Shown here one piece after another: positions 1-64,000 of a DNA stretch of 64,000 nucleotides. The DNA is from Acinetobacter sp. ASP199 (lineage in GTDB: Bacteria > Pseudomonadota > Gammaproteobacteria > Pseudomonadales > Moraxellaceae), in assembly GCF_022700675.1 (NCBI RefSeq), contig NZ_CP062182.1, positions 2,356,001 to 2,420,000 on the forward strand, written 5' to 3'. The notes under the pieces are model-generated. The model was not told where the DNA came from. It saw only the letters and a program-made list of their open reading frames with translations, and made no database searches. The stretch's first letter is position 1. Every line of letters starts with the position of its first letter. A program made the translations under genes and the position numbers.

Positions 1-205
1 GACTTCTGCTGAGAAATCGACTATTAATACTGGCGCACTAAATGCTGTTAAAGCGACTGCAACCGCAGCACCTGTTGCAGCAGCCGCTCCGGTGGTTGAA
101 GCGAAAAAACCTGAAGTTCCTGCAGAGGAAGAAGGTTTTGCGCAAGCAGCGCCAGTGCCAATGGCATGTTCGATTGACAACCCTGATTGTGAGGCTTGTC
201 AGTAA
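1..205 (+). CDS. nrdA: Ribonucleoside-diphosphate reductase alpha subunit, C-terminal end (partial)
   Basis: Only the last 67 codons are inside the window; the gene enters from the left in frame 2 and stops at 203-205. What is visible is an Ala/Pro-rich flexible tail ending in PDCEACQ. A paired-cysteine tail of this kind is the mobile arm by which class I NrdA passes reducing equivalents from thioredoxin or glutaredoxin to the active-site disulfide. The downstream nrdB on the same strand supports the call. Catalytic domains are off the window, so identity rests on the tail and the neighbour. Confidence 0.85.
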   Translation, partial: TSAEKSTINTGALNAVKATATAAPVAAAAPVVEAKKPEVPAEEEGFAQAAPVPMACSIDNPDCEACQ

Positions 206-337
206 GTTAACCCATTTAGGAATCAACCGAGATTTATCTCATAATTGCGAGATTAGCAATGGTTGATTCTTATGAGTGGTTAGCATAAGAACTCACTCTT
301 GCTACTTCGTAATGATTGATTCCTTTTAGGAGCGAAC

Positions 338-541
338 ATGTCGAAGAAGTTAAAAGATTTTAGAAAGAAAGTACGTGTAGTATTTGAAGAAGCTGAAAAA
401 ATTATTTGCCGCCTATTAGTAATATATTTTCTCTTGGGTGGCAGTGCCGGGCATTCTTCAGATCTAGCATCTCAATCAAATATTAATGAAGATGCAATTA
501 CTAAGGTCGTTGCATCTGAAAAGAAAAACATTAATCGCTAA
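338..541 (+). CDS. Small protein of unknown function between nrdA and nrdB
   Basis: This is a 67-codon ORF with a good Shine-Dalgarno (AGGAGC about 7 bases before the ATG). The N-terminal third is basic (Lys/Arg-rich). A short hydrophobic stretch follows around residues 24-35 (CRLLVIYFLLGG), then a polar tail. It could be a small membrane-associated peptide. I do not recognise a family. It lies in the nrdA-nrdB gap on the same strand, so it is probably co-transcribed. The ribosome binding site is the main argument that it is real. Confidence 0.45.
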   Translation: MSKKLKDFRKKVRVVFEEAEKIICRLLVIYFLLGGSAGHSSDLASQSNINEDAITKVVASEKKNINR

Positions 542-549
542 GGTTTTTC

Positions 550-653
550 TAGAATCCCCCTAAATCCCCCTTTTACCAAGGGGGACTTCCAGAAATCAAA
601 ATAGGTGGATGGAAGCCCCTCCTTTATTAAAGGAGGGGTTTGGGGAGGATTTA
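550..653. repeat. GC-rich palindromic intergenic repeat, copy 1
   Basis: This stretch of about 100 bp has outer arms rich in CCCCC and GGGG that pair imperfectly (AATCCCCC at the left, GGGGAGGATT at the right). It contains two inner hairpins: CCCCCTTTTACCAAGGGGG, and CCCCTCC TTTATTAAAGGAGGGG. The same architecture recurs at about 30341, 41998 and 52580. It sits inside the nrdA-nrdB interval and could fold in the transcript between the two subunit genes. Confidence 0.7.
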
Positions 654-680
654 AAATTTAATATAAATAAGGAAACCACC

Positions 681-809
681 ATGCCGCATATGACTCACAA
701 TTACATGTTAGGACTTGTCGCATTGGTCGTTTCCTTTGTACTTACCTTTTATTTGCCAATTGCCTATTTCTGGTTTAAGGCTCATAAATCGCGCAAGCAA
801 AATAAGTAG
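681..809 (+). CDS. Small single-pass membrane protein upstream of nrdB
   Basis: This is a 42-residue ORF. The ATG at 681 is preceded by AAGGA with good spacing. A longer reading from 609 would translate the palindromic repeat and is less likely. Residues 9-32 form one strongly hydrophobic helix (LGLVALVVSFVLTFYLPIAY), followed by a basic C-terminus (KAHKSRKQNK), which suggests an inner-membrane protein with a cytoplasmic tail. The family is unknown to me. It lies about 140 bases before nrdB. Confidence 0.5.
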   Translation: MPHMTHNYMLGLVALVVSFVLTFYLPIAYFWFKAHKSRKQNK

Positions 810-951
810 TGGGGATTTTTGCTCTTCCGTACAAAAGCAGAGCAGTCATCGACAAAACTTAATTTTGCTTACATAAATTGAGCGTATAGTAGGACATTTC
901 AGCGAGGCTGAATGTCTAATAAAAGATATAAGCATCGAAGAGAGAACTGAT

Positions 952-2235
952 ATGTCTATCCTAAGTTGGGACGATTTCGAAGATGATTCGCAAAAACCAG
1001 CTGCACAAACACAGCAGCCTGCGCCCGTCGAGCCGCAAAAAGCGACTCATTCACAAGTGGTATCTGATGCAAGCAACACATCGTCGGATGTGGCAGCTGC
1101 ACAACCCATTAGAGCCACTCAAAACCGAGGATCAAATCCAACCGATTCGCTGGCAAGAGCATCTGCTTCCCTAGAACAGCTTGATGTTGCACCAGGCTTA
1201 GAAGAGCTTGAAATGGGTGCGCAACGTGTACAGGTTGACGACAAGGCAATGATTAACTGTCGTGCGGACTTGAACCAGCTTGTTCCATTCAAATACGAAT
1301 GGGCTTGGCAGAAGTATCTGGACGGTTGTGCAAACCACTGGATGCCTCAAGAAGTTAACATGAACCACGACATCGCGTTGTGGAAGTCTGAAAATGGCTT
1401 GACTGAAGATGAACGTACCATTGTGATGCGTTCACTTGGTTTCTTCTCGACTGCCGATTCACTGGTTGCAAACAACCTGGTACTGGCGATTTACCGTCAC
1501 ATTACCAACCCTGAATGCCGTCAGTACATTTTGCGTCAGGCGTTTGAAGAAGCGATTCACACCCATGCTTACCAGTACTGTATCGAATCTTTAGGTATGG
1601 ATGAAGGCGAAGTCTTCAACATGTACCGCGAAGTACCATCAGTTGCACGTAAAGCCGCTTGGGGCCTGAAATATACTCAGTCTTTAAGTGATCCTACTTT
1701 CAAAACTGGTACACCTGAAAACGACCAGATCCTGCTTCGCAACCTGATCGCGTTCTACTGTGTACTTGAAGGTATCTTCTTCTACTGTGGTTTCAGCCAG
1801 ATCCTGTCTATGGGCCGTCGTAACAAGATGAATGGTGTTGCCGAGCAATTCCAGTACATCCTGCGTGATGAGTCGATGCACCTGAACTTCGGTATCGATA
1901 TGATCAACCAGATCAAGATCGAAAACCCAGGTTTATGGACGACTGAATTCCAGGAAGAAATCATTCAGATGATTCTTGAAGGTACCATGCTGGAAATCGA
2001 ATACGCACGTGATACCATGCCGCGCGGTGTATTGGGTATGAATGCTGGCATGATGGAAGAATACCTGAAGTTCATTGCTAACCGTCGTCTGGCGCAATTA
2101 GGCTTGCCTGAACAGTTCGCTGGTGTGAATAACCCATTCCAGTGGATGTCAGAGATGATGGACTTGCGTAAAGAGAAGAATTTTTTCGAGACGCGCGTAA
2201 CAGATTACCAAACTGGCGGTGCGCTAAGCTGGTAA
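952..2235 (+). CDS. nrdB: Ribonucleoside-diphosphate reductase beta subunit (class Ia-type)
   Basis: The radical-generating subunit of aerobic ribonucleotide reductase, which with NrdA makes dNTPs in the cytoplasm. The ferritin-like core shows the E-x-x-H-x-x-x-Y pattern EAIHTHAY. E200 and H203 are expected metal ligands and Y207 the expected radical tyrosine, so the protein looks tyrosyl-radical rather than the Phe-bearing class Ic type. At 427 residues it is longer than the roughly 375 usual for R2. The first 95 residues are a low-complexity Ala/Pro/Gln/Ser region before the core. The ATG at 952 is preceded by a GAGAGAAC-type RBS, and a strong terminator follows at 2311. Confidence 0.95.
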
Positions 2236-2307
2236 GCTAATTTTGTTGTCGTTAAATGACAGTTGATGTGAGATTTTTGACACATATTCAAGATTATTAC
2301 ATTAACT

Positions 2308-2340
2308 AAAAAATAGAGCTCATGTGGCTCTATTTTTTTT
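2308..2340 (+). terminator. Rho-independent terminator of nrdB
   Basis: The stem AAATAGAGC / GCTCTATTT with a 7-base loop is followed by eight T, about 70 bases after the nrdB stop. From here to about 2750 there is no gene; the AT-rich stretch presumably carries the promoter of the Wadjet operon, but I see no clear -35/-10 pair. Confidence 0.85.
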
Positions 2341-2751
2341 GCATATCGAACTTTAAAAAATAACTAATGCTAGATGGCATTCGTTACATAATAATCTACA
2401 AACAGCCATTACATGTGTAATAAACAATTTAAAACTATGCGACATACTTTGTCGCTCTTTACCCGAACCAAACTGTGCAATTCGTGATCAATAGATTATT
2501 GTATAACTATTAAATTTAACATGTTACGCAACAATTAAAGTTAATATCTAACCAAACTAAACACTAATTATTCAGACTGTATTCGGTAACCTTCATTGCA
2601 GTGATTAATTTTATATATGGTATCCATATCTCTCTGCACTTGATAAACCTTAACTAGCCCATAACTCATGAGGCTCTAGTCGCTTTCGTGAATGATTTAT
2701 TTGGATATTAATAATCATAAAATCGTTAAAAACCAATCATGGAGCAAGGAA

Positions 2752-4248
2752 ATGCCAAATGTTCAAGAAATATCTATCTCTCTTAGAACATCTCCCAGCA
2801 TTACTCTTTTGTGTCTGAAAAACAGAGAATGGGTTATTCAGTTTCTGCTTGAGGCTTTTCCCACTCAACAACCATCTAACTCATCAGAAAAACTGCAATT
2901 AGCTTTAATCAAATATATTGAAACGAATCTTGATTCGATTAACGATAATGACGAGTTTGATCTAGCTGATGACTTCAATACAGATCAGGATTTATCACTT
3001 ACGACTTATGAGGCAAAAGCAAAACGCTATATTCAACATTGGACCAATAAAGGCTTTCTCAGCAACTATCAGGATGATCAAGGCATCATATTTTATGAGT
3101 TATCTTCTCACACAAATAAGACATTAGACTGGCTACAAAGCCTCACAAAAGAGGAATTTGTCGGTACTGAATCCAAATTCAAATACATCTTTAGTCAACT
3201 CAAAGAGCTAGTAGAAAATACCAATGACAATGTAGAAAACCGTATCCAAGTATTAGAGCAAAAGAAGCTAGAAATTGAACAGCAAATTCAACGCCTTAAG
3301 ATTGGCGAAGATATTAATATCTATGAAGAATATCAGATTACACCTCGTTTTAAAGAAATCACCCAATCCGCAAAAGAGCTTCTATCTGACTTCAAAGAAG
3401 TAGAGGAAAACTTTAAATCAATTACCAAAGATATCTATCAACGTCATGCCGAAGGGAATCTATACAAAAGTGACATCTTACAATTTGCCTTTGACTCACT
3501 TGACGCTCTTAAAGAAAGCTCTCAAGGTAAAAGTTTCTATGCTTTTTGGTCTTTCCTGCTCAATCCAAGTCTGCAACAAGAATGGGACAGTCTAGTTATT
3601 TCCTTATATGAAATGCTTCAAGAAAAGAATATTCAGATCGACGACTTTTTTCTGCGTGGAATGAAGAAGTACCTGTATCAATCAGGTCAAAAAGTTTATA
3701 AAGCCAACGATCGTATGGCTGAAAAGTTGAGCCGCATCATTAGAGAAAGTGAAGCCTCTCAATCTGCACTTACAAAAAGCATTATTCAGGATATCAAGAA
3801 ATCTCTGCTAATCTTAAATAAGCACAACCAAAAACCAGATATTGGTTTTGAGCTTGAAACCTCAGCAGAAATAAAAATTCCTTTTGAGAAAAAGTTAAGC
3901 TATGAAAAATCCAAACCAGTTGACTATAAAATAAACCCTACTCTGGCAAGCATGGACCTGGCTCACTCGGAACAATTGGCAAAACTGTTTGCACACATCC
4001 ATGTTGATAAAAAGAAAATCAGACAGCATATTCAAGGCATTCTACTTCATCAATCACAAGCAAGCATTCAGGAACTCATTGATAAACAAGGTGGACTTTC
4101 TCAAGGATTACCAGAGTTATTTGGATACATGGATGTCATCAAAGATTTTAAACATACAGTGAATGACGAGCATCAACTGCGTATCTGCTTCGATCAAGCT
4201 CAGCAAAAGGTCATTCAGATTCCTGAAATTATTGTCATATGCTCTTAA
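2752..4248 (+). CDS. jetA: Wadjet type I component JetA (DUF3375, kleisin-like)
   Basis: First gene of a four-gene Wadjet operon. JetA proteins (DUF3375) are MukF-like kleisins that bridge the two SMC heads. Here the protein is 498 residues from the preferred start. ATG 2752 has GGAG seven bases upstream, and the N-terminus MPNVQEISISLRTSPSI matches the family layout of an N-terminal winged-helix region opening on L-R-x-S-P-S. An in-frame ATG at 2692 adds 20 residues but lacks an RBS. A charged coiled-coil segment lies near residues 150-240. The stop is 12 bases before the preferred jetB start. Family assignment is from recall of the domain and from the gene order. Confidence 0.88.
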   Translation: MPNVQEISISLRTSPSITLLCLKNREWVIQFLLEAFPTQQPSNSSEKLQLALIKYIETNLDSINDNDEFDLADDFNTDQDLSLTTYEAKAKRYIQHWTNKGFLSNYQDDQGIIFYELSSHTNKTLDWLQSLTKEEFVGTESKFKYIFSQLKELVENTNDNVENRIQVLEQKKLEIEQQIQRLKIGEDINIYEEYQITPRFKEITQSAKELLSDFKEVEENFKSITKDIYQRHAEGNLYKSDILQFAFDSLDALKESSQGKSFYAFWSFLLNPSLQQEWDSLVISLYEMLQEKNIQIDDFFLRGMKKYLYQSGQKVYKANDRMAEKLSRIIRESEASQSALTKSIIQDIKKSLLILNKHNQKPDIGFELETSAEIKIPFEKKLSYEKSKPVDYKINPTLASMDLAHSEQLAKLFAHIHVDKKKIRQHIQGILLHQSQASIQELIDKQGGLSQGLPELFGYMDVIKDFKHTVNDEHQLRICFDQAQQKVIQIPEIIVICS

Positions 4249-4259
4249 GGATTATTAAA

Positions 4260-4841
4260 GTGCCAAATTTAGAACAGTACGAACAACCCTACTCCAGAGC
4301 CATTATAAGACTACTGAAATCACCAATCGAACGTAGCTCTCTACTATGGGAAAGCATTATTCATTATCAGGCTGCAATTCAGGACTATGTTGGAACAATT
4401 GGGCTTGAATTAATCATTAAAAAGGATGAAGGCTTTGCCTATGTCAAGCAAATGGAAGATAGCGAAGGTGGCACCTTAGGACTTGTACAAAGACGTGCTA
4501 TAAGTTTTGAGGCCTCCATTGTCTTGGTTGTACTGCGCAATAGCCTAGAAGAGTTTGATAGCAATCCGACACAGTACCAAGCCAGTGAAAAATTCATTTC
4601 CAATATTCAAATTCGTGAAGAGTTGGAGCTATTTCTTCAAGAGAGCTATAACCATCTTAAATTCCAAAAAGACCTAGACAGGCATATTGATACTATAGAG
4701 GAACTCGGCTATCTCAGGTTGGTTTCGAAAAAGGAACTGGAAAAAACCTATCAAATTCATCGCATTATCAAAGAAAAAATCAGTTTAAACGAATTACAAG
4801 AATTCAAAGGAAAAATAAATGACTACCTACAGTCTATTTAG
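4260..4841 (+). CDS. jetB: Wadjet type I component JetB (DUF4194, KITE-like)
   Basis: A MukE/KITE-like winged-helix subunit that binds the JetA kleisin. It is 193 residues from GTG 4260, which has TTAAGGA eight bases upstream and gives MPNLEQYEQPYSRAI. The alternative ATG at 4239 overlaps jetA and has no RBS. The region of residues 85-170 (VVLRNSLEEFDSNPTQ and onward) has the character of DUF4194 proteins. The 3' end overlaps jetC by 23 bases, indicating translational coupling, as is common in these operons. Confidence 0.85.
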   Translation: MPNLEQYEQPYSRAIIRLLKSPIERSSLLWESIIHYQAAIQDYVGTIGLELIIKKDEGFAYVKQMEDSEGGTLGLVQRRAISFEASIVLVVLRNSLEEFDSNPTQYQASEKFISNIQIREELELFLQESYNHLKFQKDLDRHIDTIEELGYLRLVSKKELEKTYQIHRIIKEKISLNELQEFKGKINDYLQSI

Positions 4842-7800
4842 TACAAGTTCTGACCGTGCTGGCTTCCGCCTTAATTATATGGAAGTGTATAACTGGGGAA
4901 CTTTTGATGATCGTATCTTCAGAATTATGCCTCAAGGCAATAACTCGCTGTTGACTGGCGCAAATGCATCAGGTAAAAGCACATTTATTGATGCCCTTCT
5001 GACATTGCTTGTTCCGGTAAAGAAAGATCGCTTCTATAACCAATCCTCTGGGATTGATAAAAAGGGGGATCGAACTGAAGAAACGTATGTCCTTGGCCAT
5101 TATGGCAATATTCAAAACGAGGGTGAAGCTGGCACCTCAACTCAAAAACTACGGGATAAAAACTGCTACTCTGTCATATTAGCCAACTTTAGTAATACTG
5201 ACTTTCGTACAATCACACTTTTTCAGGTTCGCTGGTTCAGCAATGGCGAACTCAAACGCACCTTTGGCTTAGCCCATACCGACTTAACCATTAGTGAAGA
5301 TTTTAACCACTTTGATGCGAAAGGCAGCTGGAAAAAACGATTAGAAAAACAATACAGTAATCAAAGTAAGCGTATCATTGAGTTTTTTGATGGGCCTACT
5401 GGCTACGCTGAACGCTTTGCTGATCTATTAGGTATGCGCTCAGCAACCGCCCTTAGCCTTTTTAATCAGGTCGTTGGCGTTAAAGTGCTCGATGATTTGG
5501 ATGAGTTTATTCGCAATAACATGCTGGAAAATCGTGATGCAGAAAATGAATACTTGCAATTAAAAGCAAGTTTTGTGACGCTCATGGAAGCAAAAACCAA
5601 TATCGAGAAAGCGAAAGAACAAATTAACCAGCTGCTTCCAATTGATGAGCTTGCGCAGAGTATTCAACACGTCACTCAACAAAAAGAACGGCTTGATCAG
5701 TTTAAAAAACAAGGGAACTATTGGTTTACGAAAAAGTTCGTTGAGCTTGCAGCACAAGAACTCGAAAAACAAAATGCCGAATTGACCATCAAAGGCATTG
5801 ATCTATCTAGATTACGGGAGCAAGAAACGCAACTTACTGAACAGCAAACAGATTTAAAGGTACAAATCAAATCTGACCATGTTGGTGGCCAAATTGAGAG
5901 CTTAAAGCAACGGATTAACCCTTTAGAAAAAAGTTGTGAGCAACGCTCAAAAAGATTGGAGGAATATAATCAGCTGGTATGCTCACTCGGGCTGATTCTA
6001 AATCCTGATATCAATCAATTTCTACACAACAAAACTCAAGCACAGAAGTCTGCTAAGGACTTAGAGCAACAGCAACAAGATAAACAACTAGAACTACGCA
6101 AACTTGAAAATGAGAAAATAGACATTCAGCGTGGCATTAGTGAGCTCATGGAGAATATTCAAACTTTGCAAAGGAACCAGAATAATATTACTGGTCGTGT
6201 AGCCAGTATTCGCGATGAAATTTTGCAACATACTGGCGCCAATAAACATGAAATCCCGTTCATTGCCGAGCTCATCAAAGTAAAGAGTGAGGAAATGGCT
6301 TGGGAACCAGCCATTGAGAAAATCCTGCACAGCTTCGCATTACGCCTAGTTATACCAGAAAAATATTACAAACAAGTCAATGAGTACGTGAACCGGACTA
6401 ACTTAAAAGGCCGCATCGTATACCAGCGTTATCAGGATATTTCTCAGCTGAACTCGTTCAGCTCGCTAAAACAGCCCTCTGCTAATGCATTATTTAACAA
6501 ATTGGAATTCAACCCAAAAAGCACATACATCACTGGCATTGAGGATGTTATCAAACACCAGTTTGACTATGCTTGTGTAAATAGTCTAGAGGAATTTAAC
6601 CACTACAATGAAAAAGCAGTAACCCAACAAGGACTTATCAAATCCACCAAAGGTAAACATGAAAAAGACGATCGCCAGAACATCACTCACCGTGATAACT
6701 ATATTCTAGGCTGGGATAACCAAGAAAAGATCTCTTTATTAAGGAACAGGTTTAATGCCCTTCAAGAAGATCAAACCAACAATAAGGCAAAAATAGATCG
6801 AGCTCATGAGAAAGTCGAACAGCTCAAACAACATCAAGCCAACTGTAACAAGCTTATCGATAAGTATGAACAATTTGATGACATTGACTGGCAAAACGAT
6901 GCCAGACAAATTGAAGACCTCAAACGACAACTTGAGGTATTAAAACAAGCAAATGATCGTATAGCAGCACTACAACAACAATTAGTGGATGTTGAAACCA
7001 AACTCTCTACATTGAAAGATACCTCTATTACCCATGCTCAACGAGAAATCTTTAGTGTTGAGAAGAAAATAGAAGAGATTTCCTCTCAGATTGAAAAGGA
7101 ACAGCAATCCCTCTCCTCCTCGATCGCTGTGGATACTACCTCTTTCGTCGAAGCATATCCAACTTATAGCCAGGTTGAGTTTAAAAATATTGATACGAAA
7201 AAAATCGAGATGTTGACCTATTTTAATAACCAAACAAAAGCGCTCGATGACCGTCTCAAAAATCATACGGACCAAATTACCAAGAGAATCTTTCAATTTA
7301 AAAACCCCAACGAAGTAATTACTTCCAAGTTTATAGATTGGAGATCTGATGTACATCATCTGCCTGACCCGGAGCATTTGGACTTAATTGGTGAATACCA
7401 AACTTTCCTGGAAAAACTACAGAACGATAATCTTCCTAAATTCGAGAAAAGATTTAATGATTATTTACATGAAACCATAACCAACAAGGTTAGTGATTTC
7501 CGCATGTTCTTTATGAATTGGGCTGACTCAATTAAGGAAAATATTCAAACACTGAATGATGCCCTACAGGAAATAGATTTCAGAGATAAAGATTTCAAAA
7601 CCTATATCCAAATCGTTTTCCCTACCCGCATTAGCGATGAAATTAAAGACTTCAAAAGACTTTTAGAGCAGGCTATTCCTAATGCCAGAGAGATTGAAAA
7701 GAATCCTGAAGCTCAACATTTACACTTTGTGAATCATATTGAGCCATTTATCAAGAAACTTGATCATGAGGATTGGCGCAAAAAAGTCATGCAGGTTCGC

Positions 7801-8277
7801 TTTTGGTTTAGTTATAAAGCTGAAGAATTTTATCGGGAAAATCATCGTAAGTTCAAGACCTATGAAAACATGGGACAACTTTCTGGAGGTGAAAAAGCAC
7901 AGCTAACATACACTATCCTAGGATCTGCCATTGCATATCAATTTGGCTTAACAAAAGAAGGCTTACAAAGTGACTCATTCCGTTTCATCGCAATTGATGA
8001 GGCATTTAAAGCCCAAGACGAAGACAAAGCACGTTATCTTATTAACCTATGTAAGCAGCTGCATTTACAGCTTTTGGTTGTCACCCCGAGCGATAATATC
8101 CATATTGTAGAAAATGATATTTCCTTCGTACATTATGTTGAGCGGAAGAATGAACGTCATTCTTGGCTATATGACATGCCAATCGAACAGTTTAAAGAAG
8201 AAAAAGAACAATGGATTAATAGAGAAACTCGACAAACAAACGACATGCATAACTTACCTGTCACTCAACAGTTTTAG
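4819..8277 (+). CDS. jetC: Wadjet type I component JetC (SMC-like ATPase)
   Basis: The large SMC/MukB-like motor, 1152 residues. It has an N-terminal ATPase half with Walker A GANASGKST at 47-55. Long coiled coils run over about 260-460 and 640-800, around a hinge-like globular region near 470-640. The C-terminal half carries the ABC signature LSGGEKAQ near 1021 and Walker B FRFIAIDEA with D1060/E1061. In Wadjet this motor extrudes plasmid DNA loops and presents small circles to the JetD nuclease. All ATPase motifs are intact. The RBS AAAGGA lies in the end of jetB. SbcC-like or MukB-like naming is possible, but the operon identifies it as JetC. Confidence 0.92.
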   Translation: MTTYSLFSTSSDRAGFRLNYMEVYNWGTFDDRIFRIMPQGNNSLLTGANASGKSTFIDALLTLLVPVKKDRFYNQSSGIDKKGDRTEETYVLGHYGNIQNEGEAGTSTQKLRDKNCYSVILANFSNTDFRTITLFQVRWFSNGELKRTFGLAHTDLTISEDFNHFDAKGSWKKRLEKQYSNQSKRIIEFFDGPTGYAERFADLLGMRSATALSLFNQVVGVKVLDDLDEFIRNNMLENRDAENEYLQLKASFVTLMEAKTNIEKAKEQINQLLPIDELAQSIQHVTQQKERLDQFKKQGNYWFTKKFVELAAQELEKQNAELTIKGIDLSRLREQETQLTEQQTDLKVQIKSDHVGGQIESLKQRINPLEKSCEQRSKRLEEYNQLVCSLGLILNPDINQFLHNKTQAQKSAKDLEQQQQDKQLELRKLENEKIDIQRGISELMENIQTLQRNQNNITGRVASIRDEILQHTGANKHEIPFIAELIKVKSEEMAWEPAIEKILHSFALRLVIPEKYYKQVNEYVNRTNLKGRIVYQRYQDISQLNSFSSLKQPSANALFNKLEFNPKSTYITGIEDVIKHQFDYACVNSLEEFNHYNEKAVTQQGLIKSTKGKHEKDDRQNITHRDNYILGWDNQEKISLLRNRFNALQEDQTNNKAKIDRAHEKVEQLKQHQANCNKLIDKYEQFDDIDWQNDARQIEDLKRQLEVLKQANDRIAALQQQLVDVETKLSTLKDTSITHAQREIFSVEKKIEEISSQIEKEQQSLSSSIAVDTTSFVEAYPTYSQVEFKNIDTKKIEMLTYFNNQTKALDDRLKNHTDQITKRIFQFKNPNEVITSKFIDWRSDVHHLPDPEHLDLIGEYQTFLEKLQNDNLPKFEKRFNDYLHETITNKVSDFRMFFMNWADSIKENIQTLNDALQEIDFRDKDFKTYIQIVFPTRISDEIKDFKRLLEQAIPNAREIEKNPEAQHLHFVNHIEPFIKKLDHEDWRKKVMQVRFWFSYKAEEFYRENHRKFKTYENMGQLSGGEKAQLTYTILGSAIAYQFGLTKEGLQSDSFRFIAIDEAFKAQDEDKARYLINLCKQLHLQLLVVTPSDNIHIVENDISFVHYVERKNERHSWLYDMPIEQFKEEKEQWINRETRQTNDMHNLPVTQQF

Positions 8278-8292
8278 CGAAAGTTTAATGAA

Positions 8293-9450
8293 ATGATTAC
8301 TGCACAAGAAATCAAATTAAAAGCTCAGCGCAAGTACGCCGAATATTTAAAATCTCTCATCACCGGAGGGACTATCTTCCCATTAGATATTCCTGGTAAT
8401 AAGAGTTATAACAAATCATCAATGGATGAGTTTAGACGCGAAATCAGTTATATATCAAAAGACAGCAAAGAAAAGAATATATTTGGCTACTCCATTGAGT
8501 ATCAGACTATTAGAACAAAATACTTAGGTTTACAAGACCTGCCAGCAAGAGTCTTTTTTGAATGCGAAGAAGACTTTGTTCGCTATATTTCCAAATACGA
8601 TGAAGTTGAAATCTTTAGACAAAACTATCAAAAGATACTGCAGCTGATACCTCAATTGAAAACATGGATTGAACTTAATCCATTAAAGGTCATTGAACAT
8701 GCGAATAATTGGGACAGTTTGCTAAAAGTCTGCCAATATTTTCAAACTACGCCTCAGCCAAACTTATATATCCGTGAGTTACCCATTCTTGTACATACCA
8801 AATTTATTGAGCAAAACAAGGGCATTCTTCGCGCCTTGTTACTAGAAATAATTCCAGAATATTGCGACCCTAAACAGACCATTTTTGAACATTGCTTTAA
8901 TTTAAAAGTATATGAATCACAAGTTCGTTTCCGTATTTTGGACTCACAACTCAGCAACCAATATCTACTCGGGATCTCTGATCTAGCAATTCCCTTAAGC
9001 CAATTTCAATCTTTATCACTACCGATAAAACGTGTCATTGTGATTGAAAATAAAGTTAGTTTTTATACTGCACTCACCCTGCCCGATATGTCTAATACAA
9101 TCGTCATTTTTGGCAGCGGCTATAAAATAGCGGAGCTGAAAAAAGTAACCTGGCTCGATCATGTTGAATTACTTTATTGGGGGGACATTGATGCTCAGGG
9201 CTTTGAAATTCTTTCCCAATTCAGAAGTTATTTCCCTCATGCCAAAAGTTTTCTTATGGATAAAATTACGTTCGATCTATTCTTTGAACAGGATTCGGGA
9301 ACCCCTTCAATAATAAACGTAGAAAACCACCTCAACAATGAAGAGCAATACTTATATCAACTAGTAAAATCCAATAACTGGCGTATGGAACAAGAAAAAA
9401 TTACAGTCGAGCACGTCAATAAAGCACTTCATGCAAACATTAGTATCTAG
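8293..9450 (+). CDS. jetD: Wadjet type I component JetD (DUF3322/DUF2220 TOPRIM nuclease)
   Basis: The effector nuclease of Wadjet, 385 residues, starting 15 bases after jetC. The N-terminal arm domain (DUF3322-like) covers roughly residues 1-190. The C-terminal TOPRIM-like half (DUF2220) shows the acidic residues expected for metal-dependent cleavage: E252 in VIVIENKVSF and D298/D300 in YWGDIDAQGF. It is related to Spo11/topoisomerase VI-A folds. With JetABC it cleaves circular plasmids. The ORF is full length and shows no damage, so the system appears intact. Confidence 0.9.
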   Translation: MITAQEIKLKAQRKYAEYLKSLITGGTIFPLDIPGNKSYNKSSMDEFRREISYISKDSKEKNIFGYSIEYQTIRTKYLGLQDLPARVFFECEEDFVRYISKYDEVEIFRQNYQKILQLIPQLKTWIELNPLKVIEHANNWDSLLKVCQYFQTTPQPNLYIRELPILVHTKFIEQNKGILRALLLEIIPEYCDPKQTIFEHCFNLKVYESQVRFRILDSQLSNQYLLGISDLAIPLSQFQSLSLPIKRVIVIENKVSFYTALTLPDMSNTIVIFGSGYKIAELKKVTWLDHVELLYWGDIDAQGFEILSQFRSYFPHAKSFLMDKITFDLFFEQDSGTPSIINVENHLNNEEQYLYQLVKSNNWRMEQEKITVEHVNKALHANISI

Positions 9451-9705
9451 CTTTATAATGGTCTGATGATAAGGCTTTAAATTTTTATGAGCTTTTTGAA
9501 ATAAATTATTCGGATCGAAAAATACCCTCTTAGTAACAGGATTAAAATAATTCGAAGATGATTTTCATATAGTTACTCTAGATGATCAACTAAACCTCCC
9601 ACAACGGGAAAAACACAGTTAATATTGAATGTCAAAAAAGCTAAAAAATCTTTGATTTCATTAAAAAAATAAATCTCATGCTATCGGTCATTTTAACTTT
9701 AAATA

Positions 9706-9732
9706 AAAAGCCACCCTCGCGGTGGCTTTTTT
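9706..9732. terminator. Bidirectional terminator between jetD and arsC
   Basis: The stem GCCACC / GGTGGC with loop CTCGC is flanked by A-rich left and T-rich right sides, so it can work for both the Wadjet transcript (+) and arsC (-). The preceding 250 bases (9451-9705) hold nothing I can identify. Confidence 0.8.
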
Positions 9733-9765
9733 CATGATCTGATTGATCAGCTTCAATTCTGGAAT

Positions 9766-10194
9766 TTATTTTAACCGCTTCCCCGCTTCATCAATAATCA
9801 TTTCCCCATCTTCCTTGCTAAAAGCTGCGCGCTGCGGAGCAGAAAGAATATCCAAAACAACTTCTGATGGTCGACATAATCTCACACCAAGTTCAGTCAC
9901 CACAAATGGACGATTGATCAAAATCGGATGTTGCAGCATAAAATCAATCAGTTGATGATCTGTCCAATGATTGCTTTCCAGGTCAAGTTCTTCATAGGGC
10001 TTTACATTTTTACGAATCGCTTCACGTACCGACAGACCAGCATCCTGAATTAACTGAATCAGTTCTTCTTTTGTTGGTGGTGTATTCAGATACTCTATCA
10101 CCTGTGGTTCCTCACCGGTATTACGGATCAAGGCCAAAGTATTTCGAGAGGTTCCACATTCAGGATTATGATAAATCTTGATCTTTTGGGACAT
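9766..10194 (-). CDS. arsC: Arsenate reductase, glutaredoxin-dependent type
   Basis: Reduces arsenate to arsenite in the cytoplasm using glutathione/glutaredoxin, supplying substrate for the Acr3 pump. It is 142 residues from ATG 10194 (MSQKIKIYHNPECGTSRNTL). The catalytic cysteine is C13 in NPECGTS, matching the R773-type ArsC family in length and motif. A longer in-frame reading to 10278 would run through the divergent promoter and is unlikely. It is divergent from arsR with a short shared control region. Confidence 0.93.
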   Translation of the reverse strand: MSQKIKIYHNPECGTSRNTLALIRNTGEEPQVIEYLNTPPTKEELIQLIQDAGLSVREAIRKNVKPYEELDLESNHWTDHQLIDFMLQHPILINRPFVVTELGVRLCRPSEVVLDILSAPQRAAFSKEDGEMIIDEAGKRLK

Positions 10195-10229
10195 GACTTT
10201 TCTCAGTACAGAAACGATATTGCTTTTAT

Positions 10230-10245
10230 ATATGGATATCCGTAT
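10230..10245. promoter_or_regulatory. Candidate ArsR operator in the arsC-arsR divergent region
   Basis: The imperfect dyad ATATGGATATCCGTAT lies in the 83-base gap between arsC and arsR, with a related GGATATC word again just before the arsR start (10267-10273). ArsR-family repressors bind AT-rich dyads overlapping their own promoter, so this is the natural operator candidate for both divergent units. Function is inferred from position. Confidence 0.5.
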
Positions 10246-10277
10246 ATTCGCAATAGCAAATATATCAGGATATCGCA

Positions 10278-10595
10278 ATGCATCAGACCGATTTTTTTAA
10301 ATGTCTTGCCGATTCAACACGTTTAGATATTTTAAAGCTGGTTATGGCCAAGCAGAATGTTTGCGTCTGTGAATTCACAGAACAATTAAATCTGAGCCAA
10401 CCCAAAATTTCCCGTCATCTGGCCTTATTGAGAAATCTGGGCATCTTGCTGGATCAACGCCAAGGACAATGGGTTTACTACCGTTTAAATCCTGATTTGC
10501 CGGTCTGGGCAAATGAAGTATTAAAAGTCATCGCACAAGATCCGGAAATTCAAAAGTTAAAATCTACCATTTCAGCACCCTGCGAATTATCCTGA
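10278..10595 (+). CDS. arsR: ArsR-family arsenite-responsive repressor
   Basis: A 105-residue winged-helix SmtB/ArsR repressor. The metalloid site is visible as C29-V-C31 in NVCVCEF at the start of the recognition region. The DNA-binding helix follows ([19 protein letters not shown]) and then the wing ([10 protein letters not shown]). Arsenite binding to the cysteines should release the operator and derepress both arsC and the arsR-acr3-arsH unit. AGGA lies eight bases before the ATG. The acr3 gene begins 10 bases after the stop. Confidence 0.94.
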
Positions 10596-10605
10596 GCCCA
10601 ATATC

Positions 10606-11646
10606 ATGTCTGCTTCAAAAATGTCATTTTTAGATAAGAATCTGACCATCTGGATTTTTATCGCCATGCTGCTGGGGATCGGGATTGGGGTTTTCTTTCC
10701 TCAGGCGTCGATCGCTTTAGACCGGATGAGTATTGATTCGGTCAATATTCCGATTGCCATTGGTCTGATTATCATGATGTATCCACCGCTTGCCAAAGTG
10801 GACTATGCCACCTTGCCGCAGGTGTTTAAGGATAAAAGCACGCTTACCCTTTCTCTGGTTCAGAACTGGCTGATTGCACCCTGCCTGATGTTTGCATTGG
10901 CGCTGATTTTCCTGCAATCCTATCCTGAATATATGACGGGGGTCATCCTGATCGGCTTGGCGCGTTGTATTGCCATGGTGCTGGTCTGGAATGGTCTGGC
11001 TTGTGGCGATAATCAATATGTGGCCGGACTGGTGGCATTTAACAGTATTTTCCAGATTCTGTTCTTCAGTAGCTATGCCTGGTTGTTTTTGACCTTCTTG
11101 CCGCCTTATTTTGGTGTGGAAGCACAGGTGATTGATGTCAGCTTCTGGACGATTACCCACGCGGTTCTGGTTTATCTGGGGATTCCATTTTTGCTGGGTT
11201 TTTTGACGCGCTTGATTCTGGTCAAGCAAAAAGGTCTAGAATGGTATCAAACGAAGTTTATTCCAAAAATCAGTCCGCTCAGCCTGCTGGCCCTGTTATT
11301 TACCATTGTCGCCATGTTTAGCCTGAAAGGCGGTGATGTGGTCAGCCTGCCACTGGATGTACTCAGAATTGCTATCCCCTTAACCATTTATTTCATTGTG
11401 ATGTTCTTTATCAGTTTCTTTATGAGCAAGTGGATGGGCAATGATTATCCTAAAACTGCGGCTATTTCTTTTACCGCCGCCGGTAATAATTTTGAACTGG
11501 CACTGGCGGTTGCAATTGCCACTTTTGGTCTCGCGTCCCCTGTAGCATTTACCACTGTGATTGGTCCTCTGGTTGAAGTTCCAGTTCTGATTGCGCTGGT
11601 CAGCGTTTCATTATGGCTAAGAAAAAAAGTGTTTAAAGAGGCATAA
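10606..11646 (+). CDS. acr3: Arsenite efflux transporter, ACR3 family
   Basis: Inner-membrane arsenite exporter of 346 residues with about ten hydrophobic helices. The family-diagnostic cysteine is C121 in [12 protein letters not shown], which is the conserved thiol of Acr3 carriers, and the later [14 protein letters not shown] helix is also typical. It is second in the arsR-acr3-arsH operon. It is often annotated arsB by habit, but the sequence is ACR3-type, not the ArsB superfamily. Confidence 0.94.
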
Positions 11647-11650
11647 CCCG

Positions 11651-12355
11651 ATGGATCTCCCGAATATCAATTTGAATCTGCTAGAAACCCCGACACTGGA
11701 TAAAGTTCAGGCCAAAGCGCTGGATCATCCACCTCGTATTCTGCTGCTGTATGGTTCAAACCGTGACCGGTCCTACAGTCGCCTCGCCGTTCAGGAAGCC
11801 GGCCGGATACTGGAATATTTTGGCGCTGAAGTCAGAATTTTCCACCCTAAAGGATTACCCTTACCTGAAGATGCAGATACGAATCATCCTAAGGTAAAAG
11901 AACTACATGAACTTTTGGCCTGGTCAGAAGGCATGGTCTGGTGTTCACCGGAGCGTCATGGTTCGATGAGTTCGATTTTAAAAGCCCAAATTGACTGGAT
12001 TCCTCTGGCAGCAGGTGCAATTCGTGCGACCCAAGGCAAGACACTGGCCGTGATGCAGGTTTGTGGTGGTTCACAATCCTTTAATGCAGTGAATCAGTTG
12101 CGTGTTTTAGGCCGCTGGATGCGGATGATCACCATTCCAAATCAGTCTTCTGTACCGAAAGCTTTCCTTGAATTCGAAGAAGACGGTCGCATGAAACCAT
12201 CGCCTTATTACAACCGCATTGTGGATGTGATGGAGGAACTCTACAAATTCACCCTCCTCACCCGCGGTCAGTCTGCTTATCTCACCAATCGATATTCTGA
12301 ACGGGTGGAAAGCGCCGAGGAATTATCGAAACGGGTAAATCAGCAGACAATCTAG
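11651..12355 (+). CDS. arsH: Arsenical resistance flavoprotein ArsH
   Basis: An NADPH-dependent FMN reductase-fold protein of 234 residues. The FMN phosphate-binding loop is [14 protein letters not shown] near residue 31, and the [18 protein letters not shown] segment is characteristic of ArsH. Family members oxidise trivalent organoarsenicals. It starts four bases after acr3 and is followed by a terminator, so it closes the operon. Confidence 0.93.
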
Positions 12356-12403
12356 TTTTATCTCAAATCCTCTGATCAACTTTCCAAAGCTTAAATATTA
12401 AAA

Positions 12404-12436
12404 AAATCCCACTCAAGAAGCGGGATTTTGTTTTTT
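12404..12436. terminator. Terminator between arsH and the TonB receptor gene
   Basis: The short stem AATCCC / GGGATT with A-run before and T-run after lies between convergent genes and can serve both strands. Confidence 0.65.
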
Positions 12437-12465
12437 GAAAATTTAGCACCAACAAATCATTTCAA

Positions 12466-14592
12466 TTAAAACTCTTTCGTTACACTCAAGCCAGCACTCC
12501 AGTTTCGTCCTTCTGCCGGTTCATAGAAGCGACCATTGCTTTCATTCACAATCACTGAACCTGAATAATCTTTATCAAACAGGTTATCTACACGTGCAAA
12601 AGTTTTTACAGACCAGTCTTTCATATTCCAGTTATAGCCAACATTTGCACTAGCCACGGTATAGCTTGGCGCATATTGAGTATTGGTATCGTTGACATAA
12701 ATCCGGTCTGAATAACGTACATCCAGACCAACACTTAAACCATTTTCAGGTTTCCAGCCTAAGCCAAGAAAAGCCTGATTTTTGGCAATACCGGGGATAT
12801 AGTTGCCTGACTCAACTCTCGACACTGCAATACCACCATTCTGATTTAGAATTTCAGGAATATCAGCATCAAAAGTGGCGTCGATATAGCTATAGCTGGC
12901 TTGAGCCGTAAGCTCACGCCACAGGTCTTTACTCCATGACAGCTCTAAGCCTTTTCTTAAAGTTTTATCCGCATTACGGAAAGTAGAGCGTCCATTATCA
13001 CTTCCTGCAGAAACAATATCGTCCTGAGTCGTGGTATAGAAAATTGCAGCAGTAAAATCACCGAAATGATTGGCAGACTTTAAGCCAATTTCATTGGTTT
13101 CACTTTCTGCTGCTTTTAGATCAAGTGTGCGGCTACTACCATCCGCTGGATACGCCATTTCAGTAAAAGTTGGTGTTTCAAAACCTTGTGCATAACTGGC
13201 ATAGGCCATCAGTTCAGGAAGAATCTGCCAGCTTAACGCGGCTGAAGGCAGTAATTTCTCATAAGTTGTTTTACCTGAATTATCGCCATTACTTAAGTAA
13301 TGATCATCAGATTTAAAATGTACATTGCTATAACGTAAGCCTGTATCCAAGGTCCAATCCGGCGAAATGTTATAAGAAGCCTGTAGATAAGGGTCGGCAT
13401 TCCATAAGCGATTATCTTCATCACGACGTAGCTCACCTTTGATACCCAAAGTGTCACCGACAAAGTTTTGATAGCCTTTCCGGTCCTCGGTCATAGCATC
13501 GACAGCAACACCAGCAATCAGCTTGGTATTAGGCAGAATATCCTTAGCTGTCCAGCGCAAGTCTGCTCCATAAAACTGGCGGTCAAAATCAATTACACCA
13601 GCCGCATGATTGACTCTATCTTGTGCTATACGAGGAATTGATTGATATTGAGTGACTTCACGTTGTCCCCAATAGGCCATGCCATAGAGTTCATGCTGAT
13701 CATTAAGAGGCTTCTCCCAGGTTAAACCTGTTTGCAACTGCTCAATATTTTTTCGGGCGTTATATAACAGGACGTTATTTGCAACCTGTTTAGGATCGGC
13801 TCTCCATTGCTCACGGGTTAAACCACTCGGATCATCTGCTGTAATTTTGACATAGTTATTCACCCAGTTAATTTTACTGCCATCTTCCAGCTCCCAAGTG
13901 AGCTTGGCATTGTTCAAAACTTTATGTGCACTACTGTGGTCACGGTAACCATTGGTATCAAAATAGGATGAACTGATGACATAGCTTGGCTCAGAGGCAT
14001 GATCCGAACCCCCTTGCAGCACCAGATGGGTTTGGCCTTTATTTTGACTGCCACCCGAATATCCTAAGGTCAGTGAATCGGGGCCTTGCCCTTCCCGGCT
14101 TTGAGTTAAAATTGTGCCACCTGACGAGTTACCATAAAGTGAGGAAAATGGGCCGCTCAGTACCTCAATATGATCGAGGCTATTTAAGTCAATATTGGAA
14201 GTTTGCCCTTGCCCATCCGGCATGGTTGCAGGAATACCATCGACATATAAACGCACACCACGCACACCAAAAGTCGAGCGTGCACCGAAGCCTCGCATGG
14301 AAATCTGCAGGTCTTGTGCATAATTTTCCCGGTTATTCAGTTGTAAGCCTGGCACACCTTTTAAGGTTTCAGAGAGATTTACATTCAGGCTATTTTGCTG
14401 ATTCTGGCTCAGGTAATAAGCTGAAGCTGGGGTGTTCAGTAATGCACGGTCGGTACGGGTTGCCTCAACTACGATAGGTGCCAGTCGCTGTACCTCCATC
14501 CCCGGTTCCTCCGCATGGATATCTTGACTAATACAGACTATTAGACAGGACAACGTTGATTTTATTGGTAACTGTTTTATATGAAGGCACAT
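12466..14592 (-). CDS. pqqU: TonB-dependent outer-membrane receptor, PqqU/YncD-like
   Basis: A 708-residue outer-membrane receptor. It has a short N-terminal signal (cleavage near IHA-EEP), a TonB-box-like PIVVEATR, and a plug domain with RGFGARSTFGVRGVRLYVDG and PATMPDGQGQTSNID. A 22-strand barrel follows, ending in a C-terminal Phe. Plug and barrel segments (YNNF/YQNFVGD region, GELRRDE, VDNLFDKDYSGSVIVNESNGRFYEP) closely resemble E. coli YncD, now called PqqU, which imports PQQ. The adjacent gcd remnant, a PQQ enzyme, supports this. The substrate is inferred by homology. The ORF is intact. Confidence 0.78.
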   Translation of the reverse strand: MCLHIKQLPIKSTLSCLIVCISQDIHAEEPGMEVQRLAPIVVEATRTDRALLNTPASAYYLSQNQQNSLNVNLSETLKGVPGLQLNNRENYAQDLQISMRGFGARSTFGVRGVRLYVDGIPATMPDGQGQTSNIDLNSLDHIEVLSGPFSSLYGNSSGGTILTQSREGQGPDSLTLGYSGGSQNKGQTHLVLQGGSDHASEPSYVISSSYFDTNGYRDHSSAHKVLNNAKLTWELEDGSKINWVNNYVKITADDPSGLTREQWRADPKQVANNVLLYNARKNIEQLQTGLTWEKPLNDQHELYGMAYWGQREVTQYQSIPRIAQDRVNHAAGVIDFDRQFYGADLRWTAKDILPNTKLIAGVAVDAMTEDRKGYQNFVGDTLGIKGELRRDEDNRLWNADPYLQASYNISPDWTLDTGLRYSNVHFKSDDHYLSNGDNSGKTTYEKLLPSAALSWQILPELMAYASYAQGFETPTFTEMAYPADGSSRTLDLKAAESETNEIGLKSANHFGDFTAAIFYTTTQDDIVSAGSDNGRSTFRNADKTLRKGLELSWSKDLWRELTAQASYSYIDATFDADIPEILNQNGGIAVSRVESGNYIPGIAKNQAFLGLGWKPENGLSVGLDVRYSDRIYVNDTNTQYAPSYTVASANVGYNWNMKDWSVKTFARVDNLFDKDYSGSVIVNESNGRFYEPAEGRNWSAGLSVTKEF

Positions 14593-14803
14593 AGATCATA
14601 TTCCTGATGTCTGGCATCTATTCATGCCATAGAAGCCAAAATATTTTTTTAAAGTGTTTTATGCTGAATCTTGAATTGTCAGTATGATCTGTGAGGTCAA
14701 AATATTGACTCTATAAAAATGCGTGTTCAACTGAACCTGACATAAGATCATTAATACTTATTAGCGCTTTATTCTTATCACAGCTGGTATTTTGCATAAA
14801 AAA

Positions 14804-14826
14804 GCCTGATGGATCAGGATTTTTTA
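14804..14826. terminator. Hairpin terminator downstream of the gcd remnant
   Basis: The perfect stem CCTGAT / ATCAGG with a 2-base loop, A-run on one side and T-run on the other, lies 20 bases past the minus-strand gcd stop. It looks like the preserved terminator of the former gcd gene. Confidence 0.7.
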
Positions 14827-14845
14827 CACTAAGTATAAAACTTAA

Positions 14846-15029
14846 TTATTTATTGTCTGCTAATACACAGGTAACTACAGACTCGTCCATTTTGGTACCA
14901 AATGAACCATGACCACTTGCCATGATAATAACGTATTGTTTACCGTTGATTTGATAAGTCATTAGAGTAGATTGACCACCTGCTGGCAGATGACCTATCC
15001 CACAACTCATCACCCTTGTTCAGTTGGAA
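14846..15029 (-). pseudogene. gcd: C-terminal remnant of PQQ-dependent glucose dehydrogenase
   Basis: Minus-strand translation gives LPAGGQSTLMTYQINGKQY, then VIIMASGHGSFGTKM and a stop at 14846-14848. This is the conserved C-terminal blade of membrane quinoprotein glucose dehydrogenase. Just upstream, a different frame reads FQLNKGDELWDR, the preceding Gcd segment, so a one-base frameshift lies near 14995. Everything 5' of about 15029 is gone and replaced by the HAD gene end. About 60 of roughly 800 codons survive. The neighbouring PQQ-type receptor fits the identity. Confidence 0.8.
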
Positions 15030-15042
15030 TATAAAAAACTAT

Positions 15043-15690
15043 TTAACCCAGACAATCAAAAATTTCATTAAAGCGTTGAATCTGAAATTTGGGTTCAGCT
15101 TGAGTAAACTCTTCTGGTGAACCATAGCCATAGGTGACTGCGATAGTTTCTATCCCATTACGTCTAGCACCAAAAATATCATGCTCGCGATCTCCAACCA
15201 TAATACAGGCAGCTGGATCTAACTGCTCTTGCTGCAGAATATATTCGATCAGGTCGCCTTTGTTGGTACGATCACCATTTAGCTCACTACCATAAATGCC
15301 TTCAAAATATTGATCCAGCTTAAAGTGTTCAAGAATCTGTCGTGCATAAACGGTGGGTTTAGCAGTCGCAAGAAATAGTCGGTATCCACGGCGTTTGAGT
15401 TCAGCTAAAGTTTCAGCCACCTCAGGAAAGACTTTATTTTCATATAGGCCAGTGACGGCAAAACGTTCACGGTAGGCTTCTAGTGCCTGTTCGGCCAGCA
15501 CATGATTGCTTGCAACATTCAGGATTTTAGCGAGTGAGGCTTTAAGCGGTGGTCCAATGATCCAGTCAATATTGGTATCAGGACTAATAGGATGACCAAT
15601 TTTTTCCAAGCCATAACGTGCCGACATGGTAATTCCTACTTTAGGATCAGTTAACGTTCCATCCAGATCAATCAAGATATTCTGAATCAC
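15043..15690 (-). CDS. HAD-family hydrolase, phosphoglycolate phosphatase-like
   Basis: A cytoplasmic haloacid-dehalogenase phosphatase. The preferred start is GTG 15690, six bases after GGAGG; the upstream ATG at 15717 has no RBS and would place the RBS inside the gene. It is 215 residues. Motif I is D8-L-D10-G-T, motif II is LFLATAKP, and motif IV is IMVGDREHDIFGARRNG. The helical cap between motifs I and II is of the Gph/5'-nucleotidase type. The substrate cannot be read from sequence. It is divergent from thiD. Confidence 0.85.
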   Translation of the reverse strand: MIQNILIDLDGTLTDPKVGITMSARYGLEKIGHPISPDTNIDWIIGPPLKASLAKILNVASNHVLAEQALEAYRERFAVTGLYENKVFPEVAETLAELKRRGYRLFLATAKPTVYARQILEHFKLDQYFEGIYGSELNGDRTNKGDLIEYILQQEQLDPAACIMVGDREHDIFGARRNGIETIAVTYGYGSPEEFTQAEPKFQIQRFNEIFDCLG

Positions 15691-15738
15691 CACAGTCCTC
15701 CGGCTACTTCGATGCAAATTGGTATCGAGTGTTCATGA

Positions 15739-16554
<816 letters not shown>

Positions 16555-16570
16555 TACCCATTCTGTACAT

Positions 16571-16605
16571 AAAAAAGAGCCTAAATCATTCAGGCTCTTT
16601 TTTTA
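16571..16605. terminator. Terminator of thiD, convergent with the NTF2-like gene
   Basis: The stem GAGCCT / AGGCTC with a 9-base loop is flanked by A6 on the left and T8 on the right. Confidence 0.85.
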
Positions 16606-16684
16606 TTCAAATTCAACTTAGACATTACTGATATTAGAGAACTCAAATAGCGCATGAATTCATATAAATAATGTCATTGTAGAT

Positions 16685-17134
16685 TTAAGTTGTTAGCTCT
16701 AATACTTTCATGCTGTTTGTTTCGATATCTACCGGTACAGAAATATGCTGATGCACCATCTTCCACTGCCCTTGTTCCTTTTTCAAACATAAGCTAGTAC
16801 GACACCATTTCACGGAGGGAAGCCATTTTACTTTTTCAGCATTTGCTGGTGTAAGTTTTACATAACCATGAATGAAAGCTAAATGTGGTTCTACATGGAT
16901 TGTCACATCATGTCGCTGTATGGTTACCCCATGAAGCATATAGGGCTTGTAGAGATTCCATTTCTGTTCATAAGCTTCCAGACCATGAACTTCTGTACTT
17001 AAATCAAAAAACCTGACATCTGGCACACACAACTTAAGCGCATTCTGAATATCCAAGCCCGCTATTGCACCATCCCATTTATGTAATAAATTCACTATCT
17101 CTTCGCCTAAAGATGGATCCCCGAATATTTTCAT
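16685..17134 (-). CDS. NTF2/SnoaL-like small protein
   Basis: A 149-residue protein with the alpha+beta cone layout of NTF2-like/SnoaL proteins. An N-terminal helix pair (IVNLLHKWDGAIAGLDIQNA) is followed by alternating strands, including the hallmark VRFFDLSTEVHGLEAYEQKW and KVKWCRTSLCLKKEQGQWKMVHQH. Such proteins include ketosteroid-isomerase-like enzymes and detoxification proteins. The substrate is unknown. The IS30 element lies only 24 bases upstream, so its native promoter has been displaced. Confidence 0.7.
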   Translation of the reverse strand: MKIFGDPSLGEEIVNLLHKWDGAIAGLDIQNALKLCVPDVRFFDLSTEVHGLEAYEQKWNLYKPYMLHGVTIQRHDVTIHVEPHLAFIHGYVKLTPANAEKVKWLPSVKWCRTSLCLKKEQGQWKMVHQHISVPVDIETNSMKVLELTT

Positions 17135-17160
17135 CTCTATTCTCTTATATTTTTAAATGG

Positions 17161-18232
17161 GGCGGATTCAAGCAGCAAGTGCAACAGTATAAAAACCAGC
17201 CATAACTTCACTAGGCGTATACCAGCCTAGTGTTTTTCTAGGGCGATGATTGAGAGCAAATTCTATCTGCTCTATTTGTTCATTTGACAGTTCATCAAAC
17301 GAAGATGATTTTGGCAGATATTGCCTGATCAGACCATTGGTATTTTCATTTCTGGCTCGTTGAATCGACTTGTATGGATCTGCAAAGTACGTCTCTATCC
17401 CTGCTTCCGTTATCCGCCGGTGCTCGGAGAACTCCTTACCATTATCAAAGGTTACACTGTAGGCATGACTGCTGCGCAAACATGCTAAAGCACACGAGAT
17501 CGTTTTAGTTGTGGTTCTAGTTTGTCCCAAATGAACGATATGTACATACAAGCTTTTGCGCTCAACCAGAGTTAATAATGCCCCCTTGTGATTCTTGCCT
17601 ATCACGGTATCACCTTCAAAATCACCTAGGCGTTGACGTTTCTCGACGACCTCATCGCGACAGTGAATACTTGTTCTATCAACGAGTTGGCCTCTACGGT
17701 CTGTATTTTTATAACCTCGTTTACGATATTTCTTTTGATGCCTTAAATGAAGGTGGAGCTTACCACCTTTAGATTTATCTAGATAAACATACTGATAAAT
17801 CCATTCATGTGAAGGCACATCAAGCCAACCTCGTTGTGTTAAAGCACCTGAAATTTGCTCAGGAGACCAATCTAAGCCAATCAGATAACGAATATAAACG
17901 AGAGCAAAATCTGTCATTTGTGAAGAGGATCGATATCGTCTTTGACTTGAAAATTTCTCTGCCTGTTGAGCTCGATATCCACGTTTTCCAGTATTTCTTT
18001 TGATCTCACGATAAAGGGTTGATCGAGAACGTCCAAGCTCCCTGGCAAGGGTAGAGATTGAAGATTTGCTTTTCAAAGCAGCATAAATTTCGTATCTTTC
18101 ATCTTGAGAAAGTTGGGTGTATTGCTTCATTGGGTGCTTTCCAATTGCGAGTTGAAAAAAGTCTAATGATTTTAATACACCTAACTTTTTCAACTAACTA
18201 CAAATATGTCGCACTTGGTATTTGAATCTGCG
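17161..18232. mobile_element. Complete IS30-family insertion sequence
   Basis: About 1072 bp. The terminal inverted repeats of about 26 bp are GGCGGATTCAAGCAGCAAGT at the left and, reading inward on the other strand, CGCAGATTCAAATACCAAGT at the right. The element is flanked by a 3-bp direct repeat TGG (17158-17160 and 18233-18235), the target duplication expected of an IS30-family insertion. The transposase is intact. It resembles ISAba125-type elements, but the exact name was not checked. Confidence 0.88.
17168..18130 (-). CDS. IS30-family transposase
   Basis: A 320-residue DDE transposase from ATG 18130 (MKQYTQLSQDERYEIYAAL); the longer frame to 18193 reads into the IS end. The N-terminal helix-turn-helix is SISTLARELGRSRSTLYREI. 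The catalytic core has FEGDTVIG (first D), SVTFDNGKEF (second D), and the IS30-specific end ARNENTNGLIRQYLPK, with the catalytic E. It has full length and no frameshift. The C-terminus reaches almost into the left inverted repeat. Confidence 0.93.
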   Translation of the reverse strand: MKQYTQLSQDERYEIYAALKSKSSISTLARELGRSRSTLYREIKRNTGKRGYRAQQAEKFSSQRRYRSSSQMTDFALVYIRYLIGLDWSPEQISGALTQRGWLDVPSHEWIYQYVYLDKSKGGKLHLHLRHQKKYRKRGYKNTDRRGQLVDRTSIHCRDEVVEKRQRLGDFEGDTVIGKNHKGALLTLVERKSLYVHIVHLGQTRTTTKTISCALACLRSSHAYSVTFDNGKEFSEHRRITEAGIETYFADPYKSIQRARNENTNGLIRQYLPKSSSFDELSNEQIEQIEFALNHRPRKTLGWYTPSEVMAGFYTVALAA

Positions 18233-18530
18233 TGGCCAAATAATTACTGCAATCTGCCTTATAGATGGGCATAGAAGCTTTAGAATTACAGCAACAAAGC
18301 CTTAACTGGTAAAATCATTAAATATTATTAAAAGACTCATAGAGTCCATTTTTGAAAATCATTTTATTGTGAGCTGAACACCTTCCATAAAACTTACGGA
18401 TGAGCTTGGTTAATTTAAGCTTATCGAAGTTATTTTTAACTGTTTGTTAAATTTTAGCTTTGTCACAACATGACAATTCCGAAAAACAATACTTATAATT
18501 CTAACAACATACAATATTGATGAATTAAAT

Positions 18531-18893
18531 TTAAACAATGGCTTTACTATAACAGTCCTTTGGCATTTCTACGATTTCTACACAAAGCTGCACTGTCAAA
18601 CCTTGTTGTGCTGATACATGCTGTTGCAGCACTTCTAGGACACACTGGGAAATCGCCTGTTTCAGTTCAGGACTACGACCCGACAATAAGGATACTTTCG
18701 CATGGACATAGGCCTGAGTGGTATTCAAATCCAGTCCGATCACATAATCATGCTGGCGAATTGCACGGCTTTTTAAATCATTCGGATTTTGAATATAATT
18801 TGCAGTACATAAGGCCTGATGAATCCCGAGCAGCATCGGCTTGATGTCCAGGTTCTGGAGATTATCTGAATATTCAATATGAAGATGAGGCAT
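18531..18893 (-). CDS. 5-carboxymethyl-2-hydroxymuconate isomerase-like protein
   Basis: A small tautomerase-superfamily protein of 120 residues with the catalytic N-terminal proline at position 2 (MPHLHIEYSDNL), as in CHMI (HpaF). The conserved late segment ISQCVLEVLQQHV also fits. CHMI acts in homoprotocatechuate catabolism, but no hpa genes are nearby, so the physiological role here is open. The 295 bases between it and the IS30 element contain no recognisable gene. Confidence 0.8.
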   Translation of the reverse strand: MPHLHIEYSDNLQNLDIKPMLLGIHQALCTANYIQNPNDLKSRAIRQHDYVIGLDLNTTQAYVHAKVSLLSGRSPELKQAISQCVLEVLQQHVSAQQGLTVQLCVEIVEMPKDCYSKAIV

Positions 18894-19032
18894 GAAATTT
18901 TATTTACTCTGTATTTTTTCTTCATTATGCCCCGAGTACAATAAAATGTAAGCCAAGGCAGATGATGACGGCTTATTTTTTAAACCGCCATTCTGATTCA
19001 AACTTTATGAGATTAAGCAGATCAAGACTGAA

Positions 19033-19371
19033 TTATGCTTTTTTCACATATTCAGACTTGAGCTTCATTGCACCAATACCCTCAATTTTACAGTCAATAT
19101 CATGACCATCTGCAGCATCTGGCAACAGGCGAATACTTTTTACTTTAGTGCCAACTTTCACCACAGATGATGAACCTTTAATTTTCAGGTCTTTGATCAC
19201 TGTTACGCTATCACCATCAGCAAGAACATTGCCGTTGGCATCCTTAATAATTAGCTGCTCTTCTGTATCTTCACCCTCTTTCCATTCATGCGAACATTCA
19301 GGACAGATCAGTAAATCCCCATCTTCGTAGGTATATTCAGACTGGCATTTTGGACAATGGGGTAGACTCAT
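19033..19371 (-). CDS. yjdM: Zinc-ribbon protein YjdM (PhnA-like)
   Basis: 112 residues from ATG 19371, which has GAGGT nearby; the ORF upstream to 19410 is not needed. The N-terminal zinc ribbon is [14 protein letters not shown] then CPECSHEW, and the C-terminal KOW-like beta barrel contains [17 protein letters not shown]. It is called PhnA in older annotation but is not a phosphonoacetate hydrolase. Function is uncertain. An IS5-family element sits about 120 bases upstream of its start. Confidence 0.88.
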
Positions 19372-19488
19372 AAGAACCTCAAAAATAAAAATAAGAAATG
19401 AATAAATCAAAAACTCATTATAGCATTTTATACCTTATATTTTATATGGATTTAACTTCTACATTTTTACTGAAAGATTTAAAGAATA

Positions 19489-20369
19489 GATCTCTTGCGA
19501 AAGTAAAAACCATCCCCATATAGATTTCATGAGATATCAGAACTTAAACCGTTTTTCAGATTCTGAATTCAAGCGCTTGGTTGGCGTACCTCGAGCAGTT
19601 TTTACCGAAATGGTCGAGGTTTTAGAAAAAGCAGAATCACTCAAAAAGAAATCAGGCCGTCCTCATACTTTAGCTATAGAGGATCAATTGTTATTAACAC
19701 TCAATTACTTACGAAATTATAGCACTCAATTGGAGTTAGCAGCACACTATCATATCGCTGAAAGTAATGTGAACCGAACCATTAAAAAGGTTGAAGATGC
19801 CTTAATGAGATCAAGACGTTTTACTCTGCCAAAACGAAGCCTTACCACAACAGACGAACGCTTTAACTGGGTCATTATTGATGCGACAGAATGTTCAATA
19901 GAACGCCCGAAAAAAAAATCAGAGTAAGTTCTATAGTGGTAAAAAGAAGAAACATACGCTTAAAGCCCAAGTGATCTACCATCCTAAGAGTAAACAAATC
20001 ATAGGATTAGATATATCGTATGGCAGTCAGCATGACATTAAATTGGCAAGGAAAACGGTTAAGAAATTCAAACATTGTGAATATGTTATGACTGATTTAG
20101 GGTACTACGGATTAGAGCAAGATGGCTTTAAATTATTGATGCCCATTAAGAAAAAGAAGAATTTTCCTTTATTTGAAGTTGAGAAAAAGTACAATAAAAT
20201 GATTGGAAAAATACGCGTTGTGATCGAACACATTAATAGTCAATTGAAAACATTTAGAATCTTAAGTGAACGCTATCGAAATAGACGGAAAAGATTCGGT
20301 TTACGCATGAACTTAATTGCTGCACTGGTAAACCGAATCAACTTGCAATAACAACTTTCGCAAGAGGTC
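19489..20369. mobile_element. IS5-family (IS427-group) insertion sequence
   Basis: About 881 bp. The inverted ends are GATCTCTTGCGAAAGT (left) and, on the other strand, GACCTCTTGCGAAAGT (right), differing at one base. Both ends are flanked by TA (19487-19488 and 20370-20371), the 2-bp target duplication typical of this group. It contains one transposase gene in two overlapping frames. Confidence 0.87.
19529..20351 (+). CDS. IS5-family transposase, two frames joined at a nine-A run
   Basis: The upstream frame (19529-19927, 132 codons) carries the N-terminal DUF4096-like region and the first catalytic Asp (WVIIDATECSIERP). The downstream frame (to 20351) carries the second Asp (VMTDLGYYG) and the Glu (VVIEHINSQLKTF). 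The join is at nine consecutive A, 19910-19918. The second frame is +1 relative to the first, so loss of one A from the transcript gives a continuous DDE transposase. IS427-group elements commonly use such slippage. It could instead be a simple inactivating indel. Confidence 0.82.
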
Positions 20370-20427
20370 TAATATTAGTCTGGATTCTCTTTTGAGTTTT
20401 CATCAACAGATTCTTGATAAAAAGAAA

Positions 20428-20450
20428 AAGCCCAGCGAAACTGGGCTTTA
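20428..20450 (-). terminator. Terminator of rraB
   Basis: The stem AAGCCCAG / CTGGGCTT with loop CGAAA lies 35 bases past the minus-strand rraB stop, and the left A-rich side becomes the T-run on that strand. Confidence 0.8.
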
Positions 20451-20484
20451 CAATCTTCATTCTGTATTAAGCGCTGGTTGAGCC

Positions 20485-20868
20485 TTAACTGCTCAAAGGT
20501 GTATCGTCATCATCGATGTCGTCATATACATAAGCCATACAGCCCCAGCCATCATAAACTCCACCAAATTCGCTCGCGATTTTGGTAAACCATTGCTCCA
20601 GATCGACAATATCTTCATAGCTCGGTTCCATATAAATGAAAATCGTGATTACCCACTCGAGTGTATCGCTTTCTTCATCCTGGAACAGGCTGATTTTCTG
20701 TTCTTCTTTTAATAGATGCAAAGCACAGCGATCGGCCTGAGATTCTTCATTAAATGCAATCGAAAATTCAATTTCATGTGCTTCAGTCAGATCATCACCA
20801 TCCTGAAACATCTGCCAGAGTACATTGCCATTTTCATCATCCGGGAACTGCTGATAATCACGTGACAT
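20485..20868 (-). CDS. rraB: Ribonuclease E inhibitor RraB
   Basis: A 127-residue acidic protein that binds RNase E and modulates the RNA degradosome in enteric models. The FPDDENGNVLWQMFQDGDDL N-terminus, the EIEFSIAFNE strand, the closing GWGCMAYVYDDIDDDD and the very acidic tail match the RraB/YjgD family. It is monocistronic. Confidence 0.88.
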   Translation of the reverse strand: MSRDYQQFPDDENGNVLWQMFQDGDDLTEAHEIEFSIAFNEESQADRCALHLLKEEQKISLFQDEESDTLEWVITIFIYMEPSYEDIVDLEQWFTKIASEFGGVYDGWGCMAYVYDDIDDDDTPLSS

Positions 20869-21108
20869 AGGGCTGTCCTTATTGTGCTGCTGTTTTATTA
20901 TACAAATTAGATTAGCTGATTTTTATACAGGATACGATAGCTAAAATAATATTTTTTATAGTTTTTAAATGACTGATTTTATAAATCAAATTGGGGCCAT
21001 ACTTTTGAAATAACAATTTAACTTTTACTAGTAGAGGGACTTTAACTGCTTATTTTGGGGAGCTTTCTCCCCCCTCATCTTATCAGATTAAGTTTTCGAC
21101 TCAGCTGC

Positions 21109-22050
21109 TTAAGCCATCTGAACAACTTCAGTGATTCCAGGTGTTTTCTTTAATTCCAGAAGCAAGGCTGCAAACTTCAGTTCTTGTAAACGTAAATCCA
21201 GATACGATTGCTGAATACTGGCTTGACTTAAATCCTGTCCTTTATGATTAATTAAATAAAAATCATCTTGCAGTGCCTGTAACATCTGTCCCAAGTTATC
21301 TGTAGTTAAACGGGACAGATACAGGTCAGCACGGCTGTTAAAGGCCATGCTGATCATATCAATAGTGGTATTACGGCGATTCTCATCGACATAGTTACAT
21401 TGCGCGACTTTTTTGTTTCGAATTACCTGCTCAATCTGCTGACGAATATCCAGTAAATGTCTTGCAGCATCTTGCTCCTGATAACCCTCTATTAATTCAG
21501 ACAACACATCTTTAGCTGCGATCGAAAATCCATACTGATAACCATGAATTTTATGCTCTAAGGCAGTGACTACATCCTGCAAGCGATATTCTTCTTGTGC
21601 CTGTTTATAATGGCCTTGCAGTTTTTCGCGTGCCTGAAGCTCTACTTTCTGGATAGCCTTAGTCCGATAATCCTCTATAAATGCTTTTACCCGTTCGATA
21701 TAGCCTTTAATGTCATCCACCATGATTGAAGCATCAACCTTGGTCATTTCCACAAAATTTTCAGCCTGTAAGCTACGGTTAATAACATACTGTTCTATTT
21801 CACAGATCTCTTGGTATTTCTTATATTTGTCTACGGTCGTACGCAAACCACTGACTTGCACGCGTAGCTGAGACAGCTCGTACTCGCTATCTTCTACCTG
21901 TCGTTCATACTCAGTCAGTTTATGACGTGCATGATCCAGATTGTCCTGTAAAACATCGAGGTTTCCACGCAGGGATTTTAATTTTTTTAGTGTCACTGCC
22001 AGAACGCCAGATAGTATCCCCACCAGAACGAATAAAATAATACTTAACAT
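21109..22050 (-). CDS. Membrane-anchored coiled-coil protein of unknown function
   Basis: 313 residues from ATG 22050 (MLSIILFVLVGILSGVLAV). The longer reading from 22104 adds 18 residues ahead of the membrane segment. One N-terminal transmembrane helix is followed by a long heptad-like coiled coil (about residues 25-80) and then helical segments rich in Gln, Glu and Lys. The layout resembles RmuC or DUF4041-type proteins with an N-terminal anchor, but no catalytic motif is visible, so I leave it unnamed. About 600 bases of AT-rich, apparently empty DNA lie upstream (22051-22646). Confidence 0.6.
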   Translation of the reverse strand: MLSIILFVLVGILSGVLAVTLKKLKSLRGNLDVLQDNLDHARHKLTEYERQVEDSEYELSQLRVQVSGLRTTVDKYKKYQEICEIEQYVINRSLQAENFVEMTKVDASIMVDDIKGYIERVKAFIEDYRTKAIQKVELQAREKLQGHYKQAQEEYRLQDVVTALEHKIHGYQYGFSIAAKDVLSELIEGYQEQDAARHLLDIRQQIEQVIRNKKVAQCNYVDENRRNTTIDMISMAFNSRADLYLSRLTTDNLGQMLQALQDDFYLINHKGQDLSQASIQQSYLDLRLQELKFAALLLELKKTPGITEVVQMA

Positions 22051-22646
22051 CGTCCGTGCCCTAATTAAAAAATATAAAAAAGAAAAGTGTTTTAACTCAA
22101 ACAAAAAAAACTCGTGAAAGTTTTTTATTTTGCACTGTTTTCCTCAAAAATCCTATCACTAGAACCTGGTATAAATATTTAATAATATTGATATTTTTGT
22201 TGAACTTTACCGTTTTATGGCTTGAAATCTCACCCAAATGACAACATGAAATTTTAAGTATTTATTAACTTAAGTCATGAACAACAAATGATTGATTTAA
22301 CTTAATAAAAAAACAATAGTTTTTAATAGGAATAAATTCAAACTCCAATATTCTTTAATAACATATGTTTAAATTTACCAATTTTTGATTTTTTTAAAAT
22401 TACACCTTCTCTACAAGATCACCTTAATATAGCTAAACTTATAAATTTACATGTTTTAACAAAGTAGATGACTATTATTACATAGATCTTTTTTAGATCA
22501 AAAAATAAGTAAATTTAGAGAATAAAAGAAAAAATATGAAATATTTTCTCACACTTTAGGCAGATGAATAGATAAATACAGTACTCTGCATCCATCCCAA
22601 ATATTCAAATATCTTTTTGCAAGTATAGCTTTGAAACCAAAAATGA

Positions 22647-23312
22647 TTAAAAAGGTACACTGCCGTGAATTTCTACCGGTTTATTACTTAAAGGTTGGGT
22701 AAACGCAAGATAACTGGCATGCAGGGCCATACGCTTTAGAGGACTGCGCAGTGGTTCAGGGTGATAGATTTTATCGCCAGTAATTGGATGACCAATATGC
22801 ATCATATGCACACGCAGTTGATGCGAACGACCCGTAATCGGCGTTAATAACACACGGCTAATATCTTGTGCTACATCATAATCCAAACCTTGATACAGGG
22901 TTTTTGATGGCTTGCCCAGTTCCAGGTGTACCATCTGGCGTGGGCGATTTTCCCAGTCCGTGATTAAGGGGGCATTTACTTCGCCCTCACCGAGCAGTTT
23001 TCCTTGTACCAAAGCGATATAGTGCTTGTTCACCGTACGCGCCTGAAACATTTTACTGACAGCGACTTCTGCATCACGATGCTTGGCAAACATCAGAATT
23101 CCGGAAGTGGCCATATCCAGACGATGGGTAATTCGTGCTTCTGGAAATTGCTCGCGCACACGTAAATAAGCGCTGTCATGATGCTCTGGCAGACGACCCG
23201 GTACTGACAATAAACCCGCCGGTTTTTCAATCACCACCAGATCATCATCTTCATAGAGAATTTTGAGTGGACCTTGAGGTGGGCAGTAAACAAAGTCATC
23301 GTTGAGTGGCAT
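22647..23312 (-). CDS. rluA: Pseudouridine synthase, RluA family
   Basis: Converts specific uridines in RNA to pseudouridine; RluA itself acts on 23S rRNA and some tRNAs. It is 221 residues from ATG 23312 (MPLNDDFVYCPPQGPLKILY). The catalytic Asp is D66 in ARITHRLDMATSG, and the later TPITGRSHQLRVHM is the family motif. The length and the absence of an S4 domain favour RluA over RluC/D. A TTG-initiated extension to 23357 looks spurious. Confidence 0.88.
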   Translation of the reverse strand: MPLNDDFVYCPPQGPLKILYEDDDLVVIEKPAGLLSVPGRLPEHHDSAYLRVREQFPEARITHRLDMATSGILMFAKHRDAEVAVSKMFQARTVNKHYIALVQGKLLGEGEVNAPLITDWENRPRQMVHLELGKPSKTLYQGLDYDVAQDISRVLLTPITGRSHQLRVHMMHIGHPITGDKIYHPEPLRSPLKRMALHASYLAFTQPLSNKPVEIHGSVPF

Positions 23313-23403
23313 GGCGCAAGTGCATAGGAAGAAAGATGCGCAAAATATCAATGTCAATTCAGTGTGTCAATCTGAACTTTTACAGGAATGTGATTTAGGG
23401 AAA

Positions 23404-23862
23404 TTATGCTCGGCTTGTGACCTGGCCAGTCTGGTTCAAGCTGCTCAGATAGTACTGTTTAATTACTTCTATATCCTCATTCAAAAAATTATCGAGTATC
23501 GCCTGGGTCTGTTTCAAATTCAGCTCTCTATAAGACACATAATCCTTGCCCTTAAAGCCAAGAAAACCGAATAAGCTTTTGTTAGCCCCTTCAACCAGAA
23601 TATCGCTTTCAAGTTTAAATTCCAGCTGTTACGAATTGGATAATTCATTCAAGGTGATCTGGATGGATTGTCCTGTATCTGTATTGCTCACGGTAAAAAT
23701 TGTTTTTCCTGTTTGCATCTGTAGTTGCAGAATCAACAACTGGTTCCAGTTCATGCTATTAAATTTAGCCCGTACATCTTCGGAAGCTAAAGTCTCAACT
23801 TGTAAACCATCGCTGCTATTGTTCTGGCTGGGATAACTTATTTCTACTTCATAGCTCGTCAT
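23404..23862 (-). pseudogene. Unknown gene interrupted by an in-frame TAA
   Basis: From ATG 23862 the reading frame runs 77 codons (MTSYEVEISYPSQNNSS...), meets TAA at 23629-23631, and continues in exactly the same frame for 75 more codons (QLEFKLESDILVEGANKSLF...) to a stop at 23404. The downstream half still reads as a coherent protein, so one nonsense change (TAA, one base from GAA, CAA or AAA) appears to have split a gene of about 152 residues. The family is unknown to me. A sequencing error is possible. Confidence 0.6.
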
Positions 23863-24189
23863 AATATTACCCTCCCAAAATGATCAATTTTTATACTACC
23901 ACTAACACTTGATTTTTATTATTTAATTTTAAAATGATTAAAAAATAATCATATTTTTTGGAAATAAAATTTATCGAATTGCTTCACAGAATCCAGAAAA
24001 TATAGCCATATCACTGCTCATTTCAGCAAATACTGAGACTTATCCCTATTGCAGAATAATTCAAATAAAATAACAGAAAATTTTTTTTAATGAAAAAGAG
24101 AAGAATTTTTAAATAAATGAACACAAGAAAAGCTTTTTATCTGGATTAATCCACTAATTTAAAAATATTTTTATGTTTTATTCGATGCG

Positions 24190-24417
24190 GAATTTTTTAG
24201 GGTGTTGGGAAGTTACTTCAACTATCAATCTTGGTAAGAATTGATCTTATAGCCTATAAACTTCTGGTTCATAGCGTCCTAAGCCGGATCAAGACCTTGT
24301 GGGTAAGTACTGCTCTCGCGTTTTGCGCCGCTCACAGCATGCTACTCTTTCCGATCCCATCACACCCTTGAGACATATATTAGCCTTGAGCGTACGGGAT
24401 TAATTTCCTATGTTTTG
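24190..24417. repeat. Long non-coding repeat element, copy 1
   Basis: About 228 bp, from AATTTTTTAGGGTGTTGGGAA to TTAATTTCCTATG. It is nearly identical to a second copy at 25836-26074, with roughly five substitutions and one 12-base difference near the left end. The core (24270-24400) is more GC-rich than its surroundings and has short complementary words (GGATC / GATCC; GCG TTTT GCG) that could fold. No ORF spans it. A structured RNA or a mobile non-coding repeat are the main options. Confidence 0.8.
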
Positions 24418-24448
24418 TTATTTTCCGACCCGCATAGGAAATTTTTTC
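24402..24448 (+). terminator. Hairpin at the right end of repeat copy 1
   Basis: The perfect 11-bp stem AATTTCCTATG / CATAGGAAATT with a 20-base loop is followed by TTTTTC. The left arm is the repeat's own end; the right arm is unique to this copy and missing beside copy 2. It could terminate a transcript leaving the repeat on the + strand. Confidence 0.55.
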
Positions 24449-24489
24449 TTTCACGGTTTTCATTCAAGAATATTTTATCTTTTGCTTTA

Positions 24490-24525
24490 AAAACCTGATT
24501 TTTTATTGCAGTAAAATCAGGTTTT
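24490..24525. terminator. Hairpin downstream of the SIMPL-domain gene
   Basis: The perfect 13-bp arms AAAACCTGATTTT / AAAATCAGGTTTT lie about 80 bases past the minus-strand stop at 24603, consistent with a terminator for that gene. Confidence 0.65.
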
Positions 24526-24602
24526 CTGAGAATTATATTTATTCTGATCTTGGGCTACTGATGAAGGTTCGGAGACTTCTTTATAGCAGCCTTGCGGTGA
24601 AT

Positions 24603-25316
24603 TTAATCTGCCAGATAATAATCTACGGTAGACACAACACGAACTTTTTTGAGATACGGCGTATTACTGTCACGATCTTCAATACTAAACAGGCCCTGAT
24701 TGGCGGTTTTGATTTTCCCTAGACGGCTTTGCGAATCGGCTGCAAATTTTTCTGCCACGCTCCGTGCATTTTGTGTGGCCTGTTCAATCATCGCTGGTTT
24801 AATGTCATTTAAACCGGTAAATAAATATTCGGTTCGTTGTCCTGAATCATCGCCACCAAAGGCAATACCCTTTTTACCTAGTTCCGCCAAACGGGTTTGT
24901 GCTGCACGTACTGCATCAATGTTATGGGTATACACGGTAATGGTTTGATGTGCGGTATAACGTAGTGCAACATTGGCATCGCCGCCATACTGCTGTGCAT
25001 ATTTATCTGTGGTGACGGGTGCTCCCGTGGTAATTTCTTCGGCTTTAAAGCCTTCACTTTTCAGGAAAGTCTGGATTTGCTGGGTTTGTAGTTCCATCAT
25101 GTCATAAAGCTGTGTCAAATCCTGACTGGCCGAACTAAAGCGAATCGGCCAGACCGCGACATTTGCCTTAACTTCACGTTCAGACAGGCCTTTGACCGAG
25201 ACAATCCGTTCATACTGTTTGATCTTGACGGCACTGTTCCCCAGAATCCATCCCGTTATAATCATTCCTAAGCCGATGAGTGCACCTAAAATCAGGGCGG
25301 GTTTAAACTGATTCAT
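24603..25316 (-). CDS. SIMPL-domain (DUF541) periplasmic/membrane-anchored protein
   Basis: 237 residues. An N-terminal hydrophobic anchor (ALILGALIGLGMIITGWILG) is followed by a SIMPL/DUF541 domain, seen in IVSVKGLSEREVKANVAVWP, YTAHQTITVYTHNIDAVRAAQ and the QATQNARSVAEKFAADSQSRLGK segment. Family members are periplasmic or surface-exposed and linked to oxidative stress (YggE), but the molecular role is unclear. It lies between the two copies of the long non-coding repeat. Confidence 0.85.
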   Translation of the reverse strand: MNQFKPALILGALIGLGMIITGWILGNSAVKIKQYERIVSVKGLSEREVKANVAVWPIRFSSASQDLTQLYDMMELQTQQIQTFLKSEGFKAEEITTGAPVTTDKYAQQYGGDANVALRYTAHQTITVYTHNIDAVRAAQTRLAELGKKGIAFGGDDSGQRTEYLFTGLNDIKPAMIEQATQNARSVAEKFAADSQSRLGKIKTANQGLFSIEDRDSNTPYLKKVRVVSTVDYYLAD

Positions 25317-25457
25317 TTGCCTGAACTCCGTTTTAGTAATCTTGCTCTTGTTAGTTGTACAATTTTAATAAGTTGAACTTGGACTTTGATATCACTATTC
25401 GACCACTTGTTAAAATCACGTGAATAAAAGATTTAAATCTCAAATTTCACTCTATAT

Positions 25458-25697
25458 TTACATCAGATATAAAGCCAATAGCGGTACCAGATTAAACAGC
25501 AGAATACCAATTTTATAGAGCGCCATACCCGCATAATGAATGGCATCAAAGGTTGAATCTGATAGCTTGAACCATTTTCCATGCAACTGTTTGACCCAGT
25601 CGCGGGCAAAGACAATGATCAGGAACCAGAATATTAATATGCTGTAATTAACGAACAATGCATACAGTAAAAATTGCCGCCATAAATCAAGTTCCAT
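25458..25697 (-). CDS. Small DUF6868-type membrane protein
   Basis: A 79-residue protein with two hydrophobic helices (YALFVNYSILIFWFLIIVFA and a C-terminal KIGILLFNLVPLLALYLM). The layout of helix, short amphipathic segment with a fixed H-x(2)-W/M-F-x-L motif, then helix ending NLVPxLAL matches DUF6868. It starts with AGGGGA upstream. Function is unknown. Confidence 0.7.
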   Translation of the reverse strand: MELDLWRQFLLYALFVNYSILIFWFLIIVFARDWVKQLHGKWFKLSDSTFDAIHYAGMALYKIGILLFNLVPLLALYLM

Positions 25698-25835
25698 CGC
25701 GATTCCCCTAAAGGATACGGTTCAATTTCCAGACTAGCACAAATTGACTGAATAAAAAGAAATGGCGGATATAACTCTGTTAAGGGGATCTGAATAGAAG
25801 AGTTATTTTTATATTTTCTAATGGGTTTTACTGGA

Positions 25836-26074
25836 GAATTTTTTAGGGTGTTGGGAAAACTCGTGATGGTTTACTTCAACTATCAATCTTTGTAAGAATT
25901 GATCTTATAGCCTACAAACTTCTGGTTCATAGCGTCCTAAGCCGGATCAAGACCTTGTGGGTAAGTACTGCTCTCGCGTTTTGCGCCGCTCACAGCATGC
26001 TACTCTTTCCGATCCCGTCACACCCTTGAGATATATAGTAGCCTTGAGCGTACGGGATTAATTTCCTATGTTTT
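25836..26074. repeat. Long non-coding repeat element, copy 2
   Basis: About 239 bp and near-identical to 24190-24417, in the same orientation and 1.65 kb away. Differences visible by eye are a 12-base insertion after TTGGGAA (CTCGTGATGG region), G/T in CTTGGTAAG, T/C in CCTATAAAC, A/G in GATCCCAT, and small changes in the AGACATATATTAG segment. The two copies bracket the SIMPL and DUF6868 genes. It lacks the right-hand hairpin arm of copy 1. Confidence 0.8.
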
Positions 26075-26221
26075 TATCATTTTTTTAATTTTTGAAAAAT
26101 TTTCCAATTTATAAGCTAATTTAGAGAAATAAATGTCATTAACTCATTTTTATGAGGTTTTATTCTTTAAAAAATGAGCTTTATTGGAATTTTATTTATA
26201 CATTTTTCATGATTTTCTAGT

Positions 26222-26479
26222 TTAAAAAGTACCTTGCAACCATTGTGCAGTAAACCACCAGCCACTCATGGCACACATCCCTGACATGATAATCGCCAGT
26301 ACTTTATTCATTTTGCTTAATTCAGATGTTAATACCTTCAGATTGATCAGATAGGCCAGTGCAAAATAGATCAGGCCAATTGCACCACAAAAGGGCACAA
26401 ATATCAGTGGCCATGCCGCGCAGGCGTGTGCAGAAAGCGGTAATTTCGGGGATTCAGAAACGTGATTAGTCATATCCAT
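26222..26479 (-). CDS. Small two-helix membrane protein, unknown
   Basis: 85 residues from ATG 26479, which has GAGGG nine bases upstream; a longer reading from 26515 lacks this. Two hydrophobic helices (AAWPLIFVPFCGAIGLIYFA and a C-terminal LAIIMSGMCAMSGWWF) predict an inner-membrane protein. I do not recognise the family. Confidence 0.55.
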   Translation of the reverse strand: MDMTNHVSESPKLPLSAHACAAWPLIFVPFCGAIGLIYFALAYLINLKVLTSELSKMNKVLAIIMSGMCAMSGWWFTAQWLQGTF

Positions 26480-26608
26480 ACTCGATTGCCCTCTTTGTCG
26501 TGCATAAAAGTGCACTAAATTAAGTCAAAGCTCTTTAATGAGATAAAGCTTTGCATCTTCGTATTAAATAAATTGCAAAATGTGCGCCAATTTCAGGCAA
26601 TTGCATAT

Positions 26609-27307
26609 TTAAAATGTGAGTTCATCAAAGTTTTTAATTTTGGATAAGTAAATGGGCATCTGTTTATGCACTGAATGCGTTTCTTTATATTTTGGTCTGC
26701 GCTCCGGATCTGTGATTAAATTTTTACTATAGATTTTTTTGCCAGTCAGCAGATTGATACTGGTTTTCGACTCAAGCAAAGGACCATGATGAGAAAACTG
26801 GTCATAGCCAATCAGTCGCATATCCTGATTCTGAAGACGGAATTTATAGCTCCAATAGCCATAACGTCCATGCTGATACCTAAGCTCTAGTAATCCTTTG
26901 TTAATTTCAGGCACCAGTTCAGGTGGATAATACACCCCACCATCTTCCTGATCCGAGCTGAAACAGTTCAGGTTTTGCAGAAACTTTTTATAAGTGCTCG
27001 TGTCCTTTTGTCCCAAAAGAACAATGATACCTCGGCGGTTCCGGTCTAAGGTTCCACGATATTCATCTTTAACTAAAGCTTTAGGATCTGTAGCTTTGAC
27101 AATCAGTACAGCATCCTGCACACCATCTTTATTTAAGTCACCTTTTACCACTTCAAAGAAAGAATAATTTTTAGGAACATAGGCTTGAAAAGTTTTTTGA
27201 TCTTGTTGTGACTGGCGCTGTTCAGGCTTTAGTGCTTCTTGCGCTATGGCTGCATTCGAGATCAATAGGGCTGCACTGAAAAAGACTGCAAGTTTTGCGA
27301 TTTTCAT
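26609..27307 (-). CDS. Secreted protein with an FG-GAP-like motif, unknown function
   Basis: 232 residues with a clear signal peptide (MKIAKLAVFFSAALLISNAAIA, cut before QEAL). Residues 56-70 read VKGDLNKDGVQDAVLIV, the D-x-N-x-D-G calcium-binding loop of FG-GAP/VCBS-type repeats. The rest is basic and aromatic, with no enzymatic motif I can name. It is probably periplasmic. There is a good ATG start, and it appears monocistronic. Confidence 0.7.
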   Translation of the reverse strand: MKIAKLAVFFSAALLISNAAIAQEALKPEQRQSQQDQKTFQAYVPKNYSFFEVVKGDLNKDGVQDAVLIVKATDPKALVKDEYRGTLDRNRRGIIVLLGQKDTSTYKKFLQNLNCFSSDQEDGGVYYPPELVPEINKGLLELRYQHGRYGYWSYKFRLQNQDMRLIGYDQFSHHGPLLESKTSINLLTGKKIYSKNLITDPERRPKYKETHSVHKQMPIYLSKIKNFDELTF

Positions 27308-27380
27308 TTTCCTGATCTCATATGTATAGGCACATGTTGCTTATTATTTTTAACATAGAAAGATGAAAGCTGAAACAAAA

Positions 27381-27404
27381 TGACCCTACACGATGGTAGG
27401 GTCA
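27381..27404 (-). terminator. Terminator of the 70-residue gene
   Basis: The stem TGACCCTAC / GTAGGGTCA with a 6-base loop lies 48 bases past the minus-strand stop at 27452, and the A-rich left side is the T-run on that strand. Confidence 0.7.
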
Positions 27405-27451
27405 AAAATCTCAACATCATATTCATTTTTAATTACTGATTGATTCATGAG

Positions 27452-27664
27452 TTATGCCTTGCAGCATTTTTCACAACCGGTCACTTTCTCTCTAGGCCAG
27501 TTCATGCGCGCACGCTTGTAAGCCAGTTCATAATTGGCAAAATAACCAATCAGAATCTGAGCGTCCGTATCAGGCAAGTCTTCACAACCGGTCGTTAAAT
27601 TATGGATCAGATGTGCCCCATTGTCCGTTGTCTGCTCATCAACCACAAACTTGATCATCTCCAT
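27452..27664 (-). CDS. Small conserved-looking protein with C-terminal Cys motif
   Basis: 70 residues, with GGGGGA seven bases before the ATG. The protein ends in GCEKCCKA, a C-x-x-C-C cluster that could hold a metal, and has an additional Cys in the TTGCEDLP segment. There is no membrane segment. The family is unknown to me. A terminator follows, so it looks like an independent small gene. Confidence 0.55.
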   Translation of the reverse strand: MEMIKFVVDEQTTDNGAHLIHNLTTGCEDLPDTDAQILIGYFANYELAYKRARMNWPREKVTGCEKCCKA

Positions 27665-27859
27665 AAAAATTCCCCCATATTCGTTTTTATAAAGGTAGGA
27701 ATTAAAGTCATACTAAAACTAAAAGTATGTAATTTATTAATCCCATACTAAAACTATGCCTTTTATGGATAAAAATCAATCAATTTATAGAATTTTTTAT
27801 TGTGAATTTATGACTCCGATATTCAGATTTAAGATTGGCAGAACAACTACTTAGACTAT

Positions 27860-28438
27860 TTATACTACGCCAGGATCAGACTTATTTTTCTTCATCTGTT
27901 TAAACCAGCGTACAAACCAGATGGCAGCAATAATAAATACGATCACCATAAGTACAGGTGCCAAAAAGGACAGGATCGAGATCAGGACTGCACTGATCCA
28001 TTCCCCTGTAGAAATCACCGGATTTCCTACACCGCCGGTGGTGGCAGTTGATAAACCTCGTAATGCGACCGTACTAAACTGCACTGCTCCGGCAGTTCCC
28101 CCACCCACAATTAATGCAGTTGCCCAAGCCACAAACTGCGACATTTCCCCACTACTTACCGCCATAGTGGATACCGTTCCAGCAATAACAGCTGCGGGTG
28201 TCGCGATAGTGTCGAGGATATTATCTACCCAAGGAATATAGTAAGCTGCGATTTCACACAAGGTCGCGATGCCCAACGTCAGACAAACCGAGGGTAAAGC
28301 CAGCCAGCCAAAACCTTGGATCGGTTCAAACCAGTTCAGATTACAAGCGATACTCATGACCAGCAAAGGTGCGAATATACGAAAGCCACACGCTGCACTG
28401 AGTCCAATACCAATACATAAACCGAGGATCGTTTCCAT
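27860..28438 (-). CDS. DUF4126-type membrane protein
   Basis: 192 residues from ATG 28438, which has GGAG six bases upstream; the extra four codons to 28450 are dispensable. Five or six hydrophobic helices are visible. The N-terminal GLCIGIGLSAACGFRIFAPL, the YYIPWVDNILDTIATPAA segment and the GGGTAGAVQFSTVALRGLST turn are DUF4126 hallmarks. It is an inner-membrane protein of unknown function and ends in a short basic tail. Confidence 0.82.
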   Translation of the reverse strand: METILGLCIGIGLSAACGFRIFAPLLVMSIACNLNWFEPIQGFGWLALPSVCLTLGIATLCEIAAYYIPWVDNILDTIATPAAVIAGTVSTMAVSSGEMSQFVAWATALIVGGGTAGAVQFSTVALRGLSTATTGGVGNPVISTGEWISAVLISILSFLAPVLMVIVFIIAAIWFVRWFKQMKKNKSDPGVV

Positions 28439-28496
28439 ACTGCACTCCAAACCTGTTTGTGGCGATGGGTGATTTTTCTTTCTCTCTAAAATAGCA

Positions 28497-28528
28497 AAAA
28501 GCCCTATGGGGTAATAGGGCTTTTATTT
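28497..28528. terminator. Terminator downstream of the zinc-ribbon gene
   Basis: The stem GCCCTAT / ATAGGGC, with A-run to the left and T-run to the right, lies between the minus-strand zinc-ribbon gene and the DUF4126 gene. Confidence 0.8.
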
Positions 28529-28572
28529 AAAACAGGTTTTCTGTTTTATCTTTTGCTATAGCTTAGGCAACC

Positions 28573-28707
28573 TTAATTGTTATATTGGGTGCCGAGGCAT
28601 TTGGTACACGGTGGTAAACGATCAGTACCAATTTCTAAGTAGGTGCGGTGTCCGCATTGAACACAAAAATAGAAGCCTGTTCCGGGTTTTGAGCCAGCAG
28701 TAACCAT
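28573..28707 (-). CDS. Tiny zinc-ribbon protein
   Basis: 44 residues from ATG 28707, with GGAG eight bases upstream. The sequence holds two CxxC knuckles, C-V-Q-C near residue 15 and C-T-K-C near residue 34, spaced for a single zinc site (FCVQCGHRTYLE ... LPPCTKCLGTQYNN). It resembles the small zinc-ribbon proteins widely seen in Acinetobacter genomes. It is too short for many gene callers. Its function is unknown. Confidence 0.72.
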   Translation of the reverse strand: MVTAGSKPGTGFYFCVQCGHRTYLEIGTDRLPPCTKCLGTQYNN

Positions 28708-28818
28708 TTTTGTTCTCCATGGGTTTTAGAAATGGTGAACCTAGTATATGCCTTTTATGATGGATGTCTATTGGTCATTTCGACGAGTGATGGTGGCGTT
28801 TTTGCAAGAAACAAAACT

Positions 28819-30273
28819 CTAGCGTTGGCGTGCTTTCGTCAAGGCAATCACTCCTAACATGGAAGAATTCATCTTTTTTAAATCATTTATTTCATCTGAC
28901 TTGTCACTAGCATACTTAAAGCCGACCCCTCCAACTCCTAAAACAGCCGATAAGACTGGACCAATCAATGGCATAAAATTAACTGCCAAAGTACCTCCTG
29001 CTAGCAATAGGGTTTGTGTATGCTTAGCTCTATATTTACTTTTTAATACTTCTAACTCTTTAATATGTTGGCTTGTTTTCATTCTCAGAAAATCAGAAAA
29101 CTCTCTAGAAACATAATGAATATCTTCAATTTTCGAATTTGACAATGAATTAACAAAATCTCTCATCTCTTTTTTAAAAAGAATGTGTTCATCAGTCTTT
29201 CTCAGCATTTTTATTTCATCATCACTTATATTTGCTAAATAATCTAAACGTTGAGAGCTTAATGCTTCAAGAATTGTTTGCGTTTGTTTATCTATAACCT
29301 CATCTACGTTATAAGACCAACTCATTTTAGAAATTAACTTATAGTAATGAGCATGTTCTGGAATACAGAGATATGGGTTACTTTTCATTTCCTTTGAATT
29401 ATCAAATAAATGAAATTGTGGTGCTAATCTTTCACTTATTCCATTCAATACTATTTGAATATCATCCTTTAAATATTGATGACACCATTCATCTGTCCTA
29501 TTTTCTTTAACATAAACCTTATAATCATCAATAGACTTTCTAAGACTGAAAGTTTCTAATCCATTTGGAGCAATAAATAGACGTTTATTTTCTACATTTT
29601 TTAAAAATTCATCTCTATTGTTAAACGCATACTTAATTAGATCATTTTTATTATCAAAGGATGTACCCACATAAAAGTTAAAAAAATCTACGAGTAAAGT
29701 TGATATACTTTCTTTTGTATAGGAGTCCTTTTCTTCTAATATTTTCTCCCAACTAGGAAAAATAAAAAATGGGGGAATATCAAAATCCTCGGTTAATAGA
29801 TCTCTCAATTGCAATATGAAAAATATTGCTTCAATCATTCTTATATTATTAAACTTTTCTTCACCTCTTTCTCTTTCCAACCAGGGTAAAATCGGATCAG
29901 GAATCAAAACGATATCTGTTAGTAATAGTGACTTACGAACTGCATTTAGTTGTGTTTTTAAAAAACGACTACTTCCTCCTAAGTTAATTTTAAAAACATC
30001 TAAATCCTGTGCTGATTTAAAAACTTGAGGTGACTCAATAGAATATAATAGCGTTAATTTTTCAAAGAATTCTAAACGTATTTGATTCAAATTAGAAAAG
30101 TACGCCATATTATGCTTATTTTGTTCATACTTCTCTTTTAAGTAAAAACCTATCTCATTAAAATCATGAAAATCTTTGGGCTCTTTTCCCATAAATTTTA
30201 TAAAAAAATCGTAAATAATTTCAAAATATGATTTTTGGTAAATTATCATTTTATGTAATAAATCAGTATCCAT
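28819..30273 (-). CDS. Large AT-rich orphan protein with C-terminal hydrophobic segment
   Basis: 484 residues from ATG 30273, with AGGGTAA upstream. The codon use is strikingly AT-rich compared with acnD next door, suggesting recent transfer. Most of the protein is charged and helical without recognisable catalytic motifs. Near the C-terminus a glycine-rich hydrophobic stretch (LLLAGGTLAVNFMPLIGPVL then SAVLGVGGVGFKYA) could insert in a membrane as a hairpin, followed by a short basic tail. A palindromic repeat borders its 5' side. Function is unknown; a defence or toxin role is only a guess from context and composition. Confidence 0.65.
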   Translation of the reverse strand: MDTDLLHKMIIYQKSYFEIIYDFFIKFMGKEPKDFHDFNEIGFYLKEKYEQNKHNMAYFSNLNQIRLEFFEKLTLLYSIESPQVFKSAQDLDVFKINLGGSSRFLKTQLNAVRKSLLLTDIVLIPDPILPWLERERGEEKFNNIRMIEAIFFILQLRDLLTEDFDIPPFFIFPSWEKILEEKDSYTKESISTLLVDFFNFYVGTSFDNKNDLIKYAFNNRDEFLKNVENKRLFIAPNGLETFSLRKSIDDYKVYVKENRTDEWCHQYLKDDIQIVLNGISERLAPQFHLFDNSKEMKSNPYLCIPEHAHYYKLISKMSWSYNVDEVIDKQTQTILEALSSQRLDYLANISDDEIKMLRKTDEHILFKKEMRDFVNSLSNSKIEDIHYVSREFSDFLRMKTSQHIKELEVLKSKYRAKHTQTLLLAGGTLAVNFMPLIGPVLSAVLGVGGVGFKYASDKSDEINDLKKMNSSMLGVIALTKARQR

Positions 30274-30340
30274 CAAATTACCCTAAAAAATAAAACCCCA
30301 CTTCACAGTAGGGTCTTTTTCAAACAATATCAACAACTTT

Positions 30341-30410
30341 AATCCTCCCCAACCCTCCTTTTTAAAGGAGGGAGTTCCCCCTCTTTCTCAAAGAGGGGTT
30401 AGGGGAGATT
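30341..30410. repeat. GC-rich palindromic intergenic repeat, copy 2
   Basis: The outer arms AATCCTCCCC and GGGGAGATT enclose two hairpins, CCCTCC TTTTTAAA GGAGGG and CCCCTCTTTCTCAAAGAGGGG. The design matches copy 1 in the nrd region. It lies between acnD and the AT-rich orphan gene, 10 bases past the acnD stop. Confidence 0.75.
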
Positions 30411-30420
30411 CTTAAAAAAA

Positions 30421-33027
30421 TTAAGCCACATTCCCTTCCAAAAAGTCCTGTGCAAAACGCTGTAATACCCCACCCGCTTCATACACATGCACTTCTTCTT
30501 CAGTATCCAAACGGCAAGTGACTGGGACCTCAAGCACCTGATTCTTCCCCTCTTCAGTCGCGCGCTCAATCACAAGCGTCAACGTCGAACGCGGTGCAAT
30601 ATTACCGATTACGCTATACAGCTCAGTACCATCCAGCTTTAAAGTCTTGCGGTCTGTACCTGGTTTAAACTCAAGCGGAAGTACGCCCATACCCACCAGA
30701 TTAGTACGGTGAATACGCTCAAAACCTTCAGCTACAATCGCTTCTACACCCGCCAGACGCACACCTTTGGCTGCCCAGTCACGACTTGAGCCCTGACCAT
30801 AGTCTTTACCGGCAATCACGATCAACGGCTGCTTACGGTTCATGTAGGTTTCAATCGCTTCCCACATGCGCATTACTTCACCTTCCGGCTCCACACGTGC
30901 TTTAGAACCCTGCTTGATGGTGCCATCAGAACGGACCACCATTTCGTTATACAGCTTAGGATTCGCCAGGGTTGCACGCTGTGCAGTCAGGTGATCGCCA
31001 CGATGCGTCGCATAAGAATTAAAATCGTCCTCGGGCACACCCATTTTTGCTAAGTATTCACCCGCCGCTGAATCACGCACAATCGCATTTGAAGGCGATA
31101 AATGGTCAGTAGTAATGTTATCCCCAAGAATAGCTAATGGACGCATGTTGGTGAGTGTACGCGGTGCAGCCAATGCACCTTCCCAATACGGAGGACGGCG
31201 AATATAGGTACTTTGCGGACGCCAGTCATACAGTGGACTTGCTGCCTTCTCACGTTCGCCCAGATCAAACATCGGAATATAAACTTTATTAAATTGCTCC
31301 GGCTTGACGGACTCTTTCACCAAAGCATCAATTTCTTCATCTGATGGCCAGATGTCTTTCAGATAAATAGGATTGCCATCTTTGTCGGTGCCTAAGGCAT
31401 CTTTTTCAATGTCAAAACGGATGGTACCGGCAATTGCATACGCCACAACCAACGGTGGAGATGCCAAGAAAGCCTGTTTCGCATACGGATGGATACGGCC
31501 ATCGAAGTTACGGTTACCGGACAATACTGCTGTGGCATACAGGTCACGGTCAATAATTTCCTGCTGAATCTTCGGATCAAGCGCACCTGACATCCCGTTA
31601 CAGGTCGTACATGCATAAGCGACGATACCAAAGCCAAGTTTTTCCAAATCTTCAAGTACACCGGCTTCTTCTAAATACAGTGCAGCCGCTTTAGAACCCG
31701 GTGCAAAAGATGATTTCACCCATGGCTTACGCACCAAGCCAAGCTCATTGGCTTTACGTGCCAATAAACCTGCAGCAACAGTATTACGTGGGTTTGAAGT
31801 ATTGGTACATGAAGTAATCGCCGCGATGATGATCGCACCATCTGGCATCAAGCCATCAGTACGGTTTTCTACCACACCGGCAATACCTTTCTCTTTCAGG
31901 TCAGCAGTTGAAACACGCGCATGCGGATTCGATGGGCCAGCAATATTACGGGTCACAGTCGACAGGTCAAAACGCAGTACACGTGGATATTCTGCTTGCG
32001 TCATTTCCGATGACCACAGACCAATTTCCTTGGCATAGCTTTCAACCAGTTTGACCTGTTCAGATTCACGACCAGTCAGCGTCAGATAATCAATCGTATT
32101 TTGATCGATATAGAACATGGCTGCTGTTGCGCCATATTCCGGCGTCATATTCGAAATCGTGGCGCGGTCACCGACTGACATGCTGTCAGCACCTTCACCA
32201 AAGAATTCCAGATAAGCCCCTACCACACGTTCCTTACGCAGGAATTCAGTTAACGCCAAAACGATATCCGTTGCGGTAATGCCTGGCTGACGCTGACCGA
32301 TCAGCTCTACCCCAATAATATCCGGCAGACGCATCCAAGATGCACGGCCCAGCATCACGTTTTCAGCTTCCAGACCACCAACACCGACCGAGATTACACC
32401 CAGCGCATCAGTATGTGGGGTATGCGAGTCTGTACCCACACAGGTATCCGGGAAGGCAATGCCATCACGGTTCTGAATCACTGGTGACATTTTTTCAAGA
32501 TTGATCTGGTGCATGATGCCATTCCCGGCAGGAATCACATCGACATTTTCAAAGGCGGTTTTGGTCCATTCAATAAAATGGAAACGGTCTTCATTACGGC
32601 GGTCTTCAATCGCACGGTTTTTCTCAAAGGCATCCGGATCAAAACCGCCATATTCCACTGCCAGTGAGTGATCGACAATCAGCTGGGTCGGCACTACCGG
32701 ATTGACTTTGGAGGGGTCACCGCCCTGATCAGCAATGGCATCACGCAGACCGGCAAGATCGACCAGTGCCGTTTGCCCCAGGATGTCATGACACACCACA
32801 CGTGCCGGATACCAGGGAAAATCATGCTCCTGCTTACGTTCAATCAGCTGACGCAGTGACTGTTCCAGAATGGCAGGGTCACAACGGCGTACCAACTGCT
32901 CTGCAAGCACTTTGGAGGTATAGGGAAGTTTGGCATATGCGCCTGGCTGAATATCTTCAACGGCCTGACGCACGTCGTAATATTCCAGCTGGGTACCTTG
33001 CAGCGGTTTACGGTAGTTGTTGTTCAT
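30421..33027 (-). CDS. acnD: Fe/S-dependent 2-methylisocitrate dehydratase AcnD
   Basis: Aconitase-family [4Fe-4S] enzyme of 868 residues that dehydrates 2-methylcitrate in the methylcitrate cycle for propionyl-CoA. The start MNNNYRKPLQGTQLEYYDVR, the length and the C-terminal YEAGGVLQRFAQDFL are characteristic of AcnD rather than AcnA (about 900 residues) or AcnB. The cluster cysteines are visible as C407 (ITSCTNTS) and C473/C476 (ACTTCNG). AcnD normally sits beside prpC/prpB and uses PrpF; none is adjacent here. About 770 bases without a recognisable gene lie upstream (33028-33805). Confidence 0.95.
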   Translation of the reverse strand: MNNNYRKPLQGTQLEYYDVRQAVEDIQPGAYAKLPYTSKVLAEQLVRRCDPAILEQSLRQLIERKQEHDFPWYPARVVCHDILGQTALVDLAGLRDAIADQGGDPSKVNPVVPTQLIVDHSLAVEYGGFDPDAFEKNRAIEDRRNEDRFHFIEWTKTAFENVDVIPAGNGIMHQINLEKMSPVIQNRDGIAFPDTCVGTDSHTPHTDALGVISVGVGGLEAENVMLGRASWMRLPDIIGVELIGQRQPGITATDIVLALTEFLRKERVVGAYLEFFGEGADSMSVGDRATISNMTPEYGATAAMFYIDQNTIDYLTLTGRESEQVKLVESYAKEIGLWSSEMTQAEYPRVLRFDLSTVTRNIAGPSNPHARVSTADLKEKGIAGVVENRTDGLMPDGAIIIAAITSCTNTSNPRNTVAAGLLARKANELGLVRKPWVKSSFAPGSKAAALYLEEAGVLEDLEKLGFGIVAYACTTCNGMSGALDPKIQQEIIDRDLYATAVLSGNRNFDGRIHPYAKQAFLASPPLVVAYAIAGTIRFDIEKDALGTDKDGNPIYLKDIWPSDEEIDALVKESVKPEQFNKVYIPMFDLGEREKAASPLYDWRPQSTYIRRPPYWEGALAAPRTLTNMRPLAILGDNITTDHLSPSNAIVRDSAAGEYLAKMGVPEDDFNSYATHRGDHLTAQRATLANPKLYNEMVVRSDGTIKQGSKARVEPEGEVMRMWEAIETYMNRKQPLIVIAGKDYGQGSSRDWAAKGVRLAGVEAIVAEGFERIHRTNLVGMGVLPLEFKPGTDRKTLKLDGTELYSVIGNIAPRSTLTLVIERATEEGKNQVLEVPVTCRLDTEEEVHVYEAGGVLQRFAQDFLEGNVA

Positions 33028-33805
33028 AGCTTACCTGCCTCTTGAATCGTTCTTCTTTACTGCATACTTGTTGTAGATGTTTCACATCGTTTTGCAGGCA
33101 TAGTACACTGTTGAAAAGCCATTTCCCAAATCTTTTATATTTCATAAACTTACATATAAAAAATAGCATTTTTGAAATAAATAGTTACATATTCTGTAGA
33201 ATAATGACTCTAAATCGCTATTTTCTAAAAAAAACAGGGCAAATCCTTCTTATTCTTTAGTATTAGAATAACCTTATAGATCAAAAAACAGGCTTATTTA
33301 AGATTAACGGCGTGCCTTATTTTTATTCTTAGATAGGAGGGATACTTTTAAATTAGCTGAGTTTTTAAGCAGAAATAGCACTGCTCAACAGATGTTTTTT
33401 TATCCTCTGCCATTTTTGGCAAAATCCCTAGCCTGACAACCAACAATACCATCAATAAAATTTTCCAGATTTCTTTTTGCTTATTTTTAATTTTTTGGGG
33501 AAATGCAATATGCACTTGGTACCTGAAAGTCTATAAAGCAAGTGAGCTAGATTAAAATCCCTAACTTTTTTAAGATTTTTTTACAGTCGATGATTTATTG
33601 CAAATTACTTTAAATATCATAATTAATTCAAAAACTTAATACTTCTTTTTCCCAGCTTATTACTTGAATAGTTTTGGCCTTTCACTGTCATCTATCTGCA
33701 TACCCCAATTTGGTGATATTCACCCTTAAAACATTTCAGTAAACCTATGCGGTAATTGCTTCATAACAACAACACACAACATAAAAATTAATAAAGGTGA
33801 AGAAC

Positions 33806-35944
33806 ATGTTACAGATCGCCATTATTGGGATCATTACTGTATTAGTGGCAGTTTTGGCTTCCAGCTGGATTGGAGGGAAAAAGCCCTCCGATCCATACAA
33901 TCCGACTAAACCGAATCCCACCCATCCCACTAAACCGGATCATCCATCCCCCCCTTCTCCTCCCGCCTCTGGTAAATCGGAGTCACTCATTAATAATCCA
34001 CCCTTGCTGCAGAAAGGTGCTAAAGGTAAATACGAACTGGTTGCGGCATATAAGACCAATAAGATTTATAACCCGAGGCAATCGCAATGGGATCAATTAC
34101 TGGTTCGGGGTTACTTGACTAAAGCCAGTTTATTGAACAGACAGGAAGCACGTGAAACCGGAATTGTGGATGAACTGGTGGGTCCGCAGATTCGGGTCAA
34201 ACAGGGTGAAACCTTGTCGATTAATTTAAATAATCAGCTACCTGATGAAACACCTGAAAGCTGTGAAAATATTCTCGACCCGAATGAACCCCATTGTTTT
34301 AATACCACCAATCTGCATACGCATGGTTTCTGGGTCAGCCCTCAGGGAAATAGTGACAATGTCTTTCTGAAAATTGCTCCGCAGGCGAATCTTGATTATC
34401 AATATAAGATTGAACCCAATCATCCTGCGGGCACTTACTGGTACCATGCCCATTTACATGGCTCGACCGCAATTCAGGTCTCTAGTGGTATGGCTGGTCC
34501 GCTCATTGTGGAAGGAAGCCGTGTACCTAAAGTGAAAAATGGCAAGGTGACTTCTACAGGTGATCTCGATATTTTATGGAAAGATAAAGCCAAGCATAAT
34601 GATGCAAATGAAAAAATCCTGGTCTTCCAGCAAATTCAATATGACTGTACTGACACTGAAGGCCAATCTTTAAACAGTAATGATTGTAAAGGTGCAGGCA
34701 TAGGCACGATGGAAAACTATGCTGGTCTGAATAGCTTCAACTCTTGGGGGTTAAATAACTACTACACTTCAATTAATGGCAAAGTATTAGGCGAAATTCA
34801 GGTTAACCAAAATGAATTTAACCGCTGGCGTATGATTCATGGAGGGGTTCGGGATACTATCGGTTTAATCATTAAAGAATTACCTGGCTCTAATAAATAT
34901 ACTGCCAAACAAACGGTGGATGCCTGTCTTTCCTATCAGGGGAATGTACTCATTCCTGCCTCAAAAATTCCTTTCGAGCAACTGACCAGCCTACCCGTCC
35001 ATACGATTGCCCAAGATGGTTTAACAATGACTCAGGCCCAGACTCGTACACTTTCTGTATTCCAGCCAGGTTATCGTCATGATGCCATGCTCAGCTTTCC
35101 CACAACCAACAAATACTGTATTTTTGATTCAAGATTAAATATTGATGATGAAATCAATACCAGAACTTCCGGTGAAATTACCCCACAACTATCTCCTAAC
35201 AGTGGACTAAATGCTCAGCTGCTTGGCTGGGTAAATGTAAAATCCAGCAAGTTGAAGGCGCAAACAGCTGCGCAGTTTTTAAAAGATCAGGCACAGAAAA
35301 TCGGCTTAAGCAAGGAGATTCAGGCGCAATTAGCGCAACTTAATCTGTCTGCCTTTACTGATCATCCATCATTGATGACCAGAGAAATAGATAATCTGAT
35401 TAAAGACAGACCACAACAACGCTCTACTTTTGATGCCTCTTTTGGTCCAAATGGTAAATTTGGTTACCGTCACGATGATCATCCAGGCATCTATAGTTTT
35501 GGAGAAACCTTCACTGGACAAAGTGTGGTCAATGGCAAATATGTGCGCAAGCTAGAACTTGGTAAAATCGATGAATGGGTACTGACCAGCGCAAACTTGG
35601 GACATCCTTTCCATATTCATGTAAATCCGTTCCAGATTGTTAAGATTTTAAACCCGGATAAAAAGGATGTGAGTGAACCTCTATCTGGACCTGCAACCAC
35701 ACCAAATGAGCTGGATGATGTCCAGTACCGAGGTTTAAAAGGACAATTCAAGGATACGATCTTTGTTAAACCGGGCTATGAAGTGATTGTTCGAAGTCAT
35801 TACAAGAAATTTGAAGGTGATTTTGTACAGCATTGTCATATCCTCGATCATGAAGATCAGGGCATGATGGAATATGTACGCATTTGTGGCGGGAAATTTG
35901 ACTGTAATGCTGATTTACCTGGTTCACATGACCATCATCACTAA
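33806..35944 (+). CDS. Membrane-anchored multicopper oxidase
   Basis: 712 residues from ATG 33806, which has AAGGTGA five bases upstream; a GTG at 33797 is inside that RBS. An N-terminal anchor (IAIIGIITVLVAVLASSWIG) and a Pro/Thr-rich linker precede the cupredoxin domains. Copper motifs are TNLHTHGF and TYWYHAHLHG in the first half, HPFHIHVNPFQ at 600, and HCHILDHEDQGMM at 676, giving complete type 1, 2 and 3 sites. The protein ends in a His-rich tail. Likely roles are copper tolerance or phenol/metal oxidation in the periplasm; the substrate cannot be read. It is longer than typical CueO. Confidence 0.86.
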   Translation: MLQIAIIGIITVLVAVLASSWIGGKKPSDPYNPTKPNPTHPTKPDHPSPPSPPASGKSESLINNPPLLQKGAKGKYELVAAYKTNKIYNPRQSQWDQLLVRGYLTKASLLNRQEARETGIVDELVGPQIRVKQGETLSINLNNQLPDETPESCENILDPNEPHCFNTTNLHTHGFWVSPQGNSDNVFLKIAPQANLDYQYKIEPNHPAGTYWYHAHLHGSTAIQVSSGMAGPLIVEGSRVPKVKNGKVTSTGDLDILWKDKAKHNDANEKILVFQQIQYDCTDTEGQSLNSNDCKGAGIGTMENYAGLNSFNSWGLNNYYTSINGKVLGEIQVNQNEFNRWRMIHGGVRDTIGLIIKELPGSNKYTAKQTVDACLSYQGNVLIPASKIPFEQLTSLPVHTIAQDGLTMTQAQTRTLSVFQPGYRHDAMLSFPTTNKYCIFDSRLNIDDEINTRTSGEITPQLSPNSGLNAQLLGWVNVKSSKLKAQTAAQFLKDQAQKIGLSKEIQAQLAQLNLSAFTDHPSLMTREIDNLIKDRPQQRSTFDASFGPNGKFGYRHDDHPGIYSFGETFTGQSVVNGKYVRKLELGKIDEWVLTSANLGHPFHIHVNPFQIVKILNPDKKDVSEPLSGPATTPNELDDVQYRGLKGQFKDTIFVKPGYEVIVRSHYKKFEGDFVQHCHILDHEDQGMMEYVRICGGKFDCNADLPGSHDHHH

Positions 35945-35960
35945 CCCTCGCTTTTAATTA

Positions 35961-35993
35961 AAAGCCTGCAGTTGATATTGCGGGCTTTTTTAT
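35961..35993 (+). terminator. Terminator of the multicopper oxidase gene
   Basis: The stem AAGCCTGC / GCGGGCTT with a 10-base loop is followed by TTTTTTATTT, about 20 bases after the stop. Confidence 0.82.
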
Positions 35994-36060
35994 TTGCTTA
36001 GAGATAATGCTTGCTGCACAATAGTTTGATTGATTTTTAGTATTCAAACTGAGGCTGATC

Positions 36061-36786
36061 ATGGCAACATCTCCTGCTTTTACCTTATTTACGCTGAATG
36101 GAGTAGATGCGCAAAAATTCCTGCAAGGTCAAGTGACTTTAAATACTGAAGCTTTGGCTGAGAACCAGACGCGCTATACCGCGATCTGTAGTTTAAAAGG
36201 ACGTATTCAGTTTGGCTTATGGCTGAAAAAAATTAACGCTGAAAGCTTTGAAATTGTTGTGACTGCTGATCAGGCTGAAGACTTTGCCAAGCACATCCGC
36301 AAGTTTGGTGCTTTCTCCAAAATGAAGCTGGAACAAGTAGGTCCAGCTTATCCAGTCACTGCAGGCATTCATAGCGAATTTGGTCTTGAAGCAACTGATA
36401 TTCAAGCTTGGGAAATGTATGCAATTGAATCAGGTCAGGCATGGATTCAAGCAGCAACCGCAGAACAATTCCAGCCACAAGAACTGCGCCTGCATCAGCG
36501 TGAAGGCGTACACTATGACAAAGGCTGTTACCTCGGTCAGGAAGTGATTGCACGTTTATGGTTTAAAGCCAAACCGAAACACTGGCTGCATCTGGTGCAA
36601 GGCACAGGTGAAGCACCTGCTGTTGCAAGCAAACTGAATAATGATGTAGAAGTCGTAAATAGCGTCAATATTAATGGCGGGTTTAAAGCACTTGTTGTGG
36701 CCAAACCGGAAGCGATTATTGAATTAGATTTGACTGTACTCGATCTGCCTGAAGCACTCAGCGGTGATGTAGCTCGACCGCAATAA
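36061..36786 (+). CDS. ygfZ: Folate-binding Fe-S cluster assembly protein YgfZ
   Basis: A GcvT-like protein of 241 residues that uses folate to support repair or assembly of certain [4Fe-4S] enzymes. The family signature K-G-C-Y-x-G-Q-E is present as YDKGCYLGQEVIARLW near residue 157, and the N-terminal GVDAQKFLQGQVT also fits. It is shorter than E. coli YgfZ (326), as is usual in this genus. GAGG precedes the ATG, and a strong bidirectional terminator follows. Confidence 0.9.
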   Translation: MATSPAFTLFTLNGVDAQKFLQGQVTLNTEALAENQTRYTAICSLKGRIQFGLWLKKINAESFEIVVTADQAEDFAKHIRKFGAFSKMKLEQVGPAYPVTAGIHSEFGLEATDIQAWEMYAIESGQAWIQAATAEQFQPQELRLHQREGVHYDKGCYLGQEVIARLWFKAKPKHWLHLVQGTGEAPAVASKLNNDVEVVNSVNINGGFKALVVAKPEAIIELDLTVLDLPEALSGDVARPQ

Positions 36787-36799
36787 CAGTGATTGATAC

Positions 36800-36828
36800 A
36801 AAAAATCCTCCTATATGGAGGATTTTTT
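36800..36828. terminator. Bidirectional terminator between ygfZ and the convergent small gene
   Basis: The perfect stem AAAAAATCCTCC / GGAGGATTTTTT with a 5-base loop terminates on both strands. Confidence 0.9.
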
Positions 36829-36829
36829 G

Positions 36830-37081
36830 TTAAAGATTAAAATCATGGAACAGTTTGTTCATGTCTTTAATCACATAATCTTTAAAATGAAAAGCGCGTG
36901 CATGTTTCGCATCGAAACGTGCAGTTTTACCTTCGTGCTCGAAAATATATACACGGTCTGCATTGCTAACTAAAAAGTTTTGACCTAATCGCATGAGTAA
37001 TGCATCAAACTTATCCTCATCAGCGATACTGTCATCCTTACTGATTTGATCATATGCACGTTTAATGCCTTTAATAAACAT
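36830..37081 (-). CDS. Small acidic/basic helical protein, unknown
   Basis: 83 residues from ATG 37081 (MFIKGIKRAYDQISKDD); an in-frame ATG at 37108 adds nine residues. The content is charged and helical with a later FDAKHARAFHFKDYVIKDM segment, and there is no membrane span. I do not recognise a family. The stop lies at the edge of the shared terminator with ygfZ. Confidence 0.55.
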   Translation of the reverse strand: MFIKGIKRAYDQISKDDSIADEDKFDALLMRLGQNFLVSNADRVYIFEHEGKTARFDAKHARAFHFKDYVIKDMNKLFHDFNL

Positions 37082-37310
37082 TGTTTTTAACCCTACCTCA
37101 TAGCTCAAACGCGGATTTAATCAGAGATTAAGAGCATTTCAAAGTTTTGTCGTAAAGATAGTCTTCATCTTCTCTTCATCACTCTCTATTATATTTGTAT
37201 TTCGTGACAATTAGGATATTTACAAACTATAAAATCATCTTATGATGTAGCTGTAATAATTTAAAAAACACCACGGAATCAGGTGTTGCATACAACAAGG
37301 TCCAGGAACC

Positions 37311-38129
37311 ATGAAAAAAATAATATTTGCTGCGATGCTCGCAGTTTCATCTCAATATGCACTTGCTAATGCAAATACCAAAGCTGAAGCAGTTGATCCT
37401 CAATTTGCCAAAGTTGAAGCCCTAGTAAAAGCCAACGACTTTAAAGGTGCTCACACTTTACTGAATGAGCTAGCACAGAAAGGTAATGCTCAAGCACTGT
37501 ATAACTTAGGCTATTTAACACAGACTGGTCAGGGCACCGTGAAAAACGAGAAAAAAGCCGTACAACTGTATGAGCAGTCAGCCAGCAAAGGTTACCCGGT
37601 TGCCAACTATGTGCTTGGTAAAAATTATGCAGGTGGCACACTCGGCCTAAAACAAGATCTGACCAAAGCCAAACAATATCTAGAACGTGCATCCAATACT
37701 GGTTTTGATGATGCTACTGTGGATCTGGCAGTGTTACTTTTTGCTGAAGGCAAACCTGCTTCTGACCAGCAAGCACTGAAAAAACTTCAACCACTGATTA
37801 AAAAAGATAATTTCCAGGCAATTCATGCCAAAGCCCTGTATGACATCAGCCTGGGCTTTAAAAATAAAAATGAAAAACCAATTCAGCAAGGTTTAAGCTC
37901 AATTCAGGATCTTGCCAAGAAAGGCTATATCCCTGCCCTAATGGCAGTAGCGAATATGTTTGCCAATGGTAATATCGTGCCGCAAAACCTGCCTGAAGCG
38001 AAGAAGATCTTTAGTGCCTTGGCTCAGGAAAATATTCCACAGGCCAAAGAGTCTTTGGCAGCAGTAGACAAAATGATTGCTGAACAAGGCAAGAAACCTG
38101 CTCAACCGACGGCGCAAAAGAAAAGCTAA
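37311..38129 (+). CDS. Periplasmic Sel1-repeat protein
   Basis: 272 residues with signal peptide MKKIIFAAMLAVSSQYALA (cut before NANTK). At least four Sel1-like repeats follow, with the signature A-x-x-x-L-G-x-x-Y/L-x-x-G-x-G: NAQALYNLGYLTQTGQGTVK, PVANYVLGKNYAGGT and PALMAVANMFANGN. Sel1 proteins are alpha-solenoid scaffolds for protein interaction. The partner is unknown. A strong RBS precedes it and a terminator follows. Confidence 0.85.
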   Translation: MKKIIFAAMLAVSSQYALANANTKAEAVDPQFAKVEALVKANDFKGAHTLLNELAQKGNAQALYNLGYLTQTGQGTVKNEKKAVQLYEQSASKGYPVANYVLGKNYAGGTLGLKQDLTKAKQYLERASNTGFDDATVDLAVLLFAEGKPASDQQALKKLQPLIKKDNFQAIHAKALYDISLGFKNKNEKPIQQGLSSIQDLAKKGYIPALMAVANMFANGNIVPQNLPEAKKIFSALAQENIPQAKESLAAVDKMIAEQGKKPAQPTAQKKS

Positions 38130-38138
38130 GTTTTAATA

Positions 38139-38168
38139 TAAAAAAGCCTCGAATCAGGGGCTTTTTTA
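38139..38168 (+). terminator. Terminator of the Sel1-repeat gene
   Basis: The stem AAAAAGCC / GGCTTTTT with an intervening 12-base loop region and T-run also covers the convergent AEC gene. Confidence 0.75.
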
Positions 38169-38177
38169 TTGAAATGT

Positions 38178-39113
38178 TTAACTGAGATAATATCCAGATT
38201 GAGTCAGGATGACTGCCACCACAATAAATCCCATTAAGGTACTGAGTACCAATGGTGGTAAAGCTTTTTCCTGCACCCCATAATGCTGGGCAAAAATCCC
38301 CAAAGCGATTGGCATTGGCAATGCCGCCAGCAATGTACCGATAAAGAGCATCTCACGACTGACATCGAACGCCCACAATAAACTGAAAATCAGCAATGGC
38401 ATGACGATGACTTTCATGGCTGTCAGGAACCAGCTAAAGGCAGTAAGCGACCTAAGATTCATGCCAATCAGACTACCACCAATCACAAACAAGGCCAGTG
38501 GCGATGCGGTCTGCCCTAACATTTTTAAGGTAGATGCAAGTAGTTCTGGCAGTTGAATATCCAAAAGTATGCACAGAATGCCCAGCATGATCGAAACAAT
38601 CACCGGATTTTTGAAGATCCGCAGCAATGTTCCAGCCAGGATACTTTTGCCTGCTGTACCCGGAGCTTGCAGACCACGTTCAGCCAAAACCAGCATCAAG
38701 GTCACGATCAGCAGATTTTCTACAATAAGGGTTAAGGAAAGATAAATTGCTGAATGTGAACCAATCAATAAGGTCAGTATCGCCGTGCCGATAAATCCGG
38801 TATTGGACATGGAACCACCCATGGCCAGCACACTTGACTCAGTGAGAGGGGCTTTAAAGAAATACCGGCAACAGAAAAACACTAAAGCATACAGCAGCAA
38901 AGAACCGCCTGCATAGGCAATAAAATACTGTGGACTCCAGATATCGCTGAGATTTTTACTTGCCAAGGCTTGTAACAGAAAAGCTGGCAAGGAAATCTTC
39001 ATGACAAACTGGCTCATCGCCGTAATCAGCGAGGGTGTGATAAATTGAGTGCGTGCAGCGATATAACCTAAAAACACGACAGCACAAATTGGAAATAGAA
39101 TACTGAATAACAT
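38178..39113 (-). CDS. AEC-family (auxin efflux carrier-like) permease
   Basis: A 311-residue inner-membrane protein with about ten helices, of the bile/arsenite/riboflavin-type AEC family. The N-terminal ILFPICAVVFLGYIAARTQF and the inverted-repeat half beginning near LRIFKNPVIVSIMLGILC are typical, with the conserved GGSLIGMNL loop. Substrates of AEC carriers in bacteria include organic acids; none can be assigned here. It is monocistronic. Confidence 0.85.
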   Translation of the reverse strand: MLFSILFPICAVVFLGYIAARTQFITPSLITAMSQFVMKISLPAFLLQALASKNLSDIWSPQYFIAYAGGSLLLYALVFFCCRYFFKAPLTESSVLAMGGSMSNTGFIGTAILTLLIGSHSAIYLSLTLIVENLLIVTLMLVLAERGLQAPGTAGKSILAGTLLRIFKNPVIVSIMLGILCILLDIQLPELLASTLKMLGQTASPLALFVIGGSLIGMNLRSLTAFSWFLTAMKVIVMPLLIFSLLWAFDVSREMLFIGTLLAALPMPIALGIFAQHYGVQEKALPPLVLSTLMGFIVVAVILTQSGYYLS

Positions 39114-39193
39114 TAAATTTTCTGCAGTTATACTGCATTGTTCCCTGATATGTTCATCCCTGAACGACTAATTTCCATTCATTAAAAGCGATT

Positions 39194-40318
39194 TTATGTG
39201 TGATCTGAGGAGAAAGGCTTCAGCAGATCACGCAAACCATGTGGCTGACAACGCAAATACTGTGGTGCAACTTCTACGGTTTCACCGAGTGTCGCAGCTG
39301 CATGCCATGGCCAACGTGGATCATATAAAATCGCACGCGCAAGCGCGATAGCATCCGCCTGTCCATATTGCAAAATTCCTTCTGCCTGCATCGCTTCTGT
39401 AATCAATCCAACCGCAATCACTGGAATATTGACCGCCTTTTTAATCGCTTCTGCAAACGGAACCTGATAATTCGGATGCACATCAATTTTCTGGTCTACA
39501 TGTAAACCTGCACTCGAAACGTGGATATAGACTGCACCTAATGCTTCCAGCGCTTTAGCAAGTTCAATAGAAGCCTCAATATTCCAGCTTTCAACACCTT
39601 TCATCCAGTCGCTTGCAGAAATACGTACACCAATCGGATAGCCTTCAGGAACCGCATCTTTGATTGCTTTAAAGACCTCTAAAGTCAGGCGAATGCGGTT
39701 TTCAAATGAACCGCCATATTGATCCTGGCGCTGATTCGAGAGTGGTGACATAAACTGATGTAGCAAATAACCATGTGCAGCATGAAGCTCAATTAGCTCA
39801 AATCCTGCTTCAACAGCACGTTTGGCACTGTCAGCAAAATCCTGAATCACTTGCTGGATTTCATCAACACTTAGGGCTTTTGGCGGATGCTCATGTGCCT
39901 GAAAAGGAATATCACTGGCAGAGACAGTTTGCCAGCCCAAAGGTTGATCTGGTGCAATTTGGCCCTTGCCTCCCCAAGGTTTATCTGTCGAGGCTTTACG
40001 TCCCGCATGTGCCAGCTGAATTGCAAAAGGCATTGGCGAAAGAGATCGCACTTTCGCAAGCAGAGTCTTGATCTGTGCCGCCTGGGTATCATTCCACAAC
40101 CCCAGGTCTGCATAGCTAATCCGACCTTCTGGCTGTACAGCAGTCGCTTCTACAATACATAAACCGGCACCAGACAAAGCATAATTGGCCCATTGCTGTT
40201 CATGCCAATAGGTGATTTCACCCTGCTCTGTTGCAGAGTACTGGCACATCGGAGCAATTACGATTTTGTTATCAAGTTGCAATGATCCAAATTGCATGGG
40301 TTGAAAGAGTAATGTCAC
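39194..40318 (-). CDS. Old Yellow Enzyme-family NADPH dehydrogenase (YqjM/NamA-like)
   Basis: A 374-residue FMN-dependent ene-reductase. The start is GTG 40318, nine bases after AGAGGA; the longer frame to 40375 would read through a terminator hairpin. The TIM-barrel motifs include NKIVIAPMCQYSA, with C25 at the thermophilic-like OYE position, and the substrate-binding pair H179/H182 in HAAHGYLLHQF. SAGLHV and GQADAIALARAILYDPRWPW bind FMN. It likely reduces activated alkenes. Its true substrate is unknown. Confidence 0.9.
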   Translation of the reverse strand: MTLLFQPMQFGSLQLDNKIVIAPMCQYSATEQGEITYWHEQQWANYALSGAGLCIVEATAVQPEGRISYADLGLWNDTQAAQIKTLLAKVRSLSPMPFAIQLAHAGRKASTDKPWGGKGQIAPDQPLGWQTVSASDIPFQAHEHPPKALSVDEIQQVIQDFADSAKRAVEAGFELIELHAAHGYLLHQFMSPLSNQRQDQYGGSFENRIRLTLEVFKAIKDAVPEGYPIGVRISASDWMKGVESWNIEASIELAKALEALGAVYIHVSSAGLHVDQKIDVHPNYQVPFAEAIKKAVNIPVIAVGLITEAMQAEGILQYGQADAIALARAILYDPRWPWHAAATLGETVEVAPQYLRCQPHGLRDLLKPFSSDHT

Positions 40319-40361
40319 GCGATGTTTCCTCTTCTTATTGGCTGATTTATATTCAAAATAA

Positions 40362-40386
40362 AAACAGGTTCTCAAGAGCCTGTTTA
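40362..40386 (-). terminator. Terminator of the former porin gene
   Basis: The stem AAACAGG / CCTGTTT with an inner 11-base loop lies 24 bases past the minus-strand stop of the porin remnant. On that strand it is followed by a T-rich tail (TTTTTATTTT). Confidence 0.65.
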
Positions 40387-40409
40387 GTTATAGCGTGAAC
40401 AATCCAACT

Positions 40410-40676
40410 TTAGAAGATCACTGATGTAGTTAAACTGAGCACTAATGTATCATCTACTTGGTTGCTAGACCCTGGATTTACTACATCTTGCAGGTTTGGG
40501 CATAGCATTAGCCACTTTGCTTCAACCTTGACACCTTATTACTGGGCAAGTTCTGCACACTTCCCATCCCAGCCCCCTAACAGGTAGTGTCCTTGAGGAT
40601 CAAATGCAGATTGAGCCTGAGCTGAAGTCACAGTTACCATGAATGGCAGGGAAGCTAGACTTAACTTTTTCTTATA
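40410..40676 (-). pseudogene. Collapsed OprB-like carbohydrate porin gene
   Basis: Minus-strand reading gives a signal peptide (KKLSLASLPFMVTVTSAQA), then QSAFDPQGHYLLGGWDGKCAE, two consecutive TAA stops, and a short segment GVKVEAKW. It then joins directly to LQDVVNPGSSNQVDDTLVLS and TTSVIF with a terminal Phe and stop. The two ends correspond to the N- and C-terminal parts of an OprB-type porin, with the whole barrel deleted between them. The start codon is also lost. The family name is from recall. Confidence 0.65.
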
Positions 40677-40858
40677 AAATCTAAAATCTGTCTCCTTTCA
40701 GATCTAAAAAGCTGAAATAAGCCCGATGTTGAAATTTATTTTTTAAACAATTATTAAAATAAATTTCTATCCTCCATCTTCAGTTCTCTTTTAAACAGGG
40801 CTTGCATTCAAGCATAAAACGCCCAATATTAGCCTCATGATATTAGCTGCTAAATGTT

Positions 40859-41716
40859 ATGCCTGAATTACCAGAAGTTGAAACTACAAAAACCAGTCTC
40901 CTGCCTCTCCTTGATCAGCAAGTTTTACACGTGGAAGTGCGTCAATCAAGTTTACGCTGGCCGATTCCTGAGGATATTGCTCGCCTGCAAGGACAACGCC
41001 TGATTAAACTGACGCGCCGTTCCAAATATATTCTGGCGCAATTTGAACAGGATACGATGCTATGGCATCTGGGTATGTCAGGCAGTTTTCGCTTATGTGA
41101 GGCCAGTGAAGAATTGCGTAAGCATGATCATCTGATTATTCAATTTGAAGATATTCAACTTCGTTATCATGACCCGCGTCGATTTGGTTGTATTCTCTGG
41201 CTGGATGCACAATCGCAAAGCAAGCTGATTGATACGCTTGGGCCTGAACCATTGAGCGATAATTTTAATGCTGAATACTTATTTGAAAAATTAAAAAATA
41301 AAAATGTTGGCACCAAAGTTGCAATTATGGACAACCATGTTGTAGTTGGTGTAGGCAATATTTATGCAACCGAAAGTCTATTCAATATGGGCATTCACCC
41401 TGCACAACCTGCCTCTACCTTGAGTTTTGAGCAGATTGAAAAGCTGGTTGTTGAAATTAAGCGCATTTTAAAGCAGGCAATTGATCTAGGTGGCTCAACC
41501 TTACGCGACTATACCAATGCCATGGGAGAAAATGGCTATTTCCAGCAAACGCTGCTGGCTTATGGCCGTGTCGGAGAAATGTGCGTGAACTGTGAAACCA
41601 CACTGGAAAATATTAAATTAGGACAACGTGCATCGGTTTATTGCCCTGAATGCCAGCCACTAAAAAAGGTGAAGCTTTCCAGCAAACGTGCAGCAGCTGT
41701 ACGAGGTAAAAAATAA
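40859..41716 (+). CDS. mutM: Formamidopyrimidine-DNA glycosylase
   Basis: Base-excision repair glycosylase/AP lyase removing 8-oxoguanine. It is 285 residues. The catalytic N-terminus is P2-E3 in MPELPEVETT, followed by the HDPRRFG loop, the H2TH region (MDNHVVVGVGNIYATESLF), and a C-terminal zinc finger with CVNC and YCPEC cysteine pairs. The stop overlaps the start of ppiC by one base, giving a coupled pair. Confidence 0.95.
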   Translation: MPELPEVETTKTSLLPLLDQQVLHVEVRQSSLRWPIPEDIARLQGQRLIKLTRRSKYILAQFEQDTMLWHLGMSGSFRLCEASEELRKHDHLIIQFEDIQLRYHDPRRFGCILWLDAQSQSKLIDTLGPEPLSDNFNAEYLFEKLKNKNVGTKVAIMDNHVVVGVGNIYATESLFNMGIHPAQPASTLSFEQIEKLVVEIKRILKQAIDLGGSTLRDYTNAMGENGYFQQTLLAYGRVGEMCVNCETTLENIKLGQRASVYCPECQPLKKVKLSSKRAAAVRGKK

Positions 41717-42000
41717 TGAAGACTGCAATCGTCCGCCATATTCTGGTCAAGGATAAGGATACTGCCGAACAGCTCAAGAAGAAGATTCTTGCAGGAGCAG
41801 ATTTTGCCAAAATTGCCAAACAATATTCGACCTGTAACTCTGCCAAACGCGGTGGTGAACTCGGTGAAGTGAAAAAAGGCCAACTTGTTCCAGTGATTGA
41901 TAAACTGGTTTTTACTGCAGCAGAACGTGTTTTGCATGGACCAGTGAAAAGTCAGTTCGGTTTTCATTTGGTAGAAATTAAGTTTCGAATGGATTTTTAA
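41716..42000 (+). CDS. ppiC: Parvulin-type peptidyl-prolyl isomerase
   Basis: A single-domain cytoplasmic parvulin of 94 residues. The family motifs VRHILVKDKDTAEQLKKKI, FAKIAKQYSTCNSAKRGGEL and GPVKSQFGFHLVEI are all present. It has no signal peptide. Its start codon shares one base with the mutM stop, so translation is coupled. The palindromic repeat begins at its stop codon. Confidence 0.93.
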   Translation: MKTAIVRHILVKDKDTAEQLKKKILAGADFAKIAKQYSTCNSAKRGGELGEVKKGQLVPVIDKLVFTAAERVLHGPVKSQFGFHLVEIKFRMDF

Positions 42001-42087
42001 TCCCCCCTCTTGCGAAGCAGTGCTTCTCACCTTTTACAAAGAGGGACTTTTCCTCCCTTTATTAAAGGGAGGTCAGGAGGGATTCCA
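41998..42087. repeat. GC-rich palindromic intergenic repeat, copy 3
   Basis: AATCCCCCCTCTT at the left and AGGAGGGATT at the right form the outer arms. The inner hairpins are CCCTCTT ... AAGAGGG (its loop expanded by about 20 bases) and CCTCCCTTTATTAAAGGGAGG. It lies between ppiC and the mscL terminator. Confidence 0.7.
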
Positions 42088-42088
42088 T

Positions 42089-42117
42089 AAAAAACGGCGC
42101 CCCAAGCGCCGTTTTTT
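42089..42117. terminator. Bidirectional terminator between ppiC and mscL
   Basis: The perfect stem AAAAAACGGCGC / GCGCCGTTTTTT with loop CCCAA serves both convergent genes. Confidence 0.92.
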
Positions 42118-42128
42118 ATCCACAAAGC

Positions 42129-42569
42129 TTAAGCTTCAGGACGTTTCTTTAGTTCATCACGAATTTCACGTAACAATGCAATATCTTCAGGTGTTGCTGC
42201 TGGTGCTTCAGGCTCTGCAGGCTGTTGACGACGCAGTTTGTTCATCACTTTAACCAACCAGAACACGACCCAAGCCAAGAGTAAGAAGTTAATTAAAATC
42301 GTAATGAAATTACCATAAGCAAAGACATTCAAGCCAGCTTCTTGTGCCGCAGCCAAGTTTGAAACGTTGTTTGGGTTATCGCCCAATACCAGGAACCAAT
42401 TTGAATAGTCAACATCACCACCCATGATCCAACTGATCAACGGCATCATGATGTCTTTCACCATTGAGTCAATGATCTTACCGAAAGCGCCGCCAATGAT
42501 CACACCGACTGCAAGATCCATAACATTGCCCTTAACTGCAAATTCCTTAAATTCCTGAATAATGCTCAT
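42129..42569 (-). CDS. mscL: Large-conductance mechanosensitive channel
   Basis: Pentameric inner-membrane tension valve of 146 residues that opens on hypo-osmotic shock. The N-terminal amphipathic helix and pore helix ([39 protein letters not shown]) and the second helix ([20 protein letters not shown]) are canonical. The C-terminal helix ends in charged residues (REIRDELKK). It is monocistronic. Confidence 0.95.
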
Positions 42570-42677
42570 AATTTCACCATTTTTTTATACAATTTTGTGA
42601 TGGATTATACATTAGTTAAATAATTCTATTTAAAACTAATTTATCAAGTTTATATAAATTACCCAACTTTTTTACTA

Positions 42678-42712
42678 AAAAAAAACCGCTGAACAGAGTC
42701 AGCGGCTTTTTC
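42678..42712 (-). terminator. Terminator of typA
   Basis: The stem CCGCTGA / TCAGCGG with a 6-base loop lies about 25 bases past the minus-strand stop, and the long A-run to the left reads as the T-run on that strand. Confidence 0.85.
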
Positions 42713-42728
42713 GTATTAGTGACCGGTC

Positions 42729-44564
42729 TTATTTAGCACGGTTACGTTTACGTTCGTTTTCAGTCAGGTAACGCTTACGGATACGGATTGACTTCGGTGT
42801 TACTTCAACTAGCTCGTCATCTTCAATGAATTCAAGTGCTTGTTCAAGCGTGAATTCAATTGCAGGAACAAGTGTTAACGCCTCGTCAGTACCTGATGCA
42901 CGTACGTTTGTTAACTGTTTCGCTTTAGTCGGGTTAACAGTCATGTCGTCTGAACGTGAGTTAATACCTACGATCATACCTTCATAAACTTCTAACTGTG
43001 GTTTAGCGAATAGACGACCACGGTCTTGCAGCGTGAACAATGCATAGCCAAGGCAAGTACCTTGAACCATAGAAATCAACACACCATTTTGACGCTTCGC
43101 AACAGTACCTTGTTTCATTGGACCGTAGTGCGAGAAGCTTGATGTCATGATACCAGTACCAGAAGTCATCGTCAGGAATTCTGAACGGAAACCAATCAAG
43201 CCACGTGAAGGGACAGTTGCTTCAATACGGATACGGCCTTTACCGTCAACTTCCATATTGGTCATTTCGCCTTTACGGTGACCCATTTGTTCCATTACAG
43301 CGCCTTGGTGCTGTTCTTCAACGTCAAACGTCACGTTTTCGTATGGCTCTTGCTTTTCACCATCAATTTCTTTGATGATTACTTGTGGACGAGATACGCC
43401 CATTTCGAAGCCTTCACGACGCATGTTTTCAATTAAAACTGAAAGGTGAAGTTCACCACGGCCAGATACTTTGAAACGGTCTGGACTGTCAGTGTCTTCA
43501 ACACGAAGTGCTACGTTGTGGATCAATTCGCGATCAAGACGTTCACGGATGTTACGTGAAGTCACGAATTTACCTTCTTTACCAGCAAACGGTGAGTTGT
43601 TTACCTGGAAGGTCATAGATACTGTAGGTTCGTCTACAGAAAGTGGTGGTAACGCTTCAACTGCTTTCGGATCACAGATTGTGTCAGAAATGTTTAGTGC
43701 ATCGATACCAGTTACACAAACGATGTCGCCTGCTTGAGCAGATTCAACATCAATGCGATCTAAACCGTGGTAACCCATGATTTTTAAGATACGGCCGTTA
43801 CGTGTTTTGCCATCTTTGTCGATCACAGTTACAGGTGTGTTTAATTTCACTGAACCGCGTTGAATACGACCAACACCGATAACGCCTACGAAGCTGTTAT
43901 AGTCAAGTGAAGACACTTGCATTTGGAATGGACCATCAACGTCAACTGCTGGTGGTTCAACGATGTCTACGATTGTTTGGAACAACGGAGTCATGTCTTC
44001 AGCTAGTTCTTCAGGAGAAGGACCCGCTACACCACGAAGGCCAGAAGCGTAAACCACTGGGAAGTCTAACTGTTCGTCAGTACCACCTAAGTTATCGAAC
44101 AAATCGAATACTTGGTCAATTACCCAGTCAGGACGCGCGCTTGGCTTGTCGACTTTGTTGATAATTACGATTGGCTTCAAACCACGTGCGAACGCTTTTT
44201 GCGTTACGAAACGAGTTTGTGGCATTGGACCTTCTTGTGAGTCTACAAGAAGCAATACGCAGTCAACCATAGAAAGAACACGTTCAACTTCACCACCGAA
44301 GTCGGCGTGTCCCGGGGTGTCAACGATGTTAATGCGATATTCTGTGTTAGTACGTGCATCAGTCCATTTAATTGCAGTGTTTTTTGCAAGAATGGTAATA
44401 CCACGTTCACTTTCAATAGCGCCAGAATCCATGACACGCTCGATCTCACCCGCGCGATCACCGAGAGCACCTGATTGTTGCAAAAGTTTGTCTACAAGAG
44501 TGGTTTTACCATGATCGACGTGCGCAATAATGGCGATGTTACGGAGAGTTTTAATATCTGACAT
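42729..44564 (-). CDS. typA: Ribosome-associated GTPase TypA/BipA
   Basis: A 611-residue translational GTPase related to EF-G that binds 70S ribosomes and aids 50S assembly and stress adaptation. The G motifs are intact: AHVDHGKTTLVDKLL (P-loop), SERGITILAKNTA (switch I), DTPGHADFGGEVER (G3) and INKVDKPSARPDWV (G4). The C-terminal domain ends in RKRYLTENERKRNRAK. It is divergent from the NCS2 permease. Confidence 0.96.
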   Translation of the reverse strand: MSDIKTLRNIAIIAHVDHGKTTLVDKLLQQSGALGDRAGEIERVMDSGAIESERGITILAKNTAIKWTDARTNTEYRINIVDTPGHADFGGEVERVLSMVDCVLLLVDSQEGPMPQTRFVTQKAFARGLKPIVIINKVDKPSARPDWVIDQVFDLFDNLGGTDEQLDFPVVYASGLRGVAGPSPEELAEDMTPLFQTIVDIVEPPAVDVDGPFQMQVSSLDYNSFVGVIGVGRIQRGSVKLNTPVTVIDKDGKTRNGRILKIMGYHGLDRIDVESAQAGDIVCVTGIDALNISDTICDPKAVEALPPLSVDEPTVSMTFQVNNSPFAGKEGKFVTSRNIRERLDRELIHNVALRVEDTDSPDRFKVSGRGELHLSVLIENMRREGFEMGVSRPQVIIKEIDGEKQEPYENVTFDVEEQHQGAVMEQMGHRKGEMTNMEVDGKGRIRIEATVPSRGLIGFRSEFLTMTSGTGIMTSSFSHYGPMKQGTVAKRQNGVLISMVQGTCLGYALFTLQDRGRLFAKPQLEVYEGMIVGINSRSDDMTVNPTKAKQLTNVRASGTDEALTLVPAIEFTLEQALEFIEDDELVEVTPKSIRIRKRYLTENERKRNRAK

Positions 44565-44667
44565 GTAAATTCGATACGTATTAAATTTGAGGGCAAATTA
44601 TACAGAAAAATACAAACTTTTGACAGTGACAGTTTGTTGACATCGTCAATTTTTTTTCCAATTACTT

Positions 44668-44695
44668 TTGTAATGACGTGTAACTCGATTAGAAT
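44668..44695 (+). promoter_or_regulatory. Candidate sigma-70 promoter of the NCS2 permease gene
   Basis: TTGTAA (44668-44673) and TAGAAT (44690-44695) are separated by 16 bases, and the start codon is 31 bases downstream of the -10. The fit to consensus is moderate; position supports it. Confidence 0.45.
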
Positions 44696-44726
44696 AGCGC
44701 CACTCAGCCTTAATTTGCATTGACAT

Positions 44727-46097
44727 ATGTCTGATTTTAATCAATCTCCCCCCCCTAAAGATCAACTTGACCTCGTTTATGGTCTTGAAGATCGTCCTAA
44801 ACCGTTTATCGCATTTTTAGCCGCATTCCAGCATTTACTGGCCATTATTGTCCCAATTGTGACTCCAGGCCTGCTGATCTGTCTGGCACTTGGTGTCTCT
44901 AAAGAAGATACCAATATGATTTTATCCATGTCCTTGGTCATTTCAGGGATCGCGACTTTTTTACAATCCAAGAAAGTTGGTCCATTTGGTGCTGGACTGC
45001 TGATTGTTCAAGGCACCAGCTTTAACTTTATTGGTCCAATTATTGGTATTGGTTCGGCAATGGTCGCTGCCGGCACACCAGTAGAAGCAGTCATGGCTTC
45101 GATCTTTGGTGTAGTGATTGCAGGTTCATTTATTGAAATGGGCGTATCGCAAATCCTGCCATGGATTAAAAAGCTAATCACACCTTTAGTCACAGGGATT
45201 GTGGTTTTACTGATTGGTCTGACTTTAATTAAAGAAGGCTTAATCAGCATGGGTGGTGGTTATCAAGCCATGAATGATAAAACCTTTGCGAATGCTGATA
45301 ACCTGATCATGTCATGTACAGTTCTGGCACTGATTATTTTACTGAATCGTGTACGAATTACCTGGGTAAAAAGTTCGGCAATTCTGATCGCACTGGTTGC
45401 AGGTTATATCCTTGCTGGCTTTATGGGACATCTGAACTTTGAAGGCCTAAAAGATGCCCCACTGGTTCAGATTCCAACACCAATGCATTTTGGTTTAAGC
45501 TTCTCCTGGAGCTTATTCATTCCAATGGCATTTATTTATTTGGTGACTTCATTAGAAGCCATTGGTGACATTACTGCGACATCTAAACTCTCTAACCAGC
45601 CAGTCGATGGCCCAACCTGGATGAAACGTATTAAAGGTGGCGTGTTAGTGAATGGTGCGAACTCTTTACTTGCGGGTTTATTCAATACCTTCCCAAGTTC
45701 TGTATTTGCACAAAACAACGGTGTGATTCAGTTGACTGGTGTAGCAAGTCGTTATGTCGGGATCTGGATTGCCGCTCTTTTAGTCATTCTAGGTTTACTT
45801 CCCGCAGTGGCTGGCGTGATTCAGGCTGTTCCTCAAGCAGTGCTTGGTGGTGCAGTAATGGTGATGTTTGGTGCAGTCGCTGCATCTGGTATTAACATTC
45901 TGTCGGGTATTCACCTGGACCGTCGTGCCCTACTGATCATTGCAATTTCTCTTGCATTAGGCTTGGGTGTGGCACAGGTTCCACAGATTCTGGAACATCT
46001 TCCTGAATTATTCCGTAATATCTTTAGTTCTGGTGTTGCGACCGGCGGTATTGCAGCCTTGATTCTAAATATTGTACTTCCTGAAACAAAGAAGTAA
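44727..46097 (+). CDS. NCS2-family nucleobase permease (xanthine/uracil type)
   Basis: A 456-residue inner-membrane symporter with about 14 helices. Family features include FQHLLAIIVPIVTPGLLICL in the first helix region, the substrate-site EAIGDITATSKLSNQPVDG loop, and the GGVLVNGANSLLAGLFNTFP segment of xanthine/urate NCS2 carriers such as XanP. The exact nucleobase cannot be told. It is divergent from typA, and a terminator follows. Confidence 0.9.
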   Translation: MSDFNQSPPPKDQLDLVYGLEDRPKPFIAFLAAFQHLLAIIVPIVTPGLLICLALGVSKEDTNMILSMSLVISGIATFLQSKKVGPFGAGLLIVQGTSFNFIGPIIGIGSAMVAAGTPVEAVMASIFGVVIAGSFIEMGVSQILPWIKKLITPLVTGIVVLLIGLTLIKEGLISMGGGYQAMNDKTFANADNLIMSCTVLALIILLNRVRITWVKSSAILIALVAGYILAGFMGHLNFEGLKDAPLVQIPTPMHFGLSFSWSLFIPMAFIYLVTSLEAIGDITATSKLSNQPVDGPTWMKRIKGGVLVNGANSLLAGLFNTFPSSVFAQNNGVIQLTGVASRYVGIWIAALLVILGLLPAVAGVIQAVPQAVLGGAVMVMFGAVAASGINILSGIHLDRRALLIIAISLALGLGVAQVPQILEHLPELFRNIFSSGVATGGIAALILNIVLPETKK

Positions 46098-46110
46098 GTT
46101 CATGTCCAGA

Positions 46111-46147
46111 AAACACTGTCTGAGTTGAACCTGGACAGTGTTTTTCT
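46111..46147 (+). terminator. Terminator of the NCS2 permease gene
   Basis: The perfect 10-bp stem AAACACTGTC / GACAGTGTTT with a 13-base loop is followed by TTTTTCTATT. It sits just before the rsmC RBS, so rsmC must have its own start or depend on read-through. Confidence 0.82.
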
Positions 46148-46162
46148 ATTGGAGAGATTCCT

Positions 46163-47197
46163 ATGGATGCTAAAAGCGAAGTCTTATTAAGACAATATGA
46201 TTATTTGTCGGGTCGTGTACTGCTGATTAATCCTCCAACAGATCACCTGCTGGCTGAATTTAATCAATCTATTCAGGCTGCAGTGTGGACATGGAATTAT
46301 AATGATTACCTGTATTTTCAGACCCAGCAAGCCGATGTACATTTTGGTGCAGAATTTCCTGAAGGTAAATTTGATCAGGCTGTAATTTTTGTTCCAAAAT
46401 CCAAAGAATTACTGAACTATCTCATTCATAATGTCGCGATTCACCTAAAACAAGGCAGTCATGTCTTTTTGGTGGGCGAGAAAAAGGGCGGCGTGGAACG
46501 TGCAGCGAAACAGCTTCAGCCTTACGGTAAAACGCTTAAACTGGACAGTGCACGACATTGCCAGTTGTGGCAATTGACCCTAGACTGCAGCGTCGAGAAA
46601 AAAGCCTTAGCTGACTGGGCACAAACCTATAGCGTCTCTACTCCTAAAGGTGATTTACAGATTTGTGCACTTCCTGGGGTATTCAGCCAGAATCATCTGG
46701 ATGTGGGTACAGCAGTTTTCCTGCCTTACCTGTCTGAAGTGACCTCAGGTAAAATTGCTGACTTTGGTTGTGGTGCTGGCGTCATCAGCGCCTATCTTGC
46801 CAAACTCAATCCAAACAATCGTATCTTCGCATTAGATGTGGATGCTTTTGCATTAGCCTCTACCAAAATGACTTTTGAGAAAAATCAGCTTGAGCCTGAG
46901 CAACTTGAAATTAAGGCAGTGAGCGGGATTGAAGATGCACCATTATTTTTGCACGCCATCGTCAGCAATCCTCCCTTCCATCAAGGCATTCAAACCAACT
47001 ATGATGCCAGTGAAAATCTGTGCAAAACTTCACGTCGTCATCTCAAGTCTGGTGGTGAATTATGGATTGTGGCGAACCGCTTCTTGAATTACCCGATTTT
47101 AATTGAGCAAAATTTTGGCCAGTGTACAGTCAAAACTGATCAACAAGGCTTCAAGGTGCTTTTCGCCAGCACTCAAAAAAATGTTAAGGAATCATGA
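46163..47197 (+). CDS. rsmC: 16S rRNA (guanine-1207-N2)-methyltransferase RsmC-type
   Basis: A 344-residue protein with the RsmC two-domain layout: a degenerate N-terminal methyltransferase-like half and an active C-terminal half. The SAM-binding loop [13 protein letters not shown] is near 200-212, and the catalytic NPPFHQG is at 269-275. RsmC methylates G1207 in the 30S subunit. GGAGAG precedes the ATG. The 3' end overlaps the lysP start by four bases (ATGA). Confidence 0.9.
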
Positions 47198-48660
47198 TGA
47201 GCGAAACTCAAAACAGCACACAGCTGCAGCGTAAGCTAAGTGCTCGTCATCTGAATATGATCGCCATTGGTGGATCAATTGGTACAGGTTTGTTCCTGGC
47301 TTCAGGTGCGACCATTGCCAATGCCGGACCAGGTGGTGCATTACTTGCGTATGCGCTCATTGGTGTCATGATTTACTTCCTGATGACCAGCTTAGGTGAG
47401 CTTGCAACCCATAACCCAACTTCAGGTGCCTTCTTTACTTACGGTACTAAATATGTCGAGGGTGGTTTTGGTTTCGCACTAGGCTGGAATTACTGGTATA
47501 ACTGGGCGATTACCGTAGCCTTTGAACTGGTTGCAGTCCAGTTCATTATGAAATTCTGGTTCCCGGACATTCCTGGCTTTTACTGGAGCGCCCTGTTCCT
47601 GGCTGTGGTCTTTGGAATTAATGCGCTGACGGTAAAAGGCTTTGGTGAATCTGAATTCTTCTTCTCCTTAATCAAAGTACTGGCGATTATTGCATTTATT
47701 ATTATTGGTATCTTCATGATTGCAAAAATCATGCTGACACCTGATGTTTCTGCATTTGCCAACTGGAGCAAAGGTGAAGCACCATTTGTTGGCGGCTTAG
47801 CTGCCCTGATCGGGGTGGCGATGATTGCCGGATTCTCCTTCCAGGGGACTGAAATGGTAGGCGTGGCTGCAGGTGAATCTAAAGATCCGCAGAAAACCAT
47901 TCCTGTAGCAATCAAGCAGATTTTCTGGCGTATCCTGTTATTCTATATCGTATGTATCTTCATTATTGGCACCCTGATTGCCTATGATGATCCACGCCTT
48001 TTACAGGCAGCATCGAGTGAAGATATTGCGCTTTCGCCTTTCACTTTGCTGTATGAACAAGCTGGTTTTGCCTTCGCTTCCAGTGTCATGAATGCGGTGA
48101 TTCTGACTGCAATTCTGTCTGCGGGTAACTCGGGCATGTACTCCTCTACCCGTATGCTGTTTGATATGGCACGTAAAGGCAGTGCACCAAAATTGTTTGG
48201 TCGTCTGGATGCGCGCGGTGTGCCAATGAATGCACTATATGCCACGACTGCGATTGCTGCACTGTGCTTCCTGACGACATTTATTGGTGAACAGGAAGTA
48301 TTTAACTGGCTACTCAATATGTCTGGTATGTGTGGATTTATTGTATGGCTGGGTATTGCCATATCCCATTACCGCTTCCGCAAAGGATATCTGGCTCAAG
48401 GTTATAAACTTGAGGATCTGGCTTATCGTGCCAAGTTCTTCCCGTTTGCACCATGGTTTGCTTTTGTGCTATGTGCGATTGTAGTACTGGGGCAAAACTA
48501 TCAGGCCGTACTGAATGGTGAATGGCTTGCAGTGCTTTCCACTTACATTGGTATTTTCTTATTCCTGGCGATCTGGTTAGGTTATAAGTGGAAACACAAC
48601 ACCAAACTCATTTCTTATAAAGAAATGGATGTTCAGCCTATGAAAATAGATCGTGAATAA
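47194..48660 (+). CDS. lysP: Lysine-specific permease LysP-like
   Basis: A 488-residue APC-superfamily amino-acid permease with 12 helices. The sequence tracks E. coli LysP along its whole length: [20 protein letters not shown], the [19 protein letters not shown] loop, [20 protein letters not shown] and [15 protein letters not shown]. Lysine uptake is the expected role. Two ATGs (47194 and 47197) straddle the rsmC stop; the RBS AAGGA suits the second slightly better. A convergent terminator follows. Confidence 0.88.
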
Positions 48661-48671
48661 TTTTTGAACTG

Positions 48672-48699
48672 AAAAAGCAGCCTGAATGGCTGCTTTTTT
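48672..48699. terminator. Bidirectional terminator between lysP and the C39-like gene
   Basis: The perfect stem AAAAAGCAGCC / GGCTGCTTTTT with a 5-base loop lies between convergent genes. Confidence 0.9.
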
Positions 48700-48705
48700 A
48701 TTGCA

Positions 48706-49251
48706 TTAACTGTGTCGCATAACAAAATTTCGATCGTCAATGACGATGGCTTGCTGACAGATCCCCTCTGCCCGATGTTGCTGCTCAAATACCTCTTTTG
48801 GCATAGACTCAAAACTGTCAAAGAAGCTAATTTCAGTTTCATTGATTTCATACACCAAAGAATGATTCCCGACTCCCTCTAGGGTGTCATAGAACACAAT
48901 CACAAAACGTCCAGCTTCTACATGTTCCTGAATTTCTGCATAAGACAATGGCTGTTCTATAACCGGGATTCTTAATCGAGATGCTTGTTGATAAAACTCA
49001 ATTTCAATGGGCTGTTTATCTGGATCATGTTCAGTGTAAAAATCGACATCCAAACCCAGTGTTTTTAAAGCAACTGCAAGTGCAATACTGGAGGTTCCCA
49101 TTTCAGGGTTATGGTGTGTGAGCTGGATCAGATCCGGAATATGCAAATCTATACCATAGTGATGAAAAATCATCCAGATCGCATAGATTCCACTATTAGC
49201 CTCCAGATTCTGTAAATCTTCAGGAAGTTCCACACTCATGCTCAGACTCAA
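48706..49251 (-). CDS. Peptidase C39-like protein lacking the catalytic cysteine
   Basis: A 181-residue papain-fold C39-like domain. The region that normally holds the catalytic Cys reads LEANSGIYAIWMIFHHYGI, so Ser or Gly stands where Cys is expected. The downstream His (GVGNHSLVYEI) and Asp (ISFFDSFESMP) positions are still there. It has no signal peptide or membrane span. It is probably a non-proteolytic relative that binds a peptide. Function is unknown. Confidence 0.7.
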   Translation of the reverse strand: MSLSMSVELPEDLQNLEANSGIYAIWMIFHHYGIDLHIPDLIQLTHHNPEMGTSSIALAVALKTLGLDVDFYTEHDPDKQPIEIEFYQQASRLRIPVIEQPLSYAEIQEHVEAGRFVIVFYDTLEGVGNHSLVYEINETEISFFDSFESMPKEVFEQQHRAEGICQQAIVIDDRNFVMRHS

Positions 49252-49292
49252 AAACAGGTTTAGGGCTATGCAGTGTAGTCAAATCAGGGTAA

Positions 49293-49329
49293 TAAAAAAA
49301 GCGACTCATAAGAGCCGCTTTTTTTTTAA
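49293..49329 (-). terminator. Terminator of ompA
   Basis: The stem AAAAAAAGCG-CTC / GAG-CGCTTTTTTT with loop ATAA lies 20 bases past the minus-strand stop of ompA. Confidence 0.9.
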
Positions 49330-49347
49330 TCAGTGTTCAATAATAAA

Positions 49348-50391
49348 TTATTGAGCAACTGGTTGCTCTGCAACTGGTTGTTCAGCTAGAACAGTACGGC
49401 TACCAGAAATAGTCGCGAATACACGACGGTTCATAGCACGACCTTCTTTAGTGTTGTTGTCAGCAATCGGTTGATCCCAAGCGAAACCTTGAGTAGACAA
49501 ACGAGAAGCATCAACGTTGTATTCGCTTACAAGAGCAGATTTAACAGAGTTAGCACGAGCAAGAGATAAACGTTCGTTTAGAGCACGTGGACCAGTGTTA
49601 TCTGTGTGACCTTCGATGCGAGCAGTAGCGTTAGGGTATTCAACTAACTTCTCAGCAACTTTCGCGATTTCTGGTTTGTATTGATCTTTGATGTTTGATT
49701 TATTTGTATCAAAGAATACACGAAGTTCCATGTTAAGGTCTTCAGTTAACTCTTGTGGTGCTGGAGCAACTGGAGCGATTGGAGCAACTGGAGCAACTTC
49801 AACTACAGGAGCAGCTGGCTTCAAGTGACCACCAAGAACAACATTAAGACCAGCTAAAGCTGTGTAGTCCCAGAATTCGTTGTCGAAGTTATAAGTAGCA
49901 CGAGCTTCAGTACGTAGAGATAAAGCATCGTTTAAGCGCCAGAAAGCACCTAAACCAGTATTACCGATAGTGCTTTCTTCTTCAAAAGCGAAGCCATCTT
50001 TACCTTCAGTTTTAACATGACCAGCACCTAAAAGTACGTACGGCTTGATTTTGCTATCGTAGTTTTTAGTGATCAAATCAGAAGTTGCATAGAAGTTACC
50101 AGCAATTTGCTGTTTCTTGTACTCACCAATTTCTACATCAGCAAGTTCTACATCACCTTTAACTTGTGAGTATTCAGCTTCAAAACCTAACCATGGAGTC
50201 AATTCAACACCAAGTGCAGCACCAACAAATAAATCATCCTGAAGTTCAGGACCATTTGTTAATTTGTCATTGTTGTGTTTAGTGTCTACAAAGTTATAAC
50301 CCACTAATAGTGGAGTAACAGTTACACCTGCGTTTGCAGCAGCGAATGGCGCAGCTACGAGCATTGCTAAAGCAATACGACTCATTTTCAT
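49348..50391 (-). CDS. ompA: Outer-membrane protein OmpA
   Basis: 347 residues from ATG 50391, which has GGAGG eight bases upstream. The signal peptide is [21 protein letters not shown]. An N-terminal eight-stranded barrel (mature start [19 protein letters not shown]) is followed by an Ala/Pro hinge ([19 protein letters not shown]) and a C-terminal peptidoglycan-binding OmpA domain with [23 protein letters not shown] and GRAMNRRV. It matches Acinetobacter OmpA, the major porin-like adhesin. The 370 bases upstream to fimT hold the promoter and a long leader, with nothing else recognised. Confidence 0.96.
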
Positions 50392-50762
50392 GGATTTATC
50401 CTCCAGAGATAACAATTGTTGTTCAAGCTCAAGCCTAAATTGGCTTTCCTGAGATAGGCTTCTTTTACCCCAGTTTTATTTTTAAGCTATTCACAGGGAA
50501 TCATACAAACACTGAATAAATTTTCCAAGTGCTTGATTAATCTAATCAAGTAAATTATTGACAAAATTACTTACAATTTCCGTTGTAATTCGGTAAATTT
50601 TTACTCAATTTTTTGTTGTGAATACCTTATTGTCTCTTACCTAATTTTAACAGCTTTCTCCTATTTCAAGTACAAAAATACTAGGTAAATAAAAAAAAGC
50701 ATTAAAAAACGCCCAATTAATAGCATGTTTCCGATAAAAATAATATATAAATAGGTTAAACC

Positions 50763-51284
50763 ATGTATATAAAAAGAAATAATGCGTTCACAATTGTGGA
50801 GCTTATTGTTGTCATCTCCATTCTTGCAATACTTGCAACCCTAGCAGTTCCTTTCTTTCAAGAATATCAGTCAAAACAAGAAGCTAACAGTATTTATCAG
50901 AAGATTACAGCGGTGAATCGCTATGCACGTAGTCAATCAGCAGTATTACGTCAGAATATTGTGATTTGTCCCACATTAAATCTATCAACCTGTCAAACGA
51001 ATCAGTGGAGCAATGCCTGGTTGGTATTTGTCGATCAAAATAAAAATAGACAAGTTGATGCCGGCGAAACCGTACTGCATGTTGATCATTTGAAGCTCAA
51101 ATATGGGCAGCTGGATTGGAGAGGTGCTTTAAGTATCCCAAGTGTCAATTATCAGGCGCAGACCAATTTACCTATTGGCTCCAATGGCAGCTTTTACTAC
51201 TGTTCTTTTCAGCATTCCCATTACTATAGAATTGTACTCAGCAAAATGGGGCATCTGCGTAAAGAGAATCTTAGTACATGCTGA
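50763..51284 (+). CDS. fimT: Type IV minor pseudopilin FimT/GspH-like
   Basis: A 173-residue prepilin. The N-terminus MYIKRNNAFTIVELIVVISI has a short basic leader, a cleavage site before Phe, Glu at +5 and the hydrophobic helix. The residue at -1 is Ala rather than the usual Gly. The globular part contains the GspH-like NKNRQVDAGETVLH turn. FimT-type pseudopilins take part in type IV pili and DNA uptake. It stands alone, with no other pilin genes near. Confidence 0.85.
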   Translation: MYIKRNNAFTIVELIVVISILAILATLAVPFFQEYQSKQEANSIYQKITAVNRYARSQSAVLRQNIVICPTLNLSTCQTNQWSNAWLVFVDQNKNRQVDAGETVLHVDHLKLKYGQLDWRGALSIPSVNYQAQTNLPIGSNGSFYYCSFQHSHYYRIVLSKMGHLRKENLSTC

Positions 51285-51395
51285 GAAAACTGCCTGGTTT
51301 ATGTTTCAACTTTTTTGAAGCTTTAATCTTGCAGTTTTTTCAATATACTGCTTAGGTCGAGAATAAATGACTAAAACTCATACGGAGATACAACA

Positions 51396-52571
51396 ATGAC
51401 TGACATCGTAATTGTCAATGGTGCACGTACAGCCATGGGTGGCTTTCAAGGCAGCTTATCAGGTGTGACTGCGCCTGACCTGGGTGCTGTGACGATCAAA
51501 GAAGCCATTGCTCGTGCAGGTTTACAACCAACGGACATCGAAGAAGTCATTATGGGTTGTGTTCTTCCTGCCGGTTTAAAACAGGGTCCTGCCCGCCAGG
51601 CGATGCGTAAGGCGGGTCTTCCCGACAGCACTGGTGCTGTTACTATTAATAAGCTGTGTGGTTCAGGCATGAAAGCAGTGATGCAAGCTGCTGACATGAT
51701 CAAGGCCGGTTCTGCAACTTATGTAGTTGCAGGTGGTATGGAATCTATGACCAATGCGCCATATGTACTACCTAAAGCACGTGGCGGTTTGCGAATGGGC
51801 CACGGTGAAATTAAAGACCATATGTTCCTGGATGGTTTAGAAGATGCAGAAACTGGTCGCCTGATGGGTTCTTTTGCCCAAGATATGGCAAATACCAAAG
51901 GTTATACGCGTGAACAGATGGATGACTTTGCCATTCGTTCATTAAAGCGTGCACAAACTGCGGTAAATGAAGGCTACTTTGCAGATGAAATTGTGCCAGT
52001 CACTGTTTCTACCCGTAAAGGTGATGTAGTGGTAGATAAAGACGAACAGCCATTCAATGCCAATATTGATAAAATTCCAACATTGCGCCCTGCTTTTGCC
52101 AAAGATGGTACCATTACTGCAGCCAATGCCAGCTCTATTTCTGATGGTGCCTCTGCATTAGTATTAACCTCTGCTGACAATGCGGCAGCTCAAGGTTTAA
52201 ACCCACTGGCAAAAATTGTTGCCTACGCTTCAAACTCTCAACATCCATCAGAGTTCACGATTGCACCTGTTGGCGCTATTCAGAAAGTACTGGATAAAGC
52301 AGGCTGGACCGCTGAAGAAGTAGATCTTTGGGAGATTAATGAAGCCTTTGCCATGGTCACCATGTGCCCAATGGATGAGTTCAAGCTTGATCCGGAAAAA
52401 GTAAACATTAATGGTGGTGCTTGTGCACTAGGTCATCCAGTGGGTTCTACAGGTTCTCGCATTATCCTGACTTTGATCCATGCTTTAAAGCGCACTGGCG
52501 GCAAAAAAGGTGTTGCAGCGCTATGTATTGGTGGTGGTGAAGCAACTGCAGTCGCGATTGAGTTAATCTAA
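51396..52571 (+). CDS. Thiolase (acetyl-CoA C-acyltransferase)
   Basis: A 391-residue condensing/cleaving thiolase. The acyl-accepting Cys is C88 in NKLCGSGMKA. The other catalytic elements are ALGHPVGSTGSR (His) and LCIGGGEATA (second Cys). NEAFAMV is also present. Either acetoacetyl-CoA formation or beta-oxidation is possible; no partner dehydrogenase or hydratase is adjacent. It is monocistronic, with a palindromic repeat after the stop. Confidence 0.92.
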   Translation: MTDIVIVNGARTAMGGFQGSLSGVTAPDLGAVTIKEAIARAGLQPTDIEEVIMGCVLPAGLKQGPARQAMRKAGLPDSTGAVTINKLCGSGMKAVMQAADMIKAGSATYVVAGGMESMTNAPYVLPKARGGLRMGHGEIKDHMFLDGLEDAETGRLMGSFAQDMANTKGYTREQMDDFAIRSLKRAQTAVNEGYFADEIVPVTVSTRKGDVVVDKDEQPFNANIDKIPTLRPAFAKDGTITAANASSISDGASALVLTSADNAAAQGLNPLAKIVAYASNSQHPSEFTIAPVGAIQKVLDKAGWTAEEVDLWEINEAFAMVTMCPMDEFKLDPEKVNINGGACALGHPVGSTGSRIILTLIHALKRTGGKKGVAALCIGGGEATAVAIELI

Positions 52572-52579
52572 AGCCTTAA

Positions 52580-52691
52580 GTCCTCTCTCCCTCAGGGAGA
52601 TGAGAATCCTCAGAATATATTCTGAGTTCACAAGGAGAAGGATGAAAATCTACCTCTCCCCAGCCCTCTCCTTAAAGGAGAGGGAGAAGCA
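52580..52691. repeat. GC-rich palindromic intergenic repeat, copy 4 (diverged)
   Basis: TCCTCTCTCCCTCAGGGAGA, a central AATCCTCAGAATATATTCTGAG dyad (52607-52627), and CCCTCTCC TTAAAGGAGAGGG form three consecutive hairpins. The style and position match the other three copies, but the sequence is more diverged and longer. Confidence 0.6.
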
Positions 52692-52693
52692 AT

Positions 52694-52723
52694 AAAAAAA
52701 GCCTCCAATCGGAGGCTTTTTAT
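52694..52723. terminator. Bidirectional terminator between the thiolase and ddh
   Basis: The perfect stem AAAAAGCCTCC / GGAGGCTTTTT with loop AATC lies between convergent genes. Confidence 0.9.
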
Positions 52724-52732
52724 ACGTAATGA

Positions 52733-53719
52733 TTAAAGAATTTCTTTGCGAAGTTGTTCAGGTGACTTCATTGAAAGTAGACCTGGTGCAACATCAAATG
52801 CTGTTTTCGCACCGTACTGCCCCATTTGGTTCATGCGATATGTTGCACGTGCATAGGCAACTAATACACTTGCCGTAAATTCAGGATTACTGTCCAGTTT
52901 CAAAGAGAACTCGATCACTTGGTTATGTGCTTCACTGCTGTTACCACTACGAATCACAAAACCACCATGTGGCATGGTGTTGTGTTCAGCAGCTAAAGTC
53001 GCTTCATCAATGAAGTTTACAGTTGTATTATAGTCAGCAAAATAGTCTGGCATGGTCACAATCGCTTGCTCAACCGCTTGCGCATCTGCACCTTCTTCAA
53101 GCACTACATAGCATTCACGTGTATGTTTGTCTTTCGTGCTCAAGTTTGGACGTACACCGCTACGGACTTTGTCGATTGCTTCCGTTGAAGGAATCGTGTA
53201 TTGCACGCCTGCTTTTACACCTTCAACACGACGAATTGCATCGGAGTGACCTTGGCTTAAGCCTTTGCCCCAGAAAGTATATGTTTCACCATCAGGAAGC
53301 AGTGCTTCACCAAATAAACGGTTAATTGAGAACATACCTGGATCCCAACCAATCGAGATCATTGCCGTTTTCTTGTTTGCCAATGCAGGCACATTCACTG
53401 CATCAAAGAATTCTGGGATACGTGCATGCGTATCGAAGCTGTCCACTGTATTGAACATTTGCGCCAATTCAGGAGTTTGCTTTGGAAGGTCATCCTTTGA
53501 ACCGCCACATAAAATCAGTACATCAATTTTATCTTGGAAGTCGCTCAAATCGTCCATACGATACACTTGAGTATCGTTGAAACACGGAGAAACCGTTGCA
53601 GGATCACGGCGTGAGAAGATACCCACTAATTGTAAATCTGGGTTTTTTTGAATTGACGTTTCAACGCCACGACCTAAGTTGCCGTAACCGACAATCCCGA
53701 CACGAATCGAATTTTGCAT
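52733..53719 (-). CDS. ddh: meso-Diaminopimelate D-dehydrogenase
   Basis: A 328-residue NADPH-dependent enzyme from ATG 53719; the frame upstream to 53776 lacks support. The N-terminal nucleotide fold is VGIVGYGNLGRGVE. The family-specific segments include ILCGGSKDDLPKQTPELAQ, ISIGWDPGMFSINRLFGE, WGKGLSQGHSDAIRRVEGV, and HNTMPHGGFVIRSGNSS. It makes meso-DAP directly from tetrahydrodipicolinate, bypassing the succinylase route. It is single. The 410 bases upstream (53777-54144) hold no convincing gene. Confidence 0.9.
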   Translation of the reverse strand: MQNSIRVGIVGYGNLGRGVETSIQKNPDLQLVGIFSRRDPATVSPCFNDTQVYRMDDLSDFQDKIDVLILCGGSKDDLPKQTPELAQMFNTVDSFDTHARIPEFFDAVNVPALANKKTAMISIGWDPGMFSINRLFGEALLPDGETYTFWGKGLSQGHSDAIRRVEGVKAGVQYTIPSTEAIDKVRSGVRPNLSTKDKHTRECYVVLEEGADAQAVEQAIVTMPDYFADYNTTVNFIDEATLAAEHNTMPHGGFVIRSGNSSEAHNQVIEFSLKLDSNPEFTASVLVAYARATYRMNQMGQYGAKTAFDVAPGLLSMKSPEQLRKEIL

Positions 53720-54145
53720 AACTAATGTATCACTGAAAAAATATAAAGACTTATAAATAGCAATGATCTCGATCACAATTTGAAAGATCTGTTCTATTTA
53801 CAAGATCGTCATCCGAGCTGCACCAAGAAAGCTCAGCTGAATAATCCTTATACTACAATAATTAGCACCAATTTGACGCAAATAAACACGATTGTTTGGT
53901 ATCTAGCGGATCAATATGCACAAAATTACAGCAGATGTATCACCATAAAAGTTCAATCATATACATGCCTTTTTCAAATAAATCCTCTATAGATGAGCAA
54001 GCAGATGTGCAACAATGCGCTATGCCTAATGAGAGGTCAAAATAGATAAAACAGCTGTGGATTCATCATGCTATGCAATCAATCCCGCTGTACATTCAGT
54101 CCGTTGTATTGATTTCACGTCATTCTTTTTAATTATTCTAAAAAC

Positions 54146-54174
54146 AAAAAAGCTGAACCGAAGTCCAGCTTTTT
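54146..54174 (-). terminator. Terminator of the cysI-DUF934 operon
   Basis: The stem AAAAGCTG / CAGCTTTT with an 11-base loop lies about 17 bases past the minus-strand stop of the DUF934 gene. Confidence 0.8.
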
Positions 54175-54190
54175 GAAGGGCTTAATTCAA

Positions 54191-54676
54191 TTAAGCACCT
54201 GTTTGATAATTTGGTTTTGGTACTGCAGTTGATGCTTGGTATGGATGAGTAAAATCACCTAAACCTGCTGCCGCTTCCTGAATATCTTTACCTTCTTTAA
54301 TCACGAAAGTATCAAAACCAGAACGCTTCATATAGTTCAACACGTCTTTAAACACGTCACCTGTTGCACGCAGTTCGCCCTGGAAACCTTGGCGACGAAG
54401 TAAAGCTGCAAATGAATAGCCACGACCATCGTTAAAACCGGCAAACTCAATGAAAATTGCATCAAGTTGATCTAGCGGGAATTCATTGGTTTCAGGTGAA
54501 GCATCAACCGTTAAGTACAATGCTTTTTTGCCTGAAACATTGGCAATTTGGTCTAACTGCTCAACAGTCAAAACTACATCACCTTGTGGTAATACGCCAT
54601 CTTCAGCAATCAATTGGTAAGTGTTGTCTGCAATCGTGCCATCTTTAGAGAGCACTTGTAGTGCGGTATTAAGCAT
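54191..54676 (-). CDS. DUF934 protein, sulfite reduction accessory
   Basis: 161 residues from ATG 54676, which has AAGGAGC six bases upstream within cysI. The start overlaps the cysI stop by eight bases, giving tight coupling. The DUF934 signature is the C-terminal FAALLRRQGFQGELRATGDVF and DVLNYMKRSGFDTF. Such proteins are regularly encoded with ferredoxin-type sulfite reductases and are thought to help that enzyme. The longer reading to 54754 runs into cysI and is rejected. Confidence 0.85.
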   Translation of the reverse strand: MLNTALQVLSKDGTIADNTYQLIAEDGVLPQGDVVLTVEQLDQIANVSGKKALYLTVDASPETNEFPLDQLDAIFIEFAGFNDGRGYSFAALLRRQGFQGELRATGDVFKDVLNYMKRSGFDTFVIKEGKDIQEAAAGLGDFTHPYQASTAVPKPNYQTGA

Positions 54677-56312
54677 ATGCACGCTCCTTAAATGGTTGGA
54701 TGCCGACACGACGGTAAGTATCGATAAACTCTTCACCTTCCTGACGCAGGTCAAGATAGGTATTTAAGATTTCTTCAACTACATCAGGGATACGATCTGC
54801 TGCAAACGATGGTCCAAGAATGTCACCAATCGATGCATCATGGTCTGCATTACCACCTAAAGTGATTTGGTAGAATTCAGCACCTTTTTTGTCTACACCC
54901 AAGATACCGATATTCCCCACATGGTGGTGACCACACGCATTCATACAACCTGAGATGTTGAGGTCCAATTTACCAAGGTTATAAATGGTATCAAGATCAT
55001 CAAAACGGCGTGAAATCGCTTCAGAAATTGGAATTGATTTTGCATTGGCCAATGAACAGAAGTCACCGCCCGGGCAGCAAATAATGTCGGTCAAGAAACC
55101 AATATGCGCGCGAGCCAAATTCGCTTGTTCAAGTGTTTGCCACAATTCGAATAAATCTTTTTGTGGTACATCGACAAGGGCAATGTTTTGCTCATGCGTG
55201 GTACGGAGTTCACCGAAGGTGTACTTGTCTGCAAGATCAGCAATCAGATTCATTTCTTCAGTGGTCACGTCACCCGGTGCAACGCCAGCACGTTTCAGTG
55301 AAATCGTAACAATACGATAGCCTTTCACTTTGTGCGCATTGGTATTGATGTTGAACCATTGCTTGAATTTCGGATGTGCAGCGAACTGTTCAGAGAAATC
55401 TTCATCTGCATAATCCTGGTACGCAAATGGCATGAAGTTTTCATCCATTTTCGCCAAGGTGTCAGCATCAATTTTCAATGTTTTTACAGTGTGCGCAAAT
55501 TCAGCTTCAACTTTCTCAGCAAACACTGCAGGTGTCAGTGCTTTTACTAAGATTTTGATACGTGCTTTATATTTGTTGTCACGACGACCATGTAAGTTAT
55601 ACACACGAAGCACTGCTTCTAAGTAAGCAATTAAATCTTCACGTGGCAAGAACTCACGGATAAAGCTACCAATAATCGGGGTACGACCTAAACCGCCACC
55701 GACTTTGATCTTGTAGCCCATCTCACCTGCTTCATTACGCACGATATATACACCGATATCATGGAATGAAGTTGCTGCACGGTCGATCTCTTCCAGCGCA
55801 GAAACAGCAATCTTGAACTTACGTGGCAAGAATGCGAATTCAGGATGGAAGGTAGACCATTGACGGATCAACTCACATGTTGGACGCGGATCGGCAATCT
55901 CACCTGCAACGACACCTGCATATTGGTCAGTCGTTGTATTACGGATACAGTTACCAGACGTTTGAATTGCATGCATTTGTACTGATGCCAATTCTTGCAA
56001 CATGTCAGGCACGTTTTCAAGCGCAGGCCAGTTGAACTGGAAGTTTTGGCGCGTTGAAACGTGTGCATAGCCACGGTCATACTCTTTCGCAAGTTCAGCA
56101 ATTTTACGAAGTTGGTTAGAGTTCATGAGACCATACGGCACGGCTACACGCAGCATTGGCGCATAACGTTGTACATATAGACCATTTTGCAGGCGGAGCG
56201 GACGGTATTCATCTTCCGTCAATTTGCCCGCTAAGTAACGTTCCGTTTGGTCACGGAACTGTGCAACACGTTCATTAATCAGTTGCTGATCGAAATCAGT
56301 ATATAAATACAT
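54669..56312 (-). CDS. cysI: Sulfite/nitrite reductase hemoprotein, single-chain type
   Basis: A siroheme and [4Fe-4S] enzyme of 547 residues reducing sulfite to sulfide for cysteine synthesis. The two halves repeat the ferredoxin-like fold. Cluster/siroheme cysteines are present as C-x5-C in IICCPGGDFCSLA and C-x3-C in SGCMNACGHHH. The basic RQNFQFNW and THEQNIAL segments bind siroheme. With the DUF934 partner, a sulfite rather than nitrite role is favoured. It may take electrons from ferredoxin or an NADPH flavoprotein encoded elsewhere. Confidence 0.92.
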   Translation of the reverse strand: MYLYTDFDQQLINERVAQFRDQTERYLAGKLTEDEYRPLRLQNGLYVQRYAPMLRVAVPYGLMNSNQLRKIAELAKEYDRGYAHVSTRQNFQFNWPALENVPDMLQELASVQMHAIQTSGNCIRNTTTDQYAGVVAGEIADPRPTCELIRQWSTFHPEFAFLPRKFKIAVSALEEIDRAATSFHDIGVYIVRNEAGEMGYKIKVGGGLGRTPIIGSFIREFLPREDLIAYLEAVLRVYNLHGRRDNKYKARIKILVKALTPAVFAEKVEAEFAHTVKTLKIDADTLAKMDENFMPFAYQDYADEDFSEQFAAHPKFKQWFNINTNAHKVKGYRIVTISLKRAGVAPGDVTTEEMNLIADLADKYTFGELRTTHEQNIALVDVPQKDLFELWQTLEQANLARAHIGFLTDIICCPGGDFCSLANAKSIPISEAISRRFDDLDTIYNLGKLDLNISGCMNACGHHHVGNIGILGVDKKGAEFYQITLGGNADHDASIGDILGPSFAADRIPDVVEEILNTYLDLRQEGEEFIDTYRRVGIQPFKERAYA

Positions 56313-56568
56313 GGCGTACAGCTAGTAGTTTCTATTATATCGTCGGCAAGGATAACGAGATTAAAACTATCAATAAAATGCTTTTTATACATATTTCATA
56401 GCGATTTTATTGATAAGCCTACCAGAAATTCAGTGATTTAAAGGATTTGTCGAGCAAAACCACTTTTCAACTAATAATAATTTATTTTTTAGATCCTTAG
56501 CATTTATTTTCATATAAAAACAGCTCACCGCTGCTGATTGATAAATAATCATTAAAAGGTCTGAAACT

Positions 56569-57690
56569 TTACCACTGTTCAGATTCACCCAGTGCCTGTC
56601 CAATAAAATTATAACGTGAGCTGGAACGGGAAAATTTGATTGGACAGGCCAGCTGTGGCTCAGTCTTCTGCTCACCTGCTTTGACTGGAACCTGTACAAC
56701 CCAGCCCCGCTCTTGTGCCAATTGTGAATGTAAAGCTTCATCTAGGTGTAATACCGGCTCCACACACACATCTAAAGCAGCAAATATAGTCTGCCACTCA
56801 TGCAAAGTTTTACTGCGAATTTTCTCTTGGATTGCTGCTTTCACTTCTGTCCGATCTTGGACATCTAAGGATGAACCTTTTTCTAACAGAATGGGTAGCT
56901 GCAATGCCTGTGCTAAACCCTGCATAAATTTGGGCTCCAAGCTGCCAATGGAAAGATAACGACCATCTTGGGTTTGGTAATAATCATAAAAACTGCCCCC
57001 GTTAAGATGACCGGATTCTGGTTGGGCATGCACACCTGCCGCCAGACTGGCGGCAGCAGCCATATTGTTTAAGGTCACCGTGCAATCGGTCATGGAAATA
57101 TCAATATACTGTCCCATCCCGCTACGCTGGCGTTCAATCACCGCTGCCAGAACGGCGATAATTGCATGCATGGAACCGCCAGCAACATCTGCCACCTGAA
57201 TGCCTAATACCGGTGGACCACCCTGAACCCGACCGCTATGTCCGGCAATTCCAGATAAAGCCAGGTAATTAATGTCATGTCCGGCCTTATCTTTATAAGA
57301 ACCGGTTTGCCCATAGCCAGTAATGGAACAATAAATAAGTCGTGGATTGATTTCAGCCAAGGTGGCGTAATCTAGTCCCAAACGTTGCATCACACCGGGA
57401 CGGAACTGTTCAACCACAATGTCATAATCAGAAATCCTGGTTTTGATCTGTTCGATACAGTCACGATTTTTAAGATCCAGCGTGATAGATTGTTTGTTAC
57501 GATTCAAATAATTGTGCGCAGTTGCCTGCCCATTTGCGTACGGTGGCACTAATCGCAACAGGTCAGGACGTGTCGGTGATTCAATATGCACAACCTCGGC
57601 ACCGAGGTCTGCCAAGTACATAGTGGCAAAGGGGCCAGGTAAAAGTGTAGAAAAATCGAGGACTTTCAATCCTTTTAAGGCATGAGACAT
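56569..57690 (-). CDS. CaiB/BaiF family CoA enzyme, alpha-methylacyl-CoA racemase-like
   Basis: 373 residues. The N-terminal GLKVLDFSTLLPGPFATMYL ADLGAEVV segment and the GHDINYLALSGIAGH motif (Asp of the His/Asp racemase pair) point to AMACR-type racemases within the CaiB/BaiF family, rather than formyl- or carnitine-CoA transferases. Its role would be to epimerise 2-methyl-branched acyl-CoAs for beta-oxidation. It is divergent from the AraC regulator and two genes from a thiolase-FadB pair, which fits lipid breakdown. Confidence 0.82.
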   Translation of the reverse strand: MSHALKGLKVLDFSTLLPGPFATMYLADLGAEVVHIESPTRPDLLRLVPPYANGQATAHNYLNRNKQSITLDLKNRDCIEQIKTRISDYDIVVEQFRPGVMQRLGLDYATLAEINPRLIYCSITGYGQTGSYKDKAGHDINYLALSGIAGHSGRVQGGPPVLGIQVADVAGGSMHAIIAVLAAVIERQRSGMGQYIDISMTDCTVTLNNMAAAASLAAGVHAQPESGHLNGGSFYDYYQTQDGRYLSIGSLEPKFMQGLAQALQLPILLEKGSSLDVQDRTEVKAAIQEKIRSKTLHEWQTIFAALDVCVEPVLHLDEALHSQLAQERGWVVQVPVKAGEQKTEPQLACPIKFSRSSSRYNFIGQALGESEQW

Positions 57691-57902
57691 TAGAATATTT
57701 ACTCTATTTATGTTGGTTTTTTATGCATCTTAGAAACATAAACACACAAAAACAATGTCATGTTCAGCCATTTACCTTGATCATTTCGGCAATTTAATAT
57801 GTAACAAATGGCAAATCAGATTTTGTAAATTGCCATTGATTTATTATTTGTTGTCAATTAGGTCAAGCATTAGTGAACATCAAAGAGACTGAAGGATTAA
57901 AC

Positions 57903-58913
57903 ATGAGTCGCGATACGATCAGTATCCATTTCGTTAACGCTGCACTCTACGGCGTGAAGCGTCTCGGCATGGACGTCGATACGTTATTGTCTCATGTTGG
58001 TATTGAAGCTGAACTTCTGCATCAGCCTAAGGCCCGTATCTCGCCAGAACAATATACCCGTTTTATTAAAATGCTGTGGATGGTGACACAGGACGAGCAT
58101 GTGGGCTTTGACAAACAGCCTCGCCGTCTGGGTACATTCGCCATCATGTGTCAGCTGATTATCCACGCTAAAACTCTGGGTGATGCGCTGGAACTTTCGT
58201 CCCAGTTTTACAAGCTGTTTGGCGATGACTGGGCTGTGACACTGGAACGTGACAAGCACGAAGCACGTTTAGTCCCTCAAATTCCGAAAGAGATGGATCC
58301 GGATCATTTCATCACTGAAAGCATGCTGATGATCTGGCATGGTCTGGCGTCCTGGTTGATTGAACGTCGCCTGCCACTGGAACGCGTACATTTTAGCTAC
58401 CCACGTCCAAATCATGCTGATGAATACGATGCATTATTCTTTGCACCCGTGATGCAGTTTGACGCGCCGCGTACAGAAATTACTTTTGCAGCGGATTATC
58501 TGGATTTGCCAATCCGTCAGAATGAAGAAACACTTGAAGAATTCCTGAAAGCTGCACCTGCTCAACTGTTGGTGAAATTTAAAAATACCAATTCTCTCAC
58601 CTCCCGTATTCGTGATGTACTGAAGAGCCAGATCGGTGAAGAAATGCCGACGCTGAATGATGTCGCTTCCATGCTGTATCTATCTCCACAAACTTTACGT
58701 CGTCGTCTGGCTGCTGAAGGCAAGAGTTATCAAGGTGTTAAAGATGCATTGCGTCGAGATGCTGCAATTCACCTGTTGTTAAACCCAGATTTAACCCTAG
58801 AAGATGTCGCTCAACAGGTCGGTTTCAGTGAAACCAGTACCTTCCACCGTGCCTTCAAAAAATGGACTGGTGTCACACCAGGTTTATATCGCCAGTTACA
58901 CGGTTACCATTAA
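57903..58913 (+). CDS. AraC-family transcriptional regulator
   Basis: 336 residues from ATG 57903, with AAGGA six bases upstream; the ORF upstream to 57873 adds ten residues without an RBS. The N-terminal ligand-binding domain is of the ArgR/OruR type (ISPEQYTRFIKMLWMVTQDE). The C-terminal AraC/XylS double helix-turn-helix includes LNDVASMLYLSPQTLRRRLA and LEDVAQQVGFSETSTFHRAF. Its position between the racemase and the thiolase-FadB pair suggests it controls one or both; the effector is unknown. Confidence 0.9.
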   Translation: MSRDTISIHFVNAALYGVKRLGMDVDTLLSHVGIEAELLHQPKARISPEQYTRFIKMLWMVTQDEHVGFDKQPRRLGTFAIMCQLIIHAKTLGDALELSSQFYKLFGDDWAVTLERDKHEARLVPQIPKEMDPDHFITESMLMIWHGLASWLIERRLPLERVHFSYPRPNHADEYDALFFAPVMQFDAPRTEITFAADYLDLPIRQNEETLEEFLKAAPAQLLVKFKNTNSLTSRIRDVLKSQIGEEMPTLNDVASMLYLSPQTLRRRLAAEGKSYQGVKDALRRDAAIHLLLNPDLTLEDVAQQVGFSETSTFHRAFKKWTGVTPGLYRQLHGYH

Positions 58914-58962
58914 GCCACATCATCTTCATATTCAGCATTAGCTCTTTTGCTAATCTCAGTTC

Positions 58963-58993
58963 ATGCCCAAGCTCCAGACTTGGGCATTTTTTG
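58963..58993 (+). terminator. Terminator of the AraC-family gene
   Basis: The stem ATGCCCAAG / CTTGGGCAT with a 7-base loop is followed by TTTTTTG, 50 bases after the stop. Confidence 0.85.
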
Positions 58994-59128
58994 TCTGAAC
59001 CTTTTATCATTGCCATTGACCAGATTGCTCAAATGACCTGGTCCGTTCTCGTCATTGCGCTTAGCTAAAGAATCATTACACTCAAAATTATTAGAACAAA
59101 TCTTATCCATTCAAAAAAGGGAAATTGT

Positions 59129-60334
59129 ATGAGCGAGGCCTATATCATCGATGCCATTCGCACGCCACGTGGCAAGGGCAAAAAGGATGGATCCTTATAT
59201 GAAGTCAAACCGATCAGTTTACTCACCACTCTGCTGAATGAACTGAAAGACCGTCATTCCCTAGATACCTCCAAGATTGATGACATTGTCTTGGGCTGTG
59301 TCACCCCGATTGGTGACCAGGGCGCTGATATTGCCAAAACTGCCGCGATTGCAGCTGGGTGGGACAATGATGTGGCGGGTGTACAGATTAACCGTTTCTG
59401 CGCTTCTGGTCTGGAAGCTGTGAATATGGCCGCACAAAAAGTCCGCTCCGGCTGGGAAGATCTGGTTGTTGCGGGTGGAGTGGAATCCATGTCCCGGGTG
59501 CCGATGGGTTCGGACGGTGGTCCCTGGGCGCTCGATCCTGAAACCAATATGGCTTGTGACTTTATTCCACAAGGCATTGGTGCCGACCTGATCGCGACCA
59601 TTGATGGTTATAGCCGTGATGATGTAGATAGCTTCGCAGAACAGTCCCAGAAAAAAGCGGCGACAGCTCAGGCCAATGGTCATTTTAATCAATCGATTGT
59701 ACCGGTTAAAGACAAAACCGGTGTGGTGATTCTGGATAAAGATGAGTTCATTAAACCGAATACGACGATTGAAACACTAAGCAAACTCAACCCAAGCTTT
59801 GCCAGCATGGGACAGATGGGCTTTGATGCGATTGCCCTGCAAAAATATCCAGAAGTCGGTGCAGTCAGTCATGTGCACCATGCAGGAAATTCTTCTGGCA
59901 TCGTGGATGGTGCTGCACTGGTCCTGCTGGCTTCGGAACAGGCTGTCAAAGAACAAAATTTAAAACCCCGTGCCAAAGTCTTGGCGACTGCACTGGTGGG
60001 CGCTGATCCAACCATTATGCTCACCGGCCCTGCCCCGGCTGCACGAAAAGCCTTGGCTAAAGCTGGTCTTAGCATTGATGATATTGACCTGTTTGAAGTC
60101 AATGAAGCCTTTGCCGCAGTCGTGATGCGCTTTATTAAAGAACTCAACATTGATCCTGCCAAAGTCAATGTCAACGGCGGCGCCATTGCGATGGGTCATC
60201 CACTCGGTGCGACCGGTGCCATGATTCTCGGCACGTTGCTAGATGAGCTGGAACGCCAAGGTAAAAAACGTGGATTAGCAACTTTATGCGTTGGTGGCGG
60301 CATGGGCATTGCCACCATTATTGAACTGGTCTAA
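59129..60334 (+). CDS. Thiolase of beta-oxidation (FadA/FadI-like)
   Basis: 401 residues. C91 in [14 protein letters not shown] is the nucleophile. The distal catalytic motifs are [13 protein letters not shown] and [11 protein letters not shown], and NEAFAAVV is also present. It begins a two-gene unit with the downstream FadB-like protein, 10 bases apart, forming a multifunctional beta-oxidation pair. The order (thiolase first) is as in FadI/FadJ-like or Acinetobacter clusters of this kind. A GGGAAATTG-type RBS precedes it. Confidence 0.92.
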
Positions 60335-60344
60335 GGAGAGAACC

Positions 60345-62477
60345 ATGAGTGCCATTCAATTTGAAAAAACAGCGGACAATATTGTTGTTCTGACTTTTGA
60401 CTCTCCAAACCAGTCTGCTAACACCATGAATGCCGACTTTCGCACTGCACTTAGTGAAGTGGTCGACAAGCTGAAAGTAGATGATGAAATTTCCGGAATT
60501 ATTTTCCGTTCAACCAAAAAAACCTTCTTCGCTGGTGGTGATCTGGATGAGCTGATTCAAGCCACACCAGAACATGCCACTGAATTCTTCAACATGATTG
60601 AAGAGATGAAAGCACAGCTGCGTTATATCGAAACCCGTGGTATTCCAGTGGTTGCAGCCTTAAATGGTACCGCCCTTGGCGGTGGCTGGGAAATCGCCCT
60701 GTGTGCCCATCATCGGATTGCACTGAATGACTCGAAAAGCAAATTCGGCCTGCCAGAAGTGACTTTAGGTCTGCTACCCGGCGGCGGTGGTATAGTCCGT
60801 ACCATTCGTCTGCTGGGTTTACAGACTGCTCTTCCTTTATTGATGGAAGGTAAGCAGCTCGGTGTGGAAAAAACTCAATCATTGGGCTTGATCCATGACA
60901 CGGCTGATAACCTTGATGAGCTGCTGGAAAAAGCAGTTGTATGGATTAAAGCCCATCCTAAATCCGTACAACCTTTTGATGAAAAAGGCTACAAAATTCC
61001 AGGCGGCTCACCCTCCACTCCAGCAGTGGCACAAATGCTAGCCATTGCTCCTGCGATGCTACGCGATAAAACCAAAGCCTGTTATCCGGCACCAGAAGCG
61101 ATTATGTCTGCGGCTGTTGAAGGTGCACAGGTTGATGTCGATACAGCACTGCGGATTGAATCCCGTTATTTCACCTTTCTGGCGACCGGTCAGATATCGA
61201 AAAACATGATCGGCACCTTTTGGCATGGCATGAACAGTATTAAATCTGCCGCACATCGCCCGAAATATTTTGCTAAATGGCAAGCCAAGAAAGTTGGGAT
61301 TTTGGGTGCAGGGATGATGGGAGCTGGAATTGCTTATGTTACTGCCAGCAGAGGCATTCAGGTCGTTCTAAAAGATGTCTCAATCGAAGCTGCTGAAAAA
61401 GGCAAAGCCTATAGCCAGAAGCTGCTGGATAAGAAAGTCAGTCAAGGCAGACTTAGTGCTGAGCAGCGCAATCAGATTTTAAGCCTGATTCAGACCACTG
61501 CTCAGGCTAATGATCTGCAAGGCTGTGACCTGATCATCGAAGCAGTCTTTGAAAATCAGGAACTGAAAGCTCAAGTCACTCAGGAGGCGGAACAGTATCT
61601 GGCTGCCGATGGCGTGATGGCATCAAATACTTCAACTTTACCAATCAGTAATCTGGCCCAGGCGAGCAAGGATCAAGCTAAATTTATCGGTCTGCATTTC
61701 TTTAGTCCGGTGGATAAAATGCAGCTGGTGGAAATCATCAAGGGGCAAAATACTTCGGATGAAACCCTCGCCAAAGCTTTTGATTTCGTCCAGCAGATCG
61801 GCAAGCTGCCAATCGTCGTAAATGACAGTCGTGGTTTCTTTACCAGCCGCGTCTTTGGCACTTTTGTACAAGAAGGTTTGCGTCTGCTGGCAGAAGGTGT
61901 GCATCCAGCACGTATTGAAATGGCTGCTTTAAAAGCCGGTATGCCCGTTGGTCCATTGGCAGTTCAGGATGAAGTGTCCTTAACCCTGACCGAGCATGTG
62001 AGCAATGAAACGCGTAAGGCACTTCAAGCAGAAGGTAAAGAACGTCAGGCCTCACCTACCGATGAAGTGATTCAGACCATGATTCACCAGTTTAGCCGTA
62101 AAGGCAAAGCAGCTGGTGCAGGTTTTTATGACTATCCTGAAGGTGGGAAAAAACAACTTTGGTCAGGCCTCAGTCATTGGAATAAGAATACCGAAATGTC
62201 TGAGCAGGAAATGATTGAACGTTTCCTGTTTGTACAGGCGCTGGATACCGTACGTTGTCTGGAAGAAGGCGTATTGCAATCAACGGTAGAGGGGAATATT
62301 GGTTCGATCTTTGGCATTGGCTTCCCTGCCTGGACCGGTGGTGCAGTGCAATATTTAAATCAGTATGGACTGGCGAAGGTCTTGGCACGTGCCAATGTAC
62401 TGGAAAAGAAATATGGTGAACGCTTTAAGGCACCGACTCTGCTCAAAAATAAAGTTTCTGCTGCCGAAACTTTTTAA
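60345..62477 (+). CDS. Fatty-acid oxidation multifunctional protein (FadB/FadJ-like)
   Basis: 710 residues from ATG 60345, which has AAGGAGAG upstream; the ORF start at 60291 lies in the thiolase gene. The N-terminal enoyl-CoA hydratase domain shows the oxyanion loop FFAGGDLDEL and the catalytic region LPEVTLGLLPGGGG. The central NAD-binding loop GAGMMGAGIAYV is at 321. The 3-hydroxyacyl-CoA dehydrogenase catalytic HFFSPVDKMQLVEII and the C-terminal domain follow. It performs hydration and dehydrogenation, with the upstream thiolase completing the cycle. Confidence 0.93.
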   Translation: MSAIQFEKTADNIVVLTFDSPNQSANTMNADFRTALSEVVDKLKVDDEISGIIFRSTKKTFFAGGDLDELIQATPEHATEFFNMIEEMKAQLRYIETRGIPVVAALNGTALGGGWEIALCAHHRIALNDSKSKFGLPEVTLGLLPGGGGIVRTIRLLGLQTALPLLMEGKQLGVEKTQSLGLIHDTADNLDELLEKAVVWIKAHPKSVQPFDEKGYKIPGGSPSTPAVAQMLAIAPAMLRDKTKACYPAPEAIMSAAVEGAQVDVDTALRIESRYFTFLATGQISKNMIGTFWHGMNSIKSAAHRPKYFAKWQAKKVGILGAGMMGAGIAYVTASRGIQVVLKDVSIEAAEKGKAYSQKLLDKKVSQGRLSAEQRNQILSLIQTTAQANDLQGCDLIIEAVFENQELKAQVTQEAEQYLAADGVMASNTSTLPISNLAQASKDQAKFIGLHFFSPVDKMQLVEIIKGQNTSDETLAKAFDFVQQIGKLPIVVNDSRGFFTSRVFGTFVQEGLRLLAEGVHPARIEMAALKAGMPVGPLAVQDEVSLTLTEHVSNETRKALQAEGKERQASPTDEVIQTMIHQFSRKGKAAGAGFYDYPEGGKKQLWSGLSHWNKNTEMSEQEMIERFLFVQALDTVRCLEEGVLQSTVEGNIGSIFGIGFPAWTGGAVQYLNQYGLAKVLARANVLEKKYGERFKAPTLLKNKVSAAETF

Positions 62478-62496
62478 TCTACTTTGGTCAGATCGA

Positions 62497-62521
62497 GAGG
62501 AGCTTTAAGCTCCTCTTTTTA
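62497..62521 (+). terminator. Terminator of the thiolase-FadB operon
   Basis: The stem GAGGAGC / GCTCCTC with loop TTTAA is followed by TTTTT, 20 bases after the stop. Confidence 0.88.
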
Positions 62522-62630
62522 TAAGCTTACTGAAAAAATAGGCATATTTTACAGTGCAAATCCAGTCTGCTTTTCAGCCAATTTATGTTATAAAGTAACA
62601 TAGATACTATCTCATCTTTGGGTTCATGCT

Positions 62631-62981
62631 ATGTCTGATCAAAATACTCCTGAAAATTCACCTTGGGGTTGGAGAGCACTGATTATCTTCTGCATAATTG
62701 GTGGTATATTCATGTTCATCTTCTGGTTAGCTGTCAGTAATGAACCAGACTACATGCCAAGCCAGCAGAAGAAACAGGATACCCAGCAACACGCATTTAA
62801 AAATGCCCCGACCATGTCAGAAGAAGCCATTGCCAAAGCTCAGGCAGATCGTGAAGCTCGTGCAGCTGCTCAACAAGATCCTGCCTCACAAGCAACTACT
62901 GCGGAAGAACATCATATGTCAGCAGACGAACATGCCAATATGGATACTGAACATGCTGCAAATAGCGCACATGGTCATTAA
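62631..62981 (+). CDS. Single-pass membrane protein with His-rich tail, unknown
   Basis: 116 residues. There is one transmembrane helix near residues 16-35 (ALIIFCIIGGIFMFIFWLAV), then a long polar Gln/Ala/Glu region. The tail, rich in His, Ala and Glu (EEHHMSADEHANMDTEHAAN and a final HGH), could bind metal. I recognise no family. It is a stand-alone gene with a strong terminator. Confidence 0.6.
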   Translation: MSDQNTPENSPWGWRALIIFCIIGGIFMFIFWLAVSNEPDYMPSQQKKQDTQQHAFKNAPTMSEEAIAKAQADREARAAAQQDPASQATTAEEHHMSADEHANMDTEHAANSAHGH

Positions 62982-62991
62982 GATGTAAAAA

Positions 62992-63025
62992 TAAAAAAAA
63001 GCGAGGCATTAACCTCGCTTTTTTT
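62992..63025. terminator. Bidirectional terminator between the His-rich gene and the GNAT gene
   Basis: The perfect stem AAAAAAAGCGAGG / CCTCGCTTTTTTT with loop CATTAA lies between convergent genes. Confidence 0.92.
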
Positions 63026-63044
63026 ATATCTGAAAAATGAATCT

Positions 63045-63476
63045 TTAAAGTTGTAAATACATATCGATATGTGGAATTCCACAGTCCAGATATTCTTCAC
63101 CCTGTAGCCGAAAACCCAGGACTTGATAAAAGCCAATAGCATGTACTTGAGAGGAAAGTTTAACAAACTGCCGACCTTCAGTGCGTGCATAGTCAATCAC
63201 TGCCTGCATTAACTGCTGACCGATCTTGTGACCACGCGCTGATTTCAGTACTGCGACACGACCGATACTGTTACTTGTTAATAGTCGAGCTGTGGCAACC
63301 GGTTGATCATGCAGATAAGCCACGAAATGGGTCGAGACCTCATCTTCTGCATCCCATTCATCTTCTGGGGCAATATGCTGTTCCTGAATAAACACAGCTC
63401 CACGAATCAGTCTGGCTTCGGCAGCCAGCTCCACCCAAGTACCTGCAGCAATTCTTAGCTCAGCATTATTTAGCAT
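63045..63476 (-). CDS. GNAT-family N-acetyltransferase
   Basis: A 143-residue GCN5-related acetyltransferase of the ElaA/YjcF-like type. The early RGAVFIQEQHIAPEDEWDAED is typical, and the acetyl-CoA loop V-L-K-S-A-R-G-H-K-I-G-Q-Q-L matches R/Q-x-x-G-x-G/A in the form RGHKIGQQLM. The late SSQVHAIGFYQVLGFRLQGE is the family end. The acceptor is unknown. Its start overlaps the stop of the methyltransferase by seven bases. Confidence 0.88.
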   Translation of the reverse strand: MLNNAELRIAAGTWVELAAEARLIRGAVFIQEQHIAPEDEWDAEDEVSTHFVAYLHDQPVATARLLTSNSIGRVAVLKSARGHKIGQQLMQAVIDYARTEGRQFVKLSSQVHAIGFYQVLGFRLQGEEYLDCGIPHIDMYLQL

Positions 63477-64000
63477 TTACAGCCAATTCCCTGCTGATTC
63501 CATTCATCCTTGAGCAACAGTTCTAGTGAGTGTTTCTGAATACCATACATCTCTTTCAGGGCCTGAATTTGAGCTAGCACTTCCTGATCCGGTTCCTGAT
63601 CGTCTTTACGCTTTACCGCCAGAATCATTTTGTTCTTGCTGGTATGCTCGAGTGCGACGAATTCAAATACTTTAGTTTCATAACCATAGGCTTTCAGCAA
63701 CAAGGCACGAATGGTATCTGTCAACATTTCTGCCTGCTGACCAGCATGAATCCCGAATTGCAGCATCGGACTCAGCACTTGCGGTGCCTGCAACTGTGGA
63801 CGCAGTTCCTTATGACAACATGGTGCACACATGATGATCTGCGCATTCAGGCGAATCCCGGTATGAATAGCAAAATCCGTTGCCACATCACAAGCATGTA
63901 AGGCAATCATCACATCCAGACGTTCAGGCTCATAGGTACGCACATCGCCCTGGAAGAAATCCAGCTGGTTAAACTGGGACTGGTCTGCCACGTTCTGGCA
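63470..64000 (-). CDS. SAM-dependent methyltransferase, C-terminal part (partial)
   Basis: The gene enters from the right edge; about 176 codons are visible, starting CQNVADQSQF. The QGDVRTYEPERLDVMIALHACDVATDF segment is the acidic and post-motif region of a Rossmann methyltransferase of the METTL25/RRNAD1-like class. The Cys-rich IIMCAPCCHKEL is typical of that group. The target is unknown. The SAM-binding loop is outside the window. It is coupled with the GNAT gene. Confidence 0.75.
   Translation of the reverse strand, partial: CQNVADQSQFNQLDFFQGDVRTYEPERLDVMIALHACDVATDFAIHTGIRLNAQIIMCAPCCHKELRPQLQAPQVLSPMLQFGIHAGQQAEMLTDTIRALLLKAYGYETKVFEFVALEHTSKNKMILAVKRKDDQEPDQEVLAQIQALKEMYGIQKHSLELLLKDEWNQQGIGCKC

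Follow-up and report, generated by a model that had tools for sequence, protein, structure and literature searches.

Small plasmids carry genes from one bacterium to another, and Wadjet restricts them; solved type I systems come from P. aeruginosa PA14 and E. coli GF4-3. The portion of a review drawn on here (PMC10586767) describes a loop-extrusion mechanism for Wadjet. MksBEFG is a related system that likewise combines a condensin-like complex with a TOPRIM nuclease. Wadjet has also been published as cargo of Tn7-like elements; the parts of Benler 2021 (PMC8649781) cited here describe defence cargo and include a table that gives 34 for JetD. Attachment sites have been described for Tn7 and Tn6171 (glmS), Tn6230 (yhiN) and Tn6022 (comM). 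Tn6022 was studied from Acinetobacter, and in the same genus Tn6171 inserts 25 bp beyond glmS, a conserved gene, and makes a 5-bp duplication.

The stretch of DNA analysed here, called the window, is 64,000 nucleotides from Acinetobacter sp. ASP199. Positions 2752-9450 encode an intact type I Wadjet system, JetA, JetB, JetC and JetD, with matches far beyond chance. All four genes are on the plus strand. JetA is a DUF3375 kleisin of 498 residues (2752..4248; PADLOC PDLC00444, 6e-190; Pfam PF11855; PDB JetA 9qxt, 8e-11) and JetB is a DUF4194 KITE-like subunit of 200 residues (4239..4841; PDLC00487, 5e-58; PF13835). JetC is an SMC ATPase of 1152 residues (4819..8277; PDLC00512, E=0, 1114 bits; PDB JetC 8dk2, 3e-69) and JetD is a TOPRIM nuclease of 385 residues (8293..9450; PDLC00522, 1e-141; PF11795, PF09983). 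An earlier note on this DNA had called the operon a complete type I Wadjet with co-directional genes and tight or overlapping junctions, and had proposed a profile search. The top PADLOC model for each of the four proteins is the type I model (JetA1, JetB1, JetC1 and JetD1), so that JetC and JetD do match Wadjet profiles, and the Pfam domains above cut-off agree: DUF3375 in JetA, DUF4194 in JetB, AAA_29 and SbcC_Walker_B in JetC, and DUF3322 and JetD_C in JetD. The jetA/jetB and jetB/jetC overlaps are 10 and 23 nt, and 15 nt separate jetC from jetD. The intact JetC motifs that had been claimed were located at 47 (Walker A, GANASGKST), 1021 (signature, LSGGEK) and 1056 (Walker B, FIAIDEAF), and the JetD acidic residues E252, D298 and D300 do not vary among the 34 JetD sequences aligned. 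None of the four frames is truncated, as the earlier note had also stated. An in-frame ATG at 2692 would allow a longer JetA. The start at 2752 is favoured because the homologue in the related genome G077 also has 498 residues and AGCAAGGAA lies directly upstream of 2752. Among PDB sequences JetD matches MksG best, and the top Foldseek matches are MksG 8b7f (1e-19) and JetD 7til (6e-16), with moderate TM-scores. JetB matched no PDB sequence. The dN/dS values of the four jet genes, window versus G077, are about 0.08-0.17, which points to purifying selection. The Wadjet system itself is an ordinary further example of type I. By analogy with studied Wadjets, it would cleave plasmids in its Acinetobacter host.

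The operon is accessory, as had been supposed from its surroundings. Of 149 Acinetobacter genomes, 8 have a JetC relative of any kind and three, the window's own included, have a close one. Between the window and the other two, G077 and G039, dS of the jet genes is 0.27-0.61, whereas dS of nrdB is 0.73 for G039 and 1.17 for G077 (224 codons), and dS of thiD and the HAD gene, window versus G039, is at or near saturation. The lower jet values indicate that the operon moved between species. For the pair G077 and G039, JetD dS (0.74) is near that of their nrdB (0.98), which weakens the sign of transfer for JetD in this pair. Strains named A. junii, A. ursingii and A. wuhouensis have JetD relatives at 84-85%. 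Outside the genus, one Moraxellaceae and one Gammaproteobacteria metagenome record come closest, followed, where named, mostly by Bacteroidota, in an order obtained without a tree. In the stretch examined, metagenome records L041 and L042 (JetC 71-73%) matched neither nrdB nor tns genes. A plasmid origin of the insertion was rejected, as no DNA match was found in 72,556 plasmid records; 15 plasmid records have a JetC relative, all below 60% identity and none named Acinetobacter. A tRNA-linked island was also rejected, as an ARAGORN scan of the window gave no tRNA.

The gene upstream of the operon is nrdB (952..2235, plus strand; NF005550, E 8e-213), which encodes the ribonucleotide reductase beta subunit; the 3' end of this gene is proposed as the attachment site. 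A nrdB match is present in all 149 Acinetobacter genomes searched. Downstream of the insertion are arsC, arsR, acr3 and arsH, so the placement between nrdB and arsenic genes given in the earlier note is supported by NCBIfam for both sides. The comparison of the nrdB-arsC interval that it proposed shows that the interval differs among relatives: in G134 nrdB adjoins arsC, and in G074 a CBASS-bearing Tn7-like element lies between them. Relative to the jet-free arrangement of G134 the whole insertion in the window spans 2237..9681, with a GC content of 36.5% versus 47.4% for nrdB. The jet unit common to the window, G077 (2407-9433) and G039 (2410-9467) occupies 2407..9467 on the plus strand, at 88-89% DNA identity.

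Both ends of a Tn7-like element are retained in the window. They lie outside the interval 2752-9450 to which the earlier note was confined and were missed there; the insertion site is revealed by relatives. The right end (2250..2310, plus strand) begins CGTTAAATGACAG, 14 nt after the nrdB stop codon, and is called by a pattern match and by likeness to the right ends of G043 and G104. Window positions 2255-2310 score 71 against the former (shuffle maximum 27) and 94 against the latter (shuffle maximum 29). The left end (9610..9697, plus strand) is called by likeness to the left end of G043, against which positions 9610-9704 score 93 (shuffle maximum 40). Single-base shuffles, 300 for each alignment, served as controls. 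The last 16 nt of the left end (9682-9697) are indistinguishable from empty-site flank, and from 9682 onward the window resembles the G134 flank. Compared with each other, the two window ends give an inverted-repeat score of 22, not above the shuffle maximum of 28; likeness to G043, and not symmetry, is thus the basis on which they are called. The 14 nt between the nrdB stop and the right end differ between the window and G134. Only the jet genes lie between the ends. No TnsA, TnsB, TnsC or TniQ/TnsD was found there, and the window element is thus classed as a derivative without tns genes instead of a Tn7-like transposon proper. A 5-bp target duplication was not seen at the window copy, where the left terminus is blurred. 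A TnsB search of the window's own genome gave one match, 30% over 103 residues (E 2.7e-6), and a TniQ search was empty, although its control also matched nowhere. The window copy is probably immobile, since it has neither a target duplication nor a convincing transposase in its genome, the TniQ search being weak.

The hotspot next to nrdB suggested by the earlier note is real and is explained by Tn7-like insertion: relatives carry Tn7-like elements of two families, inserted 6-15 nt beyond the stop codon of nrdB. The window ends belong to the rarer one (family 2), as do those in G043 and G009. Clean 5-bp target duplications are present in G043 (TAAAA), G009 (CCGTC) and, for the other family, G074 (AGCTT), and the G043 and G074 duplications agree with the sequence of G134, where the site is uninterrupted. 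The tns genes (TnsA, TnsB, TnsC and TniQ/TnsD) are present in G043 and G074. When the family-2 right-end pattern was searched without anchoring, it occurred in 9 of 173 genomes, once in each, and never in the reversed control. Seven of the nine sites are at most 60 bp after the nrdB stop, one is 20 kb downstream and one is elsewhere. The cargo of relatives at nrdB includes CBASS, type I restriction with DRT, or Gabija; cargo genes were listed for 19 genomes, with profile scans on selected ones, and at one step 25 of the 149 genomes were picked by eye. In G077 a right end of the other family stands at nrdB and a TnsA separates it from the jet operon, and in G039 one contig carries nrdB and another the jet operon.

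The preferred reading, at a probability of about 0.7, is that a functional type I Wadjet was brought in as the cargo of a Tn7-like element belonging to the G043/G009 family, which inserts shortly after the stop codon of nrdB. The window copy would then have lost the tns genes, or never have had them, so that the jet operon now stands between two element ends. If the system acts as studied Wadjets do, JetABC would load on DNA as a dimer of dimers and extrude it with ATP turnover by JetC. On a small circle extrusion would run to completion, the two motors would meet, and the JetD TOPRIM nuclease would be switched on and cut.

Could the ends instead be leftovers of an earlier element, with a real Wadjet operon that entered by homologous recombination at nrdB? 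The shared jet unit of G077 and G039 stops short of both window ends, which counts against cargo origin and means that ends and operon may have different histories. The missing target duplication would fit such a history, and remnants are common, since right ends of family 1 without downstream tns genes stand at nrdB in G060, G058 and G116. However, the two ends stand on either side of the operon, correctly ordered and enclosing little else, and family-2 end pairs with no detectable tns genes enclose other contents in G104 and G062 and, less surely, G067. Entry by recombination is considered unlikely, though it is the strongest competitor of entry as cargo. It is considerably less probable that the Wadjet is decaying and inactive in the window strain: JetC of G039 has one stop codon and the window element ends are worn, but all four frames run their full length, the motifs are intact and dN/dS is well below 1. 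A housekeeping condensin of the MukBEF/MksBEF type is highly improbable and was rejected, because, although JetB is also above the Pfam MksE cut-off and JetD is closest to MksG among PDB sequences, the 8 of 149 genomes with a JetC relative show no genus-wide conservation or conserved place, the operon has spread between species and includes the JetD nuclease, and MksBEFG is itself described as plasmid defence in the portion of PMC10123090 cited here.

It is tentatively suggested, at somewhat less than even confidence, that the nrdB 3' end is an undescribed attachment site for at least two Tn7-like families in Acinetobacter and a port of entry for defence genes, and that one family may also spread as short tns-less elements carrying cargo such as Wadjet, moved by transposase from elsewhere. 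No report of nrdB as a Tn7-like attachment site was found in the literature searched, and "nrd" and "ribonucleo" are absent from the main text of Benler 2021. If Wadjet arrives at the one fixed site that in relatives receives CBASS, restriction or Gabija, this site would show how the defence content of Acinetobacter changes, and any genome could be inspected for it. Movement of tns-less elements in trans, if it occurs, would allow cargo to spread although it brings no transposase of its own.

Compared with the solved type I Wadjets, the window system shares the four genes, their order, domains and catalytic motifs, and its JetC and JetA match PDB JetC and JetA chains. It is distant in sequence, however: JetD is 17-20% identical to solved JetD/MksG chains, which it matches in fold, and JetB lacks the literal IFDR string, a JetD-contact motif of a studied JetB according to the cited portion of PMC10586767. 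MksG is the best-scoring solved relative of the window JetD; the system differs from MksBEFG in that all four proteins best match PADLOC type I Jet models. Unlike the Tn7-like transposons with defence cargo described in the cited parts of PMC8649781, the element in the window lacks tns genes. The nrdB-linked elements are like Tn6171 in inserting just past a conserved gene in Acinetobacter with a 5-bp duplication, and differ from Tn7, Tn6171, Tn6230 and Tn6022 in that the gene used is nrdB.

We propose that the Wadjet operon of the window would have entered as cargo of a Tn7-like element at the 3' end of nrdB (952-2235, + strand), and that the element would have lost its mobility after entry. 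The four-gene jetABCD arrangement described by the earlier note is found at 2752-9450, and profile searches identify each product. JetA (2752-4248), JetB (4239-4841), JetC (4819-8277) and JetD (8293-9450) match the PADLOC type I models JetA1 (6e-190), JetB1 (5e-58), JetC1 (1114 bits) and JetD1 (1e-141). Above the Pfam cut-off are DUF3375 in JetA, DUF4194 and a weaker MksE in JetB, AAA_29 and SbcC_Walker_B in JetC, and DUF3322 and JetD_C in JetD; SMC_N in JetC falls under it, and none of these proteins reaches the cut-off of an NCBIfam model. By sequence, the PDB matches of JetC up to E 0.001 are all JetC (4/4; 8dk2, 3e-69), JetA matches JetA chains (9qxt, 8e-11), JetD matches MksG and JetD, and JetB has no match up to E 1. 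JetB does not contain the literal IFDR string, a JetD contact reported for a studied system. The predicted JetD fold (mean pLDDT 85.7, pTM 0.63) has eight PDB matches up to E 0.001, MksG (8b7f), JetD (7til) and topoisomerase VI chains, with moderate TM-scores of 0.49 or less by query length. The acidic residues E252, D298 and D300 of JetD are at the positions claimed for them and do not vary across an alignment of 34 sequences (the query and 33 selected from 120 listed relatives). According to excerpts of PMC10586767, Wadjet needs all four subunits: JetABC, a presumed DNA extruder, senses circles smaller than about 50-100 kb, and cutting is done by JetD. The window proteins have the parts for JetABC extrusion and JetD cutting.

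The contents of the interval downstream of nrdB vary among relatives, as had been anticipated. Matches to both nrdB and thiD were found in 149/149 Acinetobacter genomes (numbered with G). Among 25 genomes chosen by eye with both genes on one contig, thiD lies 6.1-36.8 kb downstream of nrdB in 21 and not in four. In the window an IS30 family transposase (17168-18193) lies downstream of thiD. Two relatives have an nrdB 99% alike to that of the window. In G134 arsC directly adjoins nrdB, and in G074 about 18 kb separate them; this block holds a CBASS system (L048:8883-13698; CD-NTase of the SMODS, DncV-like type, E1-E2 protein and SAVED/HNH effector), followed by homologues of TnsA, TnsB, TnsC and TniQ found by tblastn. 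In Pfam these protein kinds, with members from G059, G074 and G023, are a TnsA-like nuclease, rve, TniB and TniQ. At nrdB, G043 has type I restriction proteins together with a DRT UG5-nitrilase reverse transcriptase (L053:6707-13870); past this cargo lie homologues of TnsA, TnsB, TnsC and TniQ that form a second kind, 28-41% alike to the first. In G077, Gabija GajA and GajB lie beside Wadjet downstream of nrdB (L045:934-5173). G077 also has one TnsA there and a small HTH_17 protein; this domain likewise ends the G023 TniQ, and the small protein is possibly a TniQ remnant. Adjoining nrdB in G059 (L058:1505-6421) is a 1639-residue protein with no PADLOC match at 1e-5.

The ends of these blocks can be read. 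Past the nrdB stop, G074 has GGTTTAGCTT and next CGTCATGCGACACAAGGTTTGTCA, and the far side has the reverse complement of CGTCATGCGACACAAGGTTTGTCA and then AGCTTAAAATG. In G134, where the block is missing, the sequence is GGTTTAGCTTAAAATG, and this comparison shows a clean insertion in G074 with the duplication AGCTT. Ends of the G074 type are named family 1 and those of the G043 type family 2. G043 has different ends, with CGCTGAATGACAGATAATGTGAGATTTTTGACACA on the nrdB side and the duplication TAAAA, and in G009 a family-2 element interrupts a family-1 end and shows the duplication CCGTC. Both have tns genes, with TnsC interrupted in G009. The nrdB stop is 6-15 nt from the family-1 end in 26 sequences (of 29 matches, setting aside two identical to G060 and one not at nrdB), and 13-14 nt from the family-2 end in four relatives and 14 nt in the window. 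With the pattern anchored on the tail of nrdB, a family-1 end occurs in 29/175 genomes, 27 of them at nrdB by coordinates; the G070 match is not at nrdB, and that of G151 is outside the coordinate check. Unanchored, family 1 gives 54 matches in 38/173 genomes. Positions were assigned to 45 of these (the remaining nine come from genomes with numbers from G149 on): 24 follow the nrdB stop by at most 60 bp, 8 lie on the nrdB contig further downstream, 12 are on other contigs and 1 is elsewhere. Seven of the eight are in the opposite sense, as expected of left ends. Family 2 is found anchored in 5/175 genomes and unanchored in 9/173; 7/9 of the latter lie no more than 60 bp from the nrdB stop. Reversed control patterns gave zero matches for both families, anchored and unanchored.

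Sequence comparison shows that both sides of the window element (right end 2250-2310, left end 9610-9697) are family-2-like. Positions 2255-2310 score 71 against the G043 right end (maximum of 300 shuffles, 27) and 94 against that of G104 (shuffle maximum 29), and 9610-9704, including a few flank bases, scores 93 against the G043 left end (shuffle maximum 40). Between the ends jetABCD alone is seen, and the ASP199 genome (one contig, 3.05 Mb) has no convincing TnsB match. The jet operon may instead have entered by recombination into a site with old transposon ends. Three further family-2 end pairs have no detectable tns genes: those of G104, spanning about 3.9 kb, of G062, located away from nrdB, and of G067, whose left end is weak (score 53). 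No left end was found within the stretch fetched for G021, G066 and G086. Like the window element, the G104 pair has no matching duplication. It is located in the first 5.2 kb of L085 read downstream from nrdB (minus strand of the locus), and its cargo, as read from translations with no profile search, is an AraC-type regulator, an EthD-like protein and a hydrolase, which does not look defence-like.

Entry as Tn7-like cargo would concern an accessory operon, a status proposed by the earlier note and borne out by a JetC relative in just 8/149 Acinetobacter genomes, ASP199 included. Two of these have a JetC 90% (G077) and 89% (G039) identical and five others 25-27%; among the matches listed, JetD at 84-85% appears in entries labelled A. 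junii, A. ursingii and A. wuhouensis. The dS of the jet genes between the window and relatives is 0.27-0.61 by a plain Nei-Gojobori count, which is imprecise for values close to 1 or higher. This is below the dS of nrdB (0.73 for G039; 1.17 for G077, from 224 codons read) and of two other G039 genes, thiD and the HAD gene, which are at or near saturation, and it indicates that the jet operon moved between species after their split. Between G077 and G039, dS is 0.19 for JetA, 0.24 for JetB, 0.74 for JetD and 0.98 for nrdB; the shortfall below nrdB is smaller for JetD than for JetA and JetB. It had been stated that no jet gene is truncated, and all four window frames are indeed full length. Compared with G077, the dN and dS values are 0.032 and 0.40 for JetA, 0.050 and 0.35 for JetB, 0.046 and 0.42 for JetC, and 0.083 and 0.50 for JetD. 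The resulting dN/dS of about 0.08-0.17 indicates that the window Jet proteins have been maintained by selection. The JetC frame of G039 (L046:14042-17497) is split by one stop codon, so one relative or more has a broken Wadjet.

Neither nrd nor ribonucleotide (or ribonucleo) appears as a word in the main text of PMC10293859, PMC8649781 or PMC8190619, and that of PMC11406308 lacks ribonucleotide. Judged by titles, none of the papers found with both Tn7 and nrdB concerns an nrdB attachment site; PMC5963079, which has both in its text, is not about such a site in its excerpts, and in excerpts of PMC3826726 (nrdB and attachment site) an nrdB gene is carried by an integrative element. Among the matches listed, nothing comes nearer to nrdB as a Tn7-like attachment site. 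The site may already be recorded somewhere, for example outside main texts, in supplementary tables, or in subscription papers. The attachment sites named in excerpts of PMC10293859, PMC11406308, PMC8190619 and PMC10121019 are glmS, comM, yhiN, parE, tRNA genes and others, and JetD is listed among Tn7-like cargo, with the number 34, in the excerpted part of Benler 2021 (PMC8649781).
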